Source: Thiomicrorhabdus lithotrophica (GTDB taxonomy: Bacteria; Pseudomonadota; Gammaproteobacteria; Thiomicrospirales; Thiomicrospiraceae). Taken from it: 64,000 nt of DNA. The notes beneath the pieces are model-generated. The model ran no database searches and was not told the DNA's origin. It saw nothing but the letters and a program-made list of their open reading frames with translations. Numbering within the stretch: the first letter of the stretch is position 1; the number at the start of each line of letters is the position of its first letter. Below are positions 1-64,000 of the stretch, in pieces. Made by a program: the position numbers and the translations under genes. Location of the stretch: positions 496,001-560,000 of the forward strand of contig NZ_CP102381.1 of assembly GCF_029201445.1 (NCBI RefSeq), in the 5' to 3' direction.

Positions 1-1291
1 CTTTACGGATGAAACTACGGGTGAAAGCCAAGAATGGTTTTATGAGAACGGTTTAAAAGATTATTTAAACGATGCTTTAGATGGTCAGGATAGAGTGCCG
101 ATTGAAGGCTTTATCGGTCAAAGCCAATCTGAAAATGAGGGCGTTGATTGGGCTATTACTTGGTTAGTTGAGCCAAATGAAAGTTTAATGGAAAGCTATG
201 TAAACTTGATTCCAACCCCTCAAGGTGGTACGCATGTTAATGGTTTACGCTCTGGAGCAACCGATGCGATTAGAGAGTTTTGTGAATTCCGTAACTTGAT
301 TCCGCGTGGTGTGAAAATTACGCCTGAAGACGCATGGCTTAATGTTGCGTTTGTATTATCCGCTAAATTAAGAGAGCCGCAGTTTGCTGGGCAAACCAAA
401 GAACGTCTTTCCTCAAGAGAGTGCGTGCCATTTATTTCGGGAGTGGTAAAAGATGCGTTAAGTCTATGGCTTAATCAGCATACTGAAGTAGCTGAAAAAA
501 TTGCCGAGATGGTTATTAATAACGCATCTAACCGCAGTAAAAAAGCGAAAAAAGTCACGCGTAAAAAGATTACTTCAGGGCCGGCATTACCAGGTAAGTT
601 GGCCGATTGTACAGAGACGGATTTAACGAGAACAGAGCTGTTTTTAGTAGAGGGTGACTCTGCGGGTGGTTCTGCTAAACAAGCCAGAGATAAAAACTTT
701 CAGGCGATTATGCCATTACGAGGGAAAATCTTAAATACTTGGGAAGTTGACTCAGGTCAGGTTTTAGCATCTCAAGAAATACACGATATTAGTGTTGCGA
801 TTGGGGTTGATCCGGGTTCAGAAGACTTAAGTGGATTACGCTACGGTAAAATTTGTATTTTGGCAGATGCCGACTCTGATGGTTTACACATCGCTACACT
901 GATTTGTGCCTTGTTTGTGCGTCATTTTGCGAGCTTGGTTGAACAAGGGCATATCTATGTTGCTATGCCTCCGTTGTACCGTGTCGATGTGGGTAAAAAA
1001 GTTTTTTACGCTTTGGATGAGCCTGAACGCCAAGGTATTCTGGATCGAATTGAAGCGGAAAAGATGCCTGGTAAGATTTCAGTCACCCGATTCAAAGGGT
1101 TGGGTGAGATGAACCCTGGACAGTTAAGAGAGACAACCATGCTACCTGAGACACGTAGATTAGTGCAATTGCAGTTGCAAGTCGATGGTGGTGAAGAAGT
1201 GAATGAAGTGATGGATAAGTTATTGGCTAAAAAACGCGCCGGTGACAGAAAAATTTGGTTAGAAGATAAAGGGGATTTAGCAGAAGTATAA
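1..1291 (+). CDS. parE: DNA topoisomerase IV subunit B (3' part)
   Basis: The open frame runs in from the window edge (first full codon at base 2), so the N-terminal GHKL ATPase part is missing. It is the ATPase/TOPRIM subunit of topoisomerase IV, which decatenates chromosomes together with ParC. The TOPRIM motifs EGDSAGG (near base 650), PLRGKILN and DADSDG (near base 865) are visible, with metal-binding acidic residues intact. The C-terminal MDKLLAKKRAGDRKIWLE matches ParE more closely than GyrB, and there is no GyrB-type insertion after TOPRIM. parC lies about 6 kb downstream, not adjacent. A strong terminator follows the stop. Confidence 0.95.
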   Translation, partial: FTDETTGESQEWFYENGLKDYLNDALDGQDRVPIEGFIGQSQSENEGVDWAITWLVEPNESLMESYVNLIPTPQGGTHVNGLRSGATDAIREFCEFRNLIPRGVKITPEDAWLNVAFVLSAKLREPQFAGQTKERLSSRECVPFISGVVKDALSLWLNQHTEVAEKIAEMVINNASNRSKKAKKVTRKKITSGPALPGKLADCTETDLTRTELFLVEGDSAGGSAKQARDKNFQAIMPLRGKILNTWEVDSGQVLASQEIHDISVAIGVDPGSEDLSGLRYGKICILADADSDGLHIATLICALFVRHFASLVEQGHIYVAMPPLYRVDVGKKVFYALDEPERQGILDRIEAEKMPGKISVTRFKGLGEMNPGQLRETTMLPETRRLVQLQLQVDGGEEVNEVMDKLLAKKRAGDRKIWLEDKGDLAEV

Positions 1292-1350
1292 GTCAATGCT
1301 TTTAGCTTTTTTATCAATATAATCTATTCAAAATAGTTTGATTCAACCTT

Positions 1351-1378
1351 AAAGCCCTAACGTGTTAGGGCTTTTTCT
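1351..1378 (+). terminator. Rho-independent terminator after parE
   Basis: An 11-bp perfect stem (AAAGCCCTAAC/GTTAGGGCTTT) with a very tight loop is followed by a T run. Confidence 0.85.
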
Positions 1379-1395
1379 TTTTAGGAATATTAACA

Positions 1396-1977
1396 GTGAT
1401 AAAGTTATCTCAAGGAATCGTTAAACCCTTTTTAAGTGTTATTTTTTGTAGTTTATTCATCTTACCAGGCCTGGTAAGTTCAGCAGAAAGCCAAGTTGCT
1501 CAGGATTATCACATGAGTATCTATAAAGATGTGCAAGGCTCAACCGATGCAATTGAACTCTTTACTAAAGCGGAAGACAAACGTGTGTTTTTTGGTGTAA
1601 CGTGTTCACTACAGTCTGCTATGCCTTTGATTCAAGTTATTTTATTTGACGATGAAATAATGAGTGAAACACCGAAACTGTTGAGTATTAAAATTGAAAT
1701 AGACGGCAAAGCCCTGGCAGAAGAGCTACAAGGCATTATTAATGTCGTCGATAATACGGAAGAGCTGTCTAACAAGATAAGGCTAGAAATTGTCACCAAA
1801 CGCGGTGGGTCTTTTCAAGCATTACAAGAGGCTTATAAAGCAATGTTGATAACGATGCAGCAAGGCGAGGCTTTAAAGGTAACGCTGAGTCACCGTACAC
1901 TAGAAGCAAAAGAAATTACGTTTTCACTCAAAGGGTTAAAGCAATTGCTGCAATCTAATCAGGCTGTTTGTTATTAA
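1396..1977 (+). CDS. Secreted protein of unknown function
   Basis: This 193-residue protein starts at GTG after a TAGGAA-like ribosome site. Residues 1-30 form a signal peptide: basic N-terminus, hydrophobic core, probable cleavage after VSSA. The mature part is a mixed alpha/beta protein with two cysteines (C51 region and near the C-terminus); I recognise no family. The signal peptide codons for LPGLV are formed by an 18-bp copy of the dispersed palindrome, so the DNA motif sits inside an export signal. It stands alone between the parE terminator and the convergent PilZ genes. Function unknown. Confidence 0.7.
   Translation: MIKLSQGIVKPFLSVIFCSLFILPGLVSSAESQVAQDYHMSIYKDVQGSTDAIELFTKAEDKRVFFGVTCSLQSAMPLIQVILFDDEIMSETPKLLSIKIEIDGKALAEELQGIINVVDNTEELSNKIRLEIVTKRGGSFQALQEAYKAMLITMQQGEALKVTLSHRTLEAKEITFSLKGLKQLLQSNQAVCY
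1461..1478. repeat. Dispersed palindrome, 18-bp copy
   Basis: CTTACCAGGCCTGGTAAG, perfect over 18 bp, the longest copy seen. It lies inside the signal-peptide codons of the secreted orphan gene. Confidence 0.9.
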
Positions 1978-1998
1978 CTAAAAGCTTAGTATGATAAG

Positions 1999-2403
1999 TT
2001 ATTGAATATATGTTTTCTTGCCCATTTCATGCAGTCTTTGTTTATAGTCTAGAAAGTCTGAAAGTACCAACTCTTCATGTGTGCTTAAACCTGTAAATTC
2101 AAGCTTTAGATAAATATCATCTTCGGAATTATGTCGATGAATCACTTTTGTTGTTAACCTCAGAACGGTGAACTCTCCAAGTGCGGGCACTTCAAATTCA
2201 AGCTCAAGTTGAGTACCTTCTCTTGCTCCACGTGGAGTAATTACACCAGCTTCATTCATGGATAGGTCAATTAAAATGGCTTCTGCTTTAGCGTTTTTAC
2301 CAATGAGTATGGCTTTACGATCTGTTTTGTAGCTTAATTGCGTCATAAATGTTTTAGCCACTAGAGTTAAGTAGATTGGGTTTTGTTCATTCTGATTATG
2401 CAT
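1999..2403 (-). CDS. PilZ-like domain protein with degenerate ligand motif
   Basis: A 134-residue single-domain protein, alike in size and fold pattern to the PilZ protein just upstream. PilZ domains bind cyclic di-GMP through an N-terminal RxxxR and a (D/N)xSxxG motif. Here the arginine pair is reduced to one Arg (TDRKAIL) and the second motif is stretched (DLSMNEAG), so nucleotide binding may be weak or lost. I chose the ATG at 2403 because it overlaps the upstream gene's stop by 8 bp (translational coupling); a longer frame reaches 2442. It may be a non-binding paralogue or a partner of the upstream PilZ. Confidence 0.7.
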   Translation of the reverse strand: MHNQNEQNPIYLTLVAKTFMTQLSYKTDRKAILIGKNAKAEAILIDLSMNEAGVITPRGAREGTQLELEFEVPALGEFTVLRLTTKVIHRHNSEDDIYLKLEFTGLSTHEELVLSDFLDYKQRLHEMGKKTYIQ

Positions 2404-2749
2404 CAAAACGTTTGTGAAAGTTAGAAAATTCCTTAATGACAAGCTTTTGGTGAGGCGTTAGGTCTTGAAACGATAAGCCAATTAAAAAGTTGTTATTAAC
2501 TTTTGTAGAGTGGATAACTTGGGCGTTAAGGCTGATTTTAGAGTTCTGTTCATAGCCTGGGAGTGAAAATTCAACCTTTAATATTTCGCCATTTTGAAAT
2601 ACTTGAGAAGCTAAAGCGCCGAATCCACAATTAGAAATATTAACCATTTTAATAGAAATGGGATGCGAGCCGTTATTGATTTCTACGGTTCTGTTGATTG
2701 AAATTCGTTCAGAGCATCGACTGTCAGTTAGTTTGGTTGGCTTCATCAA
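2396..2749 (-). CDS. PilZ domain c-di-GMP effector
   Basis: A 117-residue stand-alone PilZ domain. SERISINR gives the arginine-rich N-terminal ligand motif and NISNCGFG gives the NxSxxG motif, followed by beta-barrel strands. Such proteins act as cytoplasmic c-di-GMP receptors that change motility, pili or glycan synthesis. It lies directly downstream of a GGDEF-EAL gene on the same strand (31-bp gap) and overlaps the second PilZ gene, so the three look like a c-di-GMP signalling operon. The motA/motB pair 7 kb away is one plausible target, by inference only. Confidence 0.8.
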   Translation of the reverse strand: MMKPTKLTDSRCSERISINRTVEINNGSHPISIKMVNISNCGFGALASQVFQNGEILKVEFSLPGYEQNSKISLNAQVIHSTKVNNNFLIGLSFQDLTPHQKLVIKEFSNFHKRFDA

Positions 2750-2780
2750 AAATCCTCAAGTAATGGATTTGACTAGAGTA

Positions 2781-5141
2781 TTAGTTTTTTAGGGCTAATG
2801 GATTTTCTTGTAAATATTTTATTATTTTTGATAATGGTGCGGGGTGAGAAAATAGGAACCCTTGAGATAAATAGCAACCTTCTTTTTGTAAAATATCCTT
2901 TTGAACGCTGGATTGAACACCTTCTGCAATAATATCTAACTGTAATGATTTGGCTAGTTGGATAAACGTTCTGCACATTTGTAAATCACTATGACTCGTT
3001 GCGATATTTTGGATAAAGGATTTATCCATTTTTATGGTTTCGATAGGAAGAGCATGCAGATATGAAAGACTAGAATAGCCTGTACCAAAATTATCAATAC
3101 AAACCCTGACGCCTAAATTTCTGAGCTGTTGTAGAGTTCGACTCGATTTTTCTAAATCATGCAGTAAGCTGGTTTCAGTGATTTCAATTTTAATGGCTTC
3201 AGAGGAAATAAAGTTTCGTTTAATGGTGTCCTCAACCATTCTTGGCAATGAGTTCTCTTCTAATTCTTCTGTTGAAAGATTGATTGAAATAGGTGGCAAG
3301 GTAATGCCTTGTTTATTTAGTTTGGCAATATGCTGGGCGACGGTATTTATTACCCATTTATCAATAGCAATAATATTGTTCGTTTCCCTGGCTAGTTGTA
3401 AAAACTCATTGGCAGCTAATATTTTGTGGGTTTCAGGGTGGTGCCAACGAATAAAGGCCTCCATGCCAAAGATGGTATCAGTCAAAGTGTTGAACTGAAA
3501 TTGATAGTAAATTTCAAATTCATTGTTTTCAATTGCTTTTCTTAGTTCAGCTGAGTTTTTTAGACGAGTATCAACGGCTGTTTGAGTGTTTTGATCATAA
3601 AACTGGTAGTTGTTTTTACCTTTGGCTTTTGCTTGATACATTGCTGTATCAGCATGGTTCAATATATCCGAGACGGTTTTACCGTCCCTGGGAATGATAG
3701 CAACTCCAATACTAGCGCCGACAGTGAGTAACTTGCCTCCCAAATTAATGGGTTGATTGATTTTTTCAAGTAAACGGCTTAAATAGCGGTCCATTTTTTC
3801 TTGAAAATCTTTAGGTAATGTTTTTTCCATATAATCGATTAAAATTACAAATTCATCACCCCCTAAACGTCCAACTAAATCGGTTTTTCTAGCAAGGTTT
3901 TGCATGCGCTGGGCAATCATTTTAAGTAATTGGTCACCCGTTTCATGACCTTGATTATCATTTATCTCTTTGAAACCATCTAAGTCTATAAATAGCAGAG
4001 CAGAGGGCCTTAGGCTATTTTCAGGCGTTTGTGATTTAAGGTGGCTTCTTAAACGGTCAATAAAATGGGTACGATTAGCGAGTTTGGTCAAAGAATCGTA
4101 AAAGGCCATATTAATCATTTTGCCTTCACGATGTTTTAACGCAGAAATATCTTGAGCGATGCCGCGGTAGCCCATTAGTTTTTTGCGTTTATTCAAAATG
4201 GGATGGCCGCTCAAAAGAAGGTGAACGATTTGTTTAGATTTGTTGTAAAACGAAATTTCTAAATTATTAAATGCCTTATTTAACATGAGTTTTTGTTGCC
4301 AGACTAAAGCACTGGTTTTAGATTCTTGGCTTTCAAAAAATGCGCTAAACGGTTTAGATTGAACCTCATCTTCTGTATAGCCAAGGATATTGAATACTTG
4401 AGGGCTAGAGTAAGAAATATTACCATTTCTATCGGTTTCCCAAATCCAGTCTAAGGAGTTAATGAGTAGTTGATGGTAACGGTCTTCAGAAACCCCAGTT
4501 CGATTATTGAGTGCCTTAAACGTTAATCTTAAAACCAGCCAGCTAATGAGTGAAATGAGTAGTGCTGCAAATAGAGTGTAACCAGCAGCCTTGATAAAAG
4601 GAGGGATGAGGCTCTGTTGATCATATTTTATGACAATACCCCACTTTTTTGGAATGATTGGCGCGTAAGCAACTAAAACCGTTTTTTCAAAAGCATCTGT
4701 AATGCTTTGTACTCCATGCTGGCCATTTAGTGACATAGCCATGGTCAACCTAATTAAATCTGCATTTGCAGGTGATGGATTATCATCTTTTGATGAGAAA
4801 ACCAGTTCAGTTTTATTGTTTTTTGGATTTTTGTGGACTAAGAAAAGTTCTTGCTCAGGTTTATCAGCATTAAGTTGAAACCATAGAGTTTTAATTTCTT
4901 TTAATGCCTTTTCAGTTTCTTTCTGTTTACGCCATTTATTTTCAGTTTCGGTAACAGGGCTTAACATCTGATTTAATAGAATCGCCTGAAGCTGAGCATC
5001 ATATTTAATTTGCTGTGTCTTTTGTTCGAAAGTGTTTGAGTAGATGGGAATGTAGGTGAAGATACTGACAAACACTATCCCAAAAACCATAATAAGCATA
5101 ATTAAGTTAATGTTAATTTGTCGGTTTTTTGAATTTTGCAT
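2781..5141 (-). CDS. Membrane PAS-GGDEF-EAL protein
   Basis: A 786-residue inner-membrane c-di-GMP enzyme. Transmembrane segments lie at about 12-33 and 184-206 with a periplasmic sensor loop between them, then PAS (about 220-330), GGDEF (about 340-500) and EAL (about 530-775). The cyclase site GRLGGDEF is intact, with an RxxD (RKTD) inhibitory site five residues upstream, so cyclase activity is expected. The EAL domain departs from consensus: EAF for EAL, YQF for YQP, and DNFGTGYSS for DDFGTGYSS (one metal-binding Asp is Asn); other catalytic acids (EITE, IAEG) remain. The start at 5141 (MQNSK) is preferred over an upstream frame because of a GGTG just upstream. Confidence 0.9.
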   Translation of the reverse strand: MQNSKNRQININLIMLIMVFGIVFVSIFTYIPIYSNTFEQKTQQIKYDAQLQAILLNQMLSPVTETENKWRKQKETEKALKEIKTLWFQLNADKPEQELFLVHKNPKNNKTELVFSSKDDNPSPANADLIRLTMAMSLNGQHGVQSITDAFEKTVLVAYAPIIPKKWGIVIKYDQQSLIPPFIKAAGYTLFAALLISLISWLVLRLTFKALNNRTGVSEDRYHQLLINSLDWIWETDRNGNISYSSPQVFNILGYTEDEVQSKPFSAFFESQESKTSALVWQQKLMLNKAFNNLEISFYNKSKQIVHLLLSGHPILNKRKKLMGYRGIAQDISALKHREGKMINMAFYDSLTKLANRTHFIDRLRSHLKSQTPENSLRPSALLFIDLDGFKEINDNQGHETGDQLLKMIAQRMQNLARKTDLVGRLGGDEFVILIDYMEKTLPKDFQEKMDRYLSRLLEKINQPINLGGKLLTVGASIGVAIIPRDGKTVSDILNHADTAMYQAKAKGKNNYQFYDQNTQTAVDTRLKNSAELRKAIENNEFEIYYQFQFNTLTDTIFGMEAFIRWHHPETHKILAANEFLQLARETNNIIAIDKWVINTVAQHIAKLNKQGITLPPISINLSTEELEENSLPRMVEDTIKRNFISSEAIKIEITETSLLHDLEKSSRTLQQLRNLGVRVCIDNFGTGYSSLSYLHALPIETIKMDKSFIQNIATSHSDLQMCRTFIQLAKSLQLDIIAEGVQSSVQKDILQKEGCYLSQGFLFSHPAPLSKIIKYLQENPLALKN

Positions 5142-5397
5142 ATCACCATACCTAATGACAGACCATCTTAGTAGCATAGCATTTTATATAAAGTATGTAT
5201 AAGCAATACAGCGACTCTATACACCGCCATAAACTTTATATGACCAATAGATGTTCATTGAATTGTTATTTTTTTAGGTTATTAACTCTAGTGCAGCCTC
5301 GCATGTTGTGTGGAGTTTATGAAAGATTTTTTGGATAGCAATTTGCTTCAAGTTAGCCGTCTAAAACGACTAATACTTGTGTACTTCCATTACTAAA
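5142..5397. other. Gap upstream of the GGDEF-EAL gene
   Basis: AT-rich 256 bp between the 3' end of selO and the c-di-GMP gene, both on the minus strand. It must hold the promoter of the GGDEF-EAL/PilZ group, but I find no clear -35/-10 pair and no open frame of note. Confidence 0.5.
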
Positions 5398-6864
5398 TTA
5401 TGATGAACAACTTAACGCCAAGCCTTTTTGGCAAGCGGTCGGTGGTTTTAAATAGTGTTTATGGGTTGAGGAAAGCAAAGTTTCATTTGGCTTAGTAGGC
5501 GTCGTTAACCAATCCATCCAGTTTTCTAATGGCTTTACATTACCAGCTAAGGAAGCTTCAATAATTTCTTGAGCAATGTAGTTGCGCAAGGTAACCAAAG
5601 GCACGTTTTGTTTTAAGCAGGCCTGTCTTTCCACTTCTGATTGTTCTGATATTCTTTTTCTGTAACGCTCTTGCCAAACCTGCCAGTCCTTAGAATCCAG
5701 AATGTAAGATTCAAATAACGCATGTTGTTCAGTATCAAAGTGGGTTAATAAGGTAAAAAAGTAGTGAAAATCCAGTTTAGATTGATCCATTAAAATGAGA
5801 GTGTCAGCAATAAAATGTTTGTCTTCAGGTTCAGGTTGAATTAAACCGAATTTAGCGGACATTTTTTGTAAATATTGTTGATTAAAGGTTTCAATATAGG
5901 TATCAATTGCGGCTTCAATGGCATCACTATCCACTAAGTGGCTGAACGCTTGGCCTAATACCTGGCAGTTCCATAGGCCAATATTGGGTTGTTGACTATA
6001 GGCATAACGACCTTCTGTGTCTGAGTGATTGCAAATATAGTGAATTTGGCAATCATCCAAAAACGCATAAGGGCCAAAGTCAAAGGTTTCACCTGCTACC
6101 GACATATTGTCGGTATTCATCACGCCATGACAGAAACCAACACTTTGCCAACCAGCAATCATTGATGCCGTGTTGCGGGTAATGGATTTTAGAAGTTTGC
6201 CATATCGTTCTTTAGAGTCAGTAATCGATTTTAGTTCAGGATAAACACTCTCAATGACGTGATCAGCAAGCTGTTGTTGTTCTTCAATATTGCCTTTTTG
6301 AGCTAACCATTCAAAATGGCCAAATCGAATATGGGTTTTAGCAATACGAATATAGGTCGCACGGGTTTCAATTTGCTCTCGTTGAACGGGTTCTGGGCTG
6401 TTACAGATACTTAAACAGCGTGTTGTAGGAACGCCAAGAGCATGAAGAGCTTCACCAATTAAATACTCTCTAACGGCTGAGCGTAAAACAGCACGACCAT
6501 CACCTCGCCGTGAAAATGGAGTTCTGCCCGAACCCTTAAGATGAATATCCCAATTTTGTTTTTGGTTGTCTGTGATTTGGCCTAGTAAAACACCACGTCC
6601 ATCTCCAAGGTCAGGATTGTAGTAACCAAACTGATGGCCAGTATATTTTTGCGCTAAAGGCTCTAAACCTTCAGGAAAAGACTGGCCTGTTGTCATATCA
6701 AAAAGCACTTGTTCAGATAGTTCAATACCAAGTTCATCACAAAGGGTTTTATTGTAGTGAATAAGCGATGCATTTTGCATAGCTTCAGGGTTGATCTTTG
6801 CATAGAAACTATCAGGTAATTCGATATAGTTTTGCTGGAATTTTGCAGTATAAGATTTGGCCAT
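5398..6864 (-). CDS. selO: SelO/YdiU family protein adenylyltransferase
   Basis: 488 residues of the SelO (UPF0061) pseudokinase family, which transfers AMP from ATP to Ser/Thr/Tyr of proteins and is linked to redox stress. Family signatures visible: GHQFGYYNPDLGDGRGVLLG, KGSGRTPFSRRGDGRAVLR and HGVMNTDNMSVAGETFDFGPY (the inverted-kinase catalytic/metal segment). The C-terminus ends SCSS, the place where eukaryotic SelO carries selenocysteine, so Cys replaces Sec. Single gene; its 5' side faces the divergent HMA gene. No strong ribosome site precedes the ATG. A copy of the CAGGCCTG core lies inside (5618-5625). Confidence 0.9.
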   Translation of the reverse strand: MAKSYTAKFQQNYIELPDSFYAKINPEAMQNASLIHYNKTLCDELGIELSEQVLFDMTTGQSFPEGLEPLAQKYTGHQFGYYNPDLGDGRGVLLGQITDNQKQNWDIHLKGSGRTPFSRRGDGRAVLRSAVREYLIGEALHALGVPTTRCLSICNSPEPVQREQIETRATYIRIAKTHIRFGHFEWLAQKGNIEEQQQLADHVIESVYPELKSITDSKERYGKLLKSITRNTASMIAGWQSVGFCHGVMNTDNMSVAGETFDFGPYAFLDDCQIHYICNHSDTEGRYAYSQQPNIGLWNCQVLGQAFSHLVDSDAIEAAIDTYIETFNQQYLQKMSAKFGLIQPEPEDKHFIADTLILMDQSKLDFHYFFTLLTHFDTEQHALFESYILDSKDWQVWQERYRKRISEQSEVERQACLKQNVPLVTLRNYIAQEIIEASLAGNVKPLENWMDWLTTPTKPNETLLSSTHKHYLKPPTACQKGLALSCSS

Positions 6865-6978
6865 AGTGTTAAATTGTCAGTTTGTTCGTATTGAAATTAA
6901 ACTAATTTTATCACCTGTGGGGCATGAAATTGTAAATAACCTACTTATTTGCTTGGTTATTTTTTTGGAGAATGTTAT

Positions 6979-6994
6979 TTACCAGGCCTGGTAA
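6979..6994. repeat. Dispersed palindrome, full 16-mer
   Basis: TTACCAGGCCTGGTAA in the gap between divergent selO and the HMA gene. This is one of few non-coding copies. Confidence 0.9.
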
Positions 6995-7036
6995 CTATCA
7001 ATGTTAAATTAAAGTTACTGCTCGAAACCGTCAGGC

Positions 7037-7055
7037 TTATGCAATGAATGCATAA
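7037..7055. promoter_or_regulatory. Inverted repeat upstream of the HMA gene
   Basis: TTATGCA-N5-TGCATAA, 7-bp perfect arms, ending about 55 bp before the HMA start codon. Position and symmetry suit an operator, possibly metal-responsive, but no regulator gene is adjacent. Confidence 0.4.
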
Positions 7056-7110
7056 AGTTATGGTAAATTATCTACTTAAATGTGCTCTTTAAATGAAAGA
7101 GGAGAAGGGT

Positions 7111-7425
7111 ATGACTGTTTCAGTTGCGGTAGAAAATATTAAGTGTGGTGGTTGTGCTAATGGCATTAAGCAAAAGTTAACAGCACTACAAGGTGTGCAA
7201 AATATTGAAGTGGATATTGAAGCAGGCCTGGTAACTTGTGAATTAGATAGCCAATTAAATTCAGATGAGATGCTAAGTCTGGTGAAGGCTAAGCTAGCTT
7301 CTATGGGCTACCCTGAAGTGGGAAGTCTAGAAGGTCTTAAAGCGGCAGGAGCGAAAGCTAAATCTTATGTCTCTTGCGCAGTTGGAAAAATGACGGATTC
7401 TTCATCAACATCAGAAGATAAATAA
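7111..7425 (+). CDS. HMA-domain metal chaperone-like protein
   Basis: A 104-residue soluble protein with a ferredoxin-like heavy-metal-associated domain. KCGGCANGIK near residues 12-21 supplies the CxxC pair that binds Cu(I) or a similar soft metal. A flexible C-terminal extension (about residues 70-104) adds one more Cys (SYVSCAVGK) and ends acidic. The ATG at 7111 is chosen over 7093 because GAGGAGAAG lies 5-10 bp before it. No P-type ATPase or regulator is nearby, so its client is unknown. A palindrome core at 7223-7230 encodes the AGLV stretch. Confidence 0.85.
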   Translation: MTVSVAVENIKCGGCANGIKQKLTALQGVQNIEVDIEAGLVTCELDSQLNSDEMLSLVKAKLASMGYPEVGSLEGLKAAGAKAKSYVSCAVGKMTDSSSTSEDK

Positions 7426-7463
7426 AGTAGAATCTAATTGCAGTTGAAAAAGCATGGAAATGT

Positions 7464-7494
7464 TTGACTACAATGTTAAAGTTTTCAGTTATAC
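7464..7494 (+). promoter_or_regulatory. Possible parC promoter
   Basis: TTGACT at 7464-7469 followed after 19 nt by TTATAC (7489-7494). Spacing is long, so this is tentative. Confidence 0.3.
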
Positions 7495-7522
7495 AGCAGA
7501 AGTGAAAGTCAGGAGAGGATGA

Positions 7523-9751
7523 GTGAGCCAGCAAACCATGAACTATGAAGGTATAGAGCAAAAAAGCGTTGCTGAATTTACAGAAAAAGCGTATTTAGAT
7601 TATGCCATGTACGTTATTTTGGATAGAGCTCTGCCGCATATAGGTGATGGGCTTAAACCTGTGCAACGTCGTATTATTTATGCGATGTCCGAACTGGGTT
7701 TAAAAGCAACCGCTAAATATAAAAAATCTGCTCGTACAGTCGGTGATGTTCTTGGTAAGTTTCATCCGCATGGTGATAGCGCCTGTTATGAAGCGATGGT
7801 GTTAATGGCGCAAGACTTCTCATTCCGTTATCCGTTAGTGGATGGTCAAGGTAACTGGGGGTCGATGGATGATCCTAAGTCTTTTGCCGCAATGCGTTAC
7901 ACCGAAGCCAAACTCTCAAAGTTTAGCCAGTTACTGCTTGAAGAAGTTGGGCAGGGTACGGTTGACTGGACACCAAATTTTGATGGCTCTTTAGATGAGC
8001 CGCTTGTTCTTCCAGCACGCGTTCCGCACGTATTGTTAAATGGTACTTCTGGTATTGCAGTTGGTATGGCAACGGATATTCCACCACACAATCTTCGTGA
8101 AGTTATCAATGGTTGTATTGCTTTATTAAGTAACCCTAATCTTACGATGGAGGAACTGGTTGAAATTATTCCGGCTCCAGACTATCCAAACTCCGCACAG
8201 ATCATTACCCCAAAATCAGAATTGCTAAAGCTTTATGAAACTGGGCATGGTTCCATTCGTCAAAGAGCGAGCTATCGTGTGGAAGATGGCGTGAACGTGG
8301 TTATTGATGCTTTACCTTATCAAGTTTCAGGTTCTAAGTTATTAGAACAAGTAGCTTCACAAATGCGAGCCAAAAAGTTGCCAATGGTGGTCGATTTACG
8401 TGATGAATCTGATCATCAAAATCCAGTGCGTTTTGTGGTTGAACTGCGTTCAAAACGAGTGGATGTTGAAACCGCCATGTTGCACCTGTTTGCCACGACA
8501 GATTTAGAAAAAAGTTATCGAGCTAACTTTAATGTCATTGGTTTGAATGGTCGTCCACAAGTTAAAAACTTACGCGCAATGTTAACCGAATGGTTGGTTT
8601 ATCGAATTGCGACAGTGCGTCGTAGATTGCAATACCGTTTAGATAAGGTATTGGCCCGTTTGCATATCTTAGATGGTATGTTGATTGCCTTCCTAAATAT
8701 TGATGAAGTTATTGCGATTATTCGTGAAGAAGATAAGCCAAAACCGGCTTTAATGGAGCGTTTTGGCTTAACAGATATTCAAGCTGAAGCCGTCTTAGAG
8801 TTAAAGTTAAGACATTTAGCTCGCCTTGAAGAGATGAAAATTCGTACTGAACAGGCCGAGTTGGAAGCAGAGCGTCAAAAGTTAGAAAAATTATTGGGCA
8901 GTGAAGCACGTTTAAAAACCTTGGTTAAAAAAGAGTTGTTAAAAGACGCTGAAATGTATGGTGATGATCGTAAGTCTCCGTTAATTGAAGGTCGTACCGC
9001 GCAAGCAATGAGTGAGCAAGATTTACTGCCTTCAGAAGCTGTCACAGTCGTCTTGTCTGAAAATGGTTGGGTACGTGCTGCTAAAGGGCATGATATTGAC
9101 GGTGCGGCATTAGGCTATAAGTCTGGTGATGCTTTCTGCTCGCAAGCGTCTGGCCAGAGTCGTCAAATGTCTGTGTTTTTAGATTCGACTGGCCGAGCAT
9201 ACGCTTTACCTGCTCATAGTTTACCCTCAGCGAGATCGCACGGAAAGCCGCTGACTGGGCGTTTAAACCCACCCGCAGGAAGCAGTTTTTGCCAAGTGCT
9301 TATGGGGCAGCCGACGGATAAAGTGCTTTTGGCATCTAGTGCGGGATTCGGTTTTATTACCAAACTAGAAAACCTTTACTCAAAGAACAAAGCGGGTAAA
9401 ACGTCAATTTCTTTACCAGCGGGTAGCTCGGTTTTAACACCGGTTACTGTTGAATCAGAACAGTGGGTTATGGTTGTAACGAGTGAACCACGTATGCTGG
9501 TATTTGCAGTGGAAGAGTTGCCAGAACTAGCAAAAGGTAAAGGTAATAAACTTATTCAACTTCCGAAAGGTGAACAGGTTCAGGCTGTATTTGCATTTAC
9601 TCCAGGTCAAAAAGTAACCGTAAAAGCAGGTAAATATGAAAAAGTATTTGGTCCTACTGCAGTAGAAGAGGCTTTTTCTAATAGAGCGAAAAAGGGAGTT
9701 GTTCTACCGCGTACCTTGAAGAAGACCACGCAAATTCTTATCTCTGAATAA
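7523..9751 (+). CDS. parC: DNA topoisomerase IV subunit A
   Basis: 742 residues; cleaves and rejoins DNA for chromosome decatenation with ParE. The N-terminal domain shows [17 protein letters not shown], the quinolone-pocket region [12 protein letters not shown] (wild-type Ser and Glu at the resistance positions) and the catalytic tyrosine in [10 protein letters not shown] coiled-coil tower ([19 protein letters not shown]) and a short C-terminal beta-pinwheel of ParC length (shorter than GyrA, no GyrA box seen) follow. The GTG start at 7523 sits 7 nt after AGGAG; the ATG at 7519 is closed within ten codons. Adjacent to neither parE nor a known partner. Confidence 0.95.
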
Positions 9752-9764
9752 TCCATAATGTATT

Positions 9765-9797
9765 AGCAATACTTATTTGGTATAGGTATTGCTTTAT
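9765..9797 (+). terminator. Probable parC terminator
   Basis: Stem AGCAATAC/GTATTGCT with a 13-nt loop, followed by a short T-rich tract. Confidence 0.5.
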
Positions 9798-9990
9798 TCT
9801 TCCTGGTTTGAACCCCGTCAGTAAAAAGTTAAAATCTTAGTGTACTTAACGCGTTGAAATGGCGAATGTTATTAAGTGCTTTAAATTACTGATGAGAAAA
9901 AGGGTTTGTCATTTTTTGTTGCGCTATAACTTTTTAGAATATTTGTCTTGAGTTGTTGTATTTTGCGCCAGTAATAATTAAGTGAAGTAT

Positions 9991-10830
9991 ATGTTTGCAA
10001 AGCCGTTTGCTATTATTGTTATTACCTTAAGCTTCTTTGGTGGGTTTGTACTCATGGGAGGCAATCTTTTGTCACTGTGGCATCCATCTGAGTTGGTGGT
10101 TATTTTAGGTATAGCGATAGGGACATTTTTAGCCTCAACTCCAGTCCATGTCTGGACTCGTACTATGGGCTTTCTAGGTCGATATTTTGCGGGTGATAGA
10201 GTGTCTAAAAAACTCTACGCAGACACCCTTGGTTTACTGGAAGATTTAGCAAGGCTTTCAAGGGCGTCAGGTGTGCTCGCATTGGAAAAACATATTGTTA
10301 ACCCAGATAATAGTCCAATTTTTCAGCACCACTCGGGCGTACTTAAGCACAAAGACTTGAAAAAATTCATTGTCGATAATTTTAGCTATCTGTTGCTCAA
10401 CCCTCCTCAAAGTCAAAGCTTTTCAGAGCATTTAGAAAACCAAATATATGACATCTATGACTCTATGAGTGAAGTACCAAAATCGGTAGGTAAAGTGGCA
10501 GATTGGTTGCCAGGTTTTGGTATTGTTGCAGCTGTTTTGGGTGTCATTCTCACCATGGAGTTGCTTGGTGGTGATATGGACGTGGCTAAAATTGGTACGG
10601 CAATTGGTGCCGCATTAGTTGGAACTTTAACAGGTGTCTTTTTTGCCTTTGCCGTTTTAGCGCCTTTTGTTCACGCTGTGGAGGTTATGATTCGTCAAGA
10701 TAAATCCTTATTAGAAATGACAGCCTCATTTCTAACGGCTTATGCAAATGGCGTGTCTCCTAGTCTGGCGGTCGAAATTGGCAGGCAGCGCGTTCCTCCT
10801 GAGTTTGAAGTTCCACGTGAAGCGGATTAG
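9991..10830 (+). CDS. motA: MotA-type flagellar stator subunit
   Basis: 279 residues (282 if GTG 9982 is used). Four hydrophobic segments: two near the N-terminus, two after residue 165. PGFGIVAAVLGVILTM carries the conserved Pro-Ala-region helix of MotA/PomA, and the cytoplasmic loop between segments 2 and 3 is of normal size. With MotB it forms the ion channel that drives flagellar rotation. The motB gene follows after 50 bp. No flagellar genes surround the pair, so it is an unlinked stator locus. No good ribosome site separates the two start options. Confidence 0.85.
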   Translation: MFAKPFAIIVITLSFFGGFVLMGGNLLSLWHPSELVVILGIAIGTFLASTPVHVWTRTMGFLGRYFAGDRVSKKLYADTLGLLEDLARLSRASGVLALEKHIVNPDNSPIFQHHSGVLKHKDLKKFIVDNFSYLLLNPPQSQSFSEHLENQIYDIYDSMSEVPKSVGKVADWLPGFGIVAAVLGVILTMELLGGDMDVAKIGTAIGAALVGTLTGVFFAFAVLAPFVHAVEVMIRQDKSLLEMTASFLTAYANGVSPSLAVEIGRQRVPPEFEVPREAD

Positions 10831-10880
10831 TTAGGTAGTTCGTTATGGATACATTCACTGTACATCAAAGGTTGTTTTAG

Positions 10881-11585
10881 ATGTCTCGCAGAAGAGGTCA
10901 TGATGATGGTGGGGCGCATGGAGGCTCTTGGAAGATTGCATTAGCAGATTTGATGACGGTGCTGATGGTCTTTTTTTTGGTTATGTGGCTAATCTCAGTT
11001 GTGGATCCAGCAGAAAGGGAGGCGTTTGTTAACAGTATTATGGGTGAACCCCCGATGGGCGCTGAGATTCAAGATGACCAGTTATTACCTCCTCAAGTAG
11101 AACTTATTCAACTCGATATGAAACCACCGGCTTCTCAAGCAGAGATTGAAGAAGCGATGAAAGATATTGATCCTAAGGATATTAAAATAGAAGAAACGCC
11201 TGAATACACTAAAATTACTTTACGTTCGGATAGTTTTTTTGAAAGTGGTCGCGCCACCATTAGTGATAAAACGCGTGAGACTTTAGAGATATTGGGTGAA
11301 ACCTTAAGTGGTCGCAATCAACCTATTATTATTACCGGTTTTACTGACAATAGACCGATTAATAATTTTCAATTTCCATCTAACTGGGAGCTTTCAGCCT
11401 CACGTGCGGCAACGGTAGCTAGGACATTTATTGATATGGGAATGAATAAGCAATTACTGACAATAGAAGGTAAAGGTGACAATGAACAGGTTACTTCAAA
11501 TGCAACAGCATATGGGCGTTCTTTGAATCGTCGAGTCACTATTATGGTAGATAAACGACCTGAATCGGCAGTTGATCTTAGGTAG
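10881..11585 (+). CDS. motB: MotB-type stator protein with OmpA domain
   Basis: 234 residues. HGGSWKIALADLMTVLMVFF places the ion-carrying aspartate at the start of the single N-terminal membrane helix. After a linker come a periplasmic OmpA/MotB peptidoglycan-binding domain (about 120-230) with FFESGRATI, ITGFTDNRPI and NWELSASRAATVAR. It anchors the stator to peptidoglycan. Shorter than E. coli MotB (about 308). Operon with motA. Whether it uses H+ or Na+ cannot be told safely from the sequence. Confidence 0.85.
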   Translation: MSRRRGHDDGGAHGGSWKIALADLMTVLMVFFLVMWLISVVDPAEREAFVNSIMGEPPMGAEIQDDQLLPPQVELIQLDMKPPASQAEIEEAMKDIDPKDIKIEETPEYTKITLRSDSFFESGRATISDKTRETLEILGETLSGRNQPIIITGFTDNRPINNFQFPSNWELSASRAATVARTFIDMGMNKQLLTIEGKGDNEQVTSNATAYGRSLNRRVTIMVDKRPESAVDLR

Positions 11586-11610
11586 CAAGATTTTAAACTA
11601 AGAGTGTAGA

Positions 11611-12405
11611 TTATTCGTCGCTACAATGCTTGCACTTCACATCTTTTTTCAAATTCAATGTTCTAATCATCATAGTATAAGCGTCAATAATCATTAACTT
11701 GCCAGTCAAGGTAGGTAGGTTTAACAGTGCTTTAACGGCTTCAATTGCTTGCATTGAACCAATCATACCCACCACTGGCGAAAGTACGCCGTTTTGACTG
11801 CAGTTCAATTCTTGTCCAGAATCTTCAGGGTAGAGGCATTGATAGCATGGGCTGTCCGATTTTCTAAAATCATAAGTCGAAAGTTGACCTTCCCAGCGAA
11901 TGGCTGCGCCAGAAACGAGCGGAACTTTGGCTTGATAACAGGCGCGATTTAATGCAAAGCGAGAAGTAAAGTTATCGGTACAGTCCAATACCACATCAGC
12001 GTTTTTTACTAATTCTATAATCTCTGTTTCTGTAAGTTTTTCTGAAATTGTTTCAATGCAAATGTGGTGATTTAGGTTTTCTAGGTTTTGTTTGGCAGAT
12101 TCAACCTTAGCTTGGCCTATGTTGTTTTCTCGGTGCACAATCTGACGTTGTAAATTGGAATCATCGACTTCGTCAAAATCTACTAAGGTTAATTTGCCAA
12201 TGCCAGCGGCCGCTAGATAAAGTGAAGCGGGGGAGCCAAGGCCACCTAAACCAAATATAACAGCATGAGACTTTGATAGTATAAGTTGACCTGCGTAGTC
12301 AATATCAGGCATTAGGATTTGTCGGCTGTAACGTGATAATTCTGCGTCGTTTAATTCCGTTTTATTTAGCATCTCATTACTTTGCTTTAGGTTGTCTTTA
12401 GTCAT
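11611..12405 (-). CDS. MoeB/ThiF/HesA family adenylyltransferase
   Basis: 264 residues, E1-like enzyme that adenylates the C-terminal glycine of a sulfur-carrier protein (MoaD or ThiS). Visible: RYSRQI near the N-terminus, nucleotide loop FGLGGLGSPASLYLA, DFDEVDDSNLQRQI with the arginine finger region, CTDNFTSRFALN, and two CxxC pairs (CYQC and CKHC) for structural zinc. It is the first gene after the convergent motB. No thi or moa gene adjoins, so MoeB and ThiF cannot be told apart; the gene order next to prmC-prfA-hemA resembles that of MoeB/HesA in other gammaproteobacteria. Confidence 0.85.
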   Translation of the reverse strand: MTKDNLKQSNEMLNKTELNDAELSRYSRQILMPDIDYAGQLILSKSHAVIFGLGGLGSPASLYLAAAGIGKLTLVDFDEVDDSNLQRQIVHRENNIGQAKVESAKQNLENLNHHICIETISEKLTETEIIELVKNADVVLDCTDNFTSRFALNRACYQAKVPLVSGAAIRWEGQLSTYDFRKSDSPCYQCLYPEDSGQELNCSQNGVLSPVVGMIGSMQAIEAVKALLNLPTLTGKLMIIDAYTMMIRTLNLKKDVKCKHCSDE

Positions 12406-12439
12406 ACGCTATATTCTAACTAATTGATTGTTTGAGTCA

Positions 12440-13291
12440 TTAAGTCTTTTGCCCAAGACTGATTCTTGGGTTGCCAGCTAAATCTTTATGCAGTTGTAAG
12501 TTTTGATAACCGGCTTTTTGAAAAAGCTGGTTAATACTCTCAGCTTGATTATAACCATGTTCTATTACTAGCCAACCCTGTTTGTATAAATGTAACCAGG
12601 CCTGGTCAATAATCAACCGAATATCATTTAGCCCATCACTGCCAGAAGTTAATGCACTTAAAGGTTCAAACCGAACATCTCCTTGCTGTAAGTGTGGGTC
12701 ATCGTCTTCAATATAAGGCGGATTGGAAACAATGCAGTCAAACTGTTGTTGTTCAATAGCTGAAAACCAATTGCTGTGTAAAAATTCGACCTCTAATCGA
12801 TTGTTTTGTGCATTTTGTTTGGCAACTTCTAAAGCTGGAAGGCTTTGATCAAGTGCGCTGATCGTACAGTGAGGTAGTTCAGATTTTAATGCCAGTGCAA
12901 TAGCGCCACTTCCGGTGCCTAAATCTACTATTGAGCAGTTTTTGTTTGGATCGCTAACTTCCTTTAACGATAATACCGCTTCAATTAAGGTTTCGGTATC
13001 GGGGCGGGGAATAAGGGTGTCTTTACTGACGATTAAATCGAGTCCCCAAAATTCTCGATGACCAATGATATGTGCAATAGGGTGTCCGCTAAGGCGTTTT
13101 TGTAAATTCGCTTGAAATGTGATTGATTGCTCGGGACTTACGTCTTTTTCTGGCCAGGTAAATAGGTACGTTCGATTAACCTGAAGGATGTTGCAAAGAA
13201 GTAGCTCAGCATCCAACTTGGGTGAATCTACCAGGCCTGCTTGTATAAGCTGGCTTTGGGCAGATTTTAAAGTTTGTTCAATGCTGGGCAT
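12440..13291 (-). CDS. prmC: Release factor glutamine methyltransferase
   Basis: 283 residues; methylates the glutamine of the GGQ motif in release factors RF1/RF2 using S-adenosylmethionine. DLGTGSGAIALAL is the SAM-binding loop and SNPPYIEDDD is the NPPY substrate-glutamine motif typical of PrmC. An N-terminal helical domain (1-90) is present. It lies 26 bp downstream of its substrate gene prfA on the same strand. Two palindrome cores fall inside it: a 12-mer at 12595-12606 (codes QAW) and a core at 13232-13239 (codes QAGLV). Confidence 0.95.
   Translation of the reverse strand: MPSIEQTLKSAQSQLIQAGLVDSPKLDAELLLCNILQVNRTYLFTWPEKDVSPEQSITFQANLQKRLSGHPIAHIIGHREFWGLDLIVSKDTLIPRPDTETLIEAVLSLKEVSDPNKNCSIVDLGTGSGAIALALKSELPHCTISALDQSLPALEVAKQNAQNNRLEVEFLHSNWFSAIEQQQFDCIVSNPPYIEDDDPHLQQGDVRFEPLSALTSGSDGLNDIRLIIDQAWLHLYKQGWLVIEHGYNQAESINQLFQKAGYQNLQLHKDLAGNPRISLGQKT
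12595..12606. repeat. Dispersed palindrome, 12-mer
   Basis: ACCAGGCCTGGT inside prmC. Confidence 0.9.
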
Positions 13292-13317
13292 AATTCATTC
13301 AAATTGAACGTGTGTGC

Positions 13318-14406
13318 TTAAGAGTCGTTACTTAATGAAGCAAGTAACTCAGCCTGGTGTTCTTGCAATAGCGGGCCTACAACTTGATCTAGTCCACCAT
13401 TCATTACTTCATCCAGTTTATAAAGGGTTAAGTTGATACGGTGATCGGTCACGCGCCCTTGAGGGTAGTTGTATGTTCGTATACGGTCTGAACGATCCCC
13501 TGTCCCCACCAAGCTCTTACGCTCTTTGGCTATTTCGGCATCGTGTACTTGTTGCTTTGCATCCATGATACGTGCAGCAAGAAGTGACATCGCTCTTGCA
13601 CGATTTTTATGCTGAGAACGTTCATCCTGACACTCAACAACCGTATTGGTTGGAAGGTGAGTGATTCGAATGGCAGAGTCCGTTTTGTTAACGTGCTGAC
13701 CACCCGCACCAGAGGCTCTGAAGGTATCTACTTTTAAATCTGCTGGATTCAGTTCAATCTGCTCTACATCAGGAGCTTCAGCCATGATTACTACAGTTGC
13801 TGCAGATGTATGCACTCGACCTTGTGTTTCTGTTGCTGGCACACGTTGTACGCGATGAGCACCGGATTCAAATTTTAATTGAGAGTATGCGCCATCACCG
13901 ATAATACGTGCAATGATCTCTTTATAACCACCATGTTCACCATCATTGGTATTGATAACCTCTACCTGCCAACCCATTTTTTCAGCAAAACGACTGTACA
14001 TTTTAAATAGATCGCCTGCAAAAATAGCCGCTTCATCACCACCTGTTCCAGCACGAATTTCTAAGAAGATGTTGGCATCATCATTAGGATCTTTTGGTAG
14101 CATCATGGTCTGTAGATCGATTTCATAGGTCTTAATTTTTTCTTCTAGCTCAGGCAACTCTTCTTGGGCCATTTCCTTTAACTCAGGGTCGCCAGAAGCC
14201 ATCATCTCTTTGGCTTCAGCAATATCACCTTCTGCCGCTATGTAAGCTGTAAAAGTTTCTACAATTGGCGTAATTTGCGCATACTCTTTCGTTAGGGTAG
14301 TGAACTTTTTTTGATCATTAATGACATCAGGATCAGATATCAGGGCACTTACTTCATCTAGGCGTTCAACTAAAAGTTCTAGTTTTGAGCGAATTGAATC
14401 TTTCAC
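13318..14406 (-). CDS. prfA: Peptide chain release factor 1
   Basis: 362 residues, normal RF1 length. [15 protein letters not shown] contains the PAT tripeptide that reads UAG/UAA, and [16 protein letters not shown] holds the catalytic GGQ. Starts at GTG (14406). Between hemA (58-bp gap) and prmC (26-bp gap), the usual hemA-prfA-prmC operon. Confidence 0.97.
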
Positions 14407-14464
14407 GGGCGTTTCTCGGTATTAGGTCAATTGGTTTGTTGGTCCAACGGATAGTTTAAGTAGG

Positions 14465-15745
14465 TTATTTGTGAAGTTTTTTGGGATCGTCTTCACAAAT
14501 TAATAGGGTTTCAGCGGCTTCAATTATGGCCTTATTGCCATCCATGCCAGCTAGATTTAATTGTTTTGTTGGAGTGTGAATCAGTCTGTTTGTCAGCTGA
14601 TTGGCTAATCGTTTAACAATCTCTTCGGAGTTTACGCCTTGTTCAAGTTGGTGTAAGGCATGCTCTAACGCCGCTTCTTTAATGTCCATAGATTGTTGGC
14701 GATAGGCTTGAATGACAGGCTTGATTTGCTGGGTAGCCTTCATCTGTGTTACGAAGTGTTCTGCTTGTAATTCGATGATTTCTTCAGCCTCTAAAGCGGC
14801 ATTTTGGCGAGACTGCTTGCTAGTCTCAATAATCTCTTGTAGATCATCAACCGTATACAAATACACATTATTTAGATTGCATATACCTGGTTCCATATCT
14901 CTAGGAACAGCAATGTCCACTAAAAACATCGGACGATTCTTACGTTTTTTAACAGCGGCTTTAACTGAATCTTTAGAAAGAATGGTATTTGGGCTACCAG
15001 TTGAGCCGATAACGATATCGGCTTCATGTAGGTGCTTATCTATTTCATCAAGATTTATTGCATAACCATCTACGCTTTCTGCCAGGTTGTGTGCGCGTTC
15101 AAAAGTACGGTTAGCAATAATAATGTTACCAATATTACTCTCTTTGAGATGGCGTGCAACTAATTCAATGGTTTCACCCGCACCAAGTAAAAGTGCAGTT
15201 TGCTGAGATAAATCACCAAAAAATTGCTTGGAAAGTGATACGGCAGAAAAAGCTACAGAGATAGGGCTGTTACCAATTGCGGTGTCTGTGCGAACCTGTT
15301 TAACGGTTTTAAAAATATGCTGGAACAGGTTTTCTAAAACTTGGTGAATGCTTTCAGACTTATGAGCTGAGTTATAGGCATCTTTTATCTGTCCAAAGAT
15401 TTGCGGTTCACCCAGTACTAACGAGTTCAATCCGCTAGCAACACGCATAATGTGTTTAACGGCTTCTAAATCATGATGAACATACAAGTACGGTGTTAAG
15501 GTTTTTGGCTCAAGTTCAAAGAAATCATGTAACCAGTTATGAAGTTGATCTTCTAGGTGGTTTTCTTTTAGGATGCAATAAAGTTCTGTACGGTTACAGG
15601 TAGATAGAATTATGCATTCTGAAATCAGAGCTTGGGCTTTGAGTTGTTCTATCGCAATGAAAGCCGCATCAGTCGAGAATGAAACTGTTTCACGGATGTC
15701 GACAGGTGCCGTTTCGTGATTTACGCCAAGGGTACATAGTTTCAT
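14465..15745 (-). CDS. hemA: Glutamyl-tRNA reductase
   Basis: 426 residues; reduces glutamyl-tRNA to glutamate-1-semialdehyde, the first step of C5 haem synthesis. GVNHETAPVDIRE at the N-terminus, catalytic cysteine in STCNRTELYC, SGLNSLVLGEPQIFGQIK, the NADPH loop LLGAGETIELVARHL and a C-terminal dimerisation helix region are all present. It heads the hemA-prfA-prmC-moeB row and is transcribed away from the TPR lipoprotein gene. Confidence 0.97.
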   Translation of the reverse strand: MKLCTLGVNHETAPVDIRETVSFSTDAAFIAIEQLKAQALISECIILSTCNRTELYCILKENHLEDQLHNWLHDFFELEPKTLTPYLYVHHDLEAVKHIMRVASGLNSLVLGEPQIFGQIKDAYNSAHKSESIHQVLENLFQHIFKTVKQVRTDTAIGNSPISVAFSAVSLSKQFFGDLSQQTALLLGAGETIELVARHLKESNIGNIIIANRTFERAHNLAESVDGYAINLDEIDKHLHEADIVIGSTGSPNTILSKDSVKAAVKKRKNRPMFLVDIAVPRDMEPGICNLNNVYLYTVDDLQEIIETSKQSRQNAALEAEEIIELQAEHFVTQMKATQQIKPVIQAYRQQSMDIKEAALEHALHQLEQGVNSEEIVKRLANQLTNRLIHTPTKQLNLAGMDGNKAIIEAAETLLICEDDPKKLHK

Positions 15746-16072
15746 AGAGTTAAGGCTTTACCATTATTCAGATTCTGCAAGATTTACGTGCAACTAAAGA
15801 GGCGTAATTTTGCTAAAAAATGACTGTAATTGCAAGTTTTTGAAGCAAATATGGCTAATATAGTGAGTATATCTATTAAGGTTGTGACAAACCCTTGTGT
15901 TTTCAATAGCGGGCTTTACGGAGTATTCTAAATTTAAGCTTAGAGATTTTCGCAAATTGATAAAGAAATGTCCTAGAATGAGGTTCATTATTGATTGTTT
16001 TATTTAAGGAATCATTCAGTCGTGTTTCAATGGGTTTTCAAAACTATCTTGGTTACTCGGTTAAAGGTAGTT
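15746..16072. other. Divergent promoter region hemA / TPR lipoprotein
   Basis: 327 bp without a credible gene. It must hold promoters for both directions; I find no consensus pair at good spacing. The frame that would lengthen the TPR gene to a TTG at 15995 has no signal-peptide logic and is not used. Confidence 0.5.
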
Positions 16073-17899
16073 ATGGGTAAGTTTTTTCAAAGTAGCTTGT
16101 TTGCGCTAAAGTTGAATAGTGGGTTATTCATTTTATTAGCAGGAATCAGTTTTACAACTGTATTGTCAGGTTGTGCCTTAACCAATGAAATTTCAAAAGA
16201 AAGTCCTGCTGAAAAGCCCAGTATCCAATCAGAGAAAGTAACGGACGGCTCTAATAAACCCGACGACATTATCGCAAACTCTCCATTATTAGATGCTTCG
16301 ACGATGTTTGAAATACTAGCAGCTGAGATGATGGTGCAAAAAGGTCAGGTGGCTAATGCATTTGATATCTTGTATCCGCTAGCAGTAAAAACCAAAGATG
16401 AAGGCTTAGCTAAGCGCGTTTTTCAAATCTCTATGGCTACTTATAAAGTTGCCAATATTGAAAAAGCTACGGTGCTTTGGCGTGAGCTATCGCCAGAGTC
16501 CGCCATTGCTTGGAGAGCTTCTTTTCTTTTGTCTTTACGCCATAGTCAGTTGGAACTGGCGCTTGAGCAGTGGCAGACTTATCACCAGCTATCTAAAGAC
16601 GGTTTAGACGCAGATCTAATCAGTAGTGCTGCAAAAGTTGCTGCAAGTGTGCCTAAAAAGCCAGGTTTACAATTTTTTACTCGCTTAGCTCAAAAACATG
16701 ATCAAAGCTGGTCAGCTTATTATGGATTGGGTATGGTCGCTACTGTTTATCAAGATCCTGAAGTAGGGATTCCTGCAGTAGAGAAGGCTCTGGATTTATT
16801 GCCCGAATCGGAACGTGAAGCGTCCTCACCCGTTCTCTATAATTTATTATCTAAACTCTATTTAATGAATGGGAATCCTGAGAAGGGAATTGAGGTATTA
16901 ACTCCTTATGTAGATAGCAATCCTAATGATTTATTGCTTCAGGAGCGTATGGCAAGGCTAGAAGTCCAAGCAAAGCATTACGAGGCCGCCGAGCGTCGTT
17001 ACCAAGCGATTATTAATGCTGAACCAGGAGCGTATACTTCACTGCTCTCTTTGGCGCTCATTCAACTTGAACGTAAAGCTTATGATTTAGCAGAAAAGAA
17101 TTTATTAGCGGTCTCTAAAGAAAAGCCTTATCAGCCCGTGGGTAATTACTACTTAGGGATTTTGTACCAAGATAGTGATCGTGATGAATTAGCCATTTCA
17201 ATGTTTGAAAAAGTAAAATCAGCCAGTTATTATGTTGATGCTCAGCTACATTTAGCTGAAATTTATTTTGCACAAAATAAGCCTAAAGAATCATTCGCTA
17301 TTTTAGATGGGATGCAGTTAGCTCTGCCTGCAGATCAAGTTAAGGTTTTACGAGCAAAAGCTATTTTTAGTAGTGCTCAAGATAAATATTTACCCGCAGT
17401 TGAATTGTATGAACAAGTGCTGAAGATTGAACCAGCAAATATCGAAGTTTTAAAAGCACAGTCGCTATTGCTCTATAAATTAGAGCAATATGTACAATAT
17501 GAGGCGAACTTACTCAAAGTATTAAAGCTAGATGATAACGACACGGATGTGTTAAACGCTTTGGGGTATTTTTATGTTGAGCAAAAAATAAAGTTAGACC
17601 AAGCGTTTACATTGCTAAATAAAGCACTAGCAATAGAACCGAACAGTTATTATATTTTAGATAGTATGGGCTGGTATTATTTCCAGGTTAAAGAATATGA
17701 CCAGGCTTTAAACTATTTAAATAAAGCATTTGCCGTAGAAGAAGATGATGAAGTGTTTATTCATTTAATCACCACCTACTGGCACAATAAAGAAGTTAAC
17801 CGAGCGAAGTTGTTATGGCAAAAATATCACAAGAAATTTTTGCAAAACGACAGAGTTCAGAATTTAATCAATGAGTTGGAGTCAGAAGCAATAAAGTAA
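16073..17899 (+). CDS. TPR-repeat lipoprotein
   Basis: 608 residues from the ATG at 16073, preceded by AAGGTAG. Residues 12-33 are hydrophobic and end in the lipobox VLSGC (Cys34), so it is a lipoprotein. The rest is mostly helical tetratricopeptide repeats, with clear units such as YYLGILYQDSDRDELAISMF and LNALGYFYVEQKIKLDQAF towards the C-terminus. It resembles the TPR proteins found before lolB/ispE in other gammaproteobacteria, perhaps an outer-membrane assembly or polysaccharide-associated scaffold. Here neither lolB nor ispE follows; tRNA-Gln and prs come next. Confidence 0.8.
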   Translation: MGKFFQSSLFALKLNSGLFILLAGISFTTVLSGCALTNEISKESPAEKPSIQSEKVTDGSNKPDDIIANSPLLDASTMFEILAAEMMVQKGQVANAFDILYPLAVKTKDEGLAKRVFQISMATYKVANIEKATVLWRELSPESAIAWRASFLLSLRHSQLELALEQWQTYHQLSKDGLDADLISSAAKVAASVPKKPGLQFFTRLAQKHDQSWSAYYGLGMVATVYQDPEVGIPAVEKALDLLPESEREASSPVLYNLLSKLYLMNGNPEKGIEVLTPYVDSNPNDLLLQERMARLEVQAKHYEAAERRYQAIINAEPGAYTSLLSLALIQLERKAYDLAEKNLLAVSKEKPYQPVGNYYLGILYQDSDRDELAISMFEKVKSASYYVDAQLHLAEIYFAQNKPKESFAILDGMQLALPADQVKVLRAKAIFSSAQDKYLPAVELYEQVLKIEPANIEVLKAQSLLLYKLEQYVQYEANLLKVLKLDDNDTDVLNALGYFYVEQKIKLDQAFTLLNKALAIEPNSYYILDSMGWYYFQVKEYDQALNYLNKAFAVEEDDEVFIHLITTYWHNKEVNRAKLLWQKYHKKFLQNDRVQNLINELESEAIK

Positions 17900-17943
17900 T
17901 AGGGACGTTTATAAAATTATTTTCACAAAGTTAAGAATTTTTC

Positions 17944-17973
17944 TTGAACTTGTGGGAAATAAATGGATAATAC
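17944..17973 (+). promoter_or_regulatory. Promoter of tRNA-Gln/prs
   Basis: TTGAAC at 17944 and TATAAT-like TAATAC at 17968, 18-nt spacer, with a GC-rich discriminator (GCACC) as in stable-RNA promoters. The tRNA begins 29 nt after the -10 box. Confidence 0.7.
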
Positions 17974-18002
17974 GCACCTGTCTTTAACGACATCGATATT
18001 AA

Positions 18003-18077
18003 AGGGCTGTAGCCAAGCGGTAAGGCATCTGGTTTTGATCCAGTGTACCGCAGGTTCGAATCCTGCCAGCCCTGCCA
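18003..18077 (+). tRNA. tRNA-Gln (anticodon TTG)
   Basis: Cloverleaf: acceptor AGGGCTG/CAGCCCT, D arm GCCAAGCGGTAAGGC, anticodon loop TTTTGAT with TTG at 18035-18037, T arm GCAGG-TTCGAAT-CCTGC, discriminator G and encoded CCA (18075-18077). Confidence 0.97.
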
Positions 18078-18128
18078 ATATCCTTCCGAATTCTCAAGTC
18101 ATTTTTTCCTCGAACAGGAGCGCCTGAA

Positions 18129-19085
18129 ATGGCTAACAAAAATGTCATGATCTTTGCAGGTAATGCAAATGTCAGTCTCGCTGAAAACATTTCAAAATAT
18201 TTAGACATTCCATTGGGTAAAGCTGATGTAGGCCGTTTTAGTGATGGCGAAATCATGGTGGAAATTAAAGAATCCGTTCGTGGTCAAGATGTTTACGTGT
18301 TACAACCAACCTGTACACCTGAGCCAGCAGTTAATTTAATGGAAATGTTAGTAATGATTGATGCTCTTAAACGCGCATCAGCAGCACGCATTACAGCAGT
18401 TATTCCATACTATGGTTTTGCGCGTCAAGATCGTCGACCATATTCAGCTCGTGTACCGATTACGGCACGTTTAGCTGCAGATATGATTACAGCTGCTGGT
18501 GCAAACCGAGTAGTAACGGTTGATTTACACTCAGACCAGATTCAGGGCTTCTTTGATATTCCAGTAGATAATATCTATGGTTCACCTCTTCTTGTAGAAG
18601 ATATGCACAAGCACTGTAATTTAGAAAATGTTACGGTTGTATCACCTGATATGGGTGGTGTTGTGCGCGCTAGAGCAGTGGCAAAAGCAATTGATTGTGA
18701 AATGGCTATTATTGATAAGCGTCGTCCAAAAGCGAATGTGGCTAAAGTGATGAATATCATTGGTGATATTGAAGGTCGCGATTGTATTATTGTAGATGAC
18801 ATGGTCGATACGGCTGGAACTTTATGTAAAGCGGCACAAGCTTTGGTTGACCGTGGCGCGAATAGTGTTTCTGCTTACGTAGTGCATGCGGTTCTCTCTG
18901 GACCTGCGGTCGAAAATGTAAATAACTCTGTATTGAAAGAGCTAGTGGTGACTGACTCTATCCCTGAAAGTGCAGCAGCGAAAGCCTCTCCAAAAATACG
19001 ACGTGTTAGCATTGCTAGCATGTTGGGTGAAACGATTCGCCGAGTAAATGCAGATGAGTCTGTTACGGCATTAATGGAGCATTAA
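18129..19085 (+). CDS. prs: Ribose-phosphate pyrophosphokinase
   Basis: 318 residues; makes PRPP from ribose 5-phosphate and ATP for nucleotide, His and Trp synthesis. [17 protein letters not shown] (ATP/flexible-loop region), [14 protein letters not shown], and the PRPP-binding loop [12 protein letters not shown] are present. CAGGAGCG lies 8 bp upstream. It is 51 bp after tRNA-Gln, probably on the same transcript. Confidence 0.97.
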
Positions 19086-19106
19086 GCCTTTAGGCTCAGA
19101 GCAACT

Positions 19107-19135
19107 AAAAAACACCCTTTATGGGTGTTTTTTTT
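19107..19135 (+). terminator. Terminator after prs
   Basis: AAAAAACACCC-TTTAT-GGGTGTTTTTTTT: strong stem plus T run. Confidence 0.9.
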
Positions 19136-19249
19136 ATTTCTAGGGTCTGCTTTTGTTTAATATCAAAATATGATCAAAATCTAAATCTATCAAGCTGTTT
19201 TGACTATTAAAAAATAGTTAAAAAGAGTGGTAAATTGTTGAGTTTTAAG

Positions 19250-19255
19250 TATAAT
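19250..19255 (+). promoter_or_regulatory. -10 box of the rplY-pth-ychF promoter
   Basis: TATAAT followed by a GC-rich discriminator (GCCCG), about 120 bp before rplY; the -35 is weak. Confidence 0.5.
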
Positions 19256-19374
19256 GCCCGCTTCCCTCATGTTTGGTCGCGAACGTGAGATGTTTTAATT
19301 TAGTAGTTTTGTTAGACAACAATGTCGACATAATTCATAAAATAATATGAAAACTACCTATTTGGAGAATCACT

Positions 19375-19959
19375 ATGAGCCAGAATTGGACAGCAGAAAT
19401 CCGTACAGAAGAAGGGAAAGGTGCGAGCCGCCGCCTTCGTCATGCGGGTAAAGTACCAGCAATCATTTATGGTGCTGGAAAAGATGCAGTATCTATTGCA
19501 TTTCCAGAAAACTTTATTAAAAAATCATTTGAAAACGCAGATAACTTTAACTCAATTTTAACAATTGATGTTGAGGGTGGAGCTTCTGAAGCGTGTGTTG
19601 TTAAAGATATTCAGCGTCACCCATCGACAGGTGCTGTTGCACACATCGATTTCCAACGTGCAGGTAAAGATAACAAGCTAGTTAAGAAAGTACCATTAAG
19701 CTTTGTTGGTCAAAATACTGCGCCTGGTGTTAAAGCTGGTGGTCTTATGTCTTTCTTGCAGTCTACTGTTGAAGTTAGCTGTTTAGCAAAAGATTTACCT
19801 ACTAAGATTGATGTTGATGTTTCTTCTATGGAAGCAGGAACAAGTATGCGTCTATCAGAATTAACAGTACCAGCTGGTGTTGTCATCACTGCACTTTCTC
19901 ACGGAAATGCGGATTATGACCAAGCGGTTGTTAACATTGGTAAAGCGAAAAAACGTTAA
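19375..19959 (+). CDS. rplY: 50S ribosomal protein L25 (Ctc form)
   Basis: 194 residues, the long L25/TL5/CTC type with a second C-terminal beta domain (about 95-190), longer than the 94-residue E. coli form. N-terminal 5S-rRNA-binding region shows GKGASRRLRHAGKVPAIIYG. TTTGGAGAATCACT precedes the ATG. First gene of rplY-pth-ychF. Confidence 0.95.
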   Translation: MSQNWTAEIRTEEGKGASRRLRHAGKVPAIIYGAGKDAVSIAFPENFIKKSFENADNFNSILTIDVEGGASEACVVKDIQRHPSTGAVAHIDFQRAGKDNKLVKKVPLSFVGQNTAPGVKAGGLMSFLQSTVEVSCLAKDLPTKIDVDVSSMEAGTSMRLSELTVPAGVVITALSHGNADYDQAVVNIGKAKKR

Positions 19960-20010
19960 TAGTTGACTTGTTTTAAGTCACTATTAAAGTAGCAAAACGG
20001 AAGCCGGCGT

Positions 20011-20586
20011 ATGTCATCTGTTCAATTAATTGTTGGTCTGGGTAATCCAGGCGATAAATATGAGCAGACTCGACATAACGCCGGTTTTTGGTTTGTGGAC
20101 GAAATTGCTAGACAGTATGCTGTAGAGTTTCGTCCAGAGACTAAATTCCTCGGTTTAGCCGCCAGAGTACAATCGAATGGTTTGGATTTTTGGCTACTTA
20201 AACCAACCACCTTTATGAACCGCAGTGGTCAATCTATTCAAGCGTTAGCTAAATTTTATAAGATACCAGTGGAATCTATCTTAGTGGCGCACGATGAGCT
20301 AGACCTGCCCACAGGGGTTGCTAAATTAAAAGTTGGCGGTGGTCACGGTGGTCACAATGGATTGCGTGACACAATTGCAGCATTAGGCAAAGACTTTATG
20401 CGTTTACGCTTAGGTATTGATCACCCTGGACATAGAGATATGGTGGTAGATTATGTTCTTAAAAATCCATCCAAATCAGATCGACAGCTTATTGACGATG
20501 CGTGCTATGAAGCAAGCAGGGTGATACCTGATTTAGTTAAAGGTGATTTAGCTAAAGCAATGCAAGAACTTCATACAAAATCTTAA
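20011..20586 (+). CDS. pth: Peptidyl-tRNA hydrolase
   Basis: 191 residues. GLGNPGDKYEQTRHNAGFW contains the catalytic His, with Asn10-type and Asp93-type residues in GNPG and HDELDLP; GGHGGHNGLRD completes the family set. It recycles peptidyl-tRNAs that drop off ribosomes. It lies 51 bp after rplY and 52 bp before ychF. Confidence 0.97.
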   Translation: MSSVQLIVGLGNPGDKYEQTRHNAGFWFVDEIARQYAVEFRPETKFLGLAARVQSNGLDFWLLKPTTFMNRSGQSIQALAKFYKIPVESILVAHDELDLPTGVAKLKVGGGHGGHNGLRDTIAALGKDFMRLRLGIDHPGHRDMVVDYVLKNPSKSDRQLIDDACYEASRVIPDLVKGDLAKAMQELHTKS

Positions 20587-20638
20587 CACCTAAATTAAAC
20601 CCTATTCTTAACATTATTCCGTTTTCAGGAGACACAGC

Positions 20639-21730
20639 ATGGCAATTAAATGCGGTATCGTTGGACTACCAAACGTTGGTAAATCAACACTGTTTAATGC
20701 GTTAACTAACGCAGGTATTGAATCAGCAAACTATCCGTTTTGTACAATCGAACCTAATGTAGGTGTTGTTCCTGTACCAGATGCTCGTGAGCAAGCGTTA
20801 GCTGAAATTGTTAACCCTGAACGTGTGATGCCTGCAACGGTTGATTTTATGGATATAGCAGGCCTGGTAGAAGGGGCTTCTAAAGGTGAAGGTTTAGGAA
20901 ACAAGTTCTTAGCGAATATTCGTGAAACAGATGCGATTGTTCAGGTAGTTCGCTGTTTTGAAAATGACGATATTGTTCATGTTGCAGGAAAAGTCGATCC
21001 AATTAACGATATCGAAATTATCAATATGGAACTGGTTTTTGCTGACCAAGATTCGATTGATAAAGCCATTCAGAAAGTACAAAGAGTTGCTAAAAGTGGT
21101 GATAAAGAAGCCTCTGCACGTCTTGCTCTACTCCAAAAAATTCATGCTGAAATTGAAACCGGTACACTCGTTCGCAATATCGGTTTGAATGAAGATGAGT
21201 TAAAAGAAATTCAAGACCTACATCTACTCACGGTTAAGCCAATGATGTATATCGCTAACGTGAATGAAGATGGTTTTGAAAATAACCCTCTGCTCGATTC
21301 TGTGCGTGAGCTAGCAGAAAAGCAGGGTGCAGTTGTTGTGGCTATTTGCGCGTCTTTAGAAGAAGAGATTGCACAACTTGATGATGAAGACAAAGCAGAC
21401 TTTTTAGAAGAGATGGGTCAAGACGAACCAGGCCTGAATCGTGTGATTCGTGCAGGTTACGAACTGCTTGGTTTACAAACCTATTTTACTGCTGGAGTTA
21501 AAGAAGTACGTGCCTGGACAGTTAAAAAAGGTGCAACCGCTCCACAGGCGGCTGGTGTCATTCATACTGACTTTGAAAAAGGCTTTATCCGTGCAGAAGT
21601 CACTGCGTATCAAGACTTTGTTGATAATAAAGGTGATGCGGGTGCCAAAGCGGCTGGTAAGCAACGATTAGAAGGTAAAGAGTATATAGTACAAGACGGT
21701 GACGTCATGCATTTTAGATTTAATGTATAG
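20639..21730 (+). CDS. ychF: Ribosome-binding ATPase YchF
   Basis: 363 residues, OBG-family P-loop protein. [15 protein letters not shown] is the P-loop, [20 protein letters not shown] the switch region, a coiled-coil insert lies near 150-200 and a TGS domain fills the C-terminus. Two palindrome cores lie in it: 20859-20866 (codes IAGLV, in the switch motif itself) and 21429-21436 (codes EPGL). Confidence 0.97.
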
Positions 21731-21743
21731 AATCTAGATTTTT

Positions 21744-21779
21744 AAGGTCTTTAGAATTGCACTCACTCTAAAGGCCTTA
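21744..21779 (+). terminator. Weak hairpin after ychF
   Basis: Imperfect stem AAGGTCTTTAGA/TCTAAAGGCCTT without a proper T run. Confidence 0.4.
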
Positions 21780-21838
21780 TAACTTCAAAATTTGGTTTAC
21801 ATCATAAAATGCATTGCTGGTTTCTTATAAGCAACTTA

Positions 21839-21848
21839 CCAGGCCTGG
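21839..21848. repeat. Dispersed palindrome, 10-bp copy
   Basis: CCAGGCCTGG (left flank TTA preserved, right flank CAG) in the gap between ychF and tRNA-Met. Confidence 0.8.
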
Positions 21849-21921
21849 CAGCTTCTGCGACAATAGTTTTGTAAACACAGGATAGGTTGTAAAAAAAGTC
21901 TCAAATAGTCGCGCTATTCGG

Positions 21922-21949
21922 TTGACATATTTCTATCAGGTTTTATAAT
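21922..21949 (+). promoter_or_regulatory. Consensus promoter of tRNA-Met
   Basis: TTGACA and TATAAT, both perfect, 16-nt spacer, then a GC-rich discriminator (CGCGCAC). Confidence 0.9.
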
Positions 21950-21961
21950 ACGCGCACATTT

Positions 21962-22038
21962 GGCTACATAGCTCAGCTGGTTAGAGCACATCACTCATAA
22001 TGATGGGGTCCCAGGTTCAAATCCCGGTGTAGCCACCA
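21962..22038 (+). tRNA. tRNA-Met, elongator (anticodon CAT)
   Basis: Acceptor GGCTACA/TGTAGCC, anticodon stem CATCA/TGATG around CTCATAA, T loop TTCAAAT, discriminator A and encoded CCA. It is close to the E. coli elongator metT sequence, and the paired first acceptor base argues against an initiator tRNA. Confidence 0.97.
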
Positions 22039-22044
22039 TATTTT

Positions 22045-22081
22045 AAAAGCCCGTACTTATTGATTAAGTACGGGCTTTTTT
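22045..22081 (+). terminator. Terminator after tRNA-Met
   Basis: AAAAGCCCGTACTT/AAGTACGGGCTTTT stem with an 8-nt loop and T run; may serve the convergent CBS gene as well. Confidence 0.9.
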
Positions 22082-22128
22082 GTTTTCAGAACTCTTAAAT
22101 TTTAGGCATTAACTAATTTATTAGAGCC

Positions 22129-22758
22129 TTATCCCCACAAGCTTAATGGTGGATCTTTTAGCATGGCTTTGAGCAAGTCACTACGTGTTACGATACCTAC
22201 CAGGTGGTCTTGCTGGTTTACTATTGGCACGGCACTGACATCGTATTCGACCATTACATCGGCAATACGTCGAACATCAGATACGGGGTCAGCCGTAATG
22301 ACCTCCGGTGACATGGCATCTTGTACTGTTTTATCTTTCACAAAGGATATTTGATCTCCGTCTTCAATAATAAAAGCGAGCAAGTCTTTAAGGGTAACTA
22401 AGCCAATCAACTGTAATTGATGAGAGTTGACCGGCATTTGATCTACATCATGGGTTTTAAAAAGGTGATAGGCTTCTTGAATCGGGGTGTCTACGGGTAG
22501 GGTAATTACCGGATGGCTCATAAGCTGATAGGCATGAAATATTTGTGTGCCTTTGTTTACATGCAGCATTTTACGATAGGTTTCTAAACCCTGTGAGTTT
22601 ACTTTTTCTGTTGTATTCCCTTGAATGATAACGGTTTCATCTTGGGCAATATTTTCATGAAAGCTAACTTGATTCGCTTTGTGTGGCGAGTGAACACGTT
22701 TTAGGTTTTCTAAATTATCCCTAAAGCGTCGTCCTTCGATGTTGTAAATTGCAAACAT
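22129..22758 (-). CDS. Tandem CBS-domain protein
   Basis: 209 residues. The N-terminal 80 residues are unique; two CBS domains follow (about 85-145 and 150-205), recognisable by HPVITLPVDTPIQEAYHLF, HDVDQMPV, SPEVITADPVSDVRRIADVM and YDVSAVPIVNQQDHLVGIVTRSDLL. CBS pairs bind adenosyl ligands such as ATP, AMP or SAM and act as sensors. No catalytic domain is attached. The ATG at 22758 is preferred to a TTG at 22770. Partner unknown. Confidence 0.85.
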   Translation of the reverse strand: MFAIYNIEGRRFRDNLENLKRVHSPHKANQVSFHENIAQDETVIIQGNTTEKVNSQGLETYRKMLHVNKGTQIFHAYQLMSHPVITLPVDTPIQEAYHLFKTHDVDQMPVNSHQLQLIGLVTLKDLLAFIIEDGDQISFVKDKTVQDAMSPEVITADPVSDVRRIADVMVEYDVSAVPIVNQQDHLVGIVTRSDLLKAMLKDPPLSLWG

Positions 22759-22914
22759 AACGGTCACCAATTGAATATATTGAGGTTGATTTATTTTATA
22801 GCATTATTGTATAGCGGATAAATTTATAAACAGGCAGGACGGTTAAGGGATTTGTTATTCGTTACTTTGCAAGCAGTTCTGCTATGATATTTTTTTATTT
22901 TAGGAATCTTAGTT

Positions 22915-23472
22915 GTGAATAAATTTCGTTTGAGTTTGTTGTTTATTTTGTTCTTACAAAGTTACCAGGCCTGGTCCTATTCTGAATCATGTCAACTTGT
23001 GGCTCAAATGGCTGGTAACAAAGAGTATAAGCAGCAACCATTAAGAGTGGCGACAATTAGTCACCCAAGTGAAATTCCTGCTGAATGGAATCTAAGCTTA
23101 ATAGAGCAGCATGGCGCTTGGTCTATTTTTCAAACTAATCAGGCCTGGTTCCTTAAAGAGACATGTGCACTACTGACTAAGCGAAATGAGGCCAACGGCC
23201 GTAATATTGAGTTTATGCCGGTTTTACTGAATAAGATGACAGGCTCAAATGCGGTGATTACTGGGGCTTTTATTGTTAAGACTTATCGTACTCGTGATTT
23301 AGAGAAAGTTATGCAGCGCTATGGGTTTAAAGCGCTCAGTCCATTACCAAATCCTCAGTCAATGATAGTGGATGTTAAGCCAACCAAGTCTTATGATTTG
23401 TTGATTAGAGCGTTGGATAGGGATAAAGACGTTGAATTGGCCTTGCCATTATTAAGTGAACCGAGAAAATAG
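22915..23472 (+). CDS. Exported protein of unknown function
   Basis: 185 residues from a GTG preceded by TAGGAAT. Residues 1-22 are a signal peptide ending near QAWSYS. The mature protein has two Cys (SCQL, ETCA), likely a disulfide. The last 60 residues (KTYRTRDLEKVMQRYG... then LIRALDRDKDVELALPLL) have an alpha/beta pattern loosely like protease propeptides, but this is not a firm assignment. The gene contains two palindrome cores (22964-22975 and 23140-23147), both read as Gln-Ala-Trp. Confidence 0.65.
   Translation: MNKFRLSLLFILFLQSYQAWSYSESCQLVAQMAGNKEYKQQPLRVATISHPSEIPAEWNLSLIEQHGAWSIFQTNQAWFLKETCALLTKRNEANGRNIEFMPVLLNKMTGSNAVITGAFIVKTYRTRDLEKVMQRYGFKALSPLPNPQSMIVDVKPTKSYDLLIRALDRDKDVELALPLLSEPRK
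22964..22975. repeat. Dispersed palindrome, 12-mer
   Basis: ACCAGGCCTGGT with left flank TT, at the end of a signal-peptide sequence. Confidence 0.9.
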
Positions 23473-23507
23473 TCCTAGAAAAAGATGTTTAAATGATTTA
23501 ATTAAGT

Positions 23508-23536
23508 AAAAAGGCCTCTAAATTTAGAGGCCTTTT
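23508..23536. terminator. Bidirectional terminator
   Basis: 28-bp perfect palindrome AAAAGGCCTCTAAA/TTTAGAGGCCTTTT between convergent genes, with A and T runs at both ends. Confidence 0.9.
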
Positions 23537-23562
23537 AGTTTGTTGCTTTGATTGGTTTTGTT

Positions 23563-24093
23563 TTAGTAAGCTATTTTACTTTCATTAACCATTTTGTAGA
23601 TATCTAAGCGTTTTTCATTACCTAAGGTTTTTAAGCCTTGGTTAATCGCTTTTTCCAGGTTACCTGGATAGAACTCTTCTAAGGTTAAGCCTAGAATCGG
23701 TTCTGCAATTAACTCGCCCTTAGAGTTGTACACATAGGTAGTCGGAGCGACTTTTACCTTTTGTGTCGGTGCAAAACTTTTCATTTCAATATCGTTGCCA
23801 GCAAAGTCCTTCATTCGCCAATGTGCTTTATCCATGACGATTTGTCTAAATTCGGCGTAACTTTCAATGTCAGTAGTTTCTAAAAGAGGGTGAAGAATGT
23901 TTTCTTCAAGCTTCTTACAGTAGTTACACCAAGTTGCAGTAAAAAAGATAACCACCGGGATATTGTGTGTCTGTGCTGTTTTGCCCGCTTTTTGTAAATC
24001 GACAGCAAGGGGTAAAATTTCACCCGCTTTGATGTTTGAAAATGAGAAAAGCAAAGCCACGGATAGGCTTAAGCTAATTATTTGTGATCTCAT
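23563..24093 (-). CDS. Periplasmic thioredoxin-like protein
   Basis: 176 residues with a signal peptide (1-23, cleavage near IKAG). FFTATWCNYCKKLEENIL carries the CxxC redox pair and VAPTTYVYN the cis-proline. The fold resembles SoxW/DsbD-gamma-type thioredoxins that reduce periplasmic disulfides. AGGAG lies 6 bp before the ATG. It is downstream of a lipoprotein gene and ubiB on the same strand. In sulfur oxidisers such proteins sometimes serve Sox enzymes; no sox gene is seen here, so the client is unknown. Confidence 0.75.
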   Translation of the reverse strand: MRSQIISLSLSVALLFSFSNIKAGEILPLAVDLQKAGKTAQTHNIPVVIFFTATWCNYCKKLEENILHPLLETTDIESYAEFRQIVMDKAHWRMKDFAGNDIEMKSFAPTQKVKVAPTTYVYNSKGELIAEPILGLTLEEFYPGNLEKAINQGLKTLGNEKRLDIYKMVNESKIAY

Positions 24094-24131
24094 CCGTAAC
24101 TCCTGAATGTTGTTTATTGAAGTAATTAAAA

Positions 24132-24785
24132 TTAATAATAATGTTTTCTATTATCTCTTGTATGACCGCAGCGGCTGCCAACTTCTTTCACAAATAATCG
24201 CATGCCCGTTAAGCTTTCATATGAGGTATGTAGGTTTTTTTTGTAGTTGCTACCGCAAGCCCAGTTACCATCACGTAATAATGAGATTCGTTTACTAGAA
24301 TTGTAATTTGGATTGTCGAGATAAAGATAAATTCCATTGCCATGTTGTGCATAGTGCAAGTAAACGATTTCAGTAGAAGTGTAATGTTTTTTGGGTTGTT
24401 GCAAAACCAATTCAATTTTTTTGGTTTCGCCACGTGCAATTTGATAGGTATCTTCTAAAACGTTTTTGACTCTTTTACCATATTTATACTGACCACCTAA
24501 AATGTTCACCATTATCACATTGCCGTTTTCAGGGTTGCTATATAAAGTGTCTAAACGCTTCTTTTCTGCAATTTCACGCTTTAATTCAAGTTCACGTTCT
24601 TTAGCCGCCGCTTTCATGCGGATAACACGCTGTTCTTCTTCGTACTGTTGTTGTTTAAGTAGAAGGGCTTGGCGTTCTTCTGGGGTGATTGACTTCCATT
24701 GTTCTTCACTCATGCCTAGCGGATAAGAACTTGCACAGGCAGTTAATAGACTAAAAACGGCTAATATAAGTAACACTTTTTTCAT
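24132..24785 (-). CDS. Lipoprotein with coiled-coil segment
   Basis: 217 residues. LLTACASS is the lipobox (Cys17). Residues 40-80 are charged and helical (LLLKQQQYEEEQ, KAAAKERELELKREIAEKKR), a probable coiled coil. The C-terminal half is beta-rich with two late Cys. AAGGATT precedes the ATG. It lies between ubiB and the thioredoxin-like gene. No family recognised; an envelope-anchored protein. Confidence 0.75.
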   Translation of the reverse strand: MKKVLLILAVFSLLTACASSYPLGMSEEQWKSITPEERQALLLKQQQYEEEQRVIRMKAAAKERELELKREIAEKKRLDTLYSNPENGNVIMVNILGGQYKYGKRVKNVLEDTYQIARGETKKIELVLQQPKKHYTSTEIVYLHYAQHGNGIYLYLDNPNYNSSKRISLLRDGNWACGSNYKKNLHTSYESLTGMRLFVKEVGSRCGHTRDNRKHYY

Positions 24786-24843
24786 GGAAATCCTTTTTCA
24801 CTTTTAAACAATACTTTTTACCACACCCCGCAAGGGGGTATAA

Positions 24844-24849
24844 AGGCCT
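24844..24849. repeat. Degenerate palindrome copy
   Basis: AGGCCT with an intact right flank (GGTAAG) but altered left flank, in the gap between ubiB and the lipoprotein gene. It looks like a decayed copy. Confidence 0.5.
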
Positions 24850-24873
24850 GGTAAGCTTGGTTGTAGTCAGTCA

Positions 24874-26487
24874 CTATTTTTTAATTAAGAACAATCCACC
24901 AGTCACGATTAAGCCAAGCTGTATCCAGTCTTGGTAGTTCGATTCGATTGGTAGTAATAATCCAAATAGAATCAGAACAAAGCCGATGGCTCTTTGACGT
25001 TGCTGGCGATTTTGTTGCTCTAATTGCGCTTCTAGTTTTGCAATCTGTTGTGACTGAATCGTTAAGCCTTGGTGAGATAGTTTATTAAGCGTACTATATA
25101 GCAGGCCTGGTATCTCAGGGGCTTGTTCCATCCAGAAAGGCAGATTACTTTTCACTTTTTTAGCAAGACCTTTTGGTCCAACGCGTTCTTGCATCCAATC
25201 CTCTAGGAATGGTTTAGCAGTATCCCATAGATCTAATTCATCATCTAGCTGGCGACCTAAACCTTCAATATTTAGTAATGTTTTCTGCAGTAATACAAGT
25301 TGAGGTTGCACTTCCATTCCAAAACGACGTGCTGTTTGAAACAGGCGCATAAGGACTAAACCAAATGAAATTTCTTTAAGTGGTCTATCCCAAATCGGTT
25401 CACAAACGGAGCGAATCGCAGATTCAAGTTCATTAACACGGGTATCGCGTGGTACCCACTCTGATTCAATATGAAGTTCTGAAACGCGTAAATAATCACG
25501 ATTAAAGAAGGCCAAAAAGTTTTCGGCTAAGTAACGTTGGTCTTCTGGTGTAAGGGTTCCCATAATTCCAAAGTCAATCGCAGCATAGCGACCGTCTGGC
25601 AATACAAAGATGTTTCCAGGATGCATATCTGCGTGGAAGAAGTTGTGTTTGAACACTTGGGTAAAGAAGATGATGACGCCTTTAGCACTCAGATCAGTCA
25701 GATCAATACCTGCTTCAATTAGTTTCTCTGTTTCGCTAATGCGAATACCGCGAATACGTTCCATTGTCATCACACTCTCAGAGGTGTGAGACCAGTAGAT
25801 CTCTGGAACATATAACAGATCTGAACCCTCAAAATTACGTTTGAGTTGGCCTGCATTAGCGGCTTCACGGACCATATCGAGTTCATCCAGAATGGTTTTC
25901 TCAAACTCCGCAACCACTTCAACAGGGTGTAAACGTTTGGCAATTTTAACGGCGGCCTCTAATAATTTAGCGAGGCTAAATAAGATTGAAACATCTTGTT
26001 CTATGATTGGTTTGATATCTGGACGAACCACTTTTACGACCACTTCGGTGCCTGAATGCAATGTCGCTTCATGCACTTGAGCAATTGATGCCGAGGCCAT
26101 TGGTACAGGGTTAAAAGTCGAAAATGCTTCTTCGACTGTTTGGTTTAACCCTTTTTCAATAAGCTGTAATGAGTGGGTTTCATCAAATGGAGGGCAGTCA
26201 TCTTGTAGCTTAGAAAGCTCAATTGAAATATCGTGCGGCAGTAAATCTTTACGAGTAGATAAGGCTTGGCCAAATTTTATAAAGATAGGCCCTAGCTCTT
26301 CTAACGCCAAACGAATTCGTTCTCCACGTGAAGCATTCGAGCGGGCTCTCCAGTTCCATGGAAATATGTTGTTCAGAATAATAAGCCATGCATATTTGGT
26401 GTCGGTCAAAATCATCTTATCAATTTGATAATGGGTTAATACACGGTTGATTTTGATAATGCGTGAAATTTTTTTAAATAGATTCAT
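24874..26487 (-). CDS. ubiB: Ubiquinone biosynthesis kinase-like protein UbiB
   Basis: 537 residues, ABC1/ADCK atypical kinase family needed for ubiquinone synthesis. The KxGQ motif appears in GPIFIKFGQALSTRKDLLP, with HADMHPGNIFVLPDG and IDFGIMG as catalytic and metal loops. One or two C-terminal membrane helices (about 500-535) anchor it. It follows ubiE and ubiJ in the usual order on the minus strand. A palindrome core at 25102-25109 codes IPGLL. Confidence 0.95.
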   Translation of the reverse strand: MNLFKKISRIIKINRVLTHYQIDKMILTDTKYAWLIILNNIFPWNWRARSNASRGERIRLALEELGPIFIKFGQALSTRKDLLPHDISIELSKLQDDCPPFDETHSLQLIEKGLNQTVEEAFSTFNPVPMASASIAQVHEATLHSGTEVVVKVVRPDIKPIIEQDVSILFSLAKLLEAAVKIAKRLHPVEVVAEFEKTILDELDMVREAANAGQLKRNFEGSDLLYVPEIYWSHTSESVMTMERIRGIRISETEKLIEAGIDLTDLSAKGVIIFFTQVFKHNFFHADMHPGNIFVLPDGRYAAIDFGIMGTLTPEDQRYLAENFLAFFNRDYLRVSELHIESEWVPRDTRVNELESAIRSVCEPIWDRPLKEISFGLVLMRLFQTARRFGMEVQPQLVLLQKTLLNIEGLGRQLDDELDLWDTAKPFLEDWMQERVGPKGLAKKVKSNLPFWMEQAPEIPGLLYSTLNKLSHQGLTIQSQQIAKLEAQLEQQNRQQRQRAIGFVLILFGLLLPIESNYQDWIQLGLIVTGGLFLIKK

Positions 26488-26523
26488 AGATTTGGTTGTC
26501 TTCAGAAATAGGTTTAGTTCAGA

Positions 26524-27132
26524 TTAACTCAGCTGGCTAGTCAGATTTTTAATGCGTTCAGCCATTTTTTCAACGTTGTTTTGAGTGTGTTGAACCTCTT
26601 TTACAAAATGCTCAACTTGATTGCGAGTGGGCAGGGCGTTAATTTCAAATTGTAGATATTCACGAAGGGTATCACCCGCATGCTGCTTGGTGTTTTGCTT
26701 ACGTTCAAGTAATGAACGGATTCCGTGCCCAATTTTAAACGCCACTAAATCACCCGTGTAGTGCGAAAGATGTTCTTCCCAATCTATTTCAAGGCTTTCC
26801 ATTGCCTCAACAAAAGCTTGGCCTAGGTCTTTATCTCCACGGATGTATTTAGTTTCAAAGCATCCCTCTTGAGCTAAGACTCTGAATTGACGTAAACCCG
26901 TCTTTAAAGTGACATCCGCCTCACCATTCAAAACGGTTTGAGTGGTAATACGGCATTGGTTAACTAAGCAAAACAGCGGGAATTTAACCGGTGCTATCCA
27001 TAATTCAATGACTTTACCTTCAAGCCCAGAGAAAGCTTGACCATGCATTTCATCTAAATGAATTGCACCCGCAAAGGCCATTTCAAAAGACTTTGAAAAA
27101 GTAATATCTACCAGGCCTGGTTGTTTAGTCAT
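26524..27132 (-). CDS. ubiJ: Ubiquinone biosynthesis accessory factor UbiJ
   Basis: 202 residues. An N-terminal SCP2-like lipid-binding domain (about 15-110) and a C-terminal helical segment (VEHFVKEVQHTQNNVEKMAERI) match UbiJ, which with UbiK helps assemble the soluble Ubi complex. Between ubiE and ubiB as in other gammaproteobacteria. A 12-bp palindrome at its fifth codon encodes QPGLV. Confidence 0.9.
   Translation of the reverse strand: MTKQPGLVDITFSKSFEMAFAGAIHLDEMHGQAFSGLEGKVIELWIAPVKFPLFCLVNQCRITTQTVLNGEADVTLKTGLRQFRVLAQEGCFETKYIRGDKDLGQAFVEAMESLEIDWEEHLSHYTGDLVAFKIGHGIRSLLERKQNTKQHAGDTLREYLQFEINALPTRNQVEHFVKEVQHTQNNVEKMAERIKNLTSQLS
27110..27121. repeat. Dispersed palindrome, 12-mer
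   Basis: ACCAGGCCTGGT at the 5' end of the ubiJ coding sequence. Confidence 0.9.
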
Positions 27133-27185
27133 AAATCATTCCAATTCGATTAGCTATTTACAATAATAAAAATGGTTTTAGACAA

Positions 27186-27290
27186 TTTAGAAGGTATGAA
27201 AGAACAGTAGGTCAAGGAAGAAAGAGGGCGTGTACAAATGTACACAACCGATTCTGACGAAGAGATACTGTTCTTTAAGGCCTTTCTAAA
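27186..27290. repeat. 105-bp nested inverted repeat between ubiE and ubiJ
   Basis: Outer arms at 27186-27209 and 27266-27290 pair imperfectly (TTTAGAA...AAAGAACAGTA against its complement). A second perfect hairpin, GTGTAC-AAAT-GTACAC, sits in the middle. It fills most of the gap and ends 3 bp from the ubiE stop. Confidence 0.75.
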
Positions 27291-27293
27291 TGA

Positions 27294-28046
27294 CTAAAAC
27301 TTCCAGGAGCGGTGAAGCGCTACGATCCCCTCTGACATATTGATGTACTCGGCCTTATCAAAGCCCGCATCTAACATCATCTGTTTTAGCGTTTCTTGGT
27401 CAGGGTGCATACGAATCGATTCCGCTAAATATTGGTAACTTGCTTCATCATCTGCAATAAATTTGCCCATTTTAGGAAGGATGTTGAATGAGTAGAAGTC
27501 ATAAAGTTTAGCTAGCATTGGCTGAGTTACTTTAGAGAATTCTAAAACCATTAATTGACCGCCCGGTTTCAGTACGCGGTAAAGTTCTTCTAGGGCTTTA
27601 TCTTTGTTAGTAACGTTACGCAAACCAAATGCGATTGTCGCAACATCAAATGTGTTGTCTGGAAAGCCAAGCGCTTCTGCATTGGTAATGGTGTAATCTA
27701 CGTTACCCACAATGCCTTCATTAATTAAGCGATCACGGCCAACACGCACCATGCTTTCATTGATGTCGGCTAGAACAACCTTGCCATCTTTGCCTACACG
27801 TTTTGCAAATGCCTTGGTTAAATCGCCTGTTCCACCCGCTAAATCCAAAACGGTATTGCCAGGACGAACACCACTGAGTTCAATGGTTTTACGTTTCCAA
27901 ACGCGATGAATGCCCATAGACATCACATCATTCATAATGTCGTAGTTGCCCGCTACTGAGTCAAATACGCCTTTGACCTTTTTGACTTTTTCTTCTAACG
28001 GAACTTCCGCAAATCCAAAATCGATGGTGTTTTTATTTTGACTCAT
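27294..28046 (-). CDS. ubiE: Demethylmenaquinone/ubiquinone C-methyltransferase
   Basis: 250 residues. Class I SAM methyltransferase; [22 protein letters not shown] is split across the family signature, with [14 protein letters not shown] as the SAM loop and [20 protein letters not shown] downstream. It methylates the quinone ring in ubiquinone (and menaquinone) synthesis. GAAGG sits 6 bp before the ATG. Confidence 0.97.
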
Positions 28047-28086
28047 AACAGAACCTTCTATTTCTATGTTTGGTTGTTAATGTTGT

Positions 28087-28479
28087 TTAATGCGTTGGGT
28101 TTTTAATGTTTTGTTTTAGTTTTTCTAGTTCAGGGTGGTTATGCCCCGCACGCATAACTCGACGCAGATAATCTACCCAATAATCTTGTTGATTTTTACC
28201 TAAGTCATACAGACGTTCCCAAGTGTAGAGGCCAGTATCATGACCGTCATCAAAGTGGAGTTTAACGGCATAATTTCCTACTGGCGTAATATCCACAATG
28301 TTTACGTCTTGTTTATCAAGTTGTAAAACTTCCTGGCCTGGTGCATGACCAGTCACTTCTGCCGATTGAGAGTAGACACGTAAAAACTCACAGCTAAAGT
28401 TAAACTCCTCACCCGTATCAAACGATACATCGAGTGTTTTTGATTTTTGGTGAAGTTTAATGTCAGTAGGGTGTGGCAT
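28087..28479 (-). CDS. DUF971 (GBBH-like N-terminal) protein
   Basis: 130 residues of the DUF971 family, a beta-rich domain also found at the N-terminus of gamma-butyrobetaine hydroxylase. LHFDDGHDTGLYTWERLYDLG is the signature. It often sits between hslU and ubiE, as here. Biochemical role not established; it may take part in Fe-S or cofactor handling. Confidence 0.85.
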   Translation of the reverse strand: MPHPTDIKLHQKSKTLDVSFDTGEEFNFSCEFLRVYSQSAEVTGHAPGQEVLQLDKQDVNIVDITPVGNYAVKLHFDDGHDTGLYTWERLYDLGKNQQDYWVDYLRRVMRAGHNHPELEKLKQNIKNPTH

Positions 28480-28492
28480 CTATATCAACCGA

Positions 28493-29812
28493 TTATAAAA
28501 TATATTGAGATAAATCTTGGTCAACCGCGAGTTCACCTAAACGTTCATCAACCATAGCGGCATTAACAATAATATTTGCACCAGGCATGGTTGGGGCTTC
28601 AAACGAGACATCTTCTAACAAACGTTCTAAAACGGTATGTAAACGGCGAGCACCAATGTTTTCGGTACTTTCATTTACCTGGTAAGCAATTTCAGCCAAA
28701 CGCTGAATACCATCTTCTGTAAAGCTTAAATCTACGCCTTCTGTTTTCAGTAAGGCAATGGCTTGAGTGGTTAACGCGGCTTTTGGTTCGGTAAGGATTC
28801 TTACAAAATCTTCTACACGTAGAGATTGTAGTTCAACTCGGATGGGTAAGCGGCCTTGTAGTTCAGGAATTAAATCAGAAGGTTTTGACAGGTGAAATGC
28901 CCCTGAAGCGATAAATAGAATATGGTCGGTTTTAATCATGCCGAATTTGGTCGAAATGGTACTACCTTCAATTAACGGTAGTAAGTCACGTTGAACACCT
29001 TCACGTGAAACGTCTCCGCCACCTGCATCTTGGCGTTTAGCCACCTTATCAATTTCGTCAATAAAGACAATACCGTTTTGTTCAACGCTCTCAATCGCTT
29101 GGGCTTTAATGTCATCTTCATTAACTAAACGCGCCGCTTCTTCATCAGTTAACGCTTTAAGTGCTTTTTTAATGGGTAGCTTACGCTTTTCTTTTTTGTT
29201 TTGTCCCAAGCCTTCAAACATGCCTTGCAGCTGTTGAGTCATCTCTTCCATGCCTGGTGCACCAAGAATTTCAACATGGGCGGGTGTGGCACTTAGATCA
29301 AGTTCAATTTCTTTGTCGTCCAAGTCGCCTTCACGTAAACGTTTACGGAACTTTTGACGAGTTTCAGACATGTTGTCGTAACTCTCTTCTTCGCGACCAC
29401 GAGCGGGTGGCAGTAAAATGTCTAAAACACGTTCTTCAGCTTTATCTTCAGCTTGACGTTGAACATTTTTCATCGCATTTTCACGCGTCATTTTTACCGC
29501 ACTTTCTGCCAAGTCACGAATGATGGAATCAACATCACGACCTACATAACCCACTTCCGTGAATTTGGTGGCTTCAATCTTTAAAAAAGGCGCATCAGCA
29601 AGCTTAGCTAAACGGCGCGCAATTTCAGTTTTACCTACACCAGTTGGACCAATCATTAAAATGTTTTTAGGAGTGACTTCGGCACGTAAATCATCAGATA
29701 GCTGACTACGGCGCCAGCGGTTACGCAGGGCAATTGCCACAGCGCGTTTTGCATCTGCTTGGCCAACAATATGTGAATCTAAACTATGAACGATTTCTTT
29801 TGGTGTCATCAT
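28493..29812 (-). CDS. hslU: HslU, ATPase of the HslUV protease
   Basis: 439 residues, AAA+ unfoldase. Walker [18 protein letters not shown], Walker [14 protein letters not shown], pore-loop region VGYVGRD and the C-terminal tail that docks into HslV are present. AAGGA lies upstream. Its usual partner hslV is not adjacent: hslV is 3 kb away on the other strand beyond dapF-DUF484-xerC. Divergent from dapF (147-bp gap). Confidence 0.97.
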
Positions 29813-29959
29813 CGAAAAAACGGTCCTTAAACGAATTACTTTAATAAAAGAAGCATTATAAAGGAAAAGTGCTTGGTTTGTGTGTTGATGGTTTGCGTAT
29901 CCGCAGTATGCGTGATAAATTCAGCTGTATATTAAAGCATGACAATATTAAGGATAAAC

Positions 29960-30823
29960 ATGTCGGTTCAATCAGTTGAAACTCACCCAGCGTCACAGAC
30001 GGTAAAATTCACTAAAATGCAGGGTTTAGGTAATGACTTTATGGTGATTGATTGCATCAATCAATCAGTCGAGTTTACTACCGAAAAAATTCGACAATGG
30101 TCGGATCGAAACTTTGGCATTGGTTTTGACCAGTTATTAGTCGTCGAAAATGCAAGTCAGGAGAGTGTTGATTTTCGTTATCGAATTTTTAATGCCGATG
30201 GTTCTGAAGTTCAGCAGTGCGGTAATGGTGCGCGTTGTTTCGCACGCTATGTATATGACAAAGGCTTGACGGATAAAACTGAGATTTATGTAGAAACTGC
30301 CTCAGGAGTTATTGTGCTCTATATTGAAGATTCTGGTTTGGTTCGAGTTAATATGGGGGCGCCTAATTTTGAGCCAAGCAGCTTACCGTTTTTAGCGCCA
30401 GCTAGGCAAGAGGAGTATGCCTTAAACGTATTAGGTGAAACGCTGTTGATTGGCGCAGTTTCAATGGGTAATCCACATGCCGTTTTACCCGTAGATGACA
30501 TCAAGACAGCTCCTGTTGAGAAGTTTGGTGCAGCGGTTGAATCTCATGCGAGTTTTCCAGAAAGAGTAAATGTGGGTTTTGCGCAGAAAGTGGATAATAG
30601 CCATATTCGTTTGCGAGTATATGAGCGCGGTGCGGCTGAAACATTAGCTTGTGGGACCGGAGCGTGTGCTGCAATGGCTGTTTTTAGGCTTTGGCAACAA
30701 GTGGGTGATAAGGTCACAGTCAGTTTGCCGGGTGGTGATTTGCTGGTTGAATGGAATGGTCAAGCAGATTCACCAGTATGGATGAGTGGCCCAGCTATTA
30801 CTGTATTTGAAGGAGAAATTTAA
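29960..30823 (+). CDS. dapF: Diaminopimelate epimerase
   Basis: 287 residues; converts LL-DAP to meso-DAP for lysine and peptidoglycan. Catalytic cysteines in [14 protein letters not shown] and [14 protein letters not shown], plus [13 protein letters not shown]. Start at 29960 chosen because AAGGA lies 5 bp before it; a longer frame begins at 29939. DUF484 begins 1 bp after its stop. Confidence 0.97.
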
Positions 30824-30824
30824 A

Positions 30825-31523
30825 ATGAGCAATAGTGCGGTGACTGGTCCATTAAGCAAAACCAATATGTCTGCAGAAGAGGTGGCAAACTATTTAAGCC
30901 ACAATCATACCTTCTTTCATGTGTTTCCAAATTTATTAGAAGCGTTGAGTATTCCACACCCTAAATCAGGACAGGCGGTTTCACTGTTGGAGCGTCAAGT
31001 TTTTCAATTACGTGAGCAGCGAGATACGCTGAAGATTGAAGTGGATAACTTGATGGATATTGCTTCAGCGAATGGTCAGCTTTTTTATAAGGTTCAGCAG
31101 TTCACTAAGGCGTTAATGGCCACCCAAACAGAGCAATCTATGGTAACGGCGATTTATGAGCAAATGCATGGCTTATTTGAAGTAGATCAAGTCGCTATGG
31201 TCTCTTGGGATGTGCCTAAAACAAGTTTAGAGGGTGTCAGTCAGTTAGGGGTGAGCCAGTCTTGGTCTGAAGCATTAAAAACCTCATTAAAAATTCATAC
31301 TCCTGTTTGTGGTTTATTAGAAAATGAATGGCAAAAAGGGCTTTTTAATACTTCGGAAGCTATGCAATCAGTCTGCTTATTACCGCTGGGAGATGATGCA
31401 ATTTGGGGTGTGCTCGCTTTAGGAAGTAAAACCAACCGATTTCATTCAGATTTAGATACCTATTTTTTGAATATGATGGCCGAATTGATTAGTGCTCGTC
31501 TAAATCATCTTTTTGAAAAGTAA
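30825..31523 (+). CDS. DUF484 family protein
   Basis: 232 residues from the ATG at 30825 with AGGAG 9 bp upstream. A short coiled coil (about 45-75) precedes a GAF-like C-terminal domain. DUF484 proteins lie between dapF and xerC in many gammaproteobacteria, as here (5 bp before xerC). Function not known. Confidence 0.88.
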   Translation: MSNSAVTGPLSKTNMSAEEVANYLSHNHTFFHVFPNLLEALSIPHPKSGQAVSLLERQVFQLREQRDTLKIEVDNLMDIASANGQLFYKVQQFTKALMATQTEQSMVTAIYEQMHGLFEVDQVAMVSWDVPKTSLEGVSQLGVSQSWSEALKTSLKIHTPVCGLLENEWQKGLFNTSEAMQSVCLLPLGDDAIWGVLALGSKTNRFHSDLDTYFLNMMAELISARLNHLFEK

Positions 31524-31528
31524 CGATT

Positions 31529-32482
31529 ATGTCACTTAACGCTCTAGAAAATTTTATTAGACACTTGCAGGCGCAAAATAAGTCCATGCACACGGTGTCT
31601 AATTATCAAAGAGATATAGAGGATTTTCTGGGCTTTTATTTGGCGGATGACTTAGGTGATGTTGATAGTGACAAGCCTGAAGAGGGTTTGAAAAATACGA
31701 TTGCCAAGTTCAGCGACTGGCGAATAATTGATTCACAAAGTATTCGAGCCTTTTTGGCATATAGAGTTCAGAATGGCATTAGTGCAAGAACCTTAGCCAG
31801 GCAACTTTCAGCGATACGATCTTTTTACGATTATTTACTGCTAAAGAATTTGGTGAGCAAAAACCCAGCAAAAGGGGTTAAAGCGCCAAAACAACCGCAA
31901 CCGCTTCCAAAAAGTGTTGATGTTGATTGGATGTCTAGGTTATTAGATCAGCCTTTGGAAACTTGGCAAGATGTGCGTGACCAAGCTATCTTTGAATTGC
32001 TTTATTCGGCAGGATTACGTGTCTCTGAATGCGCTGAATTAGATCTGTCACCAGGCCTGGATGAGTCTAATTCGGGTTGGGTTAGGGTGTTGGGTAAAGG
32101 TCAAAAGGAACGTTTAGCCCCCGTTGGTTCCAAAGCTTTATTGGCGTTAAAGAACTGGCTTGCGATTCGTAATGAATATGCACAAGCAGATGAACAAGCG
32201 GTGTTTGTTAATCAGCGTGGAGGTCGTTTAAGTGTGCGCTCTTTGCAAAACCAACTGGATAAGCGGACCATACAAGCAGGCCTGCCAACCAAGATGTCGC
32301 CGCATAGATTGCGCCATGCCTGTGCAACGCACGTTTTAGAGTCAAGTGGTGATCTTCGTGCGGTGCAAGAGATTTTAGGACATGCTAATTTATCCACGAC
32401 ACAAATCTATACAAAGCTAGACCTTCAGCATCTTGCGCAGGTCTATGATAAAGCGCACCCCCGAGCTAAAAAAATCAAATAG
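31529..32482 (+). CDS. xerC: Tyrosine recombinase XerC
   Basis: 317 residues. Resolves chromosome dimers at dif with XerD. SAM-like N-terminal domain, then catalytic residues Arg (SAGLRVSECAEL), Lys (LGKGQKERLAPV), HxxR (MSPHRLRHACATH), His (LGHANLSTTQIYTK) and the nucleophile Tyr in the same segment. Slightly longer than E. coli XerC because of inserts near residue 45. Palindrome copies at 32051-32060 and 32276-32285 encode PGL and QAGL. Confidence 0.95.
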   Translation: MSLNALENFIRHLQAQNKSMHTVSNYQRDIEDFLGFYLADDLGDVDSDKPEEGLKNTIAKFSDWRIIDSQSIRAFLAYRVQNGISARTLARQLSAIRSFYDYLLLKNLVSKNPAKGVKAPKQPQPLPKSVDVDWMSRLLDQPLETWQDVRDQAIFELLYSAGLRVSECAELDLSPGLDESNSGWVRVLGKGQKERLAPVGSKALLALKNWLAIRNEYAQADEQAVFVNQRGGRLSVRSLQNQLDKRTIQAGLPTKMSPHRLRHACATHVLESSGDLRAVQEILGHANLSTTQIYTKLDLQHLAQVYDKAHPRAKKIK

Positions 32483-32487
32483 GAGTT

Positions 32488-32625
32488 ATTGTGAACCTCA
32501 AACTCTACGTTAAAAACCTATTTTTGTTCTCACGTACTTTAATGTACGCTCCGAGCAAAAATAGATTTTTGCCTTGATTTTGAATTTCTCATTACGCTCC
32601 TATTGGATTTTTAAAACTCCCAAAA
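32488..32625. repeat. Long palindromic repeat, copy 1
   Basis: First of two direct copies about 146 bp apart. It contains a hairpin with perfect ends CTATTTTTG (32518-32526) and CAAAAATAG (32556-32564) around CGTAC...GTACG. No coding potential. Confidence 0.85.
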
Positions 32626-32633
32626 TAAAAGGG

Positions 32634-32767
32634 ATTGCGAACCTCAAACTCTACGTTAAAAACCTATTTTTGTTCTCACGTACCTAATGTACGCTCCGAG
32701 CAAAAATAGATTTTTGCCTTGGCTTTGGTGTTCTCGCTACACTTTTATGTGATTTTTACAAAATCAA
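32634..32767. repeat. Long palindromic repeat, copy 2
   Basis: Second copy, nearly identical over its first 90 bp and diverging later. Hairpin ends at 32664-32672 and 32701-32709. The remaining bases to hslV (32768-32885) are AT-rich and should hold the hslV promoter. Confidence 0.85.
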
Positions 32768-32885
32768 ACGTAAGCTATTCCAAACCTTAAAATCTTTGGT
32801 GAAAACGGCATTAAAAACAATTTCTGTCTCATCGAAATTAAATTCATTTAAAATATGCAACATTAAGAATTAATTAAGGATGGTT

Positions 32886-33431
32886 ATGTCTTTTCGCGGA
32901 ACGACAATTTTATGTGCAAAACGTGCTGGTCAAATGGTGATTGGTGGTGATGGTCAAGTGACTTTAGGGCATGTGGTTATGAAAGGCAATGCACGCAAGG
33001 TTCGCCGTTTATATAATGGTCAAGTCATTGCCGGTTTTGCCGGTGCGACAGCGGATGCGTTTACCCTGTTTGAACGTTTTGAAGGCCGTTTGCAAACGCA
33101 TAATGGCCAGTTAATGCGCGCTGCAGTTGAAATGGCTAAAGAGTGGCGAACAGACCGAGCATTAAGAAAGCTAGAAGCGATGATGTTGGTTGCGGATCAA
33201 GATAATATGCTACTGATTTCAGGAACGGGTGATGTGATTGAACCTCAAGATGATTTTATTGCAATTGGTTCTGGTGGAAGTTATGCACATTCTGCGGCGC
33301 AAGCTCTGATGGAAAATACTGAGCTGTCTGCAAGAGATGTGGTGGAAAAATCTCTGCATATTGCGGGTGATCTATGTATTTACACTAACCATAATTTAAC
33401 GATTGAAGAGCTATCAAAGGATGATGTATGA
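32886..33431 (+). CDS. hslV: HslV, protease subunit of HslUV
   Basis: 181 residues. After removal of the MSFRG propeptide the N-terminal threonine nucleophile (TTILCAKR) is exposed; [24 protein letters not shown] and [15 protein letters not shown] are family hallmarks. Start at 32886 chosen by AAGGA 5 bp before. Followed by yqhA with a 4-bp overlap; hslU is unlinked and divergent, which is unusual. Confidence 0.96.
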
Positions 33432-34000
33432 GTGAACCAGTAAAGAATCCAGCACCAGTAAAAAATCCAGAACAACAAGGCGTTGCTGAAAGGTACTTTG
33501 AAAGTATGTTATGGAATAGTAGATTCACTGTTCTACTAGCTGTTGTTGCGAGTTTGATTATGGGTATAGGTGTGTTCTATCTAACGGCAATTGATGTTTT
33601 TTATACGATTGCGCACTTATCTCATTACCATGAACTTCCTGATGCTGAACGAGCGGTATTAAAAGCACAAACGGTTGCTCATGTTGTAGGTGCTGTTGAT
33701 GGCTTCTTGCTTGGAACGGTTATGCTGATTTTCTCTTTAGGTCTGTATGAGCTATTTATCTCTAAGATTGTTGCAGCAGAAGGCGATAGCTCTTCTAGTA
33801 AGATTTTAAAAATTAACTCTCTAGATGACTTAAAAGATAAGCTAGCAAAAGTCATTTTAATGATTTTGATTGTTATGTTTTTTGAGCAAGCAATCTTTCT
33901 AAAGCCTACAGGGCCTCTAGAACTGTTGTATTACTCATTAGCGATTATGTTAGTGGCGTTAGCGTTATACCTATCGCAAAAAGCTTATCAAAAGAAGTAA
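33428..34000 (+). CDS. YqhA/UPF0114 family membrane protein
   Basis: 190 residues, three to four membrane helices (about 37-60, 88-115, 140-165, 168-185). [26 protein letters not shown] and [16 protein letters not shown] are typical of UPF0114. Overlaps hslV by ATGA, so translation is coupled. Function not established for the family. Confidence 0.85.
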
Positions 34001-34022
34001 TTTCTTCTAGTAAAACGAGAAT

Positions 34023-34064
34023 AAAAAGCCCGAGTTTGAAGTGGCCTTAAGCTCGGGCTTTTTT
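34023..34064. terminator. Terminator between yqhA and waaA
   Basis: AAAAAGCCCGAG/CTCGGGCTTTTT, 12-bp stem between convergent genes. Confidence 0.85.
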
Positions 34065-34089
34065 ATGTCTTTTAATTGATTTTATTAAG

Positions 34090-34105
34090 TTACCAGGCCT
34101 GGTAA
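34090..34105. repeat. Dispersed palindrome, full 16-mer
   Basis: TTACCAGGCCTGGTAA between the 3' ends of convergent genes, a place where an operator makes no sense. Confidence 0.9.
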
Positions 34106-34115
34106 GTTTGTTGGT

Positions 34116-35447
34116 TTATGAATTTAAGAAAGGTTTTATTTCATTCATTGTGCGTTCTAAAGCACCCGTTTGTTTAGCAAAACATTCATAAGCCTTATTT
34201 GCTAATTGGTCAGAGGCATCACTATTGTTTATTAAGTTGTGTAACGTATTGGCAAGCTCATCACTATCTTGCACTATGCGTAAGGCTTGTTCGGCAATAA
34301 AGGGTTCAAACAACGCTTTTAAATTTGCGTAGTGTGGGCCTGAAAGAATCGGTTTTTGTAACGCAGCAGGTTCTAAAATATTGTGTCCTCCAAATGGCAC
34401 CAAACTACCGCCAATAAAAGCGGCATCACTTACGGCAAACCACAGCATAAGCTCACCAACGCTATCGGCTAAATAGACTTGTGTCTGCTTGTTTAAATTA
34501 GTGTCTTGGCTGCGCTTTTGCCAGTTTAAATCGTTGTTATCCAAAAGTTCAGATACTTCTTGAAAGCGGTCTGCGTGTCTAGGCACTAAAATGAGTAGTG
34601 CGTTGGGCTGGTTCTTAAGCAGTAGTTTGTGTGCATTGATGATTAACTGTTCTTCGCTATCTGAACTACTGGTGCTGTTTGGATGTGCGTGGGTGCTTGC
34701 CGCTACCCATATTGGACGGTTTTCTAATTGATTTTGCTGTTTCCAATTATGCGCTTGTTCAGTTAAATCATCGTCTAGTGTTAAGTCAAACTTCAGATTT
34801 CCCAAGGTTTTAATTTTAGATGTATCTGCACCTAAAGCTTTAAAGTGTTCTGCATCGGCAGGAAATTGTGCGCCAATAAATTGTGTTTGATTTAAAGCTT
34901 TAGAAATCAGTTTGCCTCCCCATTTTTGATAAGCATTAAGCGAGGTTTCTTTTAAGCGTGCATTGATTAATACGATGGGAATGTTTTGGTCTACACAGGC
35001 CTGGTAAAGGTTAGGCCAAATCTCTGTTTCAACCATAATGACTAGCTTAGGTTGAATTTGATTTAAAAAGCGCTTCACCGCAAACGGATAGTCATACGGA
35101 AGCATTTGATGTTGAATTTCAACCGGAGAAAATTGTAAAGCCTGCAAAGCACCTTGGGTTGACCCATTGGTAACCGTTAGCGGTAAATTAGGGTGTTTTT
35201 GGTGAATGGCTGATAGCAATGGAAAGATTGAACGAGTTTCACCTACCGATACGGCATGAATCCAAACGCCACCCATTTTGTAGAGCGTATTGTTGAACCC
35301 AAAGCGACTTTTAAAGCAGTCAGCAATGTCTGGCAAGCTCGCATCATATTGCTGCTGTTTTTTGTGCTTACGACAGCGCTTCCAGCCTGAATAAGCTATC
35401 AGTGGAAGTGCCAGCGAAGTAAGTAGTCGATAGGTGAGTAGGTTCAT
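34116..35447 (-). CDS. waaA: Kdo transferase (3-deoxy-D-manno-octulosonate transferase)
   Basis: 443 residues; adds Kdo to lipid IVA on the inner-membrane face. N-terminal hydrophobic anchor, VWIHAVSVGETRSIFPLL, VTNGSTQG, YDYPFAVKRFL, VIMVETEIWPNL and GGSLVPFGGHNILEPA are all visible. It is followed on the same strand by kdsD upstream (28-bp gap), grouping Kdo supply and use. A palindrome core lies at 34996-35003. Confidence 0.95.
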   Translation of the reverse strand: MNLLTYRLLTSLALPLIAYSGWKRCRKHKKQQQYDASLPDIADCFKSRFGFNNTLYKMGGVWIHAVSVGETRSIFPLLSAIHQKHPNLPLTVTNGSTQGALQALQFSPVEIQHQMLPYDYPFAVKRFLNQIQPKLVIMVETEIWPNLYQACVDQNIPIVLINARLKETSLNAYQKWGGKLISKALNQTQFIGAQFPADAEHFKALGADTSKIKTLGNLKFDLTLDDDLTEQAHNWKQQNQLENRPIWVAASTHAHPNSTSSSDSEEQLIINAHKLLLKNQPNALLILVPRHADRFQEVSELLDNNDLNWQKRSQDTNLNKQTQVYLADSVGELMLWFAVSDAAFIGGSLVPFGGHNILEPAALQKPILSGPHYANLKALFEPFIAEQALRIVQDSDELANTLHNLINNSDASDQLANKAYECFAKQTGALERTMNEIKPFLNS

Positions 35448-35475
35448 TTAAATGTGTTAGGCGCAGCAGATAGTA

Positions 35476-36417
35476 TTAACCATTAAGGTCGTAAATCTGG
35501 ATAACGCCAGCTACTTTTCCTTGTTCTTTTACGAGCAAAGAGGTGATTTTATTGTCATTCATCATCTCTTCAGCTTCATTTAAGCGTGCTTCAGCATCGA
35601 TTGTTTTAGGCTCTTTGCCCATTAAATCTTTAGCGGTGAGCTGCATAAAGTTGGCTGCGTCGGTTTCCATGTGACGGCGTAAATCACCATCCGTGATAAT
35701 TCCAATACCTTGATCAACAATACATAAACCTAAACGACCTTCATTCATTGTGTGAATCACGTCATGAATAGGGGCATCTGCAGAGACAAAAGGTAAGTTT
35801 TTGGTGGTCATTTCGTGTTTAACGCGCGTTAACAATTTACGACCTAAGCTTCCGCCAGGATGGAAACGTGCAAATTCATGAGGCTGAAAATCACGTGCCT
35901 CCATTAGAGCAACGGCCAAAGCATCCCCCATAACTAAGGTAGCAGTCGTTGAAGAAGTCGGTGCCAGCTGATGCGGGCAAGCTTCTCTTGGCACAGCAAT
36001 ATTCAGATGAAAATCTGAATTTACCGCTAATGTAGATTCTGGGCGACTTGTCATTGAAATAACAATATTACCGTTGTCTTTTAAGAACGGTAGTAAACGA
36101 ATAACCTCTTCGGTTTCGCCAGAGTTAGACAAGGCCAAGAAAATATCTTTTGGTGAAACCATACCTAAATCACCATGAAACGCTTCGCCAGGATGCATGA
36201 AGAAACAAGGTGTTCCAGTACTTGCAAAGGTAGCCATTATCTTGGTACCGATTAAGCCTGATTTCCCCATTCCACAAATAACCACGCGGCCTTGAGTATT
36301 TAAAATAGCATCTACACTGTTTGCAAAATCATCATCTAGCTGTGTTTTTAAGTGCAAAATTGCTTCCGCTTCAATTTCGAATACTTGTTTTGCAATGGCT
36401 TTATAGTCAATAGACAT
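35476..36417 (-). CDS. kdsD: Arabinose-5-phosphate isomerase
   Basis: 313 residues: SIS domain (about 30-180; GMGKSGLIGTKIMATFASTGT, LSNSGETEEVIRLLP) and two CBS domains (about 205-310). Converts ribulose 5-phosphate to arabinose 5-phosphate for Kdo. Adjacent to waaA. The alternative, a GutQ paralogue, is less likely in this LPS setting. Confidence 0.93.
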   Translation of the reverse strand: MSIDYKAIAKQVFEIEAEAILHLKTQLDDDFANSVDAILNTQGRVVICGMGKSGLIGTKIMATFASTGTPCFFMHPGEAFHGDLGMVSPKDIFLALSNSGETEEVIRLLPFLKDNGNIVISMTSRPESTLAVNSDFHLNIAVPREACPHQLAPTSSTTATLVMGDALAVALMEARDFQPHEFARFHPGGSLGRKLLTRVKHEMTTKNLPFVSADAPIHDVIHTMNEGRLGLCIVDQGIGIITDGDLRRHMETDAANFMQLTAKDLMGKEPKTIDAEARLNEAEEMMNDNKITSLLVKEQGKVAGVIQIYDLNG

Positions 36418-36467
36418 AGTTGTTATGTAACCTTTGAATTTTATTTATTTACGTTGGTAGTAATGGT

Positions 36468-37127
36468 CTAAAAGTGATAGCCAACATGAATGTTATGAAT
36501 GTCTGTTCCTGGATTTGGCATTTCGATTCCAGCGTTTGATATATGCAAGTAACGATAGCTAATTTCAAAGGCGTCACGTTTAACGCCTAAACCAAAAATA
36601 CTGCCAAACTGAAACTGAGTAGACTTGTTTTCGTTTTCAATTTCTATATCACTTAAGATGTGGGGCCCCCCGCCCATTTCAATAAAGGGGGTGTAGGCAA
36701 AGTTTTTAAGCTGATAATGGAATACAGGGGTAAATCCAATAATATAACCAGAATCGTTAGCAATATTCTTTTCATCTGAGTTCCAGCCGTGTAGGCTAAA
36801 ATCCCAACGCCCCACTACTTCCCAGTTGTTGGCATCAAACACTTTCTCATCCCAGTCAGCACCAATAGCAATGCGAGCATGATTTAGTTTGTTATCTGTA
36901 CCCGCATCTGCACTAAATGTTAATTCATCAGTATTGATGTGTGGGCGCAAAACACAAGGCGCTGTTCCTTGATAACATGCTAAACCTAAAGAGCCTAAAG
37001 CCCCTAAAATGGCTAAAGACATTGGGCCATTATTTGAGTTTTCAGCGTGGCTAGTCGCTGGGGTTAGCGTACTTGCAATAATTAATGTGCTTAAAACAGT
37101 AGAAAAAATGGTTTTTGAATTTTGCAT
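36468..37127 (-). CDS. pagL: Lipid A 3-O-deacylase (PagL-like)
   Basis: 219 residues with a signal peptide (cleavage near SHAEN) and beta-strand-rich body ending in an aromatic residue, as for outer-membrane barrels. ISYRYLHISNAGIEMPNPG contains the His-x-Ser-Asn pair and the PNxG segment of the PagL active site. PagL removes the 3-O acyl chain of lipid A. Lies 51 bp upstream of kdsD and divergent from hldE. The position of the third catalytic residue is unclear, so activity is inferred. Confidence 0.8.
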   Translation of the reverse strand: MQNSKTIFSTVLSTLIIASTLTPATSHAENSNNGPMSLAILGALGSLGLACYQGTAPCVLRPHINTDELTFSADAGTDNKLNHARIAIGADWDEKVFDANNWEVVGRWDFSLHGWNSDEKNIANDSGYIIGFTPVFHYQLKNFAYTPFIEMGGGPHILSDIEIENENKSTQFQFGSIFGLGVKRDAFEISYRYLHISNAGIEMPNPGTDIHNIHVGYHF

Positions 37128-37195
37128 GTTGGGGTTTCCTGATAAACTGTACGCACATTTTAATCTATCTATATTTGCTTTTGTTAAGGAATCTT

Positions 37196-38638
37196 ATGCA
37201 CGACTTTTCGCAATCTAAAATTCTAGTGGTTGGTGATGTAATGCTCGACCAATATTGGAATGGCCGTGCTGGAAGGATTTCACCTGAAGCTCCAGTTCCT
37301 GTTGTTAAAGTCGCTGAAGAAGAAATGCGAGCAGGAGGTGCTGCAAACGTGGCATTAAACGTAGCAGCACTAGGTGCGCAAGCTTGTCTTTTGGGTGTGG
37401 TGGGTAAGACCGATTTGGGTGCTATTGACACTCATGGACAGCAGCTTACTCAGTTGATGGATGAGGCTGGTGTTAAAACGGATTGGTCACTTTCGGACAG
37501 CGGTACGATTTGTAAACTTAGAGTATTAAGTCATCATCAACAGTTGATTCGGATGGATTTTGAATCCCCTGTACCAGCCAGACCAGCTCAAGCTTTGGTT
37601 GAGTTGGTTAAAAAGTATATTTCTGAATATGATGTACTGGTGGTTTCTGACTATGCTAAAGGCGCGTTACAATTTGTAGAGCAGATGATCGAAATCGCGG
37701 TTGATAACAATACGCCTGTTTTAGTTGATCCGAAAGGTCTCGATTTTTCACGTTACCGTAATGCCACCTTGATTAAGCCTAATCAGAGTGAGTTTGAAGC
37801 GATTGTTGGCGATGCGCCAGACGAAAGTTCTGTGGTTGAAAAAGCAACGCAGTTAATCAACGATTTATCTTTACAGGCCTTGCTAGTGACTCGAAGCGAG
37901 CATGGTATGGCTCTTGTGACTCAACAGGATAAGCCTTATTTACTACAGTCTCAAGCGCAAGAAGTTTACGATGTTACTGGTGCAGGTGATACGGTTATGG
38001 CGGCCTTGGCAACAGGTTTTGCCAGTGGGCTATCATGGCAGAACTCAGTGCATTTAGCCAACCAAGCGGCAAGTGTTGTGGTGCGTAAGGTTGGAACATC
38101 CACCGTATCTAAAGCCGAGTTGGACGAAGCGATTAAAGCCGATATGCGTCATAAAGGCTATGTCGCTATGAATGAAGATGAGTTGCTGGAGTTGATTCAG
38201 TTGGCGCAAAAAAATGGTGAAAAAGTCGTCTTTACTAATGGTTGTTTTGATCTGTTGCATAGCGGTCACGTGCGTTATTTGAATGAAGCAGCAAAACTAG
38301 GTGAGCGTTTAATTATTGCGGTTAACTCAGATGAGTCAGTTAAAAAGCTCAAAGGCGATACTCGACCAATCGTTGGTCTTGATGGCAGAATGGAGTTGTT
38401 GTCGGCTTTAAGTTGTGTAGATTGGGTGGTCGCTTTTAATGAAGAAACTCCAGAGCGTTTGATTTGTAAATTAAAGCCGGACGTTCTTGTAAAAGGTGGG
38501 GATTATAAACCCGAAGAGATTGCCGGATCTAAATGTGTATGGGATGCGGGTGGCCAGGTCGAGGTGTTATCGTTTTGGGATGGTTATTCAACCACGAGTT
38601 TGGTCGATAAAATTCAAGCCGAAGAGAATGCAAAATAA
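37196..38638 (+). CDS. hldE: Bifunctional heptose kinase/adenylyltransferase
   Basis: 480 residues from the ATG at 37196 (TAAGGA upstream). N-terminal PfkB-type kinase (about 1-320; GGAANVALNVAALG, DVTGAGDTVMAAL) and C-terminal nucleotidyltransferase (about 345-475; FTNGCFDLLHSGHVRYL, KGDTRPI). Makes ADP-glycero-manno-heptose for the LPS core. Adjacent to gmhA, which supplies its substrate. Confidence 0.96.
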   Translation: MHDFSQSKILVVGDVMLDQYWNGRAGRISPEAPVPVVKVAEEEMRAGGAANVALNVAALGAQACLLGVVGKTDLGAIDTHGQQLTQLMDEAGVKTDWSLSDSGTICKLRVLSHHQQLIRMDFESPVPARPAQALVELVKKYISEYDVLVVSDYAKGALQFVEQMIEIAVDNNTPVLVDPKGLDFSRYRNATLIKPNQSEFEAIVGDAPDESSVVEKATQLINDLSLQALLVTRSEHGMALVTQQDKPYLLQSQAQEVYDVTGAGDTVMAALATGFASGLSWQNSVHLANQAASVVVRKVGTSTVSKAELDEAIKADMRHKGYVAMNEDELLELIQLAQKNGEKVVFTNGCFDLLHSGHVRYLNEAAKLGERLIIAVNSDESVKKLKGDTRPIVGLDGRMELLSALSCVDWVVAFNEETPERLICKLKPDVLVKGGDYKPEEIAGSKCVWDAGGQVEVLSFWDGYSTTSLVDKIQAEENAK

Positions 38639-38639
38639 T

Positions 38640-39212
38640 ATGAATATAGATTTTGAACACGCCTTTTCTGAAAGTCAAAGAGCGCTAAAATCCGTTATAG
38701 AACAAGCTGGTCTGGTTACAGAAGTTGTGTCTTTAATTGAGCATTCGGTGAATGCGGGTGGTAAAGTGATTTGGTTGGGTAATGGCGGAAGTGCGGCAGA
38801 TGCTCAGCATATGGCAGCTGAACTGATGGTGCGTTATGTAAAAAATCGTCAGCCTATTGCTTCTATTGCTCTAACAACCGATAGCTCAATTTTGACCGCG
38901 CACTCTAATGATTATGAATTTGAAACCGTGTTTTCACGCCAAATTTCAGGTTTAAGCAGGCCTGGTGACATTATTATTGCTATGTCTACTTCAGGAAATA
39001 GTGCTAATGTAGTTAAGGCACTTAAAGTTGCTAATGAATTGAACTGTATTACGGTTGCGTTAACGGGTGAGTTACCAGGCCTGGTAAGTAAAGAGTCTCA
39101 ATATTGCTTACAAGTAAAGTCATTAGAAACGGCTCGTATTCAAGAAGCACACAGTTTTTTTAATCATTTAGTTTGTGAAGGTTTGGACTCGGTTTATGCA
39201 GATACTGAATAG
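38640..39212 (+). CDS. gmhA: Sedoheptulose 7-phosphate isomerase
   Basis: 190 residues, SIS fold: WLGNGGSAADAQHMAAELMVRY, LTTDSSILTAHSNDY, STSGNSANVVKAL and the zinc/active-site HSFFNHLV region. First step of heptose synthesis. The ATG at 38640 directly follows hldE; an in-frame ATG at 38628 would overlap it by 11 bp. The DiaA paralogue is an alternative but the hldE neighbour supports GmhA. Two palindromes lie in it (38957-38964; 39072-39087). Confidence 0.9.
   Translation: MNIDFEHAFSESQRALKSVIEQAGLVTEVVSLIEHSVNAGGKVIWLGNGGSAADAQHMAAELMVRYVKNRQPIASIALTTDSSILTAHSNDYEFETVFSRQISGLSRPGDIIIAMSTSGNSANVVKALKVANELNCITVALTGELPGLVSKESQYCLQVKSLETARIQEAHSFFNHLVCEGLDSVYADTE
39072..39087. repeat. Dispersed palindrome, full 16-mer
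   Basis: TTACCAGGCCTGGTAA inside gmhA, read as LPGLV. Confidence 0.9.
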
Positions 39213-39264
39213 TTTATATAATCGGATATTTTTGAACCTTAACTATAGAGTTTTGGAGTTTTAG

Positions 39265-40380
39265 ATGTATTATCTGGCAGGCGATATAGGTGGAACAAAA
39301 GCGTTACTTCAACTTATACAGCTAGAGTCAGAAGAGAGTGCATCTGTAAACTTAGGCCAGCAACGGTATCTCTGTGGCGAATTTGATTCACTCGAATCTA
39401 TTGTTTCAACTTTCCTTTCCTCCTTTAATATTCCTAATTTAATTATTCAGTCTGCTTGTTTTGGCCTGCCAGGTCCAGTAAAGAGTCGACAAGTGAAACT
39501 CACTAACTTACCTTGGATTGTGGATGCGGACAAATTAGAGCAGGCCTGTTCAATTGAAGTGGTGCATTTTGTAAATGATTTTTACGCTGCCGCCTTGGGA
39601 GTGGACACGCTTCATGAAAGGGAGCTGATTCCACTCTATCTCCCATCAGAAAAAAAGTTTGATGCAAACGAAGATGAGTATTCCCAAGCTTTAGGTAATC
39701 GACTTGTTATTGGTGCAGGAACCGGTTTGGGGGTTGCTCCTGTTTATTATGATGGTGATGCTTACCTACCTCAAAGCTCGGAAGGCGGTCATTTTGATTT
39801 TGCGCCCATTTCCGAAACTCAACAACTACTGTTGAATTGGTTGTGGCAAAAATGGGAACATGTCTCTTATGAGAGAGTACTTTCTGGTCCAGGGCTAGAA
39901 GAGCTCTATCGCTTCTTTTTACAAACTAAAGTTCCAAACTCGTATTCTCAAACAAATTCACAAAACCTTAATAAAAATAAGCTATTTACAAAACAGAATA
40001 AGCATTTAGGCTTAGATTTTGCTGAAGTGGATTTTGAGCAACCCCCCAATTCCTTAAATGCTCAGCAAATTAGCTTGGCTGCTGAGCAAGGTGATATTGT
40101 TGCTGTTCAAGCATTAACCGAGTTTGTGACGATTTATGGTGCCTTTATTGGTGCGGTCGCACTTGTTTGGAACGCTCCAAGCGGTATTTATCTTGCTGGA
40201 GGCATTGCAGTCAAAATAATAGACTGGATGAAACTGCCTTTTTTTGAAAAGGCGTTTTTAGAGAAAGGCAGAATGACTAAAGTCGTTGCTAGTATGCCCG
40301 TTTACCTGGTATCTAACGAGAAATTAGGCCTTAGAGGAGCGATGCGACAAAATCAAATCCTATCCAATTTTCAAACCTAA
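39265..40380 (+). CDS. glk: Glucokinase
   Basis: 371 residues, proteobacterial Glk type (not ROK). GDIGGTKALLQL is the ATP phosphate loop, HFVNDFYAAALG holds the catalytic Asp, LVIGAGTGLGVAPVYY and SEGGHFDFAP the glucose-binding region. Longer than E. coli Glk (321) owing to an Asn/Gln/Lys-rich insert near residues 225-255. TGGAG precedes the ATG. It starts the glycogen/alpha-glucan cluster and would feed free glucose from glucan breakdown into glucose 6-phosphate. Palindrome core at 39541-39548. Confidence 0.93.
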   Translation: MYYLAGDIGGTKALLQLIQLESEESASVNLGQQRYLCGEFDSLESIVSTFLSSFNIPNLIIQSACFGLPGPVKSRQVKLTNLPWIVDADKLEQACSIEVVHFVNDFYAAALGVDTLHERELIPLYLPSEKKFDANEDEYSQALGNRLVIGAGTGLGVAPVYYDGDAYLPQSSEGGHFDFAPISETQQLLLNWLWQKWEHVSYERVLSGPGLEELYRFFLQTKVPNSYSQTNSQNLNKNKLFTKQNKHLGLDFAEVDFEQPPNSLNAQQISLAAEQGDIVAVQALTEFVTIYGAFIGAVALVWNAPSGIYLAGGIAVKIIDWMKLPFFEKAFLEKGRMTKVVASMPVYLVSNEKLGLRGAMRQNQILSNFQT

Positions 40381-40446
40381 TCAATGTTGATTAACCTAAA
40401 CCTTTGGTTTTAAACACTGCCTTGCTGGTGGAATGAGGAATACTGA

Positions 40447-41715
40447 ATGAAATACTATTGTGAAACAAAATCATCAACAGATTTAACCCGTCAAACCTTA
40501 GCGATTGTTTTAGCTGGTGGAGAAGGGAGTCGTTTAAAAGATTTAACTCGATGGCGCGCTAAGCCAGCGGTGCCTTTTGGTGGTAAATATCGTATTGTTG
40601 ATTTTGTTTTATCCAACTGTGTCAATTCAGGTATCCGAAAAATTGGTGTGTTAACACAATATAAATCTCACTCATTAATTCGCCACATTCAGCGTGCTTG
40701 GAGTTTTATGCGTTATGAAGTGGGGGAGTTTGTTGAGTTGCTGCCAGCACAGCAACGCGTTGATAAAGAGTGGTATAAAGGTACCGCAGATGCGCTGTAC
40801 CAAAATTTGGATATTATGCGCCGACACACTCCTGAGTATGTGATGGTTTTGGGCGGTGATCATATATATTCAATGGATTACAGCAAAATGTTAGTAGAGC
40901 ATGCTAATTCGGGTGCAGATGTCACAATTGGTTGCATTGAAGTGCCGAGAATGGAAGCAACAGGTTTTGGCGTTATGTCAGTTGATGAGACGTTTAAAAT
41001 TACGCATTTTACTGAAAAGCCAGCTAATCCAGACCCTATGCCTGGCAAGCCTGATAAAGCTTTAGCTTCTATGGGAATTTATATTTTCTCAACAGAATTT
41101 TTATTCCAAAAATTGATTGAAGATAGTGATAATCCAAATTCTTCGCGTGACTTTGGTAAAGATATTATTCCGTCTATTATTGAAGATTGGAAGGTTCAAG
41201 CTTACCCGTTTGTGGATGATAATGCTCTACCTGTTTATTGGCGTGATGTAGGTACGATTGAGTCATTTTGGAAAGCGAACCTAGATCTTTGTTCGATTGA
41301 ACCAGAATTAAACCTTTATGATCGTGATTGGCCAATTTGGACCTATCAAGCACAAATGCCACCCGCTAAATTTACATTTGATGATGAAGGTCGTCGTGGT
41401 GAAGCGATAGACTCGATGGTTGCAGGTGGTTGTATTATTTCTGGAGCACGAATTAAACGTTCTGTTATTGGAAGTGGTTCTCGAGTGCACAGTTATTCAC
41501 ACGTTAAAGATTCTGTTTTGCTACCACGAGTGGAAGTTGGTAGAAATTGTCGAATTCAAAATGCAGTCATTGATAAAGGAGCCGTCATTCCTGAAGGAAC
41601 CATTATTGGTGAAGATCCGGTTGAAGATGCAAAGCGTTTTTATATTGAAGAGTCGTCGGGAATTGTTTTGGTAACCCCAGAGATGTTAGGGCAAAAATTG
41701 CATACATTGCGTTAA
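40447..41715 (+). CDS. glgC: Glucose-1-phosphate adenylyltransferase
   Basis: 422 residues; makes ADP-glucose, the committed step of glycogen synthesis. [31 protein letters not shown] and a left-handed beta-helix C-terminal domain are present. GAGGAA precedes the ATG. 66 bp after glk. Confidence 0.97.
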
Positions 41716-41766
41716 AGAATTAAATTTAAAAAATAGTATAAAAATAAAAAACAAAGAAAGCGGACT

Positions 41767-43485
41767 ATGGACAAGAAAAAAATTAAAGTGGTTTTATGTT
41801 GGCACATGCATCAACCACACTACCGGGATGGGTTAGATGGTGTATACCGCTTACCGTGGGTGTATTTGCATGCCATAAAAGATTATTCAGACATGGTTTG
41901 GCATTTAGAAAATTGCCCTGAAGCAAAAGTCGTTGTAAATTTCGCTCCCGTTTTACTTGAACAGTTGGATGATTATGAGCAGCAGATGCGCGCCTGGTTA
42001 GGTAAAGGCGTTGCAATGCAAGATCCGCTTTTGAATTTAGCTGCTGGTCTTAACCCAATTCCACAAACTGCAAAAGAGCGTGAAGAAATTGTAGCGGTTT
42101 GTCAGCGAGCTTATGCGCCAACCATGATTAATGTGCTACCTGCTTTCCGAGAGTTAGTGGATATGGTGGAGTGTAATATGGCGCCGCATAGAACAGAAAA
42201 TGTTTGTGTGAGTTACCTTAATGACCAATATTTTACCGACTTATTAGTTTGGTATCACCTGGCTTGGATGGGTGAAAGTTTGCGCCACTCTGATGAAAGA
42301 GTGGATGCTCTAATGGATAAAAGAAATCACTATACGATTGAAGATCAACGCATACTGATTGAAATCATTGCAGATTGCGTTGGTAGTATTATCCCACGTT
42401 ATAAAGCCCTAATGGAACGCGGTCAAATTGAAATATCCATGACGCCATATGGTCACCCAATTGTCCCTTTACTTATTGATTTCAAAAGTATGCGTGATGC
42501 TTTACCAGATGCGCCTGCTCCCGCGTATGCAGGTTATCCAGATGGTTACGAGCGATCTAAGTGGCACATGGAACATGGATTAAAGGTCTATCAGCAGCAC
42601 TTTGATACTAAGCCTGAAGGTGTTTGGTTATCCGAAGGAGCTATTAGCAGTACCGCCGTTGGTTTGTTAGATGAATACGGATTTAAGTGGACAGCTTCTG
42701 GTGAAGGCGTTTGGCGACATTCTTGTGAGGCTTCATGCGTTGATCAGCACGATTACCATAGTAAGAAAGCGTTGTATCAGCCATTGCAACTGGCATCACA
42801 AAAATGTGCCATGTTTTTTAGAGATGATGGCCTATCGGACATGGTTGGTTTTCAATATAAAGATTGGCACCCAACGGATGCAGCCAATGATTTTGCACAA
42901 CACATGGAAAACATAGCCAATTTCTTGGGCGATAGGGTTGAAGAACATGTTGTCTCAGTTATTCTTGATGGGGAAAATGCATGGGAATACTATTTTGATA
43001 ACGCGAGTCATTTCTTAAAAGAGATGTATTCTGCATTGTCAAATCATCCACGTGTTGAAATGACGACATTCTCTGATGCGTTGGAAAGTGGTGCCAAAAT
43101 ACGCCACCTGCCAATTCTAAAAGCAGGTAGTTGGGTTTACGGTTCTTTTTCAACGTGGATTGGCGATGAAGATAAAAATAGAGCCTGGGATTTGCTCGTT
43201 GAGGCTAAACAGTGCTTTGATGAAGCGGTCGCTACTGAGGCACTATCCGCACAAGAGGTTCAGCAGGCAACTGAACAACTGGCTATTTGTGAAGGGTCAG
43301 ATTGGTTCTGGTGGTTTGGGGGATACAACCCTTCGGATAGCGTACAAGATTTTGATAACTTATATCGAAGACATTTAAAACGACTGTATCAATTGTTAAA
43401 TAAAACGCCGCCTACGAGTTTGGAAATTCCGATTTCTTTGGGTGGTGGTGATATGGAAAATTCAGGAACGATGCGTCGAAATTGA
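41767..43485 (+). CDS. GH57 family glycoside hydrolase
   Basis: 572 residues, glycoside hydrolase family 57 (amylase or 4-alpha-glucanotransferase type). CWHMHQPHYRD is the first conserved region, GVWLSEGAI carries the probable nucleophile Glu and ILDGENAWEYY the acid/base Asp. It lies between glgC and malQ, with 51-bp gaps, so it acts on glycogen or maltodextrin. Within GH57 amylase and transferase cannot be separated by eye. No signal peptide; cytoplasmic. Confidence 0.9.
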   Translation: MDKKKIKVVLCWHMHQPHYRDGLDGVYRLPWVYLHAIKDYSDMVWHLENCPEAKVVVNFAPVLLEQLDDYEQQMRAWLGKGVAMQDPLLNLAAGLNPIPQTAKEREEIVAVCQRAYAPTMINVLPAFRELVDMVECNMAPHRTENVCVSYLNDQYFTDLLVWYHLAWMGESLRHSDERVDALMDKRNHYTIEDQRILIEIIADCVGSIIPRYKALMERGQIEISMTPYGHPIVPLLIDFKSMRDALPDAPAPAYAGYPDGYERSKWHMEHGLKVYQQHFDTKPEGVWLSEGAISSTAVGLLDEYGFKWTASGEGVWRHSCEASCVDQHDYHSKKALYQPLQLASQKCAMFFRDDGLSDMVGFQYKDWHPTDAANDFAQHMENIANFLGDRVEEHVVSVILDGENAWEYYFDNASHFLKEMYSALSNHPRVEMTTFSDALESGAKIRHLPILKAGSWVYGSFSTWIGDEDKNRAWDLLVEAKQCFDEAVATEALSAQEVQQATEQLAICEGSDWFWWFGGYNPSDSVQDFDNLYRRHLKRLYQLLNKTPPTSLEIPISLGGGDMENSGTMRRN

Positions 43486-43536
43486 AGATACATAATTCAT
43501 GATGCTTAATGACGTTAAGAATATAGAGAGAAATTT

Positions 43537-44949
43537 GTGAATAAAAGACAAGCTGGTGTTTTACTTCATCCAACGTCATTACCAAATCCAAATGGTAAGC
43601 CTGGCCAATTAAATAACCAGGCCTGGTTGTTTTTAGATTGGATGGAATCAGCGGGTTTATCTATTTGGCAGATGCTTCCGTTAACAGAGCCGCATGATGA
43701 CTTATCTCCTTATCAAGCGGTGTCAGCGTTTGCTTTAAATCCTGCATTGCTTCCTGATGATTGGCAATCATTTATTGAGCCACAAGCGTTTGCTGCTTAC
43801 TCGAAAACACCTCCGCACTGGTTAGAGGACTATGCCTTGTTTATGGCGATTCGCGATAATCAAAATCATGCCTCTTGGTCGCAGTGGCCAGATGGTTTAA
43901 AAAATCGAGATACGGATGTTTTACAAGCTTTTTCACTTGAACATTCTGAGAAGATTACAGCGTTAAAGCAACAGCAGTATGTCTTATCGGTTATTTGGCA
44001 CAAGCTTAAAAAAGAGGCAAATCAAAAGGGAATTCAGCTGTTTGGTGATATGCCAATTTTTGTCGCGTTTGATAGCGCTGATGTATGGGCAAATCCCGAT
44101 CAGTTTCAGTTGGATGAAGATTTAAATCCCACGGTTGTTACTGGTGTTCCTCCTGACTATTTTTCTGAAACCGGTCAACGCTGGGGAAATCCACACTATA
44201 ACTGGCAAGCGATGCAGGCCGACGGGTTTAGTTGGTGGAGAAAGCGTGTTGCAGAGGCTTTAAAACAGTTTGATTTAGTGCGTATTGATCACTTTAGAGG
44301 TTTGGAAGCCTCTTGGGAAATTGATGCAACAGAAGAAACCGCTATCAATGGTCATTGGGTGAAAATACCTGGTGAAGCACTTTTAGATGTCTTGCAGAAG
44401 GATTTTCCTGATTTGCCTTTAGTCGCAGAAGATTTAGGAATTATCACGGATGAAGTGGTCGCTTTAAAAGAAAAGTACGCTTTACCAGGCATGTCGGTTT
44501 TGCAGTTTGGTTTTAATGGTTTGCCTGATAATCCGCACTCATTACATGAACAAGTAGAAAATTCAGTTACTTATACCGGAACCCATGATAATGACACAAC
44601 TTTAGGTTGGTTTGAAAGCTTGGACGATGGAGCAAAACATTGGATTATGGAACAGTTAACCCCTCTTGCTAGGGATAAAATCGCTCAAGCAAACTTGCCT
44701 GAAGAATTGTTATTAAGTATGCCGTGGCCGCTGATTGTTGCCGGGTTTGAGTCGGTTGCTTCACGAGTCATTGTGCCAATGCAAGATTTCTTGATGTTAG
44801 ATTCCAGTCATCGAATGAATATTCCCGGCACTTCGGAAGGCAATTGGGGTTGGCAATTTGATTGGTCACAGGTGCCAGAAGAATTGGCAGTTCATATAAA
44901 AACATTAGTGTTTCATTCAAACCGTTTAGGTGATCTTCATGAAAAATAG
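43537..44949 (+). CDS. malQ: 4-alpha-glucanotransferase
   Basis: 470 residues, GH77. [12 protein letters not shown] at the N-terminus; catalytic Asp in [15 protein letters not shown], Glu in [12 protein letters not shown] and Asp in [11 protein letters not shown]. Short bacterial amylomaltase form (E. coli MalQ is about 694). GTG start after GAGAG. Disproportionates maltodextrins from glycogen breakdown. A 14-bp palindrome at 43615-43628 encodes NQAWL. Confidence 0.95.
43615..43628. repeat. Dispersed palindrome, 14-bp copy
   Basis: AACCAGGCCTGGTT inside malQ. Confidence 0.9.
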
Positions 44950-44978
44950 TATTTTTAATAAGAGTGGTGAATAGTACG

Positions 44979-47195
44979 ATGCAAATTAGCTTGCAAACCC
45001 TCGGTAAAGTCTTACAGACAAATATCCATGTCTTAGCGCAAGGTCGACATCACGATCCTTTTGTTTTTTTAGGGTGTCACCCAATAGATATTACAGAAAA
45101 ACAGCAGCATAAAGAAAATGGCTGGGCGCTTTGTGTTTGGTTGCCAACAGCTGAAACTGCTAAGGTTGACGATATTGAATTGCAGCGAGTTGAAGGCACT
45201 GATGTGTTTATGGCCTTCATTACAGACAAGCAAAAAGAGGGCTTGCCGAAGCATTATGTCGTTGAATGGGTCGAAAAAGGTGGTTCCGAACACGCCATGG
45301 TGTCACCTTATACCTTTCTGCCGCAGTTAGGTGAGTTGGACTTGCATCTTTTTGCAGAAGGTCAGCACTGGAATTTATATGATGTTTTAGGCGCACACCC
45401 TAAGGTGATTGACGGTGTTGAAGGGGTGCAATTTGCAGTTTGGGCGCCTTCAGCAGAAAGGGTCTCGGTTGTGGGTGACTTTAATGGTTGGCATGGTTTG
45501 CGTCACCCTATGCGAGTGAACGGTGGTTCAGGTGTTTGGGAGTTGTTTATACCAGGCCTGCAAGCGGGAGATATTTATAAGTTTGAAATTCGTAATCGTC
45601 AAACTGGCCACTGCTTTGTTAAAACAGATCCGTATGCCGCTTCTATGGAATATAGACCAAAAACAGGGTGTGTCGTTTATGAGAGTCAACATAAATGGAA
45701 TGACCAGGCCTGGTTAACTAAATTAGCTGAATTTGATTGGCAAAAATCCCCAATCAATATTTATGAAGTGCATTTAGGTTCATGGCAAAGAGCAGATGAC
45801 GGACTTTTCTTAAACTATCGTGAAATAGCACATAGGTTGGTTGAGTACGTCAAATGGATGGGCTATACCCACATTGAATTACTGCCAATCTCCGAACATC
45901 CTTTGGATGAATCTTGGGGTTACCAAACAACGGGTTATTTTTCACCCACCAGCCGTTTTGGATCACCGGATGATTTCCGTTATTTTGTGGATCATTGCCA
46001 TCAAAATAATATTGGCGTGTTTTTGGATTGGGTTCCTGCACACTTTCCAAAAGATGAATTTGCTCTGGGAAGGTTTGACGGTAGTGCACTTTATGAACAT
46101 GAAGATCCACGCAGAGGAGAGCATCAAGATTGGGGGACGTATATTTTCAATTTTGGGCGTAATGAAGTTAAAAACTTTTTAATTAGTAATGCGCTCTATT
46201 GGCTTAAAGAACTTCATATTGATGGTTTGCGTGTGGATGCTGTTGCCTCAATGCTGTATTTAGATTATTCGCGTGAAGAGGGGCAATGGCTACCAAATGA
46301 ACATGGCGGTCGAGAAAACCTTGAAGCGATTGAGTTCATGCGCAGTTTAAATGAACAAGTACACTCTCAATGTCCTGGAGCTGTGGTGATGGCAGAAGAA
46401 TCTACTTCATGGCCAATGGTGTCTCGTCCTAATTGGATGGGTGGCTTAGGTTTTTCAATGAAGTGGAATATGGGTTGGATGAACGATACCCTAGACTACT
46501 TTGAAAAAGAACCAATTTACAGGCCTTATCACCACAACCAACTGACATTTAGTCAGGTATATGCTTATTCAGAAAATTTTGTATTACCACTTTCGCATGA
46601 TGAAGTGGTGCATTTAAAAGGGTCATTAATTGCCAAAATGCCTGGGGATGACTGGCAAAAAGCCGCTAATTTACGCTTATTGCTCGCTTATCAAGGTTTG
46701 CACCCAGGTAAAAAGTTACTGTTTATGGGCTGTGAGTTTGCACAATGGGGCGAGTGGAGTGAGTCGCGTGCTTTGGATTGGCATTTATGTGACCATCCGT
46801 TAAATAGAGGCATACAGCTATTAGCTAAATCGGTTAATGAACTGTATCAATCTCATCCAGCATTATATGAACGCGATTTTGAATCAAGCGGATTTGAGTG
46901 GATCGACTGTCATGACTTTCAACAGTCGGTATTAAGTTTTATTCGTCATTCAGATCATCAAAAATTAATCTGTGTGTTCAATTTCACCCCAGTGCCAAGA
47001 GAAAATTACCGTATTGGCTTGCCTCAGCCTGGGCAGTATATTGAGGTATTGAATTCCGATTCAGAGCTTTTTGGTGGAAGTAATAAAGGTAATGCAGGGT
47101 CTGTTACCAGTGAAGACTATGCATGGATGAATCAGCCTTATTCAGCTGAATTGACCTTGCCACCATTAAGTGTTGTTGTGCTGAAGTTGGAATAA
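44979..47195 (+). CDS. glgB: 1,4-alpha-glucan branching enzyme
   Basis: 738 residues from the ATG at 44979 (GTG 44964 would add five). Two N-terminal CBM48-type modules, then GH13 catalytic domain: [16 protein letters not shown] (nucleophile Asp), VVMAEEST (Glu), [13 protein letters not shown] (Asp). Introduces alpha-1,6 branches into glycogen. A long N-terminus like that of E. coli GlgB. Palindromes at 45553-45560 and 45703-45714. Confidence 0.96.
45703..45714. repeat. Dispersed palindrome, 12-mer
   Basis: ACCAGGCCTGGT inside glgB, read as DQAWL. Confidence 0.9.
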
Positions 47196-47272
47196 GTTGT
47201 AATAGAGAATTAAAAGACTAAAGTCACGTAGCACTCAAGTAATGTTAATAATTTAAGAGAATTGGAAATAGA

Positions 47273-48790
47273 ATGAAAATCCTTTTTGCCTCATCTGAAG
47301 CCCATCCGTTTATTAAAACAGGCGGTTTAGCAGACGTTTCGGGTAGTTTGCCAAATGCCTTGGTTGCTTTGAAGCACAAAGTACGATTGGTGCTCCCTGC
47401 TTATCAAGCAGTTTTGAAAAAGTTACCAGCCAAAGAGATTAAAAAAGTGGCTGAAGTATCAGTGAGTGGTTGCGGTAAAACGTATAGTGCACAAGTTTTA
47501 CAAGTTAAAGTGGGTGCGGTAAAAGGTATAGACTTTCCTGTTTGGTTAGTCGATATTCCAGAGTTATTTGACAGGCCTGGTAATCCTTACTTAGCGGCAG
47601 ATGGAACAGATTGGTGGGACAACGGTGAGCGTTTTGCTATTTTTTCGATGGTTGTGAATGAATTAGCTATGAATAGAGCGGGCCTGAAGTGGCAGCCAGA
47701 TGTCGTACATGCTAATGATTGGCAGACTGGTTTGGTTCCAGCACTTTTAAGTCTTGAAGAAGACGCGCCAAAAACGGTTTTTACCATTCATAATATGGCT
47801 TACCCAGGTAACTTTCCAAAATCGTTGTTTGACTCTTTAAGGCTTCCTTGGCAGCTATGGGGTATGGAAGGTGCTGAGTTTTATGGCCATTTTTCAATGC
47901 TTAAAGCTGGTCTTATTAAAGCGGATTGGGTTTCAACAGTTAGCCCAACTTACGCAAAAGAGATTTGTTTCCCTGAATTTGCTTATGGACTAGAAGGTGT
48001 ATTGCAAAAACGAGAAATTGAAGGTCGTTTGACGGGAATTATAAATGGCATTGATGAGCATGTTTGGAATCCAGCAACGGATAACCTGATTGTGCAAAAC
48101 TATTCGGCTAAAAAAGGTCGTATTGCAGGCAAGCTTGCTAATAAAAAAGCCTTGTTAAGTGAGCTTTGTATCTTACGCGGTGAAAAAGAGAAAAAATCTC
48201 TTGAGCGTCTTTCTAGTTGTATGGATAAACCATTAATTGGATTAGTGGGCAGGCTCGTTGAACAAAAAGGTATGGATTTAGTTTTAGAGATCATGCCTGA
48301 ATTAATTCAGCAAACGAATGCAAACTTTGTCATTGTTGGAACTGGAGACAAGGTGTTTGAAGCACAAGTTAGAACCTTATCGCAAAAATACCCTCATCGT
48401 GTTTGGGCGTTTATAGGTTACTCAGAATCTTTAGCTCACAGGGTTGAAGCTGGGGCGGATATGTTTTTAATGCCGTCTCGTTTTGAACCTTGTGGATTAA
48501 ATCAAATGTATAGCTTGGCGTATGGCACGCCTCCGATTGTTCATCATACAGGTGGGCTGGCTGACAGCGTTGTTAATGCCACGGATGAAAATATAAAAGC
48601 GGGCACCGCTACAGGGTTTGTGTTTTATGATCCAAGTCGCCACGCATTAAAATCAACAATACTGCATGCTTTGCATCTATTTGGTAAAAGACGTACTTGG
48701 CAAAAAATTCAAAAAACCGGTATGGAGCTATCTTTAGATTGGAAGCATAGTGCAAAAAAATATATAGAATTGTATTCGGAGATAAAGTAA
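47273..48790 (+). CDS. glgA: Glycogen synthase
   Basis: 505 residues, GT5 family. FIKTGGLADVSGSLP is the ADP-glucose lysine motif; GLVGRLVEQKGMDLV, MPSRFEPCGLNQMYSLAYGT and TGGLADSV form the nucleotide-sugar domain. It extends alpha-1,4 chains from ADP-glucose. Slightly longer than E. coli GlgA (477), with an insert near 295-315. glgP starts immediately after its stop. Palindrome core at 47572-47579. Confidence 0.96.
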   Translation: MKILFASSEAHPFIKTGGLADVSGSLPNALVALKHKVRLVLPAYQAVLKKLPAKEIKKVAEVSVSGCGKTYSAQVLQVKVGAVKGIDFPVWLVDIPELFDRPGNPYLAADGTDWWDNGERFAIFSMVVNELAMNRAGLKWQPDVVHANDWQTGLVPALLSLEEDAPKTVFTIHNMAYPGNFPKSLFDSLRLPWQLWGMEGAEFYGHFSMLKAGLIKADWVSTVSPTYAKEICFPEFAYGLEGVLQKREIEGRLTGIINGIDEHVWNPATDNLIVQNYSAKKGRIAGKLANKKALLSELCILRGEKEKKSLERLSSCMDKPLIGLVGRLVEQKGMDLVLEIMPELIQQTNANFVIVGTGDKVFEAQVRTLSQKYPHRVWAFIGYSESLAHRVEAGADMFLMPSRFEPCGLNQMYSLAYGTPPIVHHTGGLADSVVNATDENIKAGTATGFVFYDPSRHALKSTILHALHLFGKRRTWQKIQKTGMELSLDWKHSAKKYIELYSEIK

Positions 48791-51283
48791 ATGCCTACAA
48801 CGCAAGAAGCTAAAAGAATGGAATTGATTAGCGATATGATGCAGCATATCGGTACGGAAAAAGAAGATATTGAGATCGATTTTTTAAGATATTTATGTCA
48901 TACCTTGGGTAGAAATATAACGTCTGACGATTATTATTTGTATAAAGCTTTGTCTTATACCATGCGCGATCGACTGATGTCGCACTGGAAAAAAACCTGG
49001 GAAGCTTATAACGAAAAAGAACTCAAGAAAGCCTATTATCTTTCAATGGAATTCCTGATTGGTCGCTCCTTAACCAATAACTTATTGAATCTAGGTGTTG
49101 AATCTGAAACTCAGCAAGCTATGTATGATTTAGGTTTAGACCTGGAAGAAATTGAAGAAGCGGAGCGTGATGCGGGTTTAGGTAATGGCGGTTTAGGTCG
49201 CTTAGCTGCATGCTTTATGGATAGTTGCGCAACATTACAGTTACCTGTGATGGGGTATGGTCTTCGATATGAGTATGGGATGTTTCGCCAATTAATCCAG
49301 AACGGGTATCAAATTGAAGAGCCTGATCATTGGTTAGGTTCAGGTCCTTATCCTTGGGAAGTTCAGCGTGCTGAATACACCCAAATCATTAAGTTTGGTG
49401 GAGATACACGAGAGTACCAGGATCCACATACTGGACAATTGATTGTGCATTGGGAGCATGCTGAGGTTGTTGAAGCGGTGCCTTTTGATGTACCTATTCC
49501 AGGTTTTAAAAATAGTACAGTAAATACGTTACGATTGTGGTCAGCACAGGCTCAGGAAGGGTTTAACTTGTCTGAATTTAACGCCGGTTCTTACCATGAA
49601 GCCGTCGCTCAAAAAGCGGAAGCTGAAAACATTACCATGGTCTTATACCCAAATGACAGTAGTGAAAATGGTAAAGAGCTTCGTCTGAAACAGCAGTACT
49701 TTTTGGTTTCGGCTAGTTTGCAAGATGTGGTCCATCAATGGAAATTAAAGTACAAAGACTTTAGCAACTTTGCTAAATTCAATGCATTTCAGCTTAATGA
49801 TACCCACCCAAGTTTAGCGGTGGCCGAATTAATGCGTCTACTCATTGATAAAGAAGGGATTGAGTGGGAAGAGGCTTGGAGAATAACCAGCGAAACCATG
49901 GCTTATACCAACCATACCTTGTTGCCAGAAGCGCTAGAAAAATGGCCAGTTGGTTTGTTTGAAAAATTACTGCCACGCCCACTAGAAATTATTTATGAAA
50001 TTAATCACCGCTTCTTAACGCAAGTATCAATGAAGTGGCCAGGCGACACCGATAGACAACGTCGTATGTCAATCATTGATGAACACAATAACGTTTGCAT
50101 GGCGTATTTAGCGATTGTAGGTAGTCATTCCATTAACGGTGTGGCTGCACTTCATTCGGAGTTGTTAAAAGAGGGCTTATTTAATGACTTTTACCAGCTA
50201 TGGCCAGAAAAGTTCAATAACAAAACTAATGGGGTTACTCAAAGACGTTGGTTGGCAGGATGTAATCCAGAGTTAAGAGCCTTACTAAAAGATAAAATTG
50301 GTGAAGGTTGGATTACCCAATTGACAGATTTAGAGAAAATTGAACCATTCGCTGAAGATGCACAGTTTCAGCAGGCCTGGTATGAAGTAAAACAGAATAA
50401 TAAGCAAAGATTAGCTGACATGATTGATCGTAAAACTGGGGTTAAGTTGAGTGTTGACTCCATGTTTGATGTCCAGGTGAAGCGTATTCACGAATACAAG
50501 CGTCAGCTTTTGAATGTTCTGCATGTGATTCATTTGTATTCAAGAATTAAAAATGGGGATACGCATAACTGGACAAATCGCAGTGTTATCTTTGGTGGTA
50601 AAGCCGCTCCGGGTTATGCAATGGCTAAAAATATTATTAAATTGATTAATAATGTGGCTCAAATCGTCAATGCGGATCCCGATGTAGGCGATAAGCTAAA
50701 AGTGGTTTTCTTCCCGAACTATCGTGTTTCGGCTATGGAGGTGATTTGCCCGGGTACCGATTTATCAGAACAGATTTCAACAGCCGGTAAAGAAGCATCT
50801 GGTACCGGTAATATGAAGTTTATGATGAATGGTGCTTTAACCATTGGTACCTTGGACGGTGCCAACGTTGAAATTCGTGAAGCGGTAGGGGATGAAAATT
50901 TCTTCTTGTTTGGTTTGCAAACACCTGAAGTAGAAGCCTTACGTCACCATTATCAACCACAGAGTTTTATTAATGAAAGTCACTGTTTACAGTCCGTTAT
51001 GTCATTGTTAGAGTCTGGTCATTTCAATCAATTTGAACCAGGTATTTTTAATGATATTATCAATTCAATAAAAAGCCCAAGTGATCCTTGGATGACCTTA
51101 GCGGATTTTCAAAGCTACATAGAAATGCAAGAACAAGCGGCTCAAGCTTATCAAAATCGCAGCAACTGGTTAAAAATGAGTATCATCAATTCAGCGCGCA
51201 GTGGCATATTCTCTACAGATAGAACGATGAAAGAATATAACAATGATATTTGGAAGTTAGAGCCAATCACAATTAAAAGTTAA
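48791..51283 (+). CDS. glgP: Glycogen/maltodextrin phosphorylase
   Basis: 830 residues, GT35, pyridoxal phosphate dependent. ASGTGNMKFMMNGALTIGT holds the PLP lysine and GNGGLGRLAACFMDS the N-terminal substrate loop; VKRIHEYKRQLLNVL is also conserved. Releases glucose 1-phosphate from chain ends, the reverse partner of GlgC/GlgA. Start codon abuts the glgA stop. Followed by a terminator. Palindrome core at 50372-50379 reads QQAWY. Confidence 0.97.
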   Translation: MPTTQEAKRMELISDMMQHIGTEKEDIEIDFLRYLCHTLGRNITSDDYYLYKALSYTMRDRLMSHWKKTWEAYNEKELKKAYYLSMEFLIGRSLTNNLLNLGVESETQQAMYDLGLDLEEIEEAERDAGLGNGGLGRLAACFMDSCATLQLPVMGYGLRYEYGMFRQLIQNGYQIEEPDHWLGSGPYPWEVQRAEYTQIIKFGGDTREYQDPHTGQLIVHWEHAEVVEAVPFDVPIPGFKNSTVNTLRLWSAQAQEGFNLSEFNAGSYHEAVAQKAEAENITMVLYPNDSSENGKELRLKQQYFLVSASLQDVVHQWKLKYKDFSNFAKFNAFQLNDTHPSLAVAELMRLLIDKEGIEWEEAWRITSETMAYTNHTLLPEALEKWPVGLFEKLLPRPLEIIYEINHRFLTQVSMKWPGDTDRQRRMSIIDEHNNVCMAYLAIVGSHSINGVAALHSELLKEGLFNDFYQLWPEKFNNKTNGVTQRRWLAGCNPELRALLKDKIGEGWITQLTDLEKIEPFAEDAQFQQAWYEVKQNNKQRLADMIDRKTGVKLSVDSMFDVQVKRIHEYKRQLLNVLHVIHLYSRIKNGDTHNWTNRSVIFGGKAAPGYAMAKNIIKLINNVAQIVNADPDVGDKLKVVFFPNYRVSAMEVICPGTDLSEQISTAGKEASGTGNMKFMMNGALTIGTLDGANVEIREAVGDENFFLFGLQTPEVEALRHHYQPQSFINESHCLQSVMSLLESGHFNQFEPGIFNDIINSIKSPSDPWMTLADFQSYIEMQEQAAQAYQNRSNWLKMSIINSARSGIFSTDRTMKEYNNDIWKLEPITIKS

Positions 51284-51317
51284 GGACTAACATCAACACA
51301 ATTTATTGTGTTAAATC

Positions 51318-51367
51318 AAGCCAGTAAATTCAGGGTAAGTTAAATTACTTATTTTTACTGGCTTTTT
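51318..51367 (+). terminator. Terminator after glgP
   Basis: AAGCCAGTAAA paired with TTTACTGGCTT, then a T run. Ends the glycogen cluster. Confidence 0.85.
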
Positions 51368-51401
51368 TGTTTATTCTTAGCTATTCACGTACATAGTCTA
51401 G

Positions 51402-51410
51402 TGTTATAAT
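51402..51410 (+). promoter_or_regulatory. Extended -10 promoter of glmS
   Basis: TGTTATAAT (TGn extended -10) 34 bp before the glmS ATG. The leader is too short for a glmS ribozyme. Confidence 0.7.
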
Positions 51411-51444
51411 TCTTCACCTAATTAAAGGTGTGTAGCAGAGTTTT

Positions 51445-53298
51445 ATGTGCGGAATTGTTTGCGGTGTTGCAGAAAGAAATATAGTCCCTATTCTTTTAGA
51501 AGGTTTAAAACGTCTTGAATATAGAGGTTATGATTCTTCGGGTATTGCCTTACTGGATTCAGAAGGACAGTTTAGACGAGTTCGCTCACTAGGCAAGATA
51601 GTCAATCTAGAACAAAATATTCAAGCACAATCTTCAGAATTTAATGGTCATATCGGTATCGCTCACACGCGTTGGGCTACACATGGTGTACCCGCTGAAA
51701 ACAATGCACATCCGCATATCTGTAATCATCAAGTTGCCGTAGTCCATAACGGAATTATTGAAAACTACCAAACTCTCAAATCGGCACAATTAGAACAAGG
51801 TTATCAATTTACTTCAGAAACCGATACTGAGGTGGTTGCTCATTGTATTCATAAGCAACTAGATTTCTCTAAGTCGCTATTAACGGCAGTTCAGCAAGCT
51901 GTTACTCATTTTGAAGGCGCTTACGCTTTAGGTGTTATCTCTCCTGAATACCCAGAAACCTTAATTGCGGCTCGTAAAGGTAGTCCTCTTGTTATTGGAG
52001 TGGGGATTGGAGAATATTTTATCGCCTCAGATGTTTCTGCATTGCTGCCTGTAACACAAAATTTCATCTTTTTAGAAGAGGGTGATATTGCTGAAATCAC
52101 ACGTTCATCTGTAAAAATTTATGACGCGAAAGGTATCGAGGTTGAACGCCCAATTAAAGTGTCTCAGCAGACAGCTAGTGCAGTTGAATTAGGTGAGCAT
52201 CGTCACTACATGCACAAAGAAATTTTTGAGCAGCCTCAGGCTGTTATTGATACGCTTGAAGGCCGTGTCACCAAAGATACGGTTTTAACCTCCGCGTTTG
52301 GTCATCAAGCCGAAGAAGTATTTAAAACAGTTAAACAAGTTCAGATCATTGCTTGTGGAACTTCTTATCATTCAGGTTTGGTAGCCAAATACTGGTTTGA
52401 AGATATTATTGGTCTTCCTTGTCAAGTAGAAGTCGCTAGTGAGTATCGCTATCGCAATCCAGTTGTACAAGATGGGACGCTATTTGTAACCATTAGTCAG
52501 TCAGGGGAAACGGCTGATACATTGGCTGCATTGCAACAAATCAAAAAACTTAAATCAAAATTTAATATTCCAACTCTAACAATTTGTAATGTTCCAGAAT
52601 CAAGTCTGACCAGAGAAAGTGATCTAACCTTTTTGACTCATGCAGGTCCAGAAATAGGTGTGGCTTCTACCAAAGCCTTTACAACTCAATTGGTGGCTTT
52701 GTCTCTATTGCTAACCTCTGTTGGTAAAACGCTTGGTTTAATGGATGCTAAGCAAGAGCAAAAAATTGTTCACGGATTGCTGAAGTTACCAGGCCTGGTA
52801 AAACAAGCTTTAGCGCATGAAGATGAAATTCAGGAAATTGCCAATTGCTTTGCAGATAAGCATAATGCACTGTTTTTAGGTCGTGGAACAATGTATCCAA
52901 TTGCAATGGAAGGTGCTTTGAAGCTAAAAGAAGTCAGCTATATTCATGCAGAAGCCTATCCAGCGGGAGAGCTAAAACATGGGCCATTAGCTTTAATTGA
53001 CGAACAAATTCCAGTTGTAGCAATTGCACCAAAAGATGATTTACTAGAAAAGCTTAAATCAAATCTACAAGAAGTGAAAGCCCGTGGGGGCCAAATGATT
53101 GTCTTTGAAGATGAAGAATCCGGTGTCAGTTCAGACAAAGAGTTTAAAGTAGTAAAAACCACAACAAACGTTGGTCGAATTACTGCACCAATTACCTTTA
53201 ATATTCCACTGCAGTTATTAAGTTATCACGTGGCTTTAATTAAGGGTACAGATGTTGACCAACCAAGAAATTTAGCAAAATCAGTTACAGTAGAATAA
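51445..53298 (+). CDS. glmS: Glucosamine-6-phosphate synthase
   Basis: 617 residues. Mature N-terminal Cys2 (CGIVCGVAER) of the class II glutaminase; RLEYRGYDSSGIAL, HTRWATHG; two SIS domains follow (CGTSYHSGL, SQSGETADT; LGRGTMYPIAMEGALKLKE) with the C-terminal DQPRNLAKSVTVE. It makes glucosamine 6-phosphate, the source of UDP-GlcNAc. It lies 19 bp before the WbpA-type gene, so precursor supply and surface-glycan synthesis are physically linked. The last full palindrome (52786-52801) is inside. Confidence 0.97.
   Translation: MCGIVCGVAERNIVPILLEGLKRLEYRGYDSSGIALLDSEGQFRRVRSLGKIVNLEQNIQAQSSEFNGHIGIAHTRWATHGVPAENNAHPHICNHQVAVVHNGIIENYQTLKSAQLEQGYQFTSETDTEVVAHCIHKQLDFSKSLLTAVQQAVTHFEGAYALGVISPEYPETLIAARKGSPLVIGVGIGEYFIASDVSALLPVTQNFIFLEEGDIAEITRSSVKIYDAKGIEVERPIKVSQQTASAVELGEHRHYMHKEIFEQPQAVIDTLEGRVTKDTVLTSAFGHQAEEVFKTVKQVQIIACGTSYHSGLVAKYWFEDIIGLPCQVEVASEYRYRNPVVQDGTLFVTISQSGETADTLAALQQIKKLKSKFNIPTLTICNVPESSLTRESDLTFLTHAGPEIGVASTKAFTTQLVALSLLLTSVGKTLGLMDAKQEQKIVHGLLKLPGLVKQALAHEDEIQEIANCFADKHNALFLGRGTMYPIAMEGALKLKEVSYIHAEAYPAGELKHGPLALIDEQIPVVAIAPKDDLLEKLKSNLQEVKARGGQMIVFEDEESGVSSDKEFKVVKTTTNVGRITAPITFNIPLQLLSYHVALIKGTDVDQPRNLAKSVTVE
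52786..52801. repeat. Dispersed palindrome, full 16-mer (last copy)
   Basis: TTACCAGGCCTGGTAA inside glmS, read as LPGLV. No further copy to the window end. Confidence 0.9.
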
Positions 53299-53317
53299 AT
53301 AATATTTAATAAGGAAA

Positions 53318-54592
53318 ATGAGCGTGTCAGATAAGATTTGTATGATTGGTCTTGGGTATGTAGGCCTACCTTTAGCCGTTGCCTTTGCGGAAAAAATGCC
53401 TGTTGTTGGCTTTGATATTAGTGAATCTAGAGTTAAGGAATTGAAAGGTGGGCATGATCGTACACTGGAAATTGAAGATGAATTACTTGACCATGTTAAA
53501 GACAATATAACTTATACGGCTAGCATTAAAGATGCACAAAAGTGTAATGTTTATATTGTTACCGTTCCAACTCCGATTGATTCAGCAAATCGTCCTGATT
53601 TAACTCCATTGATTAAGTCATCTCAGACAATTGGTTCTGTTCTGAAAAAAGGCGATATTGTTATTTATGAATCTACTGTCTATCCAGGTGTTACTGAGGA
53701 TATTTGTGTCCCTGAGCTAGAAAATTCTTCTGGTCTTAAGTTTAATGAAGATTTTTTCTGTGGTTATTCTCCAGAGCGAATTAACCCAGGAGATAAAGAG
53801 CACACTGTTAAAAAAATTCTTAAGGTCACTGCAGGTTCTACCCCTGATGTTGCTCAGAGAGTAGATGCACTCTATAAGTCTGTTATTACGGCGGGAACGC
53901 ACTTGGCATCAAGCATTAGAGTTGCTGAAGCATCCAAAGTAATCGAAAACACTCAGCGTGATGTCAATATTGCACTTATTAATGAATTGGCTTTGATATT
54001 TGGTCAAATGGGGATTGATACCAATGAGGTGTTGGAAGCGGCTGCGACTAAGTGGAATTTTATTAAGCTTTCACCAGGCCTAGTTGGTGGTCATTGTATA
54101 GGTGTAGATCCTTATTATTTAACCTTCAAGGCAGAAGAATTGGGTTATAAACCGAATTTGATTTTAGCTTCACGTCAAATCAATAATGGAATGAGTAAGC
54201 ATGTGGCTGATCAGACTATTAAGTATATGATTAAAGCTGGTAAAACGATTAAAGATTCCAATATTTTAATGCTTGGCGTCACCTTTAAAGAAGACTGCCC
54301 TGATATGCGTAATACCAAGGTAGTCGACATTATCGAGGAGCTAAAAGATTTTGGAGTAAATGTAGATGTGTATGATCCGTGGGTTGATCGCTCAGAGGAA
54401 AGTAAATGGTACAAGCACGGAATTATTGAAGATCCTATGCAGTCGAATAAGCAGTACGATGCAATTGTGGTTGCGGTCGGTCACCAGCAATTTAAAGACT
54501 TAACTATGGAAGATTTTAAAAAATTATCTGCAGGTGAAGTAGTGGTGATGGATGTTAAGAACATTGTTCCAAATCCAACCTGGAGGCTGTAG
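53318..54592 (+). CDS. wbpA: UDP-N-acetylglucosamine 6-dehydrogenase (WbpA/TviB type)
   Basis: 424 residues. NAD loop GLGYVGLPLAVAFAEK, then GFDISESRVKELKGGHDRTLE as in WbpA/TviB, catalytic cysteine in GLVGGHCIGVDPYYL. Oxidises UDP-GlcNAc (or UDP-GalNAc) to the uronic acid. AAGGA is 2 bp from the ATG at 53318 but 8 bp from an in-frame GTG at 53324, which may be the true start. It is the first gene of a wbpA-wbpB-wbpD-wbpE row. Confidence 0.9.
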   Translation: MSVSDKICMIGLGYVGLPLAVAFAEKMPVVGFDISESRVKELKGGHDRTLEIEDELLDHVKDNITYTASIKDAQKCNVYIVTVPTPIDSANRPDLTPLIKSSQTIGSVLKKGDIVIYESTVYPGVTEDICVPELENSSGLKFNEDFFCGYSPERINPGDKEHTVKKILKVTAGSTPDVAQRVDALYKSVITAGTHLASSIRVAEASKVIENTQRDVNIALINELALIFGQMGIDTNEVLEAAATKWNFIKLSPGLVGGHCIGVDPYYLTFKAEELGYKPNLILASRQINNGMSKHVADQTIKYMIKAGKTIKDSNILMLGVTFKEDCPDMRNTKVVDIIEELKDFGVNVDVYDPWVDRSEESKWYKHGIIEDPMQSNKQYDAIVVAVGHQQFKDLTMEDFKKLSAGEVVVMDVKNIVPNPTWRL

Positions 54593-55650
54593 TGCGTCAT
54601 TACTCAACCATAGAGAATCGAAAAATTCGCATTGCTGTCGTTGGCTGTGGTCGTATCGCAAAAAATCACTTTGGGTCGATTGACAAGCATTCAGAAGATT
54701 TTGAACTGGTGGCAGTTTGTGATAACAATAAGCATGCGCTAGATCAGGCTAAAGAACAGTATTCAGTCAACGGATATCTTTCTTTAACTGAAATGCTAGA
54801 AAAAGAGCAGCTTGACGTGGTATCTCTCTGTACTCCTTCTGGGATTCATCCTGAGCAAGCCAGAGAGGTTGCAGGAGCAGGGGTGCATGTAATTTCAGAA
54901 AAACCAATGGCAACACGCTGGAAAGATGCTGTAGGAATGGTAAAAGCCTGTGATAAAGCTGGCGTCCGACTGTTTGTTGTCAAACAAAATCGTAGAAATA
55001 CGACGCTCCAGCTCTTAAAGCGTGCAGTGGAAGAAAATCGATTTGGTCGGATTTACATGGTAAATCTGAATGTTTTTTGGACTCGTCCGCAGGAATATTA
55101 TGATGCAGCAAAATGGCGTGGTACTTGGGAACTAGATGGTGGAGCTTTTATGAATCAAGCTAGCCATTACGTTGATCTAATCGATTGGTTGATTGGACCA
55201 GTTGAAAAGATTCAGGCTATGACAGGCACGCTGGCGCGTGATATTGAAGTAGAGGATACGGGTGTTTTAAATGTCAAATGGCGTAACGGTGCCATGGGGT
55301 CTATGAACGTTACCATGCTGACCTATCCTAAAAACTTTGAAGGGTCAATCACAATTCTAGGTGAAAAGGGTACTGTGCGTGTGGGTGGTGTTGCTGTCAA
55401 TGAAATCCAGCACTGGGAATTTGAAGACCAAAAGGACTATGATAATGATATTAAGCAAGCCAATTATGAAACCACATCGGTTTACGGGTTTGGTCATCCA
55501 CTGTACTATAATAATGTAATTGATGTATTACGTGGAAATAGTGAGCCAGAAACGGATGGTCGTGAAGGTCTAAAGTCGTTGGAAGTATTGATTGCGGCTT
55601 ATCTGTCTGCCAGAGACGGTAAAACAGTTTCCCTCCCATTGGAGTATTGA
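54592..55650 (+). CDS. wbpB: UDP-GlcNAcA 3-oxidase (WbpB type)
   Basis: 352 residues, Gfo/Idh/MocA family. NAD loop [23 protein letters not shown] with the catalytic-region lysine, [18 protein letters not shown]. In the WbpB/E pathway it oxidises C3 of UDP-GlcNAcA. GTG start overlaps the wbpA stop by 1 bp (TAGTG), with GGAGG upstream. Order with WbpD and WbpE supports the specific call. Confidence 0.88.
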
Positions 55651-55654
55651 TATA

Positions 55655-56245
55655 TTGGATATCGTACAAAACTATACAGTTCATCAAACTGCTATCATTG
55701 ATAAAGGCGCAGTAATTGGTGAAGATTCTCGTATTTGGCATTGGGTGCATGTTTGCGGCGGTGCAAAAATCGGAAAGGGCGTATCGTTAGGACAGAATGT
55801 TTTTGTTGGTAATCAGGTAACGATTGGGGACCAATGCAAAATACAAAATAATGTTTCTGTGTACGACAATGTTCATCTTGAAGATGGGGTGTTTTGTGGT
55901 CCAAGCATGGTGTTTACTAATGTCTATAATCCCCGAGCCTTAATTGAACGTAAGAGTGAGTATAAAGATACGCTTGTTAAAAAAGGTACTTCTTTGGGAG
56001 CAAATTGTACTATTGTCTGTGGTGTTACCATCGGTGAATATGCCTTTATCGGTGCAGGTGCTGTTATCAATAAAGACGTTAAACCTTATGCTTTAATGGT
56101 GGGGGTACCTGCAAAACAAATTGGCTGGATGAGTCAGTATGGCGAAAAACTAGACCTTCCTCTTGAGGGTGAAGGACAAACCACTTGCCCTTATACCGAG
56201 AAAACATACCAACTAAAAGGCGGCCTAATCTCCGTTATTGAGTAA
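55655..56245 (+). CDS. wbpD: UDP-3-amino sugar N-acetyltransferase (WbpD type)
   Basis: 196 residues of left-handed beta-helix hexapeptide repeats: [53 protein letters not shown]. Close to WbpD, which acetylates the 3-amino group. No ATG is available at the right place; TTG at 55655 is preceded by GGAG and gives the family length, whereas the longer frame from 55592 reads through the end of wbpB. Confidence 0.88.
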
Positions 56246-56252
56246 TAAAACA

Positions 56253-57353
56253 ATGAAAGTCGATTTTGCAAACCTCCAGCATCAATATCAGCTATATAAA
56301 ACTGATATTGATGCCAATATTCAAGCGGTATTGAATAAATCAAATTACATTATGGGTGAAGAGGTGCAAAGGTTTGAATCTGAGCTTCAAAATTTCACCA
56401 GCACTAAACACGCGATTACCTGTTCAAATGGAACGGATGCATTGTTGCTCGCTATGATGGCAATGGATATTCAGCCTGGGGATGAGATTATAACTACCCC
56501 TTTCACATTTATTTCTACCGCAGAAACAATTGCATTTTTAAAGGCAACCCCTGTATTTGTTGATATTGATGAAACTACATTTAATATTGATGCACAAAAA
56601 ATAGAAAAGGCCATCACTAGTAAAACTAAAATAATTATGCCCGTCAGTCTGTATGGACAGCCTGCAGATATGGATGAAATCAATGCTATTGCAATACAGC
56701 ACGGTTTGAAGGTGATTATCGACGGAGCGCAGTGCTTTGGTTCTACCTATCAGAATCAATGTACAGCCAATCATGGTGATATTTATACAACAAGTTTTTT
56801 CCCTGCGAAACCATTAGGCTGTTACGGCGATGGTGGAGCTGTTTTTACCAATAATGATGAGTATGCAGAAAAAATAAAGATGATGCGAGTACATGGGCAA
56901 AATAAGCGTTATCATCATAAGTATATTGGAATGGGAGGCAGATTAGATACGATTCAAGCCGCAGTATTGTTAGCTAAGTTACCTTATTATGCAAATGAAA
57001 TTCAATCTCGCCAAAAGGTAGCAAAGCAATATAGCCAATGTCTTCATGATGTAGTAAATGTTCCCGTTATTAAGCGTGATAGAAGCAGTGTTTGGGCGCA
57101 ATATACTATTCGAGTAAAAAACCGTGAAGAAGTTCAACAAAGCCTTAAGCTGGCAGGTATCCCAACCGCGGTTCATTATCCTGTTCCCTTGCATCTACAA
57201 GAGTGTTTTGAATATTTAGGTTTTAAGCATGGAGACTTTCCAATCTCTGAAAGGGTTTCTAAAGAAGTTTTGAGTTTGCCAATGAATCCTTTTTTGGAGC
57301 CGATAGAGATTCAAGATATTGTTAAAGCGGTTAAGGTAAATTCTCAAGAATAG
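56253..57353 (+). CDS. wbpE: UDP-3-keto sugar aminotransferase (WbpE type)
   Basis: 366 residues, DegT/DnrJ/EryC1 family. NGTDALLLAM, DGAQCFGSTY and the PLP lysine in FFPAKPLGCYGDGGA. Transfers an amino group to C3 of the keto intermediate. ATG 56253 chosen; TTG 56238 overlaps wbpD. Together wbpA-B-D-E would give UDP-GlcNAc(3NAc)A; the 2-epimerase WbpI is not in the window. Confidence 0.88.
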   Translation: MKVDFANLQHQYQLYKTDIDANIQAVLNKSNYIMGEEVQRFESELQNFTSTKHAITCSNGTDALLLAMMAMDIQPGDEIITTPFTFISTAETIAFLKATPVFVDIDETTFNIDAQKIEKAITSKTKIIMPVSLYGQPADMDEINAIAIQHGLKVIIDGAQCFGSTYQNQCTANHGDIYTTSFFPAKPLGCYGDGGAVFTNNDEYAEKIKMMRVHGQNKRYHHKYIGMGGRLDTIQAAVLLAKLPYYANEIQSRQKVAKQYSQCLHDVVNVPVIKRDRSSVWAQYTIRVKNREEVQQSLKLAGIPTAVHYPVPLHLQECFEYLGFKHGDFPISERVSKEVLSLPMNPFLEPIEIQDIVKAVKVNSQE

Positions 57354-57372
57354 TGAAATGTAAACTTTATAT

Positions 57373-60194
<2,822 letters not shown>

Positions 60195-60196
60195 TT

Positions 60197-61375
60197 ATGA
60201 CGCAGAACTTTATACCGTATGGTAAGCAAGACATAAGTGAAGAAGATATCGATTCAGTACTTAAGGTACTAAAATCAGATTTTCTTACACAGGGCCCACA
60301 AGTGCCATTGTTTGAAAAAACAGTGGCGGGTTATTGTGGTGCGGAGTATGGTGTAGCCGTAAATAGTGCAACGTCGGCCTTACATGTCGCCTGTCTTGCT
60401 CTGGGGCTTGGAGAAGGTGACTGGCTTTGGACCACTCCAAACACTTTTGTAGCATCTGCAAATTGTGGTTTGTATTGCGGCGCCAAAGTTGACTTTGTAG
60501 ATATTGATATGCAATCTTATAATCTTTCGGTAGAGAAATTAGAAGAAAAGCTCATTCAAGCAAAAAAATCAGATAAATTACCCAAAATTGTCATTCCAGT
60601 GCATTTTGCAGGACAGTCCTGTAATATGAAACGCATTCATTCATTGAGTCTTGAATATGGGTTTAAAGTAATCGAGGATGCATCACATGCCATCGGTGGT
60701 AAATACCTAGATAAACCTATCGGAGGATGTCAGTATTCAGACATCACAGTATTTAGCTTCCATCCAGTTAAAATAATTACGACTGCAGAGGGTGGTCTTG
60801 CAACGACGAACTGTCAGAAATTATATAAAAAGATGCAACGCCTTCGAAGCCATGGGATCACTAGAGACGTTGAGGATATGATTTTACCTTCAGAGGGAGA
60901 GTGGTCGTACCAACAAATTGAGCTAGGATTTAATTATCGCATGACAGAGATTCAAGCGGCATTAGGTGTTAGTCAGATGAAGCGACTGGATGAGTTTGTT
61001 GCTAGACGTCAAGTTTTACGAAAACAGTATGATCAACTTCTTGAACAAGAAAATTTGATTCTTCCAAGCCAAAGTGATGATTGTTATTCTTCCATGCACT
61101 TATATCCGATTTTGTTAGGGACACAAGACAGTTCATTAGCACGTTCAAGAGTTTTTAAGTGTTTGAGAGCTAGTAATATCGGTGTAAATGTCCATTATAT
61201 TCCAGTTCATACACAACCTTATTATCTCAATTTAGGCTTTAAAAACGGCGACTTTCCTAATAGCGAGCTCTATTATCAGAATACCGTTTCTTTGCCCTTG
61301 TTTTATGGCTTAACGGATAAAGATCAGGTTTATGTTGTCAGTGAACTAAAGAAAGCATTACAGGCTATTGAGTGA
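60197..61375 (+). CDS. pseC: UDP-4-keto-sugar aminotransferase
   Basis: 392 residues, DegT family. YGKQDISEEDIDSVL, NSATSALHVACLALGLGEGD and FHPVKIITTAEGG (PLP lysine) match PseC, second step of the pseudaminic pathway. Starts 2 bp after pseB, so coupled. Confidence 0.94.
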   Translation: MTQNFIPYGKQDISEEDIDSVLKVLKSDFLTQGPQVPLFEKTVAGYCGAEYGVAVNSATSALHVACLALGLGEGDWLWTTPNTFVASANCGLYCGAKVDFVDIDMQSYNLSVEKLEEKLIQAKKSDKLPKIVIPVHFAGQSCNMKRIHSLSLEYGFKVIEDASHAIGGKYLDKPIGGCQYSDITVFSFHPVKIITTAEGGLATTNCQKLYKKMQRLRSHGITRDVEDMILPSEGEWSYQQIELGFNYRMTEIQAALGVSQMKRLDEFVARRQVLRKQYDQLLEQENLILPSQSDDCYSSMHLYPILLGTQDSSLARSRVFKCLRASNIGVNVHYIPVHTQPYYLNLGFKNGDFPNSELYYQNTVSLPLFYGLTDKDQVYVVSELKKALQAIE

Positions 61376-61376
61376 T

Positions 61377-62081
61377 ATGACCAAATCTATTTGCCTTATC
61401 CCAGCAAAAGGGGCATCCACAAGATTACCAAATAAAAATAAACTTCCTTTGGACGGTAAACCCTTAGTGACTATCGCAATTGAAAAAGCTTTAAAGTCAG
61501 CTATTTTTGATGAAGTTTGTGTTTCAACAGAAGATTTAGAGCTTTCTGAAATGGCCAAAAACGCTGGAGCAAGCGTACCCTTTATCCGTCCGGAAAGCTT
61601 ATCGCATGATCCTGCAACGATTGTTGACGTTATGTTGCATGCGATAGCCTATTACGAACAAAACAATTGTTATTTTGACGATATTACAGTGTTATTGCCA
61701 ACGTCCCCGTTTGTAGATATTGAAGACATTATTAAAGCGCATGAAGTTTTTAATAACGCAGGAAGAAATGCTTTACTCAGTGTGACGGAGGCGGAATTTC
61801 CGCCGTATAACGCTTGGCTGACTAGGGGTGAGGGCAAGGAGAAAAAATTAGCGCCTTGTTTTCCTGATTCACCTTTTAAAAATACTAAGTCTACCGAGTG
61901 TCCAGTCTCCTATCGGAGTAATGGAGCGATTCTAATTGTCAATGTAGCAGGCTTAAAATCAGGTAAAGGCTATAAACATATGGATATCGTTCCCTATATC
62001 ATGCCTGCAGAGCGCTCACTGGATATTGATGTCCAGCTAGAGTATGAGTTCGCAAAGTTTTTAACAGAATACAAAAAATAA
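61377..62081 (+). CDS. pseF: CMP-pseudaminic acid cytidylyltransferase
   Basis: 234 residues; LIPAKGASTRLPNKNKLPLDGKP is split by the CTP-binding AxGxSxRxxxKN motif variant, LLPTSPF follows, and ISVTEAEFPPYN-like LLSVTEAEFPPYNAW supports PseF rather than NeuA. Activates pseudaminic acid with CMP. ATG 61377 lies 1 bp after pseC. PseG and PseH are not in the window. Confidence 0.88.
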   Translation: MTKSICLIPAKGASTRLPNKNKLPLDGKPLVTIAIEKALKSAIFDEVCVSTEDLELSEMAKNAGASVPFIRPESLSHDPATIVDVMLHAIAYYEQNNCYFDDITVLLPTSPFVDIEDIIKAHEVFNNAGRNALLSVTEAEFPPYNAWLTRGEGKEKKLAPCFPDSPFKNTKSTECPVSYRSNGAILIVNVAGLKSGKGYKHMDIVPYIMPAERSLDIDVQLEYEFAKFLTEYKK

Positions 62082-62084
62082 CAG

Positions 62085-62113
62085 GGCTATTAAACACTAA
62101 AGTTTTAATAGCC
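62085..62113 (+). promoter_or_regulatory. Hairpin between pseF and the NeuB-like gene
   Basis: GGCTATTAAA/TTTAATAGCC, 10-bp stem, no T run. More likely an mRNA processing or attenuation hairpin than a terminator. Confidence 0.5.
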
Positions 62114-62147
62114 AAACGTTCTACCAAATAGCTTGAAGGAGTTGAAC

Positions 62148-63200
62148 TTGAATTCAAATTATATACAAGTAGGTTCTAAAAGAATCGGTGATGGCCATCC
62201 TATTTATATTATGGCTGACTTAGGTTTGACTAATGGTGGCGACTTATCTAGAACATTCGAACTTATTGATGTCGCTTCAGAAATGGGTGTTGATGCTGTT
62301 AAATTTCAGATGATTGGCCCAGAGCATTTGTTAGGTGATAAAGCAGTTGAATATACGTATACAACGTTAACAGGTGAAAAAATCACTGAGAATATGTATG
62401 AAATGTTCTTAAAGTTAAGTTTCTCAGTAGAAGAGTGGCATAAGATTGCTGAATACACTAAAAGTAAAGGTCTAGAGTTTATTTGTACGGCTCATTATTT
62501 TGAAGCAGTAGCCATCCTTGAAGAAATAGGTGTCAATATACATAAGATCTGTACATGGAGCGCGACTCATAAGCGTTTAGTCCAGGAAATTGGTAAAACA
62601 GGCAAACCTCTCATGTTAGATACCGGAGTTTTTACAACGGCATCTTTACTTGAAACGCTTGGTTGGCATGCGGATGCGGGTGGAAAAGGCTCTTTGATTT
62701 TGCATGATTTTCACACAGAAGTAACCACGGATATGAACTTCAATTCAATCCCATTTATCAAAAAACAGTTCGGTTCACCGGTAGGTTACACACCTCAAGG
62801 AAGAGACTTCGATAAGGACTTTATGTCCATTGGTATGGGCGTTAATATCTTAGAGAAAAGATTGACTGTGGATAACACTATCCCTGAAAACGGACACTTT
62901 AAAGCATTAAATCCTAATGAATTTAATGATTGGCTGCAGCGTGTTAGAGTATTGGAGTCTTCTTTAGGTTTCTCAACGGTATTGCCTACCAAGCAGGATT
63001 TTAAAGATAGTGAAAGGTACTTTAAAAGTTTGTATATTAACCGAGATGTACAAGAGAATACCGTCATAACAGACGAAATGCTTTCAGCACGACGACCAGG
63101 AATTGGAATTTCTGCCAAATATGTGGATGAAGTCATAGGCAAGAGAACGAACCGGAATTTGCAAGCAGAAACAATGCTAGATTGGTCTGATTTAAACTAA
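62148..63200 (+). CDS. Divergent NeuB-family synthase-like protein with SAF domain
   Basis: 350 residues: TIM-barrel NeuB-like domain (about 10-275) and C-terminal SAF/antifreeze-like domain (about 282-350; RRPGIGISAKYVDEVIGK). The overall layout equals PseI/NeuB/LegI, which condense a hexose with PEP. Key residues differ: the EIGxNHNGD-type loop is DLGLTNGGD, the SDHS His is Gln217 (VGYTPQG), and the EKHFxLD His is Arg238 (EKRLTVD). In NeuB these two His bind the metal, so canonical chemistry is doubtful. TTG start 62148 is fixed by AAGGAG 6 bp before; no in-frame ATG is near. Confidence 0.85.
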   Translation: MNSNYIQVGSKRIGDGHPIYIMADLGLTNGGDLSRTFELIDVASEMGVDAVKFQMIGPEHLLGDKAVEYTYTTLTGEKITENMYEMFLKLSFSVEEWHKIAEYTKSKGLEFICTAHYFEAVAILEEIGVNIHKICTWSATHKRLVQEIGKTGKPLMLDTGVFTTASLLETLGWHADAGGKGSLILHDFHTEVTTDMNFNSIPFIKKQFGSPVGYTPQGRDFDKDFMSIGMGVNILEKRLTVDNTIPENGHFKALNPNEFNDWLQRVRVLESSLGFSTVLPTKQDFKDSERYFKSLYINRDVQENTVITDEMLSARRPGIGISAKYVDEVIGKRTNRNLQAETMLDWSDLN

Positions 63201-63215
63201 ATATAAGGAAAGAAA

Positions 63216-63842
63216 ATGAACTACAAAACAGATCAAGAAGCATTTTGGGCGGGCAGTTTTGGAGATGAATATATTCTACGAAATCAAAGCCAGGAATTAT
63301 TAGCTTCTAACTTAAATTTTTTTACAAAAGCCTTATCAAGGGCAGGAAAAGTAGACTCTTTAATAGAGTTCGGAAGCAATGTTGGAATGAATGTTAGAGC
63401 CTTGAAATTGTTGTATCCTCATCAGTCCCAATTCGGTATTGAGATTAATGCAACTGCCGCTGAAGAATTGAAAACCTTTTTAGGTGAAAAAAATGTCTTT
63501 AATGGTTCTATTTTTGAATTTGAGTCGGATAAAAAGTTTGATGTTTCACTGATTAAAGGCGTATTAATTCATATCAATCCTGAAATGCTACAAGCTGTAT
63601 ATCAAAAACTATATGATTTTTCTAAAAAGTATATATTAATTTGTGAATACTATAACCCGAAGCCAGTAGAAATTGACTATAGAGGCCACTCTGGTAAATT
63701 GTATAAGCGTGATTTTTGTGGGGAAATCATGGAGAAATTTTCTGACTTAAAGTTGATTGATTATGGCTTCGCCTATAAAAAAGATCCCGCTTTTTCACAA
63801 GATGATATTACATGGTTTTTATTGGAAAAGAATTGTGATTAA
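63216..63842 (+). CDS. Pseudaminic acid biosynthesis-associated methylase
   Basis: 208 residues, class I SAM methyltransferase. QEAFWAGSFGDEYILRN at the N-terminus and IEFGSNVGMNVRAL as SAM loop match the methylase repeatedly found in pseudaminic/nonulosonic acid loci. Substrate unknown; methylation of a nonulosonate derivative is inferred. AAGGAAAGAA precedes the ATG. Confidence 0.88.
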   Translation: MNYKTDQEAFWAGSFGDEYILRNQSQELLASNLNFFTKALSRAGKVDSLIEFGSNVGMNVRALKLLYPHQSQFGIEINATAAEELKTFLGEKNVFNGSIFEFESDKKFDVSLIKGVLIHINPEMLQAVYQKLYDFSKKYILICEYYNPKPVEIDYRGHSGKLYKRDFCGEIMEKFSDLKLIDYGFAYKKDPAFSQDDITWFLLEKNCD

Positions 63843-63931
63843 AAGAGGTTTCGAGTGTCAAGCATAAGGTTGGGTTTCTTCCTAAAAAGATTGAGATCTA
63901 TTGTTTTGAGTAAAGAAAGCAGGGTTGAAAA

Positions 63932-64000
63932 TTGTTAGCTCTATTAGGTGATTCTCATACTAGAAGTTATAAGGTCTCGGATGTGGTGGCGACTCGAATT
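63932..64000 (+). CDS. Start of a downstream gene (partial)
   Basis: Open frame from a TTG to the window edge after an AGGG-like site. The first residues LLALLGDSHTRSY suggest a GDSH/SGNH-type start as in some surface-glycan modifying proteins. Too short to be sure; the true start may differ. Confidence 0.35.
   Translation, partial: MLALLGDSHTRSYKVSDVVATRI

Follow-up and report, generated by a model that had tools for sequence, protein, structure and literature searches.

A NeuB-fold protein lacking the manganese-binding histidines accompanies PseI and a divergent cytidylyltransferase in a pse cluster of Thiomicrorhabdus lithotrophica

A stretch of 64,000 nucleotides of the Thiomicrorhabdus lithotrophica genome (NZ_CP102381.1, positions 496,001 to 560,000; hereafter the window) encodes NeuB2, a NeuB-fold protein that we tentatively propose, at a confidence somewhat short of even, to be a second, separate enzyme of the pseudaminic acid (Pse) pathway and not the condensing enzyme. 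This remodelled and probably metal-free protein would act together with a divergent PseF-like cytidylyltransferase (CTPvar) in making a non-standard pseudaminic-type sugar.

NeuB2 and its gene neighbourhood

The NeuB2 gene (62148..63200, plus strand; 350 aa from the TTG at 62148) is an intact, full-length ORF for a NeuB/PseI-fold protein in which both Mn-binding histidines are missing, Gln and Arg standing in their places. The start codon is that of a preliminary description of this DNA and is the better one, with a likely ribosome-binding site (AAGGAG, 62136..62141, plus strand, read by eye) 6 nt 5' of it; residue numbers used here count from an upstream TTG at 62133 and are higher by five than those of that description. 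Encoded on the same strand are the dehydratase PseB (59196..60194; TIGR03589, 555.5 bits, cut-off 407.75), the aminotransferase PseC (60197..61375; TIGR03588, 550.4 bits, cut-off 423.5), CTPvar (61368..62081; TIGR03584, 148.7 bits, cut-off 205.7) and, on the other side of NeuB2, a pseudaminic-acid-associated methylase (63216..63842; TIGR03587, 306.3 bits, cut-off 112.05). The window ends within this pse cluster, whose order 3' of NeuB2 is methylase, one further gene, PseG, a formyltransferase-like gene and PseI. This PseI is canonical (G000:C1:562572-563621; TIGR03586, 504.9 bits, cut-off 340.25) and lies outside the window, 3.4 kb 3' of NeuB2, which is therefore a second paralogue accompanying PseI. 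The preliminary description had offered three options, namely that the protein has a new chemistry, that it is a pseudo-synthase with a regulatory role, or that it is an additional paralogue and the genuine PseI follows later, and had advised looking beyond the window: the third option stands, and it is compatible with either of the first two.

A third NeuB gene of the same genome, a PseI of 448.2 bits, is found in a flagellin locus (C1:810407-811405). Located 5' of it (L005:5623-8411, corresponding to G000:C1:807622-810410) are an ATP-grasp protein and a ComA-ComB fusion of 515 aa, phosphosulfolactate synthase joined to phosphatase, suggesting that flagellar pseudaminic acid carries an acyl group of the sulfolactate type. 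A short formyltransferase-like gene occupies the place where pseH is expected at L004:4936-5580 and L014:12198-12803, so that the N-acyl group may be formyl; locus L013 has a true PseH rather than this gene.

NeuB2 passes the Pfam cut-offs for both of its domains, NeuB (140.1 bits, gathering cut-off 22.1) and SAF (40.1 bits, cut-off 21), in keeping with the earlier statement that the SAF domain and the length are intact, and scores well under the cut-offs of the NeuB equivalog TIGR03569 (N-acetylneuraminate synthase; 188.1 bits, cut-off 399.65) and of the PseI equivalog TIGR03586 (149.7 bits, cut-off 340.25). Structure prediction, also advised in the preliminary description, returned the NeuB fold: with an AlphaFold2 model built on a 16-row alignment (pLDDT 89.1), Foldseek gave PseI 8h2c and NeuB 1xuu as the top matches and KDO8PS and DAH7PS as the next structural neighbours, and VIA-align gave Z 35.9 to NeuB 2wqp (rmsd 4.7, 342 aligned) and Z 33.7 to PseI 8h2c (rmsd 3.5, 336 aligned). 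The (beta/alpha)8 barrel, the SAF/AFP-like domain, the length and the type of locus are common to NeuB2 and the PseI/NeuB nonulosonic acid synthases (TIGR03586, TIGR03569, PF03102), and identity to PseI is 21-24%. NeuB synthases are, to our knowledge, regarded as dependent on Mn; judged by alignment, NeuB2 is a member of the NeuB fold family that stands outside the Mn-dependent synthases as their ligands define them.

Metal site and pocket

The replacement of the Mn-binding histidines by Gln and Arg, proposed in the preliminary description, is borne out against Campylobacter jejuni PseI (8h2c) and Neisseria NeuB (1xuu, 2wqp): Q222 (formerly Q217) aligns with His215 and R243 (formerly R238) with His236, both motifs being gap-free in phmmer and hmmsearch. 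The NHxG loop does read TNGG, and Asp (Asp29) indeed replaces the Glu in the AE motif, as had been described. Among 61 NeuB-family rows from the loci studied, near-duplicates and fragments counted, 57 have the first His, which is absent only from the four variant rows (NeuB2 and the three relatives described below); 54 have the second, the seven exceptions being the four variants (Arg), two rows of the EKT subfamily (Thr) and one doubtful row. Replacement of both His215 and His236, by Gln and Arg, is found in 4/4 variants.

Active-site positions were taken from the passages on NeuB/PseI in PMC6795526 and from section 7 of PMC7371886. They were assigned to NeuB2 by sequence alignment and overall fold match, and the equivalents of Asn74 and Phe288, where the alignment is ambiguous, were excluded from the site table. 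The pocket keeps Lys57, Gln59, Thr119, Lys138, Glu241 and Arg321, and the equivalents of Lys53, Gln55, Lys129, Glu234 and Arg314 are common to NeuB2 and canonical PseI/NeuB. In canonical numbering, the changes are Glu25 to Asp, Phe112 to His, position 133 (Gly; Phe in PseI) to Trp, Glu134 to Ser, Ser154 to Asp (Asp163 of NeuB2), Asn184 to Asp (Asp192), Tyr186 to His, Ser213 to Thr, both His, and Asp247 to Gly; NeuB2 is thereby set apart from the PseI/NeuB synthases at the Mn His pair, Glu25, Phe112, Glu134, Ser154, Asn184, Tyr186 and Asp247. Among the variants, 17 of the 18 mapped active-site positions are invariant, versus 130 of 355 residues overall (hypergeometric 2e-7), and 11 of these 17 (counted by eye) differ from the canonical residue.

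Lys53, Ser132, Glu134, Ser154, His236 and Asp247 have roles in the canonical active site, and we take the Ser154 and Asn184 positions to be where the PEP phosphate sits. Asp at both positions argues against a PEP phosphate there, an argument that depends on these assumed contacts; the PEP-side equivalents of Lys53, Gln55 and Lys129 are kept, which also fits the use of PEP and speaks against our main reading. The retention of Lys57, Gln59, Thr119, Lys138, Glu241 and Arg321 would suit a metal-independent, PEP-dependent synthase in which Gln222 and Arg243 replace Mn in positioning and a different hexose, or the other face, leads to a second nonulosonic acid. We consider this alternative rather unlikely, although the model has KDO8PS and DAH7PS as its nearest structures after PseI and NeuB and the apparent sister clade EKT represents a state in which one His is retained. 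KDO8P synthase acts on arabinose 5-phosphate and is devoid of a SAF domain. In its metal-independent form, within the same superfamily, a metal ligand is lost and, as in NeuB2, an amide side chain is found instead, the metal-binding Cys having become Asn; the passages of PMC3052366 on this metal-free enzyme, with Asn in the role of Mn, provide a precedent. On the other hand, Asp163 and Asp192 would place negative charge at the assumed site of the PEP phosphate, the equivalents of Glu25, Glu134 and Asp247 are altered as well (Asp, Ser and Gly), PseI is retained, and there is one cytidylyltransferase for two supposed products.

The abundance of Asp and His at the pocket positions raises the question of whether NeuB2 is a standard PseI-like enzyme with its metal ligands elsewhere, for example Asp29, Asp192, His194 and His255, the last of which lines up by eye with the histidine in the canonical PGPDH motif. 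We hold this to be very improbable, as an Arg in place of the second His is unfavourable to a cation there and every variant locus already has a canonical PseI.

A small family and its apparent sister clade

The search for the family, likewise advised in the preliminary description, was conducted on 84,980 genomes by means of six peptide patterns drawn from NeuB2, a scan that is exhaustive but pattern-limited. It gave three relatives, all with the same metal-site changes: L012 (98% identical along its length), from a MAG labelled Flavobacteriales, L013 (67%), from Methylophaga, and L014 (44%), from SAR116. PseI is over its cut-off in 4/4 variant loci (504.9 bits in the window genome, 504.0 in L012, 501.1 in L013 and 429.8 in L014), at 1.8 to 5.2 kb from the variant in the three relatives and within about 5 kb in all four, and the L013 and L014 assemblies contain two NeuB genes each, one variant and one canonical. 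The dN/dS of NeuB2 between the window and L012 is 0.078, more distant pairs being saturated at synonymous sites. The recurrence of identical substitutions across divergent loci rules out chance or sequencing error, and the dN/dS value, along with the invariance of 17/18 pocket positions, rules out a decaying pseudogene. The family of NeuB2 is conserved, and its rebuilt pocket is under selection.

NeuB2 accompanies both PseI and CTPvar in 4/4 variant loci and has lost the recognised metal ligands, as might be expected of a non-catalytic partner that binds a sugar of the pathway and, for PseI or the cytidylyltransferase, acts as a regulator or scaffold. Mixed dimers are conceivable, since NeuB is a domain-swapped dimer according to the part of PMC6795526 drawn on here, but identity of just 21-24% makes mixed NeuB2-PseI dimers unlikely. 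Moreover, the new pocket residues are invariant among proteins at 44-67% identity and include acid-base residues that a dead binder does not obviously need. We regard a non-catalytic role as unlikely, and on the basis that the altered pocket is itself invariant, we favour new chemistry over a dead regulator.

The contig of L012, labelled Flavobacteriales, holds a near-identical copy of the window cluster and is probably either mis-binned or the product of recent transfer. Within this pair of otherwise nearly identical clusters, NeuB2 (window 62133-63197 versus L012:2846-3910) has a dS of 0.178, compared to 0.034-0.063 in three neighbour genes, as if NeuB2 had been exchanged by recombination. 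At the SAR116 locus, NeuB2 is surrounded by three WbuX-like amidotransferases, two of which score under the cut-off, and by a weak match of HisH type (L014:6479-9949 and 14104-15339), which suggests an acetamidino group there.

A widespread family is not supported, given three loci among 84,980 genomes and samples that gave only known copies. The window's own genome was the only one with a variant among 191 relatives (five other matches were not variants), among 369 genomes of the class, among 398 of the phylum (three other matches were not variants) and among 62 of the family (six other matches were canonical); one variant was found among 57 genomes near that of Methylophaga and one among 136 near that of SAR116, both already-known copies. 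A combined variant and EKT profile matched 12 places in 11 of 398 genomes, of which all but those in G480, G499 and G527:C379 were inspected. On viral contigs, the best of 47 NeuB relatives is 30% identical and none carries the variant motif; 34 have the two-His motif and 13 fall outside the motif expression used, several of which were read separately. Among the best 40 of 62 plasmid records, the highest identity to NeuB2 is 28.4%. DNA-pattern matches to VGYTPQGR led to two proteins, unrelated by eye. No description of a NeuB paralogue without metal ligands was found in the open-access literature searched.

The clade nearest to the variants in two trees is formed by the EKT NeuB proteins, in which the first His is kept, the second is Thr, Ser154 is Asp and Asp247 is Glu. 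They have Asp163 in common with NeuB2 and differ from it in keeping Glu25 as well as the first His; by motif NeuB2, with YTPQG and EKR, is not an EKT protein. The branch uniting the two has support of 95/97 in a tree of 51 rows (the 61 rows minus 10 doubtful or short ones) and of 93/89, under the star threshold, in a second tree of 36 chosen rows, both trees having long branches and a midpoint root. If this sister relation holds, the metal site eroded stepwise in one lineage. The six EKT genes are located at L091:4646-5707, L090:9752-10852, L112:410-1519, L113:9294-10745, L114:9334-10404 and L116:9227-10293, and a NeuB/PseI with both His is present within 5 kb in four of these loci (L091, L112, L113 and L116), the partner in L091 being below both equivalog cut-offs; for L090 the other NeuB is about 18 kb off (L097). 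No pse genes were found in the 16.4 kb examined around the EKT gene of L114, which counts against our main reading. That gene adjoins class-III-like aminotransferase and radical-SAM-like genes (by eye; L114:9334-11793, G551:C448). The EKT gene of L116 (G423:C1) is split over two overlapping frames, either a real frameshift or a sequence error, and at L097:10127-11704 (G437:C1) a GNAT-like stretch (by eye) is fused to a two-His NeuB in one protein of 525 aa.

The divergent cytidylyltransferase and a proposed sugar-modifying step

PseF-like genes were scored on TIGR03584 with its cut-off of 205.7 (CYTIDYLYLTRANSFERASE). All variant loci have CTPvar, with 148.7 bits in the window, 163.4 in L013 and 150.0 in L014, and the EKT loci scored 168.9 (L091), 177.2 (L090), 176.0 (L112), 193.3 (L113, close to the cut-off) and 179.7 (L116). 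A score below the cut-off is thus found in 8/8 NeuB2 loci that have such a gene (148.7-193.3; EKT loci counted), L012 (150.2 bits) being excluded as a near-copy and no PseF-like gene having been found in L114. Among eight loci without NeuB2, PseF is over the cut-off in four (L117, 350.0; L120, 291.2; L122, 335.1; L005, 329.4), in two Bacillota loci the cytidylyltransferase-like gene falls far short of it (L118, 43.4 bits; L119, no PseF match up to E 0.001), and in L121 and L123 no cytidylyltransferase was found in the stretch examined. The resulting split, 8/8 with NeuB2 versus 2/6 without, the exceptions both being Bacillota, has a probability of 15 in 1001 if loci are independent, in a set that is small and chosen. 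A below-cut-off cytidylyltransferase is not peculiar to NeuB2 loci, as L118 and L119 demonstrate, and this speaks against our main reading. The L013 and L014 assemblies contain no strong PseF-like gene besides CTPvar, the next matches having 50 and 31 bits, and among 277 related genomes the window-type cytidylyltransferase occurs in one, the window's own.

A locus of the same genus without NeuB2 (L117, in G030) has the order pseB-pseC-pseF-pseG-formyltransferase-pseI-methylase, with an ordinary pseF (350 bits) and with 79% identity to the window cluster in pseI, 61% in the formyltransferase-like gene and 52% in the methylase. From these gene contents, the pse core of the window cluster looks like the L117 pathway with pseF swapped for CTPvar and NeuB2 added; L117 sits among flagellar genes and the window cluster is a polysaccharide locus, which weakens L117 as a control. 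The Bacillota locus L119, on a Priestia megaterium plasmid, is a pse cluster (L119:2304-5049) in which a cytidylyltransferase-like gene far from PseF is accompanied by an aldo/keto reductase and a short-chain dehydrogenase, gene types that match those of Acinetobacter 8-epimerisation, and its sugar may be modified via this other route.

In the reading that we prefer, PseB, PseC, a formyl- or acetyltransferase, PseG and PseI would make the Pse sugar by the usual route, and NeuB2, probably without a metal, would bind this alpha-keto acid (or a hexose precursor), most likely as the free product of PseI. The retained Lys57, Gln59, Thr119, Lys138, Glu241 and Arg321 would serve as the sugar-binding frame, and the new set of Asp29, Asp163, Asp192, His121, His194 and Arg243 would alter the sugar by acid-base chemistry, the reaction being, at a guess, an epimerisation or dehydration around C2-C4. 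The altered sugar, destined for a surface polysaccharide, would then be activated by CTPvar; we infer that what is activated is not plain Pse and that NeuB2 makes the difference.

Conversion of Pse or Leg to rarer epimers by oxidoreductase-type genes is described in the relevant portions of PMC12053666 and PMC5595891. The Acinetobacter genes epaA/epaB and aciABCDE covered there are add-on genes by which a rarer nonulosonic acid is made from Pse or Leg, much as we propose for NeuB2, and EpaA has a cytidylyltransferase domain of its own; EpaA/EpaB and AciB/AciE, however, have aldo-keto-reductase or short-chain-dehydrogenase domains, whereas NeuB2 has a NeuB fold. More speculatively, and as a possibility that we would not count on, NeuB2 would have dropped both metal and PEP in favour of acid-base chemistry on a finished pseudaminic-type sugar and, together with a dedicated cytidylyltransferase, would yield a nonulosonic acid not yet described, in two-NeuB pse clusters that are patchy in Pseudomonadota, perhaps owing to horizontal transfer. 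In one study, according to the section of PMC7371886 consulted, the pathway product was assigned from NeuB sequence. Clusters with two NeuB genes would otherwise be annotated as merely two synthases; a conserved lineage that lost its metal site, one His in EKT and both in NeuB2, while keeping a selected pocket and its own type of cytidylyltransferase points to an unrecorded step in the making of bacterial sialic-acid-like sugars.
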